41,120 bases of DNA from a candidate division WS1 bacterium (lineage in GTDB: Bacteria > Armatimonadota > Zipacnadia > Zipacnadales > Zipacnadaceae): NCBI GenBank assembly GCA_012523355.1, contig JAAYIR010000163.1, forward strand, positions 1-41,120, written 5' to 3'. Position 1 is the stretch's first letter; each line of letters opens with the position of its first letter. The notes under the pieces are model-generated. The model had not been told where the DNA came from. It ran no database searches and saw only the letters and a program-made list of their open reading frames with translations. This document shows positions 1-41,120 of this stretch, piece after piece. Both the position numbers and the translations under genes were made by a program.

Positions 1-841
1 CCAGGGCGAGGGTGTCGGCCGGGTCGGTACTGCCGAGGCGAGGCGAGGCCGGGGCGCCCGGTGGGGGGCCGCCACGCCCCGTGCCGGTACGAGCCGTGGC
101 AGGCTGGGCGGAGAGGTTGGGCAACTCCGCCAGGGCCTGGTCCAGGAGCTCGCGGAGCTGGTCCTGATTGTTCTCCCGGATGGCGATCTTGGCATCCTGG
201 AGGGTTTCACGCGCGCGGGCGAGGTCGCGGTCCCACTGGGCGATGATCTGGGGGTCCGGACCAAGGGCCTGGCCGCCACCGGAGAAGGAAGGAGCGGCAG
301 GGCGACCCTCGCCGCCGGAGGGAGCGCCTCCGCTACCGGAGGCCGGGCGCGAGGCCGGGGCGCCAGACTGCCCGCCGGGACGGGCCGAGCGCGCGGCGCC
401 GCCGGCCACTCTATCTGAAGCGCCAGGGCCTTGCCGGGCGGAACCTGCGAACTGCCTCGCGGTCCCGGCAGGGGGGGCAGTGCCAGCCTGCCGGCCGGGA
501 AATCCACCGCGCATGTTGTCCAACCCGCCGCCGGTCGGGGCCGCGCTGGGGGCGCCCTGGCGACCCTCGCCCCCGGCACGCGCCGCGCGGCCGCCGGGCT
601 GAGCAGACTGTCCGGGGCCGCCAGGCAAGCCCATGGCTCCGGGAGCCTCAACGGCGCCCGGTGTGGCGGCGCCCAGGCCAGGCTCACCGGGGGTCGGAAC
701 AGGGACCGCCGCTACCTCGGGGGCCGTGGAGGCGGTATTCAGGGCGCGTTTGTTCCAGTAGACCTTCCCCAACCCGGCCAGGCTGACCGCCAGTACTACA
801 CAGGCAATAACCAGCGCAATCGTGCCGCTCTTGTCGTGCAT
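1..841 (-). CDS. Partial secreted or membrane-anchored Gly/Pro/Ala-rich low-complexity protein (C-terminus runs off the window)
   Basis: Open frame from ATG at 841 to the window edge with no stop, so it is absent from the ORF track; begins MHDKSGTIALVIACVVLAVSLAGLGKVYWNKRAL (TM/signal anchor), then a disordered linker and a charged segment QWDRDLARARETLQDAKIAIRENNQDQLRELLDQALAEL. Confidence 0.7.
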   Translation of the reverse strand, partial: MHDKSGTIALVIACVVLAVSLAGLGKVYWNKRALNTASTAPEVAAVPVPTPGEPGLGAATPGAVEAPGAMGLPGGPGQSAQPGGRAARAGGEGRQGAPSAAPTGGGLDNMRGGFPGRQAGTAPPAGTARQFAGSARQGPGASDRVAGGAARSARPGGQSGAPASRPASGSGGAPSGGEGRPAAPSFSGGGQALGPDPQIIAQWDRDLARARETLQDAKIAIRENNQDQLRELLDQALAELPNLSAQPATARTGTGRGGPPPGAPASPRLGSTDPADTLAL

Positions 842-882
842 GAGGGAATCCTCTCATCTGCTGCCAGAGGCAGGGTCCGGCT

Positions 883-1824
883 TTAGTCGCCCGGCGCGCC
901 TCGGTTCTGGCCGCCCTGGCCGCCTCCGCGAGAGCCACGGCCTCCGCGCGCGGCGTCGCGCGCACCCTGGCCCTCACCGGCCTGATCCTGGGCACCCGGG
1001 CCGTTTCCACGGCCAGTCCGGCCCGCACCTGGACCTTCACCAGGGCCACCTGGGCCGCGGGTACCGGCGCCCAGGAGGCCGATTTCACCCAACCGCACGA
1101 TGTGTGCTTGCAGGGTGTCATCCTGGCCCCGCTCACCGCTGGCAAGGACCCGCTCGCCCACCTGTGCTTCCGCCAGAGCGACAGGTGCGTTCTGGGTTAT
1201 GTGGGTATCGGCGTCCAGAGAAACGGTGACGGTTGTGCCCTCTTCGGTAGTCACGGTAAGTGGATCAAGGTGGCTCACCTTGCCGGTGACGGTTGTGAGA
1301 GCGCTACCGCGGAACGGAGCGCCCTGCTCACCTGCACCGCGGCGAGCGCCCTCGCCCCTGGCAGGGCCCCCGGTTGGCGGTGCGCCTCCGGCGGGAGCGG
1401 TCCTTCCAAAGGCTCCGCCCGCGGGAGGAGCAGAGTCGCTGTCACCGCGCCGGACGCTGAGGGGAGGTGTCTGCTCGCCGAGGCTCACGCTCACGGCAGA
1501 GACAGCGTTGGGGCGCCCGCGGACGGTGACAGTTTGGCCGACCTTGAGATCGGTGGCCGTGGCTGAGGCAACGCGGACAATCTGAGCCTCAGCGGCGACA
1601 TTAACCCAGACTTCGCCCCGGGGAGTGGTGATGGCCATGCGACTTCCAGCGGCATCCACCTGGGCGACGGTTCCCTGCACAACGCCGGGCCGGAAGCCGG
1701 TTGCGCGAGTGCCGCGGGTGGCCTGCGGCTGTTGCTGCTGTTGGGCCAGCGCGGCGACGACTATGATCAGGACCGCGAGCGAAACGATCGCCAGGGCCCA
1801 CTTGAGTTTGACTGAATTTGTCAT
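883..1824 (-). CDS. Secreted DUF5666-like protein with two OB-like repeats separated by a low-complexity linker
   Basis: Signal peptide; two copies of VxGxVxxVDxxxxxxxVxxxxGxxVxVxxxxxTxI; SD GGAGG upstream of the ATG. Confidence 0.75.
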   Translation of the reverse strand: MTNSVKLKWALAIVSLAVLIIVVAALAQQQQQPQATRGTRATGFRPGVVQGTVAQVDAAGSRMAITTPRGEVWVNVAAEAQIVRVASATATDLKVGQTVTVRGRPNAVSAVSVSLGEQTPPLSVRRGDSDSAPPAGGAFGRTAPAGGAPPTGGPARGEGARRGAGEQGAPFRGSALTTVTGKVSHLDPLTVTTEEGTTVTVSLDADTHITQNAPVALAEAQVGERVLASGERGQDDTLQAHIVRLGEIGLLGAGTRGPGGPGEGPGAGRTGRGNGPGAQDQAGEGQGARDAARGGRGSRGGGQGGQNRGAPGD

Positions 1825-1836
1825 CAGGTTTCCTCC

Positions 1837-1866
1837 GGTGAGGGCGCCGAGACCGACGCCCTCACC
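1837..1866 (-). promoter_or_regulatory. Perfect 10-bp stem-loop immediately 5' of the Shine-Dalgarno of the 883-1824 gene
   Basis: ggtgagggcg-N10-cgccctcacc; on the minus strand GGTGAGGGCG...CGCCCTCACCGGAGGAAACCTGATG. Confidence 0.6.
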
Positions 1867-1938
1867 ATTTCCATCGTGAGCTGCAATGGTGGCGGTACAT
1901 CCTCGGCTGGCGGGAGGGTAAGCCCATCCCCCCGGCGC

Positions 1939-2775
1939 TTACTGCGGTGGAGCAGGCGGGCCACCGGGCGCTCCGCCCGGCGCGCCGCCCCCACGCGGAC
2001 GCCCGCCGAATCCAGCGCCTGCTGCTCCCATGGCGCCGAAGCCGGCGGTCTGCCGGAATTGCTCCAGGGTCTGACCGATGCGGACCATTACGGCGGCAAC
2101 GGCGCCGTCCTGCTGCCGCTGTCCGGTGGCCAGGATGAGCTCGCCGGCCTTGAGTTGGTCAATGGTTACCGGCTGAATCTCGGCCAGCTTCGTGTCCTCA
2201 GTGAGAGTGACGGGAAGAGAGGTGCCGTCCTCCAGGGCCACGGTGAGCGGGTCCAGGGTCTCGACCTTGGCGCTGAGACGGATGGTAAGCGGGGAAGGTC
2301 GGCCGGGCTGCTCGCCCGCTGCCGGCGCCGCTGGAGCGGCGCCCGGCGCTGCGCCTGCGGCCCCGGGGGCCGGTAAATCGCCGCCCGCCTGCGGGCGCCC
2401 GATCCGCTGCTGGAGGCCGGGGCCCTGCTCGCCAATGACCAGGCTGGTAGCGGTGACTGCGGTGGCCTGCGCGATCAAGGTTACGGGCTGTCCGACCTCA
2501 AGTTCGGCAGCGGCAGCTTCCACCCAACGCCCCATCTGAGTGCGGGGGGTGATTGAGACCCATACTTCCTGATTGTCGCCGAGATTGACGCGAACCGAGT
2601 TGGTGGCTGGATCAACTTCGGCGATGGTGCCGGCGATCATGCCGCCGCGCGTTCCAGCAGCGCGTTGGCCTGCCCGTCCCTCCCTTGGCGCCTGCGCGAA
2701 GGCAGGTAGCACCAGAAGGACCAGCATCGCGACAAGTACGGTCGCGGTCCCTGCGATTCTGACTGATTTGTTCAT
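1939..2775 (-). CDS. Secreted DUF5666-like protein, paralog of the 883-1824 product
   Basis: Signal peptide MNKSVRIAGTATVLVAMLVLLVLPAFAQ; same two-repeat architecture (IAGTIAEVDPATNSVRV... and AKVETLDPLTVALEDGTSLPVTLTEDTKL). Confidence 0.75.
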   Translation of the reverse strand: MNKSVRIAGTATVLVAMLVLLVLPAFAQAPREGRAGQRAAGTRGGMIAGTIAEVDPATNSVRVNLGDNQEVWVSITPRTQMGRWVEAAAAELEVGQPVTLIAQATAVTATSLVIGEQGPGLQQRIGRPQAGGDLPAPGAAGAAPGAAPAAPAAGEQPGRPSPLTIRLSAKVETLDPLTVALEDGTSLPVTLTEDTKLAEIQPVTIDQLKAGELILATGQRQQDGAVAAVMVRIGQTLEQFRQTAGFGAMGAAGAGFGGRPRGGGAPGGAPGGPPAPPQ

Positions 2776-2958
2776 GTTGACTCCTCCTCAAAAGCCCAAG
2801 AATCTGTCTGGCATGGCCTTAGACGTTCGGGGGGCAGAAACGATTCCCGGAGGGGAGCAACTTTGCCGGTGAAGCGCAGTCTTTCGTCAGAGGGAGCGGA
2901 AACGGCGGTTCAGGCGCAGACAACGGCAATTGGCACAGGTAGTGTGTGAGCTCTGCGC

Positions 2959-4947
2959 CTATTCCTGCTCCTCCGCTATCAGGGCTTTGAGTTGGCTCAG
3001 TTCGTCGCGCAACTCGGCGGCACGCTCGAACTCCAGGCGTTCGGCGGCCTGCTGCATCTCGGTCTCCAGGGCCGCGATGAGGTCCTCGAGGGCTTCTCCG
3101 CCGGTCTCCAGAAGTTCCGGAGAGATCTCCTCCCGCAGCCGGCTTTGTCGCGCCGCCTCGGAACGAAGGGTGTCGCGCACGGCCTTGACCACCGTCTGGG
3201 GCGTGATGTCATGCTCCTGGTTGTAGGCGATCTGCTTTTGCCGGCGGCGCTGGGTCTCCTCGATAGCGGCCTGCATGGCGGAGGTGAGGCGGTCAGCATA
3301 CATGATCACACGCCCGTCCTGGTGCCGGGCGGCCCGGCCCATGATCTGAATGAGCGAGGTCTCGCTGCGCAGGAAGCCCTCGCGGTCCGCGTCGAGGATG
3401 GCGACCAGGGCGACCTCGGGCAGGTCCAGCCCCTCGCGCAGGAGGTTGATCCCCACCAGGACGTCATAGGCCCCCAGACGCAGGTCGCGGAGAAGCTCCG
3501 AGCGCTCGATGGTGGCGACATCCGAGTGCATGTAGTGCACGCGGATGCCCAGCTCCGCGAGGTACTCGGTGAGATCTTCGGCCATGCGTTTAGTGAGCGT
3601 AGTCACCAGCACGCGCTGACCGGCGTCCACCCGGCGTTTGACCTCGGCCAGCAGATCATCAATCTGTCCCTGGGTGGGGCGAACCTCCACCGGAGGATCT
3701 ATCAGACCGGTGGGGCGGACGATCAACTCCACGATCTGCCCGGCGCGCGCCATCTCATAGGATCCCGGGGTGGCGGAGGTATAGATCACCTGCTGCACGC
3801 GTTCCTGCCACTCCTGGAAGGTCAAGGGGCGGTTGTCGAACGCCGAGGGTAGGCGGAAGCCGTGGGCGACGAGACTCTCCTTGCGTGAGCGGTCTCCTTC
3901 GTGCATGCCGCGAAGCTGGGGGAGGGTCTGATGCGATTCGTCCACTACGCACACGAAGTCGTCGGGGAAGTAGTCAATCAGGGTGTAGGGCGGGGTCCCC
4001 GGCTCGCGGCCGTCGAAGTGCCGCGAGTAGTTCTCAATGCCGTTGCAGTAGCCGATCTCGCGGATCATCTCGAGGTCGTAGCGAGTGCGCTGTTCCAGAC
4101 GCTGAGCTTCCAGGAGCTTCCCCGCGGCGCGCAGCTCTCCGAGCCGCTCCTGGAGTTCGGCCTCGATGGTCTTGAGCGCGCGCTCGATCCGGGCGGGCGA
4201 GACCACGAAATGGGAAGCCGAGAAGACCAGGGCCTGCTGGCGGTCGTCGGCGATCTCTCCGGTAAGCTCGTCCAGAGTCAGCAGTCGTTCGACTTCATTG
4301 CCGGCCAGCTCCACGCGGAGAAGCTCATCGCGATCCATGGGGTGGATCTCCAGGACATCGCCGCGGGCCCGAAACTGACCGCGGTCGGGGCGGGTGTCGT
4401 TGCGGGTGAACTGCATGGCCACGAGCTGGCGCAGGATCTCCTCGCGCTCGATGCGTTGGCCGCGTCGCAGACTGAGCGTGATTTCGCGGTATTCCTCGGG
4501 CGAGCCCAGGCCATAGATGCAGGAAACGGAGGCAACGACGATGGTGTCCCGGCGACTCATTACCGACTGGGTGGCGGAGTGGCGCAGGCGCTCGATTTCG
4601 TCGTTGATCTGCGCGTCCTTCTCGATATAGGTGTCGGTCTGGGGCAGGTAGGCCTCGGGCTGGTAGTAGTCATAGTAACTGACGAAGAACTCGACGGCGT
4701 TAGGGGGGAAGAACTCGCGGAACTCACCGCAAAGCTGGGCGGCGAGGGTCTTGTTGGGGGCGATTACCAGGGTCGGGCGCTGGACGCGCTCGACGACCTG
4801 GGCCATGACGTAGGTCTTTCCGGAGCCAGTAATGCCCAGGAGTACCTGCTCGGGGAGGCCCTCTCGCAGGCCGCGGGTCAGGGCCTCGATGGCCTGGGGC
4901 TGATCCCCGGCGGGAACGTAGTCGGATACAAGCTCGAACTCTGGCAT
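2959..4947 (-). CDS. uvrB: Excinuclease ABC subunit B
   Basis: 662 aa; [14 protein letters not shown] Walker [41 protein letters not shown]-terminal UVR motif. Confidence 0.98.
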
Positions 4948-4956
4948 AAGTGCTTA

Positions 4957-4985
4957 ATTATAGCAGTCCTCAGAGCGCCTGTCAG
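4957..4985 (-). promoter_or_regulatory. Sigma70-like promoter of uvrB
   Basis: Minus strand CTGACA-17 bp-TATAAT, then 9 nt to the uvrB ATG. Confidence 0.65.
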
Positions 4986-5008
4986 GTTCTGGTTTACCTG
5001 AGCAGCAG

Positions 5009-5037
5009 TTTACAGTGGAAGGAGCCGGTGATACAGT
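5009..5037 (+). promoter_or_regulatory. Sigma70-like promoter of the acetolactate decarboxylase gene
   Basis: TTTACA-17 bp-TACAGT, followed by SD GGGAGG and ATG at 5078. Confidence 0.5.
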
Positions 5038-5077
5038 GAGCGGAACCTGAGTCATCACCGTAGGGAGGTATCCGGAC

Positions 5078-5851
5078 ATGAGAAGGATGCGTCACATCGC
5101 GATCAGCTGGTTGTTGGTCTGTCTGTGCTGCGTGTATGCTAGTGCAGCGGAGCAGGCGCTCTACCAGATCTCGACCATTAATGCGCTGATGCAGGGCATC
5201 TACGACGGAGCCACCACAATCGAGAGCTTACTGGCGCACGGCGATTTCGGGATAGGCACCTTCACCGGGCTTGATGGAGAGATGGTCGTGCTGGACGGCA
5301 AGTGTTACCAGATTCGCGCTGACAGCCTGGCGGGAGAGGTGGCAGAAACGACCGCAACGCCTTTCGCCGCGGTGACGAGCTTCACGGAGGATATGACCTT
5401 CCCGGTGACGGGCCCGCTGTCCCTGGAGGAGCTGGAGCAGGTGATTGACGCCAGGCTGCCGACCCGGAACATGTTCTACGCTCTGAAGATCGTCGGGGAG
5501 TTTGACGCGCTTAGCGCACGGAGCGTGCCCCGGCAGCCGCCGCCGTATGCCCCGTTGACGGAGGTGGTGAAGGGCCAGTCGGTCTTCGAGATGCGTGGGG
5601 TGCAAGGGACACTGGTGGGGCTGCGCTGTCCGGAATTCATCGCGGGAATCAACGTGCCGGGCTATCATATGCACTTCCTGCGCGCGGACAAACAGGCCGG
5701 GGGGCACGTGCTGGGAGGCACCATGAAGAGCGGTACGGTCTCCATCGCGGTCCTGTCCACCTTCACCCTGGTTCTGCCCCAGGACCCCGCTTTTGCGACC
5801 GCGGACCTGACGAGCACCACCCCCGCGGAGGTCGAGGCGGTGGAAGACTAG
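5078..5851 (+). CDS. budA: Alpha-acetolactate decarboxylase with N-terminal signal peptide
   Basis: STINALMQGIYDGATTIESLLAHGDFGIGTFTGLDGEMVVLDGKCYQI...; metal-binding HMHFLRADKQAGGH; N-term MRRMRHIAISWLLVCLCCVYASAA. Confidence 0.9.
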   Translation: MRRMRHIAISWLLVCLCCVYASAAEQALYQISTINALMQGIYDGATTIESLLAHGDFGIGTFTGLDGEMVVLDGKCYQIRADSLAGEVAETTATPFAAVTSFTEDMTFPVTGPLSLEELEQVIDARLPTRNMFYALKIVGEFDALSARSVPRQPPPYAPLTEVVKGQSVFEMRGVQGTLVGLRCPEFIAGINVPGYHMHFLRADKQAGGHVLGGTMKSGTVSIAVLSTFTLVLPQDPAFATADLTSTTPAEVEAVED

Positions 5852-5888
5852 TTGGAGCCAGGCTGGGGCAGGAAGCTCGCCTCAGCCT

Positions 5889-5917
5889 TTGACTACGGGT
5901 TCCCGGTGGAGTATCAT
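5889..5917 (+). promoter_or_regulatory. Sigma70-like promoter upstream of the CapA-like gene
   Basis: TTGACT-17 bp-TATCAT, 26 nt before ATG 5944. Confidence 0.5.
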
Positions 5918-5943
5918 CTCCCCGAATTTCCATCTCAGAAGCC

Positions 5944-7113
5944 ATGGTGATTCTCCTGCCCAAGAAGACCGCCATCCTGATTGTTCTGTCTGCTCTGGTG
6001 CTGTGTGCCTGCCAGCAAAGCCCCCCCGCCGTCGGACAGGCGCCGCGTCTGTCTTCGGGCGCCACCCTAGCTCCAGCAGAGGGTAAGCGAGGTGTTGCTG
6101 CTACCAGTACGGACGCCTCAGCAGACGGTGAGACGTCAGCTCCAGCCAGTCCGCGAAAGCTGGCGCTCTACGCGGTGGGCGACATCATGCTTGATCGGGC
6201 GGTGGGGAAGCGGATCAAGAGCGCGGGGTGCGCAGCGGTCATCGAGAAGCTGGCCCCGGAACTAGCTCGCGCGGATATCGTCTTCGGCAATCTGGAAAGC
6301 CCGCTCTCCAGCGTGGGGGCGCATGATGCGCCTAACTGCTGTTTTCGGGCCGATCCCGCTGCGGCCAAAGTTCTGACACTGGGCCATTTCGGGGTGGTAT
6401 CCTTCGCCAATAATCACTGTCTCGATCCAGGCCGCGAAGGTTATCTGCGTACCCTCAAGCGGCTGGAGGAGATTGGCGTGCGCTACTGCGGCGCGAGCGC
6501 AGAACGAAGCCAGGCCTCATGGCTGCGGATCATGGAGGCCCAGGGCCTCAAGGTGGGATTCCTGGCATATACTGACCTGGATTTCACCCATGCGTGTTAC
6601 TCAAAGGTCCCGCGCGACCTCGCACTTCACCGGCAGGCCATTGGGCAGGCCAAGAACAAATGCGACCTGCTGATTGTTTCCTATCACTGGGGGCAGGAAT
6701 ACGCTGAGCGACCCAGTGAGCGGCAGAAGACGGTGGCGCGAGCAGCGGTGGGCGGAGGGGCGGATGTGGTGCTGGGGCACCATCCGCACGTGCTTCAAGG
6801 CATCGGCCTCGAGCAGGGGAGTCCGGTGCTGTACAGCATGGGCAACTTCATCTTCGACCAGCGGCCGGGAGTCCGCATGGAGAGCGCGCTCTTCAAGCTC
6901 TTCTACGAGGAGGGGCAGGGCTGGCTGGTCAAGGTGGTGCCGGTCTGGCTGCCCCCGGGGCGGTACGGACCCGAGTATCCTGGCCCGCAGAAGCGAGACG
7001 CAATCCTGGAACGGATGGGCAAGTACTCCCAGGCGCTGGGCACAGAGACCCGGACCGAGAGTGGCGTGCTGCTGGTGAATTGCCCTCCGCCGCAGGGCGC
7101 AGGCACAGACTGA
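5944..7113 (+). CDS. CapA/PgsA family (poly-gamma-glutamate/capsule-type metallophosphatase) lipoprotein
   Basis: Lipobox LVLCAC; AVGDIMLDRAVGKRI, FGNLESPLS, SFANNHCLDPGREG, GADVVLGHHPHVLQG, YSMGNFIFDQ. Confidence 0.9.
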   Translation: MVILLPKKTAILIVLSALVLCACQQSPPAVGQAPRLSSGATLAPAEGKRGVAATSTDASADGETSAPASPRKLALYAVGDIMLDRAVGKRIKSAGCAAVIEKLAPELARADIVFGNLESPLSSVGAHDAPNCCFRADPAAAKVLTLGHFGVVSFANNHCLDPGREGYLRTLKRLEEIGVRYCGASAERSQASWLRIMEAQGLKVGFLAYTDLDFTHACYSKVPRDLALHRQAIGQAKNKCDLLIVSYHWGQEYAERPSERQKTVARAAVGGGADVVLGHHPHVLQGIGLEQGSPVLYSMGNFIFDQRPGVRMESALFKLFYEEGQGWLVKVVPVWLPPGRYGPEYPGPQKRDAILERMGKYSQALGTETRTESGVLLVNCPPPQGAGTD

Positions 7114-7130
7114 ACTGATAGGAGCAGACA

Positions 7131-8006
7131 ATGACAAATACGGTTTGGGGCGGAGCAACGTGTGTGATGCTGGTGGCCACGCTTGTGCTGGGGAGCCTGG
7201 TGCCGATAAGTCCGGCGCGGGCGGAGGACCCGGTAGTGGCCACGGTGAATGGCCAGAATCTCACCGAGTCGCAACTGCTGGCAGAGCTGAAGGCGCGGTA
7301 TGGCTACATGGCGCGTGAGGCGATGATCATAAGCATGATCAGTGAGCAGTACGCCAAGAGCAAGAACATGTCCGTGACCGAGGACGAGATTAATGCGGCG
7401 GTGGCCAAGGATCAGGCGGGGGTGCAGGCCCAGGGAGGAACGATGGAGCAATGGCTGGGCAGCCAGGGGCTGACGGTCATGGCCTATCGCACGCGGGTGC
7501 GCAACAACCTGCTGCTGCAGAAGGTCGTCGCCGAGGATATCACCAACGAGCAGGTCAAGTCGGTATATGAGAAAATGCCGCCGCAACCGGAGGCCTTTCA
7601 TCTCACCTATATCGCCGTGGCCAGCAAAGAAGAGGCGGAGAAGCTCCGGGCCGATCTGGTGGCGGGCACGCTGACGTGGGAGCAGGCAGCCAAGCAGTAT
7701 AACCTGGACCCGTACGGTCGGGAGAAGGGCACGGACCTGGGGTGGGTGCCGAAGGCCAAGCTGAAGGACGACATCGTGGCCAACCTGCAGCGTGACGGAG
7801 ATCTGAGCCAGGTGCTGGAGTACGGCGGTCACTGGGCAATGCTGCGCCGCGAGGCGTATCGCGCGCAGGGGCGGCCACCCTTTGAGCAGGTGGAAGCCGA
7901 CTTGCGCGAACAGCTCACTCAGGAGGCGGCGCAGCGCAAGCTGATGAGCTTGATGAACGTCGCGGATATCAAGCGCCTCGGAGACTACAAGCAGCCCGGG
8001 CAGTAG
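7131..8006 (+). CDS. Secreted PPIC/parvulin-type foldase (SurA/PrsA-like)
   Basis: Signal peptide; VVATVNGQNLTESQL SurA-N-like segment; HLTYIAVASKEEAEKLRADLVAG...WEQAAKQYNLDPYGREKGTDLGWV. Confidence 0.8.
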   Translation: MTNTVWGGATCVMLVATLVLGSLVPISPARAEDPVVATVNGQNLTESQLLAELKARYGYMAREAMIISMISEQYAKSKNMSVTEDEINAAVAKDQAGVQAQGGTMEQWLGSQGLTVMAYRTRVRNNLLLQKVVAEDITNEQVKSVYEKMPPQPEAFHLTYIAVASKEEAEKLRADLVAGTLTWEQAAKQYNLDPYGREKGTDLGWVPKAKLKDDIVANLQRDGDLSQVLEYGGHWAMLRREAYRAQGRPPFEQVEADLREQLTQEAAQRKLMSLMNVADIKRLGDYKQPGQ

Positions 8007-8087
8007 GGAAAAGGTCAGAATCTGAAGGCCAGAGGCAGGGCTCCGGCAGCGCAAGGGCGGGACCTCCCAATCCCGCTGCACGTCCCC

Positions 8088-10445
8088 ATGAAGGCACAAC
8101 GAGAGATAATCCAGTTCCCCGCCCTGCGAGAGCTACGCGAACTTCTCGGACCGCGACGTCTTCTCACCGGTCCCCTCGCCGAGCAACTCTACAAGTATGA
8201 TGCCGCCTTTGAGATGGAGCTACCCCTGGCGGTGGCCCTGCCGGAGAATGCCGAGGAGGTGGCGAGGGTGGTGGGGGTGTGCGCGCGCGAGGGCGTGCCC
8301 CTCGTGCCTCGGGGAGCGGGGACCAGTCTTTCGGGCGGCGCCATCCCCTCCCCCGGTTCGGTCGTGCTCAGCCTGGCCCGGATGAACCGCATACTCGAGA
8401 TTGACCCTGGGGCGCAAGTGGCGGTGGTTCAGCCGGGTGTGGTCAACCTGAACCTGCAGAACGCGCTGGAGCCGCAGGGCTACTTCTACGCTCCTGATCC
8501 CGCCAGCCAACTGGTCAGCACCCTCGGGGGGAATCTGGGGCACAATGCGGGTGGGCCGCATTGCCTGAAGTACGGGGTGACCTCGCATCATATCCTGGGT
8601 GTGGAGATGGTCACTGCTACCGGTGAGCGGGTGCGGCTGGGAAGCCGGGCGCTGGAGACCGGCGGGTACAATCTGTTGGGGCTGGTTGTCGGCGGCGAGG
8701 GCACGCTGGGGATTGCCACCGAGATCGCCTGTCGGCTTCTGCCGCTGCCCGAGGCTCTGGGTACGGCGCTGGCGGTCTTTGACTCTCTGGAGGAGGCCTC
8801 GGAGACAGTTTCGGGGATCATCGCAGCCGGCATTGTGCCCGCCGCGCTGGAGATGCTGGACCAGCCTCTGATGGCGGCGGTGGAGCAGCATGTGCAGGCT
8901 GGCTATCCCCTGGACGCAGCGGCGGTGCTGCTGGTGGAGGTAGACGGACCTCCGGCGGCGATCACCCCGCAGATGGCGGCCATCGAGGGGCTCTGTAACG
9001 AACACCACGCACGGGATTTCCGTTCAGCTTACTCGCGGGAGGAGCGGGCCGTGCTGTGGCGGGGACGCAAGGGGGCAGCCGCGGCAGTTGCCAATCTGGC
9101 GCCAGGAAAGCTTTCGACCGACGTGGTAGTGCCGCGCGAGGTCCTGCCCGAGATGGTGCGGCAGGTGACAGAAATAGGCCGGCGGCAGGAGCTGATTATC
9201 GGAGTCTTGCTGCACGCCGGCGACGGCAATCTACACCCGCAGATTGTGTTCAACCCTCGTGACACGGAGCAACTGGCACGCGTCCGGAGGGCGCAGGAGG
9301 AGATTGTGCGGGCGGCTCTGTCCCTGGGGGGGGCCATGACGGGCGAGCATGGCGTGGGCAGTGAAAAGCGGCATTTCATGAACCTGGTGTTTGGGCCGGG
9401 GGAACTGGCGCTGATGGCCGGGATCAAGCGGGCCTTCGACCCGAGAGGGTTGATGAATCCTGGCAAGCTCTTGCCCGACGAGACTCCGGAAGAGGCCGAG
9501 AGGCCAGCGGTTCCGGAGGGGACTTTCGAGCAGGTGGCGCCGGAGATTACGGTTCGGGACGAGCAGGGGCGCTGGCGACCGCGCGACTATGAGGCAGTCT
9601 CCAAGTTTCTCGCGCTGGCAAACCGCGACGGACGGCCGGTGCGAATCATGGGGGCGGGGATCGGGCTCGACCTCCGGTCCCCTCTTCCGACGGGACAGGC
9701 GGAGCCAGAACGCGAGGTCCTGTGCACGCTTAGCCTGGGACGTCTGCTGCATCTGGAGGCTGCCAATCTAACCGTGACCGTGCAGGCGGGAATGCGCCTG
9801 GGAGAACTGCAGCAGGCGCTGGCGGAGGCGGGCCAATGGTGGCCGGTGATTCCGCCAGGGGGAGCAGAGGCCACGATTGGCGGCATCCTAGCCGGAGGGA
9901 TGAGCGGTCCGTTGGCTGCGCGCTATGGCAGGTTGCAGGACCTGGTCACCGGGGTGAAATTTGCGCTGCCCTCCGGGGAAGTGTTGCGCTTCGGTCTGCC
10001 TTGTGTCAAGAACGTTGCAGGCTACGCTGTGGAGCGGCTGATGGTGGGGTCGCGGGGGACACTGGGGGCGCTGCTGGAGCTGACGCTGCGCACGCTGCCG
10101 CTGCCCGAGCGCCGGCAGACTGTACGGGTGACCGGCGGTGACCTGGAGACTTTTCGTGTACGACTGCAAGCCAACGGGACCCGGCCGGCGGCGGTGGAGC
10201 CGCAGGGGGAAGGCTTGCTGGTAGCCCTGCAAGGGATGGAGAGTGAAGTGGAGGCGCTGGAGGAGACGGTGGCGGCTCTCGCCTCGGAGACCGGAGCGGA
10301 ACCTCAGCCCGCGGAGGAAGAGCTTTGGACGCTGGTGGCCGCTGGGAGGAGAGAGAGACTGGCGCCGCCGCCTCCGGGCGCAGAGGAGTTCAGCCGGAGG
10401 CTCAAAGAGCTATTTGACCCGAGAGGGATTCTGCCTGGCCCATGA
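8088..10445 (+). CDS. glcD: Fused glycolate oxidase subunits GlcD-GlcE (two FAD-binding PCMH domains)
   Basis: N-terminal FAD-linked oxidase (PRGAGTSLSGGAIP, GGNLGHNAGGPHCLKYG, GEHGVGSEKR); second FAD_binding_4-like region (NLTVTVQAGMRLGELQQALAEAGQWWPVIPPGGAEATIGGILAGGMSG) in the same ORF. Confidence 0.88.
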   Translation: MKAQREIIQFPALRELRELLGPRRLLTGPLAEQLYKYDAAFEMELPLAVALPENAEEVARVVGVCAREGVPLVPRGAGTSLSGGAIPSPGSVVLSLARMNRILEIDPGAQVAVVQPGVVNLNLQNALEPQGYFYAPDPASQLVSTLGGNLGHNAGGPHCLKYGVTSHHILGVEMVTATGERVRLGSRALETGGYNLLGLVVGGEGTLGIATEIACRLLPLPEALGTALAVFDSLEEASETVSGIIAAGIVPAALEMLDQPLMAAVEQHVQAGYPLDAAAVLLVEVDGPPAAITPQMAAIEGLCNEHHARDFRSAYSREERAVLWRGRKGAAAAVANLAPGKLSTDVVVPREVLPEMVRQVTEIGRRQELIIGVLLHAGDGNLHPQIVFNPRDTEQLARVRRAQEEIVRAALSLGGAMTGEHGVGSEKRHFMNLVFGPGELALMAGIKRAFDPRGLMNPGKLLPDETPEEAERPAVPEGTFEQVAPEITVRDEQGRWRPRDYEAVSKFLALANRDGRPVRIMGAGIGLDLRSPLPTGQAEPEREVLCTLSLGRLLHLEAANLTVTVQAGMRLGELQQALAEAGQWWPVIPPGGAEATIGGILAGGMSGPLAARYGRLQDLVTGVKFALPSGEVLRFGLPCVKNVAGYAVERLMVGSRGTLGALLELTLRTLPLPERRQTVRVTGGDLETFRVRLQANGTRPAAVEPQGEGLLVALQGMESEVEALEETVAALASETGAEPQPAEEELWTLVAAGRRERLAPPPPGAEEFSRRLKELFDPRGILPGP

Positions 10446-11809
10446 CCGACGACGAACTGATGGAACAAGAGCTGGTCAGGTGTAACAAGTGCGGCTACTG
10501 CCTGAGTACTTGTCCCACCTATAACGTTGAGTTTTCCGAGGGCCAGGCGGCTCGCGGGCGATTGGTGTTGCTTCAGGCCTTGCGGGACGGTGAGTTGGCG
10601 CTCAGCCAGGAGAACCAGCGTCCAGACTCGGGACTGGTACAGGAGCTGGGGGAGGCGGTGAGTGGGTGCCTGCTGTGTGGCGCTTGCACCGAGGCCTGCT
10701 TCAGCGCGATCCATACCGACGAGTTGATGGTGCGAGCCCGGGCCGGAATGCCCGGTGGCCCCCCCAAGGGCGTGCGCCTGTTGACCCGCCATTTCCTCTT
10801 ACGGCCTGAGCGTTTGACCGCCATCATGCGGCTGGCAGGCGTCGGGAGACGCACGGGCATGGTGCGCCTGCTGAGGCGGTTGAGCCCGACGCTAGAGCTG
10901 GCCGAGGAGCTGGTGGAGCCGGCGCCGCGCGAGTTTTTGCGCGACCGGCTGCGTGAGATTGGCTTTCATCCCGAGGGACGATCCGGGACGTGGGTTCTGC
11001 CCCGGGATCCCCGGGCTCTGACGGTGGGACCGCGTGTGGTGTACTTCATCGGTTGCGGGACCAACTACCAGTTGCCGGAGCCGGGAGCGGCAGCGATGCG
11101 ACTGCTGGCGCGGGCCGGCTGCGAGGTAGTGGTCTGTCCGCATGTCTGCTGTGGCTTGCCACCGTACTCGTACGGCGATCTGGTGTCGGCGCGGGAATTG
11201 GCCCGGCGGAACCTGGAGCTGCTGGGGGGCCTGGGCGCGGACTTTTTGGTTACCGAGTGCGGCTCCTGTGGGCGGTTTCTGAAGCGGTACCCCGAACTGC
11301 TGGCGGAGGAACCTGATCTGGCCCGGCAGGCGGAAGCGCTGGGAGAACAGGTGCGAGATTTCACCGAGCTACTGGCGACGCTGCCTCTACCTGAACCAGT
11401 GAACCCACCGGCCGGGGTCGTTACCTACCACGACCCCTGTCACCTGGGGCGGGGGCAGGGGGTGACGGAGGAGCCGCGGCGGCTCTTGCGGGAGGCGGCG
11501 GGGGCGAAGCTGGTGGAGCTGCCGGAGGCCAACTGGTGCTGTGGGGGGGCGGGGACATACAACCTTGCACACCCCCAGCGCTCGGAGGCGATTCTCCAGC
11601 GCAAGGTGGCAAACATCGAGAGCACGGGCGCGGAGATAGTAGCGACGGCGTGCCCGGCTTGCCTCTTGCAGCTTCGTCACGGCTTGCGGATGAGCGGCAG
11701 TGGGGCAGTGGTAAAACATGTGGCGGAGATCGTGGCGGAGGCGCAGGGGCTGAGGTCAGCCCGAGTGGAAGAAGGTGTGCGGGGCGGGACAACGAATTGT
11801 GAGACGTGA
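10442..11809 (+). CDS. glcF: Glycolate oxidase iron-sulfur subunit GlcF
   Basis: CNKCGYCLSTCP and CLLCGACTEAC 4Fe-4S motifs; two CCG domains (CPHVCCGLP, NWCCGGAG); ATGA overlap with the upstream ORF. Confidence 0.92.
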   Translation: MTDDELMEQELVRCNKCGYCLSTCPTYNVEFSEGQAARGRLVLLQALRDGELALSQENQRPDSGLVQELGEAVSGCLLCGACTEACFSAIHTDELMVRARAGMPGGPPKGVRLLTRHFLLRPERLTAIMRLAGVGRRTGMVRLLRRLSPTLELAEELVEPAPREFLRDRLREIGFHPEGRSGTWVLPRDPRALTVGPRVVYFIGCGTNYQLPEPGAAAMRLLARAGCEVVVCPHVCCGLPPYSYGDLVSARELARRNLELLGGLGADFLVTECGSCGRFLKRYPELLAEEPDLARQAEALGEQVRDFTELLATLPLPEPVNPPAGVVTYHDPCHLGRGQGVTEEPRRLLREAAGAKLVELPEANWCCGGAGTYNLAHPQRSEAILQRKVANIESTGAEIVATACPACLLQLRHGLRMSGSGAVVKHVAEIVAEAQGLRSARVEEGVRGGTTNCET

Positions 11810-11812
11810 TGG

Positions 11813-12439
11813 GTGCCGAACAAACAGAAGCGATGGGAGTGGGTGCGCATGTCCTTTCGGCAATTGCTGGTCGCGGTAGTACTTCTCGCTCTGCTGGGCA
11901 CGCTGTTGGCTGCCGGATGTGGCAAGAAGCAGCAGGAAGCTGACATCGGCATGCCGGCTACGGGTCCGGGCGGCCCTCCAGGTGGAGCGCCGGACGGTGC
12001 TCCTGGCGGGCCTCCGGGAGCTGCCGGTGGACCTCCGGAGGGTCCGGGTGGACCTCCGGGAGGACCAGGCGGGCCTCCGGGGGCGCCAGGTGGACCTCCG
12101 GGCGCGCCGGGGGCTGCGGGCGGACCTCCGGGTGGACCGGGTGGACCTCCGGGAGCTCCGGGGGGAGCCCCGCCGGGTGGTGACCCCCAGGCCGCGGTGA
12201 AGGCCGGGATGGTGGCGAAGGGCGCCGGGAAGATGGACGAGGCCGCGGCGAAGTTCCGGGAAGCGCTGCAGACGGACCCCAACAATGAGGATGCCCACTG
12301 GGGCCTGGCCTGGGTGCTAGCCATGCAGGGCAAGAAGCAGGAAGCGATCGCGGAGTTCCAGCAGGTGGTCGGCTCCACCGGGGATGCGCGGCGCAAGCAA
12401 ATGGGGCAAGACGCGCTCAAGCGGCTGGGTGGCGGTTAG
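11813..12439 (+). CDS. Lipoprotein with GGPPGxP heptapeptide repeat region and C-terminal TPR-like domain
   Basis: Lipobox LLAAGC; repeated GGPPG[AG]P; C-term AAVKAGMVAKGAGKMDEAAAKFREALQTDPNNEDAHWGLAWVLAMQGKKQEAIAEFQQVV; GTG start or internal ATG (MSFRQ). Confidence 0.75.
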   Translation: MPNKQKRWEWVRMSFRQLLVAVVLLALLGTLLAAGCGKKQQEADIGMPATGPGGPPGGAPDGAPGGPPGAAGGPPEGPGGPPGGPGGPPGAPGGPPGAPGAAGGPPGGPGGPPGAPGGAPPGGDPQAAVKAGMVAKGAGKMDEAAAKFREALQTDPNNEDAHWGLAWVLAMQGKKQEAIAEFQQVVGSTGDARRKQMGQDALKRLGGG

Positions 12440-12473
12440 GGGTCCTGAGGGAGTCCCAGGGCGGAGGCGTGGG

Positions 12474-13202
12474 CTAGTCCAGGATTTCGACCAGGTCGGC
12501 AAAGGTGGCGAATTCCTGGAAGGGCAAGGCTTCGCGACGGCAGAACTCGGCCAGGTGGGACTTGGCGAAGAGCAGGTCGGCGTGTCGCGCGGCGCACATG
12601 TCAGAGTAGCCGTCGCCGACGTAGATCACCCGCTGGTAGCCGGGGCGTAGCGCCAGAAGCTCCTCGGTCTTGCAGTTGCCGCAGTCCGAGCAGTTCGCGC
12701 TGCTCCTCGGGAATTCAACGCGGACCCCCTGCGGAGTCCATTCCCCATGGTTCACGAAGACGGGCAGGCAGCCGTTGGCCAGGGGGAGAGGAATTTCCCC
12801 TGGGCACCCGCGCAGGCCCAGGCGCGCCAGCATCCGATACAGGTACAGGTCGAGGCCATCGCTGAGCACGGCGAGGGGGACCTCGCGACTGCGGCACAGG
12901 TCTACAAAGGCTGGGAAGCTCTCGTCGAGAGGTAGTCCATCCAGCAGCGCCTCCAAGCGCTCGCGTGGGAGCTGAACCAGCGCCCACTGTGCGGCCAGAC
13001 AGGCCTGCGAGCCGATCTCGCCACGTCGCCACTGGTACTCCAGGTCCCAGGCGGCGGTCAGGTCCAGCCGCGTGATTACCTCTACCCCGGTATCGGACAG
13101 GGCGATAGTGCCGTCAAAATCGCACAGTACCAGGTCACCGGAATTCAGCGGGGGGAGTGCCTCAGACACAGAAAGAACATCCTTTCGCGCGAAGCGGCGC
13201 AC
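12474..13202 (-). CDS. HAD-IB phosphatase, MtnX-like
   Basis: DLVLCDFDGTIALSDTGVEVI, NCSDCGNCKTEEL, VIYVGDGYSDMCAARHADLLFAK; start may be the downstream GTG at 13169, which has an SD. Confidence 0.75.
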   Translation of the reverse strand: MRRFARKDVLSVSEALPPLNSGDLVLCDFDGTIALSDTGVEVITRLDLTAAWDLEYQWRRGEIGSQACLAAQWALVQLPRERLEALLDGLPLDESFPAFVDLCRSREVPLAVLSDGLDLYLYRMLARLGLRGCPGEIPLPLANGCLPVFVNHGEWTPQGVRVEFPRSSANCSDCGNCKTEELLALRPGYQRVIYVGDGYSDMCAARHADLLFAKSHLAEFCRREALPFQEFATFADLVEILD

Positions 13203-13224
13203 TTAATCGGTGCGCCGTGCGTCT

Positions 13225-13253
13225 ATTGTATCACCGGGTATGAAATGAGGCAA
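13225..13253 (-). promoter_or_regulatory. Sigma70-like promoter of the MtnX-like gene
   Basis: Minus strand TTGCCT-17 bp-TACAAT. Confidence 0.5.
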
Positions 13254-13258
13254 GCCGG

Positions 13259-13287
13259 TTGGAGTTTTGCGGGGCTTGTGGTATAAT
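13259..13287 (+). promoter_or_regulatory. Sigma70-like promoter of the HlyD-like fusion gene
   Basis: TTGGAG-17 bp-TATAAT, 5 nt before the GTG at 13293. Confidence 0.55.
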
Positions 13288-13292
13288 CCGCC

Positions 13293-15335
13293 GTGGATTG
13301 GCGACTACAGTTCAGGTTGAAGCCCCGTCGCCGAGGGGGCAGGAGAAGATGGGTATTGAAGCGTGCAACTGAGTTCTGCCTAGTCCTGTGTCTGGTGCTG
13401 GCGGCGCTTGGTCAGGCGTGGGCGGCTCTGCCGTCACGTCCCCTGACCGGCCCGCTGCCGCTCACCGCCTCTTCTCTCGAGAGCCTGACGTGGACGCCGC
13501 TGGCTGTAATCAAGGCCGGCCCGACCCCGGAGGCCGCCGGGCTGTTCGTGATGGACGCCACCTACGGCGCTTCCTATGTGCTGACCGCTCCCGAGGACGG
13601 AATTGTAGAGTATCTCTATCCGTGGACGGGCTTCTTCCGGGTTGGGCAGCCGCTCATTCGTCTCTATGACGCCAAGCTGATTAATGACCTGGCCGCTGCG
13701 CGAGCAGCAGCGGGGCAGTTCAATGCGCAGCCTTTCCTGGTGATTGCCTCGCCCCCCCTGCGGGCCTTCCCCTCGCCGACCGTAGCGGCCCAGGCCGTGC
13801 GGGTTCCGGTGACGCCAGCACCGCAACCGGCTCCGGAAACGGCGCCAGCGGCGCCCGCGCTCACACCACGGGAGGCTGAAACAAGCGAGGGGCCGCAAAT
13901 TGGCTTGCAGCGGGTAGAGCCACCGGCATCTCTCCAGATCGCTTCTCTGCAGAAAGCTCTGACCCGCGCGCAGAAGGAACTGACGGAGATTGAGGAGGAG
14001 CTGGCAGCGCGCAAGCAGCTACATGAAAGCGGCGTGCTGGACCCGGAGGAGCTGGCGCGATTCGCCGAGAAACGAGCCCAGGCGCAAGCGGAGGTGCGCA
14101 AGGCGCAGCATGATCTGGAAGCGGCTCAGCAGACAAGCTCCAGACCGGCAGCGCCGGCTCGACCCCAGACCACCGCTCCCACGAGCAGCCGGAACTCGCG
14201 GCAGACTCAGCTCCTGAGGCCCCAGGTTCCACCGGCGCCGATGCAGCTTCAGTTCCTCGCCGCTCCGCGGTGGACGGACATCTTTGCTCCCACCAACGGG
14301 CTGGTCATGGAGCCACTGCAGACCCCCGGTACGGTAGTTAAGAAGGGCACGCCGCTCCTGCGGATCAGCAATAGCGCCTGGTCGCGGGTCAGGGCGTTGA
14401 CCACGCGGCAACTGGCCGCGGCGCTGGAGCCGCAGACTCCAGTAACGGTGCGTTTCCCGGCGTTGGGAGACACGACGTACGTGGGCTGGGTGCTCAGCAA
14501 GCGCTACTGGCCGGGCGACGAGCGGGCAGAAGTGGACCTGCAGATTACGCTTCCGGAGAACACCACTGACAGTGACGCCCTGCTGTTCAATTGGGCATAT
14601 GCCACCCCGCCGGCCAAGACGCTGGAGGAAGTGGAACTACTGCCGGGACCGGAACGACTGCCACGGATGGCCAGTCTGCCGGAGAGGTTCTTCGGACTGG
14701 TCCCCACGCTGTTGGTGACCAGCAGCCCGGCCAGCCGGGAGCCTGTGGACGCGACCACCCCGCTGGCAGGAAGACTGGCCCTGGTGCCGCCTGCCCCGCG
14801 CTTTGGTCCGGCAGTCTGCTCCGACCCGGTGGCGCAACAACGGCTCACCGCCCTGCATGACTGGCAGACGAGTTTCATCCAGGGCATGACCACCGCCATC
14901 TATGATCAGAAGATCGTTCTGAGCTACCCGCGCGACAGCGAAATCTCCAGAGCGGTGGAGAAAATGATGCGCGGGGAGGTGGGGCATGACCCCGGTTACT
15001 GCGCGCGGACCCTGCGCGAGGCGCTGGGCTGGGGCCTGGGTGATGCCTACCAGTGGGCGATACAGCTACCGGCGCGGGGGTACGTGGCCCGCGAGGATGG
15101 CCTGCCGCGGCCCGGAGACATCCTGGTCTGGCCCTTCACCTACGGCACGAACCATAGCCAGCACATTGGGGTGGCGGTGCGGCAGAACGATAAGCTGGTC
15201 CTCCTCTCGAACCTCTCCGGGAAGCTGGGGACTTCGGAGATTCTAGGAGGCTATGTGGCCTTCTACAAGCCTTCGGATCAGGCGGCATCCAAGCCAAACC
15301 TGCCCCCGGTCCTCTCGGCGCCCCCCAGGAGTTAG
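13293..15335 (+). CDS. Secreted HlyD/RND-adaptor-like protein fused to a C-terminal NlpC/P60- or CHAP-like cysteine peptidase/amidase domain
   Basis: Lipoyl/barrel-sandwich half motifs (LTAPEDGIVEYLYPWTGFFRVGQPLIRLYD; IFAPTNGLVMEPLQTPGTVVKKGTPLLRIS) flanking a coiled coil; C-term GYCARTLREALGWGLGDAYQWA...GDILVWPFTYGTNHSQHIGVAV; alternative TTG start at 13356. Confidence 0.7.
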   Translation: MDWRLQFRLKPRRRGGRRRWVLKRATEFCLVLCLVLAALGQAWAALPSRPLTGPLPLTASSLESLTWTPLAVIKAGPTPEAAGLFVMDATYGASYVLTAPEDGIVEYLYPWTGFFRVGQPLIRLYDAKLINDLAAARAAAGQFNAQPFLVIASPPLRAFPSPTVAAQAVRVPVTPAPQPAPETAPAAPALTPREAETSEGPQIGLQRVEPPASLQIASLQKALTRAQKELTEIEEELAARKQLHESGVLDPEELARFAEKRAQAQAEVRKAQHDLEAAQQTSSRPAAPARPQTTAPTSSRNSRQTQLLRPQVPPAPMQLQFLAAPRWTDIFAPTNGLVMEPLQTPGTVVKKGTPLLRISNSAWSRVRALTTRQLAAALEPQTPVTVRFPALGDTTYVGWVLSKRYWPGDERAEVDLQITLPENTTDSDALLFNWAYATPPAKTLEEVELLPGPERLPRMASLPERFFGLVPTLLVTSSPASREPVDATTPLAGRLALVPPAPRFGPAVCSDPVAQQRLTALHDWQTSFIQGMTTAIYDQKIVLSYPRDSEISRAVEKMMRGEVGHDPGYCARTLREALGWGLGDAYQWAIQLPARGYVAREDGLPRPGDILVWPFTYGTNHSQHIGVAVRQNDKLVLLSNLSGKLGTSEILGGYVAFYKPSDQAASKPNLPPVLSAPPRS

Positions 15336-15470
15336 CGGCCCTCGAGAACTAACTTCCAATAGGGGTGCCATCCCACAGTCTCTGTCTCTCTGGTCTGAGG
15401 TGCTTGCTGGAGGGAAGGTCAAAGCCCAGCCACCGTGCGGGAATGGCCTGCAGGCGGACAGAGGTCGCCC

Positions 15471-16856
15471 CTACGAGGAGTCGGCGACGATGACCGAGAC
15501 CTCGGCGGTAGCCACCTCCACCCCGTTGGGCGCGGTCGCAACCACCTTGATGACGTGCTCTCCCGGCTCCTCTTGAATCTTCCAGTTCCAGGTGTAGGGC
15601 TTGAAATTGGTGATGCAGTGGATTCGGCCGTCAAGGTAGAAGGTCACGGTGTCCACCTTGAGTTCGGAACCCAAGGTGGCGGCCAGGGTGACCTTGCCTG
15701 CGGCGGCGCGGGGGGAAGCGCCGTAGAGGCTGACTCCCATCTCACGCGGTCCGGGGACCGCTTGGCCCTCCAGGGGGAAGGGATGCTCGGGCACCACTAA
15801 CTGGTCGGGCGCCGGGGGGGCCGCGATTGGCGGGGCGATCACGGGAGGGTCTTCAGCGGTGTCTGGTGGGACACCTGGGGCTGTGGGGGGGCGGCGCACC
15901 GGAGCGCTGAGAAAATAAGGCGAGGCGATGAGTTCGCGGTAGGTCGCCAGCACCAGCGGATCAGTGGTCACGGCGTATTCATTATTAGCGAGGCGATCGC
16001 TGGCCGCGTTCACCGAGAACCAGCTGATCAGCACCACGCGGGGGAAACGGGTGGGCAACGCGGCGTATAGTTCCTTCATGCTGCGCACGGCGAATTCGCG
16101 CACCTGCTGCTTGGCGGCGACGCAGTAGTGCGTGGCTGCGTACTCGCAGATGGCAATGGGCTTGCGGTCGGCATAGAGATCGTAGACGAATTTGAGTTGG
16201 TCAAACTGCGATTCCGTGGCCGGCTGGCCGGGGTCACCATTGTTATATACCACCGCATAGATGTTGATCCCCACCCAGTCCACGAAGTCGTCGCCGGGGT
16301 AGTAGAGCGGTATGGTGCTACGTGGGAGACCAAAGGGGCACCAGATCATGATCACGTTGGGCGCGACTTCGCGCATGACCGTGGTGACCAGCTTCCACTT
16401 GCGGATGTACTCATCAGGGTTGCCGGAATAGGGCATCCAGTCCCCGTTCATCTCGGAGGCGTAACGCAGCAGGATAGGCGTGCCGGAGTGAGCCGCTGCT
16501 TCCGCCCACCCGCGCAGGTAGGCATCGTCGTGGACTTCGTTGAGCCCGTTATTGGGCTCCCAAGCGATCTGGGGAAGGGCGCCGCGCGCCACCACCTCCT
16601 GCACCCAGCGATAGGGGAAGGGCTCGCCGTAGCCCACGTAGCGGAGGTAGACGGCATGCCGGCGGCCGGTCAGGTCCTCAAAGGCCTTGAGGTCGCCCTT
16701 GGCAACCGGATCCAGCTGAATGTAGGCACCCAGATACGCGCCCAGGGCCGGAACCAGGGCGGAAGCGTAATCGGTCGCAGGGGCGGCAGTGACACTGGCC
16801 GGGAGCGCCACCGCCAGTGCCAAGGCCAAGATGCCAGTGCCTGGGATACGGACCAT
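15471..16856 (-). CDS. GH26-like (beta-mannanase-like) secreted glycosidase with C-terminal Ig-like domain
   Basis: Candidate acid/base RYASEMNGDWMPY and nucleophile PIAICEYAATHY; signal peptide after ATG 16856; C-term VDTVTFYLDGRIHCITNFKPYTWNWKIQEEPGEHVIKVVATAPNG. Confidence 0.8.
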   Translation of the reverse strand: MVRIPGTGILALALAVALPASVTAAPATDYASALVPALGAYLGAYIQLDPVAKGDLKAFEDLTGRRHAVYLRYVGYGEPFPYRWVQEVVARGALPQIAWEPNNGLNEVHDDAYLRGWAEAAAHSGTPILLRYASEMNGDWMPYSGNPDEYIRKWKLVTTVMREVAPNVIMIWCPFGLPRSTIPLYYPGDDFVDWVGINIYAVVYNNGDPGQPATESQFDQLKFVYDLYADRKPIAICEYAATHYCVAAKQQVREFAVRSMKELYAALPTRFPRVVLISWFSVNAASDRLANNEYAVTTDPLVLATYRELIASPYFLSAPVRRPPTAPGVPPDTAEDPPVIAPPIAAPPAPDQLVVPEHPFPLEGQAVPGPREMGVSLYGASPRAAAGKVTLAATLGSELKVDTVTFYLDGRIHCITNFKPYTWNWKIQEEPGEHVIKVVATAPNGVEVATAEVSVIVADSS

Positions 16857-16863
16857 CGGGAGA

Positions 16864-16892
16864 ATTATAGGCAGCCCGCTGCAATGTGTCAA
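16864..16892 (-). promoter_or_regulatory. Perfect-consensus sigma70 promoter of the GH26-like gene
   Basis: Minus strand TTGACA-17 bp-TATAAT, 7 nt before the ATG at 16856. Confidence 0.75.
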
Positions 16893-17006
16893 CGAATACC
16901 GTGTCGGCAAAGGAAGGCCGGAGTCCCCGGCGAACATAGTCCAGACGTGGTGGGAGTGGAGGCGGCGGCAACTGCCCGTACTCGATCGCAAGGAGAGCAG
17001 AGGCAA

Positions 17007-17990
17007 ATGAACCAGCGGATGCTAGGTCGGACCGGTTTGGCGGTCAGCGAAGTCTCCATGGGGGGAGCCTTCATCACGGCGGAACGAGCGCAGGGGATTG
17101 CTGCGGTGCGGTACGCCTTCCAAGAGGCCGGACTCAACTATGTGGATACCGCGGCGGGCTATGGCAACAGTGAGGAGGTGCTGGGGGAGGCCCTGGAGGG
17201 AGTTACGGCGGACTACTTCCTCTCCACCAAGCTCGGCGCGCGGCCACAGCCCTTTGATCCCCGCGACAAGGCGGCGCTGCGGGCCTCAGTGGAGGAGAGC
17301 CTGCGCCTGCTCAAGCGCGACCACATCGAGATCCTGATGATCCACGAGCCGGACCGTCCCGAGCAGTATGACTGGTGGACGGACTGGGACCACTTCTACG
17401 GACCGGTGACGGAACTCCTCGCCGAGTTGAAGCAGGAGGGGGTGATCCGTTTCACCGGTCTGGGCGGAACCACACCGTACATCATGCCCAATATCATGGA
17501 CACCGGCGAGTACGACGTGGTGTTGACGGCTTTCAACTACTCGATGCTCTGGCAGGAGGCCCGGTGGGAGGTCTTCCCGGCCGCCAAGCGCAACAACATG
17601 GGTCTGATCGTCGGCTCCCCGCTCCAGCAGGGCTGGCTCTCCCGCCGCTTTGACGAGGAGATCAACCACGGCGCGCCCTGGCTGAGCCTGCCGCGCCGGC
17701 GCCAGTTCCAGGCGCTCTACGCGCTGGTGGATGAGATCGGGATGCCGCTGCCGGAGCTGGCTCAGCGGTTTGTGCTCTCCAATCCGGAGATCTCCACCAT
17801 GCTCATCGGCGCACGCTCGGTGGAGGAAGTGAAGCTCGGAGTGGCTGCCGCCGAAAAGGGGCCGCTGCCCACGGAGCTACTCGACCGAGTCCAGGAGATC
17901 GCGGACATGGTGCCCTTCCGGCCCTTCGAAGAGCCCTTTGGCTGCCAGTTGGGCCGGCCGGAGTACCGGGGCCCGGGGATGGCCTGCTAA
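17007..17990 (+). CDS. Aldo/keto reductase
   Basis: MNQRMLGRTGLAVSEVSMGG; YVDTAAGYGNSEEVLGEAL; STKLG; IHEPD; SNPEISTMLIGARSVEEV; SD AGGAG at 16991; the longer ORF from 16128 is antisense extension. Confidence 0.92.
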   Translation: MNQRMLGRTGLAVSEVSMGGAFITAERAQGIAAVRYAFQEAGLNYVDTAAGYGNSEEVLGEALEGVTADYFLSTKLGARPQPFDPRDKAALRASVEESLRLLKRDHIEILMIHEPDRPEQYDWWTDWDHFYGPVTELLAELKQEGVIRFTGLGGTTPYIMPNIMDTGEYDVVLTAFNYSMLWQEARWEVFPAAKRNNMGLIVGSPLQQGWLSRRFDEEINHGAPWLSLPRRRQFQALYALVDEIGMPLPELAQRFVLSNPEISTMLIGARSVEEVKLGVAAAEKGPLPTELLDRVQEIADMVPFRPFEEPFGCQLGRPEYRGPGMAC

Positions 17991-18005
17991 CAGATACTGC
18001 CGCTG

Positions 18006-18425
18006 CTAGGCACAGCACTCGCCCAGGGCAGCCAGAGCCTTGTCCAGGTCTTCCTCCTGCTTGAAGACGAGGACCCCGGCGTAGCGGCCGCCGGTACCCA
18101 AGGCCAGTGCAGCCTCCAGGTTAATTGCTGCCACGGCGATCGCCTGTAGGTTTTCGTCGAGGGCTCCCGGCTTATCCACGTCTTCTAGCCAGAGCACAGA
18201 CATGGGCTCGGCGGCGCAGCAGGTGTCACAGCCACAACTGGCAACCTGGTCCGGGTCCTCGGGGATGAAGATTACCTTCGCAATCCCGCCCTCTTCTGCC
18301 CAACCCCAGAAGGCTCGCAGGCTGAGGCCATGATTCTTGAGATCGGCGGTGACCTGGGCCCCGGCTCCGGGGCGATCCTCCAAGGACAGCATGAAAGCCT
18401 TCACCTTGTGCACGTGATGGGACAT
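18006..18425 (-). CDS. Tandem ACT-domain-like protein with Cys-rich insert
   Basis: KVKAFMLSLEDRPGAGAQVTADLKNHGLSLRAF...; second ACT-like MSVLWLEDVDKPGALDENLQAIAVAAINLEAALAL; insert SCGCDTCC, terminal ECCA. Confidence 0.7.
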   Translation of the reverse strand: MSHHVHKVKAFMLSLEDRPGAGAQVTADLKNHGLSLRAFWGWAEEGGIAKVIFIPEDPDQVASCGCDTCCAAEPMSVLWLEDVDKPGALDENLQAIAVAAINLEAALALGTGGRYAGVLVFKQEEDLDKALAALGECCA

Positions 18426-18497
18426 GGCAGCACCTCCTCAAAAGATTGCCCGCAAGGCAGGGGCGATCCTAGGGACGCCGGAGGGGGGGAGGAAGGT

Positions 18498-19286
18498 TCA
18501 GGCCAGTTCCGCGATGCTCTGCAGAATGAAGTCTGGCTGCCGGGGGTGCGCCGTCGCCTGATCGGGGCTGGTGACGCCGGTCAGGACCAGGGCGGTGGCG
18601 ACGCCGGCGCGGCGACCCAGGGCGATATCCGTCTCCAGGCGATCACCTACCAGGAGGCACTCCGACGGCGGGAGGCCCCATTGGTGGAGGATGACCTCGA
18701 GCATCAACGGCGAGGGTTTGCCGGCGATCGCGTCGACCTTTCGCCCAATGGCGGCCTCGAATAGCGCAATGAAGGCCCCCGCGTCGAGCCATTCGGAGCC
18801 GCCGGGCAGGGGGCAGGTCACGTCGGGATGGGTGGCGACGAAGTACGCGCCGCGGCGGAGGGCCGCGAAGGCCTGGTTGAGTTGTGCGTAGGTCACCTGC
18901 CGGTCCCAGGAAACAACAACCACCTCGGCCTCTTGGGGGGAATCGGTGAGGACGAAGCCTCCGGCGGTGAGCTCTTCGCGCACAGGCTCCTCACCAATTA
19001 GGAACACATGGGCTCCGGGGCGCTTCTCACTGAGGGATAACCGCAAGGCTCCCGCGGAGTTGATGACCTCCTCCGGAGAAGCGTGTACGCCCAGGTCGTT
19101 GAGCTTGGCGACATATTCCGAGGCGCGGCCAAGGGGATTGTTAGAGACGAAGGCCACGTGCTTGCCAGCGGCGCGGAGCGAGGCCAGGGCCTCCTCGGCG
19201 CCGGGGAGCAGGTGTTCGCCCAGGTAGACTGTGCCGTCGAGGTCGAAGATGTAGCCGGCAAAGTCATGCAACCCGCGCGCGCTCAT
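18498..19286 (-). CDS. HAD-IIA family hydrolase (NagD/AraL-like)
   Basis: YIFDLDGTVYLGEHLLPGAEEAL, VAFVSNNPLGRASEY, GKPSPLMLEVIL, LLVGDRLETDIALGRRAG. Confidence 0.92.
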   Translation of the reverse strand: MSARGLHDFAGYIFDLDGTVYLGEHLLPGAEEALASLRAAGKHVAFVSNNPLGRASEYVAKLNDLGVHASPEEVINSAGALRLSLSEKRPGAHVFLIGEEPVREELTAGGFVLTDSPQEAEVVVVSWDRQVTYAQLNQAFAALRRGAYFVATHPDVTCPLPGGSEWLDAGAFIALFEAAIGRKVDAIAGKPSPLMLEVILHQWGLPPSECLLVGDRLETDIALGRRAGVATALVLTGVTSPDQATAHPRQPDFILQSIAELA

Positions 19287-20044
19287 GCCGGCTTCCCGCA
19301 GGTGCAGGGGTTGGGGTCGGCGAGGCTTCCGGCGGTGGTGGCCAGTAGCTCCAGAAGAGACCCGCGCAATCCGTCCATCAGGTCCGTCATTTCAGTAACG
19401 GTCAGCGGTTGGGGGCGGAGGCCGGCGGCGAAGTTGGTGACGACGCTCAACCCCGCATAGCACAGGCCGGCCTCGCGGGCGAAGCCCACCTCGGGCCCAC
19501 CGGTCATGCCCACCACCTGGCCGCCGAGCTGGGCAAACATGCGGATCTCAGCGGGGGTCTCAAAGCGCGGGCCCTCCGTGCATACGTAGACTACTTCGGG
19601 CAGGGGCGGCAGCGAGAGCTGGGCCGCAGCAGCCTGCAGGGACTGCCGCAGCTCCGGGCAGTAGGGCTCGGTCAGGTCCATATGCACCGGCGCGTATTCG
19701 GGTGGCTCAAAGAGCGTGCGGTCGCGGCTGACGGTGAAGTCCAGGAACTGGGTCGGCAGACAGAGCGTGCCGGGAGCCAGCGCGGGGTCAATCCCGCCCA
19801 CCGCGGTGAGGGCGAGGACGCGATCACAGCCCAGGAGCTGTAGAGCCAGGGCATTGGCGCGATAATTGATACGGTGGGGGGGCAGGGCGTGCTCAGGTCC
19901 ATGCCGGGGGAGGAAGATGGTGTCACGGCCTCCCAGGAGGCCCGAAAACGCATTGACAGAGCCGAAGGGCGTGTCGGCGGTCAGGGGCTGCCAGTCGCCA
20001 GGCAAGGTATCGAGTCCGGTTCCGCCAACCAGGGCCAAGGGCAT
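19283..20044 (-). CDS. MTAP/MTIP-type nucleoside phosphorylase
   Basis: LVGGTGL, FLPRHGPEHALPPHRINYRAN, AVGGIDPALAPG, CTEGPRFETPAEIRM, GMTGGPEVGFAREAGLCYAGLSVVTNFAAGL; ATGA overlap with the downstream HAD gene. Confidence 0.88.
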   Translation of the reverse strand: MPLALVGGTGLDTLPGDWQPLTADTPFGSVNAFSGLLGGRDTIFLPRHGPEHALPPHRINYRANALALQLLGCDRVLALTAVGGIDPALAPGTLCLPTQFLDFTVSRDRTLFEPPEYAPVHMDLTEPYCPELRQSLQAAAAQLSLPPLPEVVYVCTEGPRFETPAEIRMFAQLGGQVVGMTGGPEVGFAREAGLCYAGLSVVTNFAAGLRPQPLTVTEMTDLMDGLRGSLLELLATTAGSLADPNPCTCGKPA

Positions 20045-20085
20045 GAGGCTTCTCCCAGGATCACCGTGTTCGAAAGCGGGCTCTT

Positions 20086-21315
20086 CTATGGCGCTAACTG
20101 CGCCTGGAAGCTCTCCGCAGTGTGTTGCAGCAAGTTGGTTTGGGTCAGCAGGCCGGCGTACTGCTCGTAGCTGAGCGTATCACGCCGGGCGGTCTTCTGA
20201 CTGAGGTCCTGCCAGGCGGTCATGAGTTCCGATAGGTTCTCCCATGCCTCAGTCTTGCGCGGCCCCTCAGGAAGGGCACTCCAGGCCAGCAGCGCGGCAC
20301 AGAGAGTTCCCTCCAGCTTATGCAGCGCGGGGGCTACCGGAGCAGCGGCAAGGGGGTACGGGGCCGCGCGCCAGGCGACCTGCCCCCGGGGGTCGGTCAG
20401 GGAGAAGATGACCGTGCTGCCCTCGCTGGCCACGTGATAGGGGGCCTCCACGGCCAGTGGTTTCTCACCGATGTGAAGCTTGACCGCGTTGAAGAAACGG
20501 TCCGCACTCCGGCGGCCCTCTACGCGGGCGTTGAGCTTTTCTGGCGGGGAGGTATCCGAACCGGGACTACCGGCCAGGCGCTGGACCTCAAAATGCGCGG
20601 TGCCATCGCCGAACCAGAGGCTGCCCAGGTCCGCAACGGCCACCCGGAAGGGCGGGCCGGAGAAGAGCAGGGTGCCCAACCGGTCCATCTCGCCAAGGTT
20701 CCGGTTCACCGGGGACCAGGAGGAGATCTCGCCGGTGCGGGCCACGTGGCGGGCGACATTGATCAGCCAACTGTCGCCCACCTTGGGGCCAATGCCCCGG
20801 GCGAAGGGGAGGGCCATCTCCAGGCTCCAGGTCCCGGAGCCGCGAGCGGTGAGGGCGGCCCACTTGAAGTCCTGGCTGACGTCGTTGCCAAGAGCGTCAT
20901 ACTGGGTGCCGGCGGCGTTGATGGTCAAGCGGGCAGTCTCACTGCTCTTGCGCTGTCCGACGGTGTCAATGTACAGGTCCAGGTAGTCGTCGGTGAAGAC
21001 GGGTCCGTCGCGCTGGAGGACCTCGGCCTGGATTGGTCCGGAGGGGTCATAGCAGATGGCCCCCAGGTAGAGATTGATGGCATCGTAGGCCAGAAAGACC
21101 TGGGTGCGCAACATCGGTAGCCGGGCTCCGCCCAGGGTGACGAAATCGGACAACACGGCGGCGCGGGCCCACTCACGCGCTTCCACCCGCCCATCCATGG
21201 TCGGGGGCTGGGTGAGGGCGGGTACGCTGACCACCGGGCCGTCACTGACAGCGGCCGACAGAGCCGGCGCCAACAGCGCGAGCAGTGCAAGAGTCCAGGC
21301 CAGTCTGATGTGCAT
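20086..21315 (-). CDS. Secreted protein with CBM9-like carbohydrate-binding domain
   Basis: Signal peptide; PPTMDGRVEAREWARAAVLSDFV..., VFLAYDAINLYLGAICYDPS, DDYLDLYIDT, WSLEMALPFA. Confidence 0.75.
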   Translation of the reverse strand: MHIRLAWTLALLALLAPALSAAVSDGPVVSVPALTQPPTMDGRVEAREWARAAVLSDFVTLGGARLPMLRTQVFLAYDAINLYLGAICYDPSGPIQAEVLQRDGPVFTDDYLDLYIDTVGQRKSSETARLTINAAGTQYDALGNDVSQDFKWAALTARGSGTWSLEMALPFARGIGPKVGDSWLINVARHVARTGEISSWSPVNRNLGEMDRLGTLLFSGPPFRVAVADLGSLWFGDGTAHFEVQRLAGSPGSDTSPPEKLNARVEGRRSADRFFNAVKLHIGEKPLAVEAPYHVASEGSTVIFSLTDPRGQVAWRAAPYPLAAAPVAPALHKLEGTLCAALLAWSALPEGPRKTEAWENLSELMTAWQDLSQKTARRDTLSYEQYAGLLTQTNLLQHTAESFQAQLAP

Positions 21316-21356
21316 GAAATCTGCCTCCCTCTCAATCCGAGGCCAGCCGGCAAAGC

Positions 21357-22034
21357 CTAGCGAGCGCGCCGCCAGGGCATGGCGCTAGCCGGGATCTGCC
21401 TGGCGCTTTCCACTCCCGGCACTGAGCGGACGAGGGCCAAGGCGGCGGAGACGGAGAGCCGGGTGCCCGGGTCTGCCTCCAGACGCCAGCGGCTCTCCTC
21501 CACGTCCATGTCCAGCCGGAGCAGGCGCAGGCCGTTGTTCTGCAGGTAATCCTGGATCCCGCCGGGGAAGCGGGCGTCCGGGATAAGCTCCAACTCAATG
21601 TAGATGACGCCCGGCTCTCGATGTATGCGTCCTTCCAGGGTGCGCAGGAGAGTCAGGGTGATGAACACCGTGCCGGTGCCTGCCAGGGCTGCGGCATAGG
21701 CGCCGGCGCCAGTCGCCACGCCGATGGCGGAGGCGGCCCAGATGCTGGCTGCGGTGGTCAGCCCGCGGACGCCCGCGCTGGAGCGCAAGATGGTGCCAGC
21801 TCCCAGGAAGCCGATACCGGTGAGCACCCCCTGGGCGACTCGACCCAAGTTGTTGGGATCCATAGTGCCGGCCGCGGCGATCATGCCCAGGCAGGCGGTG
21901 ACGGTGACCAAGATGTGTGTGCGCAACCCAGCAGGACGCTCCCGCCGCTCACGCTCGAGCCCCAGTAGCGCCCCCAACGCAATCGCGATGAGCAGGCGCA
22001 CAATGACAACCTGCAAGGCCACAGGTTCATCCAA
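21357..22034 (-). CDS. MgtC/SapB family membrane protein
   Basis: LLIAIALGALLGLERERRERPAGLRTHILVTVTACLGMIA...GVLTGIGFLGAGTILRSSAGVRGLTTAASIWAASAIGVATGAG. Confidence 0.92.
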   Translation of the reverse strand: MDEPVALQVVIVRLLIAIALGALLGLERERRERPAGLRTHILVTVTACLGMIAAAGTMDPNNLGRVAQGVLTGIGFLGAGTILRSSAGVRGLTTAASIWAASAIGVATGAGAYAAALAGTGTVFITLTLLRTLEGRIHREPGVIYIELELIPDARFPGGIQDYLQNNGLRLLRLDMDVEESRWRLEADPGTRLSVSAALALVRSVPGVESARQIPASAMPWRRAR

Positions 22035-22125
22035 ACCAGGGACCCTCCTTGCCTCGTCTCACAGAAGTTGGTACCTCTTTCACCGCGAGCGGTGGAAAAT
22101 CCTCTGAGGTGAGGTGCTAAGGTCT

Positions 22126-23007
22126 CTAGCCGGCCACAGAGACCAGCCCCAGGCCCACGACGATCAGGGCGCCGAGGGCCACGCGCTGCCAGCCACAGCC
22201 CTCGCGCAGGACGTGGGTTCCCAGCGCGACCGCGAAGAGCACCGACGTGGAGCGCAGGGCAATCACATAGCTGGCTGGAGCCAGGCGGAAGGCATAGAGC
22301 ACCAGCAGATAGCCGAGGACGTTAAGCGCGCCGATCATCCACAGGGCGCGCTGACTGGTTCGCCACACCTTGAGGACCGCGGTGCTGCTGCGGCGGTGCA
22401 GAACCAGGGGCGCGAGCATGAAGGCCGTGCCCCAGAAGGTGGTGCAGTTATAGAACAGGGGGCTGGCCAGGGTGACTCCCACCTTGTCAATCACCGAGAA
22501 CACCGCGATCATGGTGCCGGTGACCAGGGCCGGGGCGAGAACGGCGAGCTGCCGTCGGCGGAAGGTGGCGCGGTCCACCTCGGAGTGAGGATCATAACGG
22601 GGCCAGGTCAGACCCACTGCTCCACTCACAATGAACAGGATTCCCATATAACCGAACAGATTGAGTCGCTCACCCAGGAAGAGGTGGGCAAACAGCACGG
22701 TCATCACTGGCCCCGTGCCGCGTACCAGGGGGTAGACGATGGACATGTCGCCCCGGCCGTAGGCACGGGCCAGAGAGACGCCATAGACACAGAAGCTGAG
22801 CGAAGTGCCGAGGGTACACAGCCACATCCTGGGGTCCACCGGCTCGGTGAGCAGGCCCCAGATGGCCAGGGGGAGCATGACGAAGCCCCCGGTGAAGTAG
22901 ATCAGCCAGGTGAAGACCAGCTTGTCATGGGCCTGCTTGGCCAGCAGATTCCAGTAGGCGTGGCTGATCGCAGAGACCAGCACCAGGGCTACAGCCGCCA
23001 GGGGCAT
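22126..23007 (-). CDS. EamA/DMT family transporter
   Basis: Multiple hydrophobic segments in two EamA-like halves; SIVYPLVRGTGPVMTVLFAHLFLGERL. Confidence 0.85.
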   Translation of the reverse strand: MPLAAVALVLVSAISHAYWNLLAKQAHDKLVFTWLIYFTGGFVMLPLAIWGLLTEPVDPRMWLCTLGTSLSFCVYGVSLARAYGRGDMSIVYPLVRGTGPVMTVLFAHLFLGERLNLFGYMGILFIVSGAVGLTWPRYDPHSEVDRATFRRRQLAVLAPALVTGTMIAVFSVIDKVGVTLASPLFYNCTTFWGTAFMLAPLVLHRRSSTAVLKVWRTSQRALWMIGALNVLGYLLVLYAFRLAPASYVIALRSTSVLFAVALGTHVLREGCGWQRVALGALIVVGLGLVSVAG

Positions 23008-23020
23008 TCAATTCACCAAC

Positions 23021-23866
23021 TCACCTTGTAGCTCGCGTCCGGCGAGGCGATGTCAAGTTCCAGGCTTCCGTTGCGTACTTAGTTTCGCGGAGGTCCGCGG
23101 CTTTGCTGATCTCCGCTGAACTGAGCGACTCCGTCTCGAAATCGAGGTTGAAGGCCTCGGCGAAGCCCAGCACCAGGGCGCGACCCAGTTCAGCGAAGCT
23201 CAGTGGACGGCCCAGGAGTTCCCCGATGCCCCGGGCGGCCTGGGCTAGCCGTTCCTGGCTCTCCGGACGGTCGCGCGGTCCCGGCATGACCGCGATCTGG
23301 TCCTCCAGGCTAAGGGTGAGAGGCACGGAGCCGTGTTGCAGGATGACTCCATCGCGTCGTACCTGCGCTGCGCCGACTACCTTGCGCCCCTCGGCCACCA
23401 GGTCACAGCGCGAGGCCTGGGCAAAACAGACTGCGGGAAGTCCGCGGGCCGAGTCACGGTGCGCGGGATCAGAGAGAGTCTCTCCCAGCGCTGCCGAGAG
23501 TCCGAGGCGTCGGAGCCCCAACTCCAGCCCGCGGGAAATCTCGCGATAGGAGGCCATGACGCTGTCCCCGTGTTCCAGAGAGGAAGCGGCGATGACCACG
23601 CCATAGGTGACCTCGTGATGGTGGAGGATGGCGCGGCCACCTGTAGGCCGGCGCACCAGCCCCCAGCCACGACGGGCGATCTCGGCGCGGTCCACCTGGC
23701 CCTCCACTTCCTGGAAGTAGCCCAGCGAGACGGCGGGGGGCTTCCAGCCGTACAGGCGGAGGGTGGGCGGGGCCAAATGCTGGGCCACGGCCCACTGGAG
23801 GGCCTCGTCCACGGCCATGTTGGTGTAAGCGTCGGCGTGGCCTGATTCCAGCAGGCGCCAGCGCAC
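23021..23866 (-). CDS. Lipoate-protein ligase / octanoyltransferase family (LplA/LipM-like)
   Basis: NMAVDEALQWAV, LRLYGWKPPAVSLGYFQ, VRRPTGGRAILHHHEVTYGVV, KVVGAAQVRRDGVILQHGSVPL; start uncertain (ORF extends to 24025; GTG at 23866 fits the family). Confidence 0.85.
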   Translation of the reverse strand: MRWRLLESGHADAYTNMAVDEALQWAVAQHLAPPTLRLYGWKPPAVSLGYFQEVEGQVDRAEIARRGWGLVRRPTGGRAILHHHEVTYGVVIAASSLEHGDSVMASYREISRGLELGLRRLGLSAALGETLSDPAHRDSARGLPAVCFAQASRCDLVAEGRKVVGAAQVRRDGVILQHGSVPLTLSLEDQIAVMPGPRDRPESQERLAQAARGIGELLGRPLSFAELGRALVLGFAEAFNLDFETESLSSAEISKAADLRETKYATEAWNLTSPRRTRATR

Positions 23867-24058
23867 AGGAGTTGAACAGCCCACGGCAGTACCCCCTGAT
23901 GACGATCCGGTCCGGCGGCGCAGACACCGCCCCCTCCCCGTCTCCTCAGGGGGCATACGGCTGCGAAAAGGCGCAAGCAAACGACGCAGCGGGCGGGGTA
24001 CGGATCCCCGCCCTGCTGGAGACAAGTCCTAGCCGGTCTGCGAGTCGCCGGTAGAGAC

Positions 24059-24433
24059 TCAGTCGAGGCTGGCGAGATAAGTCTGGTAGGCAGCCTCGTC
24101 CATGGTCTCGCCCAACTCGGCGCTCGTCGCCGCGACGGCGACGGTCCAGCCGGCGCCACTGGGGTCTTCGTTCATGGTTTCGGGGGCGTCCAACAGGGCC
24201 TCGTTTACTCGGACGACCTGGCCAGTGACCGGTGAGACGAGGTCCTCGACGGCTTTAGCCGACTCGATGCTGCCATAGACCTGGCCGGCCTGGAGGTCGG
24301 CTCCAACGTCAGGCAACTCCACGAAGATGATGTCTCCCATACGCTCCGCAGCATACTGGGTGACGCCGATCAGGAGCTCTTCGCCTTCCGTTCTGGCCCA
24401 GGAGTGAGCCTTGGTATACAGAATGTCTGACAT
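24059..24433 (-). CDS. gcvH: Glycine cleavage system H protein
   Basis: YTKAHSWARTEGEELLIGVTQYAAERMGDIIFVELPDVG; lipoyl-lysine motif ESAKAVEDLVSPVTG. Confidence 0.96.
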   Translation of the reverse strand: MSDILYTKAHSWARTEGEELLIGVTQYAAERMGDIIFVELPDVGADLQAGQVYGSIESAKAVEDLVSPVTGQVVRVNEALLDAPETMNEDPSGAGWTVAVAATSAELGETMDEAAYQTYLASLD

Positions 24434-24495
24434 GGTAACCCCCTAAGGTGAGATATGGTATGACCCTGGTGACTTTCGCCACGAGGTGATAGTCT

Positions 24496-25371
24496 CTAGG
24501 CTCCTGCTCTTGCCAGGCGCGCCAGTTGTTGAATGTGCGCGGTCCGGGTGCCACAGCAGCCGCCAATGATTCGCACACCCAGTTCCAGAAGCTCCTGGGC
24601 GTAACGGCCGAAGTCCTCGGCACTTTGCCGGTAGGCAGTCCGGCCCTCCACCAGCTCAGGCTGGCCGGCATTGGGCTGAGCCATCAGCGGTCGGTCTGTG
24701 ACCTCGGCCATCTGACGCAAGGCCTCGCGCAGGCCTACCTGGTCTCCACAGTTAGCGCCGATGATGTCAACACCCAGCGCAGCCAGAGTATGAGCAGCCT
24801 GTTGCCCGTTGACGCCCATCATGGTCGCGCCCTGCGGGTTGGAGAAGGACATGGTCGCCGCCACTGGAAGCTGGCAACGGAGTTCACGGAGCGCCTCCAG
24901 CGCGGCTTCCACTTCCTCCAGCGCCTCGAAGGTCTCCAGCAGGACGAAGTCCACGTCGAGCGGCAGCATGACCTCCAGTTGCTGGCGGAAGCAGGCCACG
25001 GCCGGGGCGTGCGGCAGGTCGCCGTAGGGTTCCGGGAGATGTCCGGTGGGGCCGATGTTCAGCGCTAGTAGTGCCTCAGGACCGATAGCTTCGCGCGCGA
25101 GGCCGACCGCGGCGGTCTGGATGGCCGCCGCCTGCTCAGCCAGCCCAGCCCGCTCCAGCATGAGCAGGTTGCCCGCGAAGGTGTTGGTCTGGAAGACCTG
25201 CGCTCCCGCTGCCTGGTAGTCGCGGTGCACGCCCAGGATGGCGTCAGGCTGGGTGAGATTCAGCTCGGCGGTATTGCGGAAGGAGACCCCCCGCGCCGCG
25301 AGTTCCGAGCCCATGGCGCCCTCACAGACCAGCACATCCGATTTGATTCGCTCTAGCAGGGAGGGTCTCAT
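24496..25371 (-). CDS. Homocysteine S-methyltransferase family protein (MetH N-terminal-like/BhmT)
   Basis: VLVCEGAMGSELAARG, QTNTFAGN, GANCGD, terminal GGCCGTRTAHIQQL zinc motif. Confidence 0.9.
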   Translation of the reverse strand: MRPSLLERIKSDVLVCEGAMGSELAARGVSFRNTAELNLTQPDAILGVHRDYQAAGAQVFQTNTFAGNLLMLERAGLAEQAAAIQTAAVGLAREAIGPEALLALNIGPTGHLPEPYGDLPHAPAVACFRQQLEVMLPLDVDFVLLETFEALEEVEAALEALRELRCQLPVAATMSFSNPQGATMMGVNGQQAAHTLAALGVDIIGANCGDQVGLREALRQMAEVTDRPLMAQPNAGQPELVEGRTAYRQSAEDFGRYAQELLELGVRIIGGCCGTRTAHIQQLARLARAGA

Positions 25372-25382
25372 CGTGAATGCCT

Positions 25383-25411
25383 ATCTTAGCAGGGCGGAGC
25401 GCAACTGGCAA
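25383..25411 (-). promoter_or_regulatory. Sigma70-like promoter of the homocysteine S-methyltransferase gene
   Basis: Minus strand TTGCCA-17 bp-TAAGAT, 11 nt before ATG 25371. Confidence 0.5.
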
Positions 25412-25556
25412 GTGCAAGAGAAGACGAGGGCAGGCAGGCAGTAGCTGGAGAGGACTCAGACCCTAACGGGGCGGTTTGCAGGCCTGGCGATTGGGGAGCA
25501 TCGTCAAGGTTCCCGCAGCAGACGGCGCAGAAGGTGATAACATGTAGAACACGGAA

Positions 25557-26528
25557 ATGCAGCCACATCTCTCGACCCAGGTGATGATCTTGACGCCCAG
25601 AGAATCGCTTATCCAAGCCCTGCAACGCGCGAAGCCAGAAGGCCTGCCGCCGCATCTGGAGCTGGAGTTCCAGCTCTCCGCAATCACGCCGGGTATCGAA
25701 CAGAAGGCTTTGTATGCTGCGAACCTGGAAGGTGTCACCGGCAGGCGGCGGCAGGACCTGCTGAAACGCAATGCGGAGATGTGGGTTAAGGTGGCGGAGC
25801 GCTTCGACTGGTCCTGTATCACCGGCCTACACTGGCTGAACCTTGAGGACCAGGCGCAGAGCTTCGGATATGTGCGCGAGCTAGCCGGCGACACCTACAT
25901 GCTCAGTGCCTTCATTGACGGAACCTATGGCATTCCCAGCGGTCAGGATATGGTCGAGCACGTCATCTGGCTGACGGAGCATGAAGAAGAGGCGCTGCAA
26001 CAGGCGCAGGAGCGGGTGGATAGCGAAGTAGCGCGCGGGCGCGAGCTGATCCAGGCCGGCGCGGAGATTATCTTCATGTGCGCCGACTACTGTTTCAACG
26101 ACGGCCCCTTTCTCTCGCCGCGCATGTTCGCCAAGTATGTCACGCCTTTCCTCACGCAGCAGGTGCGGAGCCTACAGGAGGCCGGGGCCTTTGTGGTCAA
26201 GCATACTGATGGCGATATCATGCCGATTATTGATCAATTGGTCGCTTCCGGAGCAGATGCTCTGCACTCACTGGACCCCATGGCCGGGGTGGATATGGCC
26301 GAGGTCAAGCGGCGCTACGGCGACCGCCTGGCGCTAATCGGCAACGTCAACTGTGCCTGGGTGCAGGCGGGGACTCGCGAGCAGATCGAGCGGAGCGCGC
26401 GCTACTGTCTCAAGCACGGGGGCGTGAGCAGCGGTGGATATGTCTACTCGACGAGCAACTGCATCTTCGCCGGCGTGCCGCTGGAGAACTACGACTGGAT
26501 GCTGGAGATCAGGCGGGGGTGGGAGTAA
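25557..26528 (+). CDS. Uroporphyrinogen decarboxylase (URO-D) family protein, possibly a corrinoid methyltransferase
   Basis: CADYCFNDGPFLSPRMFAKYVTPFLTQQV, VVKHTDGDIMPIIDQLVASGADALHSLDPMAGVDMAEVKRRYGDRLALIGNV; start may be ATG 25584. Confidence 0.88.
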   Translation: MQPHLSTQVMILTPRESLIQALQRAKPEGLPPHLELEFQLSAITPGIEQKALYAANLEGVTGRRRQDLLKRNAEMWVKVAERFDWSCITGLHWLNLEDQAQSFGYVRELAGDTYMLSAFIDGTYGIPSGQDMVEHVIWLTEHEEEALQQAQERVDSEVARGRELIQAGAEIIFMCADYCFNDGPFLSPRMFAKYVTPFLTQQVRSLQEAGAFVVKHTDGDIMPIIDQLVASGADALHSLDPMAGVDMAEVKRRYGDRLALIGNVNCAWVQAGTREQIERSARYCLKHGGVSSGGYVYSTSNCIFAGVPLENYDWMLEIRRGWE

Positions 26529-26556
26529 GCCAATTCCGGGGTGCCCTCACCCGCGA

Positions 26557-26585
26557 GGCCGCCAAGACGGACCGCCTTGGCGGCC
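26557..26585. terminator. Strong hairpin between convergent genes (candidate bidirectional terminator)
   Basis: ggccgccaag-N9-cttggcggcc perfect 10-bp stem between the URO-D stop and the rmuC stop; no clear T-tract. Confidence 0.5.
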
Positions 26586-26612
26586 AGATGGCAGTCGTCA
26601 AGAGCGAGAAGC

Positions 26613-27827
26613 TCATGAATCGGTGTGAGTACCCTCCTCGACGTCGGGCAGTGGGCGCAGCGCCACCTCCACGCTCTCCAACTCCTCCGCCTCGGCCTGC
26701 AACTGGGCGCCCTTGAGCTCCGTGACCCGCCGCCCCGCGGGCAAGACGCGGCCCTGATAGGAGCCCACGGCGTCGTTGTAGGCCTCTTCGGCGGCCTTCA
26801 GGCTCTTACCCAGGCGGGCGAAGTGCTGGACAAAGGTACTGATGCGCTTGAAGAGCTCGCGGCTGGCCTCGGCAATCTGGTCAGCGTTCTCCACCACCTC
26901 ATGCTTCTGCCAGAACAACCCCACGGTGCGCAGGAGCGCGACCAGGCTGGCCGGGGAGCAGAGCAGTACACGGCGCTGCATGGCCCAGCTGAGCAGCTCT
27001 TGATCCTGCTCGATGGCGGCGCTGAAGAAGGACTCGCCGGGCAGGAACAGGCAGACCAGGTCGAGGTTATCGCCAAAGGGGAGGGTGTAGTCACGACTGG
27101 CCAAGGCCTGGACATGCTGGCGGACCTGCTTCGCGTGACGAGAGAGGGCGGCTTTGTGGGCGGCCTCGTCGGTGGCCTCTGCGGCCTCGAAGTAGGCATC
27201 CATGGGGGCCTTGGCATCCACCACGATGGTGCGCTCGCCGGGGAGCGTTACCAGTAGGTCCGGGCGCTGGCTACCCCCTTCGCCGGAGACAGTGGCCTGC
27301 TCCAGGAAGTCGTAGTGCTCCGAGAGGCCGGCCAGTTCCACCACCCGGCGGAGCGTGAGCTCGCCCCACGCCCCACGCATCTGCGGCGCGCGCAGCGTAC
27401 GTACCAGCGCATCGGTTTCACGATTGAGTTCCTGGAGCTGCTGGTTCAGGGAGCCGTACGCCTTCTGGCGCGCCTCCTCCAGAGCGTGAATCTGGTCCTC
27501 GTAGCGCTTGAGGGCCTCCTGCAGCGGCTGCACCAGGCTGGTCAGGTCGCCGTCGGCCTTAGTCATCAGCGTTTCGAGTTGGGCGCGGTGCTGTTCCAGA
27601 AGCGTAGGGCTAAGCATCTGGAAGACCTCCAGGGCCGCGGCCTTGAAGCGGTCCGTCTGTTCCTCGACGTCCTTCTGGGCTTCGGCCAAGAGCGTTTCGG
27701 CACGCACGCGGGCCTGCTCGACCTGGTTGAGGTCGGTCTGGCGCTTGCGGTCGGCGATCAGCCACGCGAGTACTGCGCCCAGGGCCATGCCGATTAGCGC
27801 TCCAATAACCGCACTGGTTACATCCAT
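26613..27827 (-). CDS. rmuC: DNA recombination protein RmuC
   Basis: N-terminal TM; coiled coil; RGAWGELTLRRVVELAGLSEHYDFLEQ, RPDLLVTLPGERTIVVDAKAPMDAY, FLPGESFFSAAIEQDQELL. Confidence 0.93.
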   Translation of the reverse strand: MDVTSAVIGALIGMALGAVLAWLIADRKRQTDLNQVEQARVRAETLLAEAQKDVEEQTDRFKAAALEVFQMLSPTLLEQHRAQLETLMTKADGDLTSLVQPLQEALKRYEDQIHALEEARQKAYGSLNQQLQELNRETDALVRTLRAPQMRGAWGELTLRRVVELAGLSEHYDFLEQATVSGEGGSQRPDLLVTLPGERTIVVDAKAPMDAYFEAAEATDEAAHKAALSRHAKQVRQHVQALASRDYTLPFGDNLDLVCLFLPGESFFSAAIEQDQELLSWAMQRRVLLCSPASLVALLRTVGLFWQKHEVVENADQIAEASRELFKRISTFVQHFARLGKSLKAAEEAYNDAVGSYQGRVLPAGRRVTELKGAQLQAEAEELESVEVALRPLPDVEEGTHTDS

Positions 27828-28045
27828 GATTGATTCCGCCTTCCGTGGCGTGGTGTCCTTTCTTTCGCCAGGAACAGGGGCGCGTCCTTTGCAGAAAAGG
27901 GATTAGGGCGAAGAGGGGCGAGACATGACGAAGATTATCGGTAGAGGAGGTTTAGAGTTGCGCACTTTTTTGGGGCGTAGAGCGTCTATCAGGCAAGTCT
28001 GGGGGGGGCGGAACAACTGTCCCAACGTACAAGGAGGACACAAGC

Positions 28046-28870
28046 ATGAAGCATCTGTGGTCAACGCTGACCCTATTAGTGATGGGGACGTTGGTGGGGC
28101 TGGTAGTGGCACCGGCATACGCGGATGAAGCCGTGACTGCGGCGCAGCAGGCGCTGGCGGCCATGCACGAATCGCTGCTCAACCCGGAGGGAACGGCGGC
28201 CCAGGAACTGGAGGGAAGAGTGGTGGCATCCGAGCCGGCAGCTTTCGCCGAGGCGAATACGCTGGCGTTGCTGCAGTTCGTGAGCCTGCTGGGGCTGCAG
28301 ATAGCGCCCACCGCAGTAATGTCCGAGGAGGGCGCCACTGCGAGTGTGACGGTGGACCCGGAGCCCCTCAAGCTGGTGATGGTGAAGCAGGAGGACCAGT
28401 GGAAGGTGGACTTGAAGGCTACTCTCGAGGCCCTGCCCGAGGCGACCCGGGCGGCGCTGGAGCGCATGGTTCAAGCGGGGCAGCCGGGCGATGATCAACC
28501 TCAGGCGTCTGAGGCTCCGGGCACAGTCAGCGAAGTCACCGACGAGACTTTCGGGGACAAGGTAACGCGGGCGACAGGCTGGGTGCTGGTGGACTTTGGC
28601 GCAGACTGGTGCCCTCCGTGCAAGGCGCTAGAGCCGGTACTGAAGGAACTGGCGCCGGAGTATACCGGCAAACTCACGTTCTTGTCCCTGGATGTTGACG
28701 GAAGCCCCGAGAGCGCACGTGCCTACAATGTCCGTGGCGTGCCCACCATGATTATCTTCCAGAACGGGCTGGTGGCCGGCCAGCATGTGGGTTACCTGGC
28801 CAAAGAGCCCCTCAAGCAGTGGATTGATGGGGTGCTGGCGGGAACAGCAGCGGCGAACGGCATCCGGTAG
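28046..28870 (+). CDS. Secreted thioredoxin-domain protein with N-terminal ~130-aa accessory domain
   Basis: Signal peptide; WVLVDFGADWCPPCKALEPVLKELAPEY...YNVRGVPTMIIFQNG; SD AAGGAGG. Confidence 0.9.
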   Translation: MKHLWSTLTLLVMGTLVGLVVAPAYADEAVTAAQQALAAMHESLLNPEGTAAQELEGRVVASEPAAFAEANTLALLQFVSLLGLQIAPTAVMSEEGATASVTVDPEPLKLVMVKQEDQWKVDLKATLEALPEATRAALERMVQAGQPGDDQPQASEAPGTVSEVTDETFGDKVTRATGWVLVDFGADWCPPCKALEPVLKELAPEYTGKLTFLSLDVDGSPESARAYNVRGVPTMIIFQNGLVAGQHVGYLAKEPLKQWIDGVLAGTAAANGIR

Positions 28871-28896
28871 GCGACGGGAGGCCGCGCTAGGGAGGG

Positions 28897-29760
28897 ATGG
28901 CGATGTCTCTGTCAGTGCGAGGGTGGCTCGCGTTGTCGGCGCTCTGTCTACTGGGAGGTCTGGCCGCCAAGGCTGAGGAGGCTCCCGCTCAACCAGCAAG
29001 CCCGGAAGCTACGGTCAGCCGCTTGCTGGAGTATTTCCGCGGGAGTGCGGTAGGCAGGTACCGGGGCGGGAACCTGGGTGAACTCCTGGCGCCGGGAAGT
29101 GAGCAAACCCAGCTTCGGCAGTGGTACAGCTACCTGGCGGCCTATGCGCTGGTGGCAGCGGGGCGTGCGCCGGAGACGCAGATCACTGGCGATACTGCCA
29201 AGGTCGTGGTGCCGGCGCAACCGCTGACGGTCATGCTCAAGCAGATTGAGGGCAAGTGGCTGATGGACCTGCCGGCAACCCTAGCGGCCATGCCGGAGGC
29301 AACGCAGAACACGATGAAGGCCCAGCAGTGCATGGGGGCTCTGTGGCGGCTGGCGAGCGCTGTCCGGCAGTACGCAGACAAACACGAGGGCGCGCTGCCC
29401 TCGGCGGAGACCTGGCGCGATGACCTGGCCGAGGCGCTGGGCGGCGCGGAGGCGATGAGGTCCGTGCGCTGCCCCCTGGCGTCTCCCGGTGTGTCGGGAT
29501 TCGCCATGAATGAAGCTCTGAGCGGCAAGTCGCTCAAGAGCATTGACCGGCCGGAGGCGACAGTGCTGTTCTTCGAGTCGGACCGGGAGGGCCCGAACCC
29601 GTGCGGTGGGGAGGAGGCACTCGCGGCCCCTCGGCATGAGGGCGGCAACTACTACGTCATGGCGAATCTGCAGGTCAGATACAACCAGGCGCCGCCGAGC
29701 TTCACCTACGTGCAGAAGGCGCCACCACCGGTCAACGCCGGGGGTCCGCCGCCGCAGTAA
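28897..29760 (+). CDS. Secreted protein sharing the accessory domain of the preceding gene, with a pseudopilin-like C-terminal domain
   Basis: Signal peptide; MLKQIEGKWLMDLPATLAAMPEATQNTMK matches MVKQEDQWKVDLKATLEALPEATRAALERM of the 28046 product; C-term RHEGGNYYVMANLQV resembles a degenerate H-X9-DG motif. Confidence 0.65.
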   Translation: MAMSLSVRGWLALSALCLLGGLAAKAEEAPAQPASPEATVSRLLEYFRGSAVGRYRGGNLGELLAPGSEQTQLRQWYSYLAAYALVAAGRAPETQITGDTAKVVVPAQPLTVMLKQIEGKWLMDLPATLAAMPEATQNTMKAQQCMGALWRLASAVRQYADKHEGALPSAETWRDDLAEALGGAEAMRSVRCPLASPGVSGFAMNEALSGKSLKSIDRPEATVLFFESDREGPNPCGGEEALAAPRHEGGNYYVMANLQVRYNQAPPSFTYVQKAPPPVNAGGPPPQ

Positions 29761-29779
29761 CAGATCCCAGGAGGCAGTG

Positions 29780-30118
29780 ATGGCAACCGAGGAGCGCAAG
29801 CTGGTGGAACTAGCCGATGATAGTTGTGAGCGCGAGGCGAAAGGTGAGGGCTGGCGCCTGGTGGAGTTCTACTCCCAGTGGTGCCCGCACTGCCGGGCTT
29901 TTCGTCCCACGCTGGAGCGGGTGGCGTCGGAGTACACAGGGCCGGTGGGGTTCTACGCCGCGGATGTAGAGCACTGCCGGGAAGCCGCCGAGCGGTTGGG
30001 GATCATGTCCATTCCGACCCTGGTCTTGCTACGGGACGGGGAACAGGTGGAGATGCACGTGGGAGGTATGGGCGCCTCTGAACTGGTGGAATGGCTGAAG
30101 GAGAAGACGGGGGACTAG
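29780..30118 (+). CDS. Thioredoxin-like protein with CPHC active site
   Basis: MATEERKLVELADDSCEREAKGEGWRLVEFYSQWCPHCRAFRPTLERVASEY...IMSIPTLVLLRDGEQ; SD GGAGG before ATG 29780. Confidence 0.9.
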   Translation: MATEERKLVELADDSCEREAKGEGWRLVEFYSQWCPHCRAFRPTLERVASEYTGPVGFYAADVEHCREAAERLGIMSIPTLVLLRDGEQVEMHVGGMGASELVEWLKEKTGD

Positions 30119-30250
30119 AAGCTGTTTCGAAACCCGGTGGCACCGGCGTGTCGCCGGTGCGGCCTGGGCAGAAACCGAGTATACAGGCGATTTCCGCAGT
30201 TCGCGACAGGCGGGACGCCTGTCCTACCCGGGTTTTGAAACAGCTTCTAG
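30115..30250. repeat. MITE/REP-like nested inverted-repeat element between convergent genes
   Basis: Terminal arms ctagaagctgtttcgaaacccgg (30115-30137) and ccgggttttgaaacagcttctag (30228-30250), 22/23 inverted match; internal perfect hairpins 30140-30160 and 30205-30223. Confidence 0.8.
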
Positions 30251-30258
30251 CCCGGGAG

Positions 30259-30444
30259 TCAACGCCGATCGGCCAGCAGACAGCCGGCGACGCCGATATT
30301 CTCGCCGGGTAACTCGTGAATCAGGACCGTGATGGTCTCTGCAGGCAGACCATAGGTCTCGGAGACGAGTGCGGTGATCTTGTCCACCAGCTCGCGTTTC
30401 TTCTCGGTGGGGATTTCGCGGGCCTGGATGGTGACAATGGGCAT
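30259..30444 (-). CDS. 4-oxalocrotonate tautomerase family protein
   Basis: 61 aa, MPIVTIQAREIPTEKKRELVDKITALVSETYGLPAETITVLIHELPGENIGVAG. Confidence 0.9.
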   Translation of the reverse strand: MPIVTIQAREIPTEKKRELVDKITALVSETYGLPAETITVLIHELPGENIGVAGCLLADRR

Positions 30445-30474
30445 GTGAGGGTGGTCTCCTTCTGCGGTGGGACA

Positions 30475-32310
30475 CTATTCCGAATTCGCCCGATCTGGCT
30501 CCGAGGGCGCGATGAGCACCGCCTGGTAGAAGCCAGCAGCCACCAGGGCCTCCACGATCTTGCCTGCGCTCGCCAGGAGAGCTCCCTGGAGGCCCGGCTC
30601 GGCACTGAGGGTGATGGTGGCGTCCGCGCACCCCAGTGTTTCACAGAGGGCGACTACCACGCCGCGCGGAGGTTGGACTCCGTGAAGCGCCGTGCGGAGT
30701 TGCTCTACACTCGGAACGTCGGCTGGTTGCGCAGACAAGGGTCGAAGGTCAGCGCCCCGGCCGTCACTCGTCCAGAAGACACCGCCGCTGTGGTGGAGAT
30801 TGCTCTCGGAGGTCACCGCGAGAAAATCCTTGACGTCCATTGTCAGCGGCGCTCTTTCCACCGGTGTGTGAATGCTGATGGCGGAGGGAGTCGCATCCGG
30901 GGCCTCCACAGAGGGGGCCTGTTGCACCGGAAGCTCTTCGGGTGCCGGCGCCTCCACCGGAGGTTCCTCGGCAGGTGGAGACTCCTCTACGGGCAGAGGC
31001 TGCTCCTCGAGGGGCTCGGCGGCCTCGCTGGGGAGAGGCGGTTGCGCCGCTGCGACGGTCTCTTGGGCAGGGGGTTCGCTGACGGGCACTTCTGGCCCGG
31101 CCTCGACTTCGGGTGCGGCCGCGGGCACTGTCGTTAGCGTCTCGGAGGTCTCCGGGGCCAACTCCTGCTCGTAGAGTTGAGGCTCTTCCTGGAGTTCCTC
31201 CTCCTCGATGGGGGTCTGGGCGGCACGCTCAGCAGCGGCCTTGCGGAGGGCAGCCAGGGTGTCGTCGAGCGCTGGGCCTGGCTCGGCAGATTCCGGCGGA
31301 GCCTCTTGCTCCTGGGTCTCCACCTCCTCCAGATCCGCCTGCTGGTCGGCGGTACGCAGTTCCGCCTCGACCTCCTCAAACTCCGGCGACTGCTCGATGA
31401 ACCACAGTCCGCCAGCACCGATGGCATCAGGGTTCTTGGGGAGACGTACGGCCACGAGAATGGGATAGCCGCGCGCACTCTCGCAGTCGGGAATGGGGAC
31501 CCATTCTTCCTCTGCGGCAACCTTACGCCGCATACGCATCCCCAGCAGGCGCATGTTCAAATTGCGGTAGTTGTAGTGCTGGCCTCGATGGTCGGGGAAG
31601 GCCTCGCAGACCGTACATCCCATCATGTCGTCCGACCCCCCAGTCTCCGTATCAGGAGCCAGCTGTTCTTCGGCTGTCTCTTCTTCATCTAGACTCCAAC
31701 TGGTCCCGAAGAGGTCGTCTTCTGCGGTTTTCGGTTCTGAGGGCGCAGTCAGCGGCGCCTCGGTGGGGACCTCGCTGCCAGGCTCCAGGGGTGGAGGCCC
31801 GAGTTCAGCCTCGAGAGAGGTCCCAAGTTGCGGCTCGCCCTCGCCGGAAGTCTCGGCAGTCGGCGCTTCTGCGGCGGTGTCGGCAGGGATCGCTTCCTCC
31901 GCAGGGATTTCCTGAAGCAAGTCCTCCAGAGCTTCTGACTCGGGAGTGGCCTCCAACTGATCTTCAGGTTCTGCGGCTGGCTCGGGCGCAGTCTCCTGAA
32001 TGAGAATGATGGTGCTGCGACCCAGGCGAAGCTTCACTCCGGGGTTGAGAACAGCAGGTTCCCGGAGCCGGGTACGTGCGATGAAGGTACCGTTCATGCT
32101 ACCTTCATCGGCAACCATCCAGTCGGTGCCCTGCCGGAAGAGGCGAGCGTGGAAGCGGGAAACCAGGCGGTCGCCAGCCAGGCACAGATGATTGGCGGGA
32201 TCGCGCCCGATAGTGAACTCATCGCCTTCGATGAGCATCTCTCGTTCGCCGTCCTGCTCGCTTCTCACCAACAGCTTGCTTACCGGGGGCGTGTGACCGG
32301 ACGCACCCAT
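30475..32310 (-). CDS. FHA-domain protein with acidic/Pro-rich linkers, a CxxC/HRGxHY module and a conserved C-terminal domain
   Basis: FHA: FTIGRDPANHLCLAGDRLVSRFHARLFRQGTDWMVADEGSMNGTFIARTRL; module GCTVCEAFPDHRGQHY...; C-term PSVEQLRTALHGV...ITLSAEPGLQGALLASAGKIVEALVAAGFYQAVLIA. Confidence 0.85.
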   Translation of the reverse strand: MGASGHTPPVSKLLVRSEQDGEREMLIEGDEFTIGRDPANHLCLAGDRLVSRFHARLFRQGTDWMVADEGSMNGTFIARTRLREPAVLNPGVKLRLGRSTIILIQETAPEPAAEPEDQLEATPESEALEDLLQEIPAEEAIPADTAAEAPTAETSGEGEPQLGTSLEAELGPPPLEPGSEVPTEAPLTAPSEPKTAEDDLFGTSWSLDEEETAEEQLAPDTETGGSDDMMGCTVCEAFPDHRGQHYNYRNLNMRLLGMRMRRKVAAEEEWVPIPDCESARGYPILVAVRLPKNPDAIGAGGLWFIEQSPEFEEVEAELRTADQQADLEEVETQEQEAPPESAEPGPALDDTLAALRKAAAERAAQTPIEEEELQEEPQLYEQELAPETSETLTTVPAAAPEVEAGPEVPVSEPPAQETVAAAQPPLPSEAAEPLEEQPLPVEESPPAEEPPVEAPAPEELPVQQAPSVEAPDATPSAISIHTPVERAPLTMDVKDFLAVTSESNLHHSGGVFWTSDGRGADLRPLSAQPADVPSVEQLRTALHGVQPPRGVVVALCETLGCADATITLSAEPGLQGALLASAGKIVEALVAAGFYQAVLIAPSEPDRANSE

Positions 32311-32431
32311 GCTTCATCTACACCTGCCTAGTGGTGCATCTGGGAAGACGTCACTGGCCGGCAGACTTGTGTGTCCGCCCGTCGCGTCGCCGCCCGACGG
32401 CCAGTATCTCTGCAGCGCCGGGTCACCAAGC

Positions 32432-33238
32432 CTAGACGTGCGCCAGCAGGACTTCGTCGTAGACGCCGCCTTGGACCAACAGGTCCACGATCTGCCCTGT
32501 GCTGATCAGCAACTTGCCCTGCTGGCCGGGCGGGGCAGAAAGGGTGATCCAGGCCTCGTTATCAGTCAAGGTTTCGGTCAGGCGGGCCATGACGCTGTCT
32601 TCGGCGCGGAAGCTTTTGAGTGCAGCCTTGAGCTGTTCCACGCTGGGGCTGGGGCCCGAGCCGGGTAGCGCCCGGATGTCTACGTCCAAGCCATTGATAG
32701 CCCAGGAGAGATAGCCTCTCGTCCCTTGTGCCATGTGTCGTTCCTCCTCCTTGGGGAGCGCGACCAGATTCTCCGGCTCCGGCTCAGCCGGAGCGGTCCC
32801 AACAGCAACGGTCTTTGGTTCCGATTCGCTCGGAACCGGAGTAGATGCAGGCGCCGGTGGTTCCGGCTCAATCTCGGCGACAGCCACCTCTGCCTCGGCC
32901 GCGGCAGGTGGCCTGGGAGGGATCGGTGTTTGCTGTAATGAGGGGACGAAGGAAGCCGCCGGACGTTCCGGTTCCGGTGGCCCCGTGTCCTCCATCAGCG
33001 GTCCCTTCTCCTCCAGTAGCCAAATTCCTCCCACGCTTCGCGCGTCAGGGTCTTCAGAGAGATGGGTTGAGACCAGGATTTGCCGACCTGCAGCAGTGAA
33101 GCAACCGGGCAGCGGCATCCAGCGGGTGCGGCCCAGAGAGCGTACGCGCTGCGAAAAAAGCAACGTGGTTACGTCGCGAGCCGTGTAGTGAGCCCCTCGA
33201 TGTCGTGGGAACGCCTCGCATGCCACACAGTTATTCAT
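32432..33238 (-). CDS. Hypothetical protein with CxxC/HRGxHY module and conserved C-terminal domain, paralog of the adjacent FHA protein
   Basis: MNNCVACEAFPRHRGAHY...; C-term PSVEQLKAALKSFRAEDS...WITLSAPPGQQGKLLISTGQIVDLLVQGGVYDEVLLAHV; ATG 33238 preceded by GGTGATGAAGAA. Confidence 0.8.
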   Translation of the reverse strand: MNNCVACEAFPRHRGAHYTARDVTTLLFSQRVRSLGRTRWMPLPGCFTAAGRQILVSTHLSEDPDARSVGGIWLLEEKGPLMEDTGPPEPERPAASFVPSLQQTPIPPRPPAAAEAEVAVAEIEPEPPAPASTPVPSESEPKTVAVGTAPAEPEPENLVALPKEEERHMAQGTRGYLSWAINGLDVDIRALPGSGPSPSVEQLKAALKSFRAEDSVMARLTETLTDNEAWITLSAPPGQQGKLLISTGQIVDLLVQGGVYDEVLLAHV

Positions 33239-33460
33239 TTCTTCATCACCCCCATGCAAGCAGCCCTTAGTCCAGACCCCGCTGGTGGCAGACAAACGCC
33301 CCCCTGCGCCGACTTGCGCCTTGCAGGGATCCGAAGACCAGCACCGAATAGGCGATTCGGGCGGTCAGCCAACGTGTGGGAAACTCCAGGTGATAGACGG
33401 ACGCCTGAGCGATCCCAACTCAAGACCGGCAGATCAATCCTGTTCTTGCCTCGGACTTTA

Positions 33461-33512
33461 CCATAACTTGAGCCATTAAGCTATACCCGGACCTGAAAAT
33501 CTCGAGTTATGG
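33461..33512. repeat. Inverted repeat in an AT-richer intergenic segment
   Basis: ccataacttgag (33461-33472) / ctcgagttatgg (33501-33512), 11/12 inverted match. Confidence 0.6.
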
Positions 33513-33530
33513 CTGAGGTTGTGGCCCGGC

Positions 33531-34787
33531 CTAGTCTGCCAAGAGGGCTGCGGTGTCTGCAAGGGCTCCTCGCAAAGCGCTGAGCACCAGCTGTACCTCC
33601 TTCTCGGTGATGATTGCAGGTGGCTCCAGGCGGAGGACCTGCGGAGCGTTCAGGGCGAAGGCCGCCAAGACGCGTCGCTGCACCAGACCGGAGATCACCA
33701 GTCCCCCCAGGTCTGAGTCAGCGAATTCCAAGGCCACCAGGAGACCACGCCCTCGCACCGCAGTCACCGTCTCGGGGTAAGTGGCCTGGAGCTCTCGGCA
33801 GCCCTCCAGTAACTGGCTCCCCCGCGCGCGACAGCTCTCCGCCACGTGAGGCTCCTGGAGCGAGGCCAAGGCGGCCAGGGCGGCGGCGCAGGCCAGAGGA
33901 CTGCCGCCAAAGGTTGAGGTGTGGAGGTACGGATTGTCGGCGAATACCTCCCAGACAGGAGGTCGGGCCACCACAGCGCCAATGGGCATGACCCCTCCAC
34001 CCAGGGCCTTGCCCAGCGTCAGCAGGTCAGGGCAGACGTCCTCCCAGTCACAGGCGAGCCACTTCCCGGTGCGAGCCAGGCCCGTCTGAATCTCGTCCAG
34101 GATCAAGAGCGCACCGTGGCGATCGCAAATCTCTCGGGCCGCCTGCAGGTAGCCATCGGGAGGGATGCGGATGCCGGCTTCACATTGAATCGGCTCCAGG
34201 ATTACGGCCGCGGTCTGCTCGTCCACTGCCGCAGCCAGGGCTTCGGCGTCGCCGAAAGGGACGTGGGTGAAACCGGGCAGCAGCGGCTCAAAGGGTTCGC
34301 GGTAAACCTGGCGTCCGGAGGCGGACAAGGCACCCCAGGTCTTGCCGTGAAAGGCGCCCTCGGCGGCCACAAAGTGTGGGCGGCGGGTGTGGGCGCGCGC
34401 GAGCTTCAGCGCCGCCTCCACAGCCTCAGCTCCGGAGTTGCAGACGAAGGAGAATTGCAGATCGCTGGGGGTGACCTCGGCCAGGCGCTCACCCAGTTCA
34501 CCGAGGAGCGGGTTGGGAAGAATATGGCTGGAAAGAGGCATCCGTTCCAGTTGGGCCTGAACGGCGGCGACGACTGTGGGGGGGCGATGGCCGAGGGTGA
34601 AGACGCCGGGACCGCCCAGACAATCCAGAAAGCGCTTCCCGCTGGTGGCGGTGACCCAGCACCCCTCGGCTTGCAGCTCCGCCTCCTCGAGTCCCATGAA
34701 CTTGAGCAGCACGGCCAGGCCAGGGTTGAGGTAGCGCTCATAGCGTTGGAGAGTAACCTCGCGGAGGTTGGACGAAACGTCAGACAT
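33531..34787 (-). CDS. Class III PLP-dependent aminotransferase (acetylornithine/putrescine aminotransferase-like)
   Basis: LGHRPPTVVAAVQAQLERMPLSSHILPNP, FVCNSGAEAVEAALKLAR, FHGKTWGALSASG, LILDEIQTGLARTGKWLA, LGKALGGGVMPIGAVVA. Confidence 0.92.
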   Translation of the reverse strand: MSDVSSNLREVTLQRYERYLNPGLAVLLKFMGLEEAELQAEGCWVTATSGKRFLDCLGGPGVFTLGHRPPTVVAAVQAQLERMPLSSHILPNPLLGELGERLAEVTPSDLQFSFVCNSGAEAVEAALKLARAHTRRPHFVAAEGAFHGKTWGALSASGRQVYREPFEPLLPGFTHVPFGDAEALAAAVDEQTAAVILEPIQCEAGIRIPPDGYLQAAREICDRHGALLILDEIQTGLARTGKWLACDWEDVCPDLLTLGKALGGGVMPIGAVVARPPVWEVFADNPYLHTSTFGGSPLACAAALAALASLQEPHVAESCRARGSQLLEGCRELQATYPETVTAVRGRGLLVALEFADSDLGGLVISGLVQRRVLAAFALNAPQVLRLEPPAIITEKEVQLVLSALRGALADTAALLAD

Positions 34788-34834
34788 GGCTGGTCACGGT
34801 CCTTATTCGCTAGAGATGGATCATCGAGCTAGAG

Positions 34835-34902
34835 CACTCAGTGGCACGTGGAGCGATAGCGGGGTGAGAACACGCACACAAGCGGGGTCTTCCCACTGAG
34901 TG
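34835..34902. repeat. Two quasi-palindromic CACTNAGTG sites forming an inverted repeat
   Basis: cactcagtgg (34835-34844) and ccactgagtg (34893-34902). Confidence 0.5.
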
Positions 34903-34979
34903 GAGTGGCGTCGGGCAAGAACCAAGCCAGCGTCCGCATAGACAAGCCCACAGGCCGTCCAGGAGCACTGGGAGGGGGA

Positions 34980-35057
34980 TGGTCGGGGCGGCCAGATTTG
35001 AACTGGCGACCTTTAGACCCCCAGTCTAACGCGCTAACCGGGCTGCGCTACGCCCCG
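34980..35057 (-). tRNA. tRNA-Pro(GGG) with encoded CCA
   Basis: Minus strand CGGGGCG TA GCGC AGCCCGGTTA GCGC G TTAGA CTGGGGG TCTAA AGGTC GCCAG TTCAAAT CTGGC CGCCCCG A CCA; all arms pair; anticodon GGG. Confidence 0.95.
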
Positions 35058-35099
35058 ACCATATCTTGCGCCATGACGCAGTTCCCGCCGCCTTGGTCG

Positions 35100-35381
35100 C
35101 TACTTGACGGCGTCTTTGAGAGCTTTACCGGCTCGGAACTTCGGCACCTTGGTCGCCGCAATCTTGATCTTTTCTTTGGTCTGCGGGTTGATCCCGGTGC
35201 GGGCCTTCTGCTTGACCACTAGCCAGGAACCAAAGCCGGTCAACTGCACCGAGTTACCCTTCTTGAGGGCCGCGGTGACGGTGCCGATCACGGCCTCCAC
35301 GGCTGCACCGGCGTCCTTTTTGGACAGCCCGGAAGCCTTTGCTACAGCATCTACGAACTGCGCCTTGTTAACGGTGGCCAT
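35100..35381 (-). CDS. hup: HU family DNA-binding protein
   Basis: MATVNKAQFVDAVAKASGLSKKDAGAAVEAVIGTVTAALKKGNSVQLTGFGSWLVVKQKARTGINPQTKEKIKI. Confidence 0.96.
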   Translation of the reverse strand: MATVNKAQFVDAVAKASGLSKKDAGAAVEAVIGTVTAALKKGNSVQLTGFGSWLVVKQKARTGINPQTKEKIKIAATKVPKFRAGKALKDAVK

Positions 35382-35407
35382 ATGTGTGCCTCCCTTTTAG
35401 AGTAAGC

Positions 35408-35427
35408 CATGGCCCCTGGGGGCCATG
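35408..35427 (-). promoter_or_regulatory. Hairpin in the HU gene 5' region
   Basis: catggcccctgggggccatg palindrome between gpsA stop and HU ATG. Confidence 0.4.
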
Positions 35428-35490
35428 TGCTTGACTAGCGGTTCGCCACTCGAACTGCTGATTCCTGCTCACCAACGGGAATTCCTCAGG

Positions 35491-36510
35491 TTATTCTTCG
35501 GCCTCTGCCCGCTCGGGACGGGTCATCAGCGCACGTACGGCCTGCGCGACAGGTACGCCCTCGAAGAGGATCTGGCACAGCGCCTCGGTGATCGGCAAGG
35601 CGAGATTCAGCTCTCGCCCGAGTCGCCGTGCCGCCACCGCCGTGTAGACACCTTCCACCACCGAGTAGGAAGACTCTCGGACCTCCTCCCAGGTGCGTCC
35701 CCGAGCAAGCTGGTAACCGAGGTTCCAGTTGCGGCTCTCCCGGCTATTGGCTGTAGCCACCAGGTCTCCCACTCCGGCCACGCCCCAGAAGGTTTCGGCG
35801 CGTGCACCCAAGCGCGTGCCCAGGCGACACATCTCCGCCAGGCCGCGGGTAATGAGTGCGGCCTTGGCATTGGCTCCGTAGTCCAGCCCGTCAGAGATGC
35901 CGGCCCCGACGGCAATCACGTTCTTGAGGGCGCCACACAACTCCACTCCAATTATATCATAATTGCGATAGACACGGAAGAGTGGGGAGGAGAGCAGACG
36001 TTGGCCAAGAGCCGCCAATTCAGGATCGGTGGCTGCCGACACACTGACCGCGGGCATCTCGCGGGCGATCTCCGCCGACAGGTGCGGTCCGCTGAGCGCG
36101 GCGAGAGGGTAATCCTCACCCAGCACGTCAGCGATGACCTGGCTGATGCGCTGTCCTGTCTTCTCCTCCAAGCCCTTGGTGGCGCTAAGGAGGAAGGGCC
36201 GTGTCTGTAAATGTGGCTGCGCCTGCTGGAGGACCTGGCGCAACCACCGGGAGGGCACCGCAGCGACGACTACGTCGGCACCGCCTGGCGAGCCTTCCCT
36301 GCTCAGGGCTTCGCCGAGATCAGTGAAGATCTCCAGGTTCGAGGGCAGCTCAATCTCCGGGCGGTATCGGCGGTTGTGCCGGACCTGGCGCATCTCCTCT
36401 GCCAGGTCCTCCTCCAGACACCACAAGCGGACCGGGTGGCCCTGGCGGGCCAGCATCCAGGCGAGTGTCGTTCCCCAGGCTCCTGCGCCCAAGACAGTTA
36501 CATGCTCCAT
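35491..36510 (-). CDS. gpsA: NAD(P)H-dependent glycerol-3-phosphate dehydrogenase
   Basis: VTVLGAGAWGTTLAWMLARQGHPVRLW, SATKGLEEKTGQRIS, LSGPHLSAEIAREMP, ELCGALKNVIAVGAGISDGLDYGANAKAALITRGLAEM. Confidence 0.97.
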   Translation of the reverse strand: MEHVTVLGAGAWGTTLAWMLARQGHPVRLWCLEEDLAEEMRQVRHNRRYRPEIELPSNLEIFTDLGEALSREGSPGGADVVVAAVPSRWLRQVLQQAQPHLQTRPFLLSATKGLEEKTGQRISQVIADVLGEDYPLAALSGPHLSAEIAREMPAVSVSAATDPELAALGQRLLSSPLFRVYRNYDIIGVELCGALKNVIAVGAGISDGLDYGANAKAALITRGLAEMCRLGTRLGARAETFWGVAGVGDLVATANSRESRNWNLGYQLARGRTWEEVRESSYSVVEGVYTAVAARRLGRELNLALPITEALCQILFEGVPVAQAVRALMTRPERAEAEE

Positions 36511-36572
36511 GATGATCAGTTCGTGGGTCTCTGATCCACAGTCATCGATTCATAAACTCCGGGCTTCAGAGC

Positions 36573-37262
36573 TTACCGGTATTCCGTCTCGCTCTCCGGG
36601 CCGCTGGGGACGCCCTCGGCGACCGGGGCAGCGGCCGTCTGGCCGATCTTGCTCTCGGTGCCCGAGAGAAGCCGGCGGAGGTTGGGCAGATGGCGAATGA
36701 TCACCAGGACTGCCAGCCAGATTCCGAAGAGAGTATACGGCCCCTGCGCCGCGGCATGGGCCTGATCTCTGGGCAGCAGGGCCATCAGGACCGGCACAGA
36801 GATTATGGCGGTGATGGAGCCCAGCGAGATGTAGCGCGTCACGGCGACGACGAACAGCCAGACGGCAAAGCTCAGGACGCCCACTCGCCAGTCCAGTGCC
36901 AGGACGGCGCCCAGAGAGGTCGAGACCCCTCGACCGCCGCGCAGGCGCAGGTACGGCGAGAAGCAGTGCCCCACCACCGCTGCCAGGCCGATGCCGGCCA
37001 GATAGGGAAAGGGATCGCTGATCTGGACCTGGCGCAGCAGGAACCAGCCGGCCCAGGCTGCGGGGAGGAAGCCCTTGAGTAAGTCAGCGATCCACACCGC
37101 CGTGCCGACCCCGGGACCGAGGGCCCGCAGGGCGGTGCTGGCGCCGATGTTGCCGCTGCCGACCTCGCGCAGGTCAATGCCGCGGGCCCGGCCCACCAGG
37201 AGGCCGACCGGAATTCCGCCGATGAGATAAGCGACGACGATCAATATCCAGGGCAGTAGCAT
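36573..37262 (-). CDS. plsY: Glycerol-3-phosphate acyltransferase PlsY
   Basis: YLIGGIPVGLLVGRARGIDLREVGSGNIGASTALRALG, VVGHCFSPYLRLRGGRGVSTSLGAVLAL; internal ATG 37262 fits the family start. Confidence 0.95.
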   Translation of the reverse strand: MLLPWILIVVAYLIGGIPVGLLVGRARGIDLREVGSGNIGASTALRALGPGVGTAVWIADLLKGFLPAAWAGWFLLRQVQISDPFPYLAGIGLAAVVGHCFSPYLRLRGGRGVSTSLGAVLALDWRVGVLSFAVWLFVVAVTRYISLGSITAIISVPVLMALLPRDQAHAAAQGPYTLFGIWLAVLVIIRHLPNLRRLLSGTESKIGQTAAAPVAEGVPSGPESETEYR

Positions 37263-37396
37263 GGGGTGTTCCCCCTCGGCAAAGGGTCCAGGACTCGGGA
37301 TCAGGATCTGGGAATGACGGCAGGCCGTCTGGTCTTCATTCGCACTCCTGACCGCTGAGTCCTGCATTCCTCTCGTGCCATCACGGCACCTCTCGC

Positions 37397-38767
37397 CTAC
37401 TTCCGACTCTCTGAGGACTTGCGCAGGCGAAGTTCCACGGGTATAGAGCCCAGGTCAAACCGCTTGCGCAGGGAGTTCAGGAGATAGCGTTGATAGGAGA
37501 AGTGTACCAGTTGCGGGTCGTTGACGAAAAGCACAAAAACGGGGGGCGCCGTCTCCACCTGGGTCGCATACTTGATGCGGGCCGGACGTCCGCCCGGGGA
37601 GGGCGGCGCATGCCTGGCGACGGCTTCCTGGATTGCGCGGTTGAGTAGCCGGGTCTCGACTTGTGTGTGATACTGGCGGTGCAACTTCGCGGCCAGGGGC
37701 AGCAGCTCCGCTAAGCCCTCGCCGGTCAGGGCGCAGGTGAACAGGAAGGGACACTGTCCGGCGAACTTGAGCCGGTCGCGGGCCACGCGCTCGAAATCCT
37801 TGCGCAGGAGACGTTCAGCGGTCTTACGCTGGGGGGGCGAGAGGTCGCTGTCCTCGAAGGCCTTTTCTCGCACCAGATCCCATTTGTTGGCCAGGAGGAT
37901 CAGCGGGCGTCCGGCCCGGTCTACCTCCAGGGCGATGGCTGCGTCCTGCTGGGTCAGGCCCTCGGAGGCATCAAAGACCACCACGCCGATCTCGGCCCGC
38001 TGCAGCGCGCGCAGGGTGCGCAGGCTGGAATAGTACTCCAATCCCGTCGAGCGTCGTCCCCGCCGGCGCAGACCGGGGGTGTCCACCAGCACAAACCCCT
38101 GTTCGTCATACTGCAGGAGAGTGTCCACCACATCCCGGGTGGTGCCGGGCATCTCGCTGACGATCATCCGGGGTGTTCCCAAGAGCGCGTTGGTGACCGC
38201 CGACTTGCCCGCATTGGGACGGCCCAGGATCGCCAGGCCGATGGCGTCTTCGGGGATCGCCTCGGTCTCGCTTTCCGGGGGGAGGACTTCCAGTAGGGCC
38301 TGCTCGACGTCGTGCAGGCCGTGGTTATGCAGCGCGGAAACGGCCAGGGGGGTGCCGAAACCTAGCTCGGCGAAAGGCTCGGTCTCGCCGCGGCCCGACT
38401 CCAGCTTGTTCACCACCGGGACGACGGGCTTGCCGCTGCGGCGGGCGGCCTCGGCCACCTCGTGATCCGGGGCCACCAGGCCCTCCTGCCCGTCGAAGAG
38501 CAGCAGCAGGACGTCGGCCTCGGCCAGGGCCTGTGCTGCCTGCCCACGGACCTGGGCGATCAGTTCGTCTCCCTCGGCCCCGACCAATCCGCCGGTATCC
38601 ACGAGCATGACGCGACGGGCGCCCAGCTCAATCTCGGCGTACAGCCGGTCACGCGTGACACCGGCGACATCCTCCACCACCGCACGCCGCTGGCCCACCA
38701 GGCGGTTGAACAGCGTGGACTTGCCTACGTTGGTGCGTCCGATTATGGCGATGAGGGGTAGGGACAT
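37397..38767 (-). CDS. der: Ribosome-associated GTPase Der (EngA)
   Basis: Two G domains: IIGRTNVGKSTLFNRLVG and ILGRPNAGKSAVTNALLG; DTGG and DTPGLRRRGR; C-terminal KH-like domain. Confidence 0.98.
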   Translation of the reverse strand: MSLPLIAIIGRTNVGKSTLFNRLVGQRRAVVEDVAGVTRDRLYAEIELGARRVMLVDTGGLVGAEGDELIAQVRGQAAQALAEADVLLLLFDGQEGLVAPDHEVAEAARRSGKPVVPVVNKLESGRGETEPFAELGFGTPLAVSALHNHGLHDVEQALLEVLPPESETEAIPEDAIGLAILGRPNAGKSAVTNALLGTPRMIVSEMPGTTRDVVDTLLQYDEQGFVLVDTPGLRRRGRRSTGLEYYSSLRTLRALQRAEIGVVVFDASEGLTQQDAAIALEVDRAGRPLILLANKWDLVREKAFEDSDLSPPQRKTAERLLRKDFERVARDRLKFAGQCPFLFTCALTGEGLAELLPLAAKLHRQYHTQVETRLLNRAIQEAVARHAPPSPGGRPARIKYATQVETAPPVFVLFVNDPQLVHFSYQRYLLNSLRKRFDLGSIPVELRLRKSSESRK

Positions 38768-38834
38768 GGTTGGTAGTCAGAGAGTTGAGTGCATCCAACA
38801 GACTCCTGGTTAGGTTCGATCTCTAGTATCGCTG

Positions 38835-39806
38835 TCAGAATCCCATATGTCTACCGGTGCCCGGCTCCGTGACTAAACCCAGGATCAGGGCAATCAAGGC
38901 CATGCGCACGGGTACTCCCCCGGCGGCTTGCTCGAAGTAGGCGGCCCGAGGATCGGCGTCCACTTCTTCAGCGATCTCATCCACGCGGGGCAGGGGGTGG
39001 AGCACCATCATTTGTTCGCGGGCCTGGCGCATCATCTCTGCGGTCAGCACATATACGCCGCGGACGCGCTCATATTCCTCTGGCGTCTCGAAGCGCTCGC
39101 GCTGGATACGGGTCATGTAGAGCACGTCCAGTTCGGGAAGGACTCCGGCCAGATCGTCGGTTTCCTGCGGTCGGGTCCCGGACAGTTCCTGCACCTCATC
39201 CAGGGAGGCAGCGGGCATGGCAAGCTGCGGTGGGGCGATGCAGGTGATCTCATTGCCATACATGGCCAGCACCGGGGCCAGTGAGTGAACGGTGCGCCCG
39301 TACTTCAGGTCGCCCGCCAGCCCGACGCGCAGGCCGGTGAGTTTGCCCAGGCGTCGGCGGATGGTGAAGAGATCAGTCAGGGTCTGCGTGGGGTGATTGC
39401 GCGTGCCGTCGCCGGCGTTGATGACCGGTGTCTGGGTGGCGTCAGCGGCTGCTTGAGCCGAGCCGGACTCGGGATGCCGGATGACAATTACGTCGCAGTA
39501 TGAACCGATGATGCGCGCCGTGTCCTGAAGGCTTTCTCCCTTGGCGACGGAGCTGGCCTTGGGGTCCTGCATGCACATGACGCTGCCTCCCAGCCGGAGC
39601 ATGGCAGCAGTGAACGATAGCCGCGTGCGCGTGGAGGGCTCATAAAAGCAGGTGCAGAGAATGCGATCGAGAGGGGTGAAGGAGGGGCGCTCGGCCTGGT
39701 GTTCTACCAGGGATTGCGCCATGTCCCCCGCCACATCGAGGATCAGGTCAATTTCCTCCCGACTGTATTCGGCCAGGGAGATCAAATCGCGTCCGCTCAA
39801 CGGCAT
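38835..39806 (-). CDS. pyrB: Aspartate carbamoyltransferase catalytic subunit
   Basis: FYEPSTRTRLSFTAAMLRLGG, HPESGSAQAAA, VINAGDGTRNHPTQTLTDLFTI, VLHPLPRVDEI; ATG 39806 preceded by AGGAGG (ORF extends to 39911). Confidence 0.96.
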   Translation of the reverse strand: MPLSGRDLISLAEYSREEIDLILDVAGDMAQSLVEHQAERPSFTPLDRILCTCFYEPSTRTRLSFTAAMLRLGGSVMCMQDPKASSVAKGESLQDTARIIGSYCDVIVIRHPESGSAQAAADATQTPVINAGDGTRNHPTQTLTDLFTIRRRLGKLTGLRVGLAGDLKYGRTVHSLAPVLAMYGNEITCIAPPQLAMPAASLDEVQELSGTRPQETDDLAGVLPELDVLYMTRIQRERFETPEEYERVRGVYVLTAEMMRQAREQMMVLHPLPRVDEIAEEVDADPRAAYFEQAAGGVPVRMALIALILGLVTEPGTGRHMGF

Positions 39807-39910
39807 GGAGGACCTCCTAGGGACAAGCGTCCGGTGTTCTCCCCTCGCAGCGAGGAGAGCAGGGCAGGCGGGATCCAAGACCAGTCGGCCGGGGAGTCCC
39901 GCCCGGGCCA

Positions 39911-40795
39911 TTAACTCTGCAGCGCGGAGTTGATCTCATCGCGCATCCGGCGTGCAGCCTCGCCAGCAGCAGTGGCAAAGCTCTCTCCCTCGGTGGCCTG
40001 CCGGTAGGCAAAGATGAGGCTGCGGGAGGCGTTGACGATCGCGCCCAGCCGGTCATCGTCGAAGGCCCCGATCACCTCTGCAGCACCGGCGCCCTGTGCT
40101 CCGTAGCCCGGCACCAGGAAGGGGACACCCGGCAGCTTCCGGCGCAGATGCGCGAGCTGCTCCGGGTAGGTCGCCCCGACCACGGCTCCCAGCGCGGAGT
40201 AGCCGCGCTCGCCCCGCAGGGACGCGCCCATGAGCCGGACCTCCTCGCCCACGTGCTCATAGACACGATGGCTGCTGTCATCAATGCGCAAGTCCTGTAG
40301 CTCGGCGGCGGAGGGATTGGAGGTGTGCACCAGTACAAATACGCCGCTGCCGACGGCCTGCGCGGCCTCCAGGAAGGGCAAGATGCCGTCACTGCCCAGG
40401 TAGGGGTTGACGGTGAGAGCGTCCACGGGGGTCTCGCCGCCGAAGTAAGCCTGGGCATAGGCGGAGGCGGTCGAGCCGATGTCGTTGCGCTTGCCGTCCA
40501 GCATGACCAGCAACCCCTCACGCCGGGCCTCGGCGATCACCGCCCACAGCGCGTTGGAGGCAGCGCGGCCCAGGGCCTCGAAATACGCAGCCTGCAGCTT
40601 GACCACCGGAGCATAGGGGGCAACGGCAACGCAGATGCGCGTGCAGAATTCCACCACGGCCTCCGCGGGATGGCCATGCGCAGCCAGAAGGTCGTCGGGC
40701 AGAAGCTCCAGATTGGGGTCCAGGCCGACGCAGACGCGGCTATCCTTCTCCTCGACAGCGGCAAATAGACGGTCGGCGAAATTGGTCTCGGCCAC
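39911..40795 (-). CDS. pyrF: Orotidine 5'-phosphate decarboxylase (long PyrF type)
   Basis: VCVGLDPNLELLP, LVMLDGKRNDIGSTASAYAQAYFG, ALTVNPYLGSDGILPF, GVFVLVHTSNPSAAELQDL, LVPGYGAQGA; GTG start with SD AAGGAGG. Confidence 0.95.
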   Translation of the reverse strand: MAETNFADRLFAAVEEKDSRVCVGLDPNLELLPDDLLAAHGHPAEAVVEFCTRICVAVAPYAPVVKLQAAYFEALGRAASNALWAVIAEARREGLLVMLDGKRNDIGSTASAYAQAYFGGETPVDALTVNPYLGSDGILPFLEAAQAVGSGVFVLVHTSNPSAAELQDLRIDDSSHRVYEHVGEEVRLMGASLRGERGYSALGAVVGATYPEQLAHLRRKLPGVPFLVPGYGAQGAGAAEVIGAFDDDRLGAIVNASRSLIFAYRQATEGESFATAAGEAARRMRDEINSALQS

Positions 40796-40820
40796 GGCGC
40801 CCTCCTTCAGGCGTGCAGTA

Positions 40821-40841
40821 CGACGGGTGTCTCGCCCGTCG
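40821..40841 (-). promoter_or_regulatory. Hairpin in the pyrF 5' UTR
   Basis: cgacggg-tgtctcg-cccgtcg perfect 7-bp stem between promoter and SD. Confidence 0.5.
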
Positions 40842-40862
40842 CTCCCCGGGTAAGTGGCAGGG

Positions 40863-40892
40863 ATTATACGTGGCGGAGAGCAGGCGTGTCAA
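40863..40892 (-). promoter_or_regulatory. Consensus-hexamer sigma70 promoter for pyrF-pyrB
   Basis: Minus strand TTGACA-18 bp-TATAAT. Confidence 0.75.
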
Positions 40893-41002
40893 AGCCGCCT
40901 GGGACCTTGGGTCTGGCCCCGCAAAGTCCGTGACCGGAGCGTCGGAGCCGTGGTAGGCGAAGAGGTGGGTGAAGGCGCGGGCGAGGAGGCCTCACCCCCC
41001 GG

Positions 41003-41048
41003 CCCCCTCTCCCCGCGTCCTCGCCGCGCTCGTCCTGGGGAGAGGGGG
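41003..41048. repeat. Long hairpin CCCCCTCTCCCC...GGGGAGAGGGGG
   Basis: Perfect 12-bp inverted repeat, 22-nt loop. Confidence 0.6.
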
Positions 41049-41076
41049 AGTGGATTCGCGGAATTGGGCCGGCCTC

Positions 41077-41097
41077 CTGACGCGCAGGGCGCGTCAG
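41077..41097. repeat. Hairpin CTGACGCGC-AGG-GCGCGTCAG
   Basis: Perfect 9-bp stem, 3-nt loop. Confidence 0.6.
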
Positions 41098-41120
41098 TCG
41101 TGCGGCCCCTCCAGTGGGGA

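Follow-up and report, generated by a model that had tools for sequence, protein, structure and literature searches.

Two undescribed domain families and a conserved putative internal translation start in a predicted signalling locus of Candidatus Zipacnadia

As a rule, internal in-frame translation starts come to light through ribosome profiling or N-terminal proteomics of bacteria in culture. In the T3SS, the gene encoding SpaO/SctQ also gives rise to a short form of the C-terminal 101 residues, which binds to the long form and probably lends stability to the complex (PMC13059759). Cas11 originates from an internal in-frame methionine of cas8 or cas10 and acts as a small subunit of a complex (PMC11899642). 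The effector-associated domains (EADs) and bacterial Death-like adaptor domains of conflict systems, in turn, are small domains repeated on neighbouring genes, for which homotypic coupling has been predicted (PMC8195603). Here, comparison alone points to an internal start in a putative signalling gene of uncultured sediment bacteria, the class Zipacnadia having been described from anoxic marine sediments (PMC10290634).

The window, which denotes the whole stretch of 41,120 nt that was analysed, belongs to a 3.24 Mb MAG. A preliminary description, made from the letters of the window, had drawn attention to two open reading frames sharing two conserved blocks. Both frames were found where that description had placed them, and they lie on the minus strand, which it had not given (Table 1). 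P0002 follows downstream of P0001 on the same strand after a gap of 121 nt; P0001 and its counterparts in other genomes are referred to as the first gene. The sharing of the blocks was borne out, as block 1 is identical at 33 of 80 positions (41%, E 1e-21) and block 2 at 43 of 94 (46%, E 2e-18). The acidic and proline-rich character claimed for the P0001 linker was likewise recovered, and the linker is disordered in the predicted structure. P0002 does carry the canonical FHA domain ascribed to it, with 54.3 bits to PF00498 (curated cut-off 20.7) and the GRD, SRFH and NGT motifs all present. It also matches the NCBIfam FhaB/FipA equivalog at E 1.7e-18, but the 67.2 bits of this match remain below the curated cut-off of 125 bits. 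Absent from the preliminary description was the conserved Met-Ala behind a Shine-Dalgarno (SD) sequence that opens block 2 of the first gene. Just past P0002, thioredoxin-like genes with CPPC and CPHC motifs occupy the opposite strand.

Table 1. Features of the gene pair and of related loci. Positions refer to the window unless a locus (L) is named; E in SD entries denotes the duplex energy.
Feature	Position	Strand	Remarks
P0001, first gene, 268 aa	32432..33238	-	block 1, disordered linker, block 2
Block 1 of P0001, residues 1-78	33005..33238	-	C-x2-C-x5-H-x3-H module; predicted compact domain
Linker of P0001, residues 79-168	32735..33004	-	acidic/Pro-rich; disordered in model
Internal SD of P0001, AAGGAGGAGG	32743..32752	-	8 nt before ATG; E -12.1
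In-frame internal ATG of P0001 (M169)	32732..32734	-	followed by GCA
Block 2 of P0001, residues 169-268 and stop	32432..32734	-	also predicted as free 100-aa product
P0002, 611 aa	30475..32310	-	FHA, linker, block 1, long acidic linker, block 2
FHA domain of P0002, residues 33-97	32020..32214	-	PF00498, E 1.9e-14
Block 1 of P0002, residues 229-308	31387..31626	-	opens with ATGATG behind GGGGGG
ATGATG opening block 1 of P0002, with GGGGGG (31636-31641)	31624-31641	-	SD duplex E -10.0
Block 2 of P0002, residues 507-605	30496..30792	-	without comparable internal start
Thioredoxin-like genes	28046-30118	+	CPPC, CPHC
FHA-block 2 gene of G041	L027:6131-7126	-	TGA a few residues short of the usual block 2 end
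Block 1-PAS-histidine kinase gene	L036:3981-5408 (G000:C140)		third block 1 copy in the genome of the window
GKRY-type neighbour copies	L030:7701-8030, L031:5487-5789, L032:1464-1865, L034:5957-6259, L035:7569-7871		about 100 aa

The suspicion that neither block falls into a named family held up: both were searched against Pfam, NCBIfam, PHROGs and PADLOC with nothing above noise, profiles of both found no credible match among PDB sequences at E <= 0.001, and block 2 had 0 matches to the PADLOC models of known anti-phage defence proteins. Within the phylum Armatimonadota, block 2 occurs in 11 of 291 genomes and block 1 in nine, all of the latter in the window's own family (Candidatus Zipacnadia). 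A profile scan of contigs from 84,980 species returned six loci, apparently all in genomes already counted. As judged from these searches, blocks 1 and 2 are two undescribed, lineage-restricted domain families, close to orphan.

In the model of full-length P0001, blocks 1 and 2 are each well predicted, the linker is not, and block 1 reaches a pLDDT of about 86-96 over most of the domain. Block 2 alone is predicted at pLDDT 92.9 and pTM 0.84 with a beta-beta-alpha-beta-beta-alpha-beta topology, and the short product would therefore be a complete domain. The Foldseek search proposed in the preliminary description, run with P0001 against the PDB and viral models and with block 2 alone against the PDB, gave no match at E <= 0.001. 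Resemblance was limited to generic small alpha/beta folds such as Prp and permuted S6, from which no known binding mode of block 2 follows at this threshold. Two candidate relatives of block 2 were dropped, namely a T3SS ruler (5cuk) at E 0.18 and TRADD-N, likewise a small alpha/beta domain, which is not among the 50 PDB matches listed for either model.

Block 2 is opened by an in-frame ATG in all 11 first genes, and in the nine that carry block 1 the Met-Ala start is invariant. Furthermore, in each of these nine genes a spacing of exactly 8 nt separates AGGAGG or GGGGGG from the internal ATG downstream, the sequence of the window being AAGGAGGAGG-AACGACAC-ATG-GCA, and the linker that precedes the ATG can barely be aligned between genera. 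Duplex energies were computed with an anti-SD assumed to be canonical, the 16S gene not having been found in the MAG. On this basis, the internal site is stronger than the assumed own start of the gene in 10 of 11 cases, including P0001 (-12.1 versus -9.7). Summed over seven separate lineages, which were chosen after the pattern had been seen, the energy amounts to -71.0 kcal/mol. For codons drawn at random from these genes the sum is -24.1 +/- 6.9 kcal/mol, with none of 200,000 draws as low as the observed value, and synonymous-codon shuffles that keep the protein give -51.3 +/- 6.9 kcal/mol (P 0.0012). Since the shuffles already come this close, part of the SD strength is due to the amino acids. 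An energy of -10 or lower is found at 9/11 block 2 starts versus 7/132 other internal ATGs taken from the first genes and 16 window genes (Fisher 1e-8; seven lineages 4e-5), and internal ATGs of the other window genes reach it in 7 of 95 cases. AGGAGG-type sites are also used by other genes of the window. Among the first genes that encode a phosphatase in place of block 1 (see below), the SD is weak in G021 (E -6.4) and moderate in G041 (-8.5).

Further signals lie at the level of codon choice. The second codon is GCA in nine of the ten cases with alanine versus 21% elsewhere (P 8e-6, relatives not thinned, in a test likewise set after the pattern was seen). In addition, the GC3 of the eight codons after the ATG is 0.41 versus 0.73 in the rest of block 2; it is lower in every one of the 11 genes, and the dip departs from synonymous choice with P 1e-5 across the seven lineages. 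Five FHA-block 2 genes served as an internal control, and none of them has a boundary ATG with a comparable SD or shows the GC3 dip. An ATG near the boundary is present in two of the five, with SD energies of -3.3 and -1.5, and one of the control genes has a GTG with -9.5 that lies 22 codons before the conserved motif. What chance can give is illustrated by M82 of P0001, a further, unconserved ATG with an SD energy of -9.3; Glu-rich linkers do yield SD-like sequence. The frame of the linker is free of stops in 11/11 first genes and the other two frames together contain stops in every one, for which reason the full-length protein is, on this coding evidence, real. The first gene thus probably has two products, the full-length protein and block 2 as a free chain of about 100 aa, and translation of the short product appears very likely. 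In P0002, block 1 opens with ATGATG behind GGGGGG (Table 1); M229 may be a second internal start, observed for this gene alone, which would give a block 1-block 2 form without FHA.

The same signals could be a relic if block 2 was once a separate gene that became fused in frame to an upstream one, so that only the full-length protein matters now. In fact, block 2 looks like a whole gene, complete with SD, ATG, GCA, a start of low GC3 and its own stop, and it sits behind two unrelated N-terminal domains. A relic is nevertheless considered quite improbable, since ATG, SD and the 8-nt spacing have stayed in place though the linkers turned over past clear alignment between genera, and since synonymous sites vary widely even within the genus (28 synonymous and 31 other changes over 84 block 1 codons between L028 and L030). 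Moreover, the FHA-block 2 fusions carry no such trace. Chance would have to build on acidic linkers being encoded by GAG-rich, SD-like DNA, with the conserved Met-Ala serving the protein only, and the mean of the synonymous shuffles, about -51 kcal/mol, speaks for some such contribution. However, the observed sum lies past this null, GCA at the second position and the GC3 dip are codon-level signals of their own, and the model of the full-length protein predicts disorder around M169, at residues 142-170, which together make chance a very improbable account. An internal start in use is therefore the preferred reading.

The first gene differs between lineages in its N-terminal domain. In G021 (same order) and G041 (same class), both of which lie outside the window's family, it encodes a dual-specificity phosphatase followed by block 2, with an FHA-block 2 gene next to it; the phosphatase domain is of the PTP-SAK/DSPc type and its HCVGGIGRTG motif is intact. 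Two genus-mates of the window have a block 1-block 2 gene together with an FHA-block 2 gene, and block 1 inside the FHA gene is seen in P0002 only. Overall, the first gene is accompanied by an FHA-block 2 gene in 5/11 genomes and was not found in the assembled, in some cases incomplete, parts of six family genomes with the first gene. Because of the FHA-block 2 gene in these five genomes and the phosphatase in the place of block 1 in two, the locus would seem to belong to phospho-signalling. A relative of the G021/G041 phosphatase occurs in 24 of 31 class-mates outside family f1 and in 0 of 15 genomes inside it, on the strength of which block 1 and the phosphatase can be said to hold the same slot in the locus. 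At ten loci of the relatives' stand-alone phosphatases, a motif search detected no FHA neighbour, with ORF picking that recovered the phosphatase itself in five.

P0001 clusters with the phosphatase fusions in the tree of block 2 (92/94), where the first genes also stand apart from the FHA genes, albeit weakly (73/78); forcing all block 1 genes into one clade is at the border of rejection (p 0.050). The tree agrees with, but does not prove, replacement of the N-terminal domain in front of a retained block 2. The TGA that ends the FHA-block 2 gene of G041 early (Table 1) reflects either a true truncation or an assembly error. Several family genomes also have a conserved neighbour of about 100 aa near the first gene (GKRYRT..A.LLASD..GRNTFLFRT), which matched no Pfam family and, for the two copies tried, no NCBIfam family. 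It has no match in the window's genome in a search run without a positive control, and for this reason it is not counted as a required part.

Across 11 copies of block 1, C4, C7, P11, H13, G15, H17, W40, P44 and I54 are invariant. The preliminary description had proposed C, C, H, H and C as plausible metal ligands and had regarded loss of these residues in homologues as contradicting its proposal: C4, C7, H13 and H17 are kept in 11/11, whereas C46 is serine in two copies (G014 and a histidine kinase) and is ruled out as a fifth ligand. This kinase, a PAS-histidine kinase with block 1 at its N terminus, is encoded directly downstream of a lon-like gene on another contig, C140. Sensor or regulatory domains are commonly found at the N terminus of histidine kinases. 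Given that block 1 heads the kinase, sits inside the FHA protein and precedes block 2, it is most simply taken as a sensor or regulatory domain, and metal binding by it, as suggested by the ligand set, is somewhat favoured. An enzyme, maybe a hydrolase with a Cys/His active site, would suit the position of block 1 in the slot of a dual-specificity phosphatase beside FHA-block 2, the absence of that phosphatase from every genome of family f1 and the invariance of C4, C7, H13, H17, W40 and P44. It is judged unlikely, as block 1 also heads the PAS-histidine kinase, its C-x2-C-x5-H-x3-H pattern resembles a metal site, and Foldseek matched it to no enzyme at E <= 0.001.

Domains shared by two partners that otherwise differ usually point to coupling, as in the EAD principle (PMC8195603). 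As block 2 is common to both partners of this two-gene unit while their other domains differ, there is an even chance that it couples the two proteins. The locus would be an intracellular signalling module specific to this lineage, a reading that is preferred as a whole by a modest measure. Block 2 would be the small alpha/beta coupling domain on both partners, one of them an FHA protein that reads phosphothreonine and the other with an N-terminal domain that is a dual-specificity phosphatase in some lineages and block 1, a Cys2His2 domain with probable metal binding, in others. One mRNA would yield the full partner and, through the second translation start, free block 2 of about 100 aa. Block 2 domains would bind each other, the free copy most likely at the same partner surface, and its effect could take either direction: a stoichiometric part of the complex, comparable to T3SS SctQ/SpaO, or a competing cap that restricts the number of FHA proteins brought together with active partners. 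The six genomes in which FHA-block 2 is missing suggest that block 2 may also serve in ways other than coupling to FHA. The preliminary description had instead suggested that the FHA domain of P0002 binds phosphothreonine, either in P0001 or in a substrate of a kinase. The full FHA signature agrees with this, as do two Ser/Thr kinase domains that a survey recovered in the window's genome, but both kinases lie on contigs other than that of the window and an FHA-block 2 partner is missing from six homologous loci, so that such recruitment seems doubtful.

With the coupling model in mind, the locus may tentatively be regarded as a phospho-signalling scaffold not known beyond Candidatus Zipacnadia and the other members of its class. 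In it, a new coupling domain would join an FHA reader to exchangeable partners, a phosphatase or a new Cys2His2 sensor, and a gene within a gene would supply free coupling domain that sets the amount of the complex. The comparison names two undescribed domain families. The more interesting part is the conserved internal start, which persists across lineages with different N-terminal domains and hints at how the stoichiometry of a signalling complex could be adjusted in these bacteria.

Compared with described systems, P0002 shares an FHA domain with FhaB/FipA, but scores below the cut-off, and the FhaB model contains nothing equivalent to blocks 1 and 2. The PTP-SAK/DSPc phosphatases are matched at the N terminus of the first genes of G021 and G041, in contrast to the window copy, which has block 1 there; block 2 lies outside those families. 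Like EAD and Death-like domains, block 2 occurs on neighbouring genes with different other domains; unlike them, it is predicted to be alpha/beta, has no PADLOC match and lies beside no recognised NTPase or caspase. Cas11 is a further parallel in working, through its internal in-frame start, and is unrelated to block 2 in sequence, fold or context. In the case of T3SS SctQ/SpaO, the N-terminal domains differ and the loci read contain no recognised secretion genes; homology to the C-terminal domain of SctQ found no backing in Pfam searches of 15 block 2 members or in PDB sequence and fold searches at E <= 0.001. What is alike is the arrangement, here predicted, of one gene with two in-frame products of which the short form is the C-terminal ~100 aa. 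SpaO/SctQ would accordingly appear to be the closest functional parallel, by a likeness in working and not in descent.
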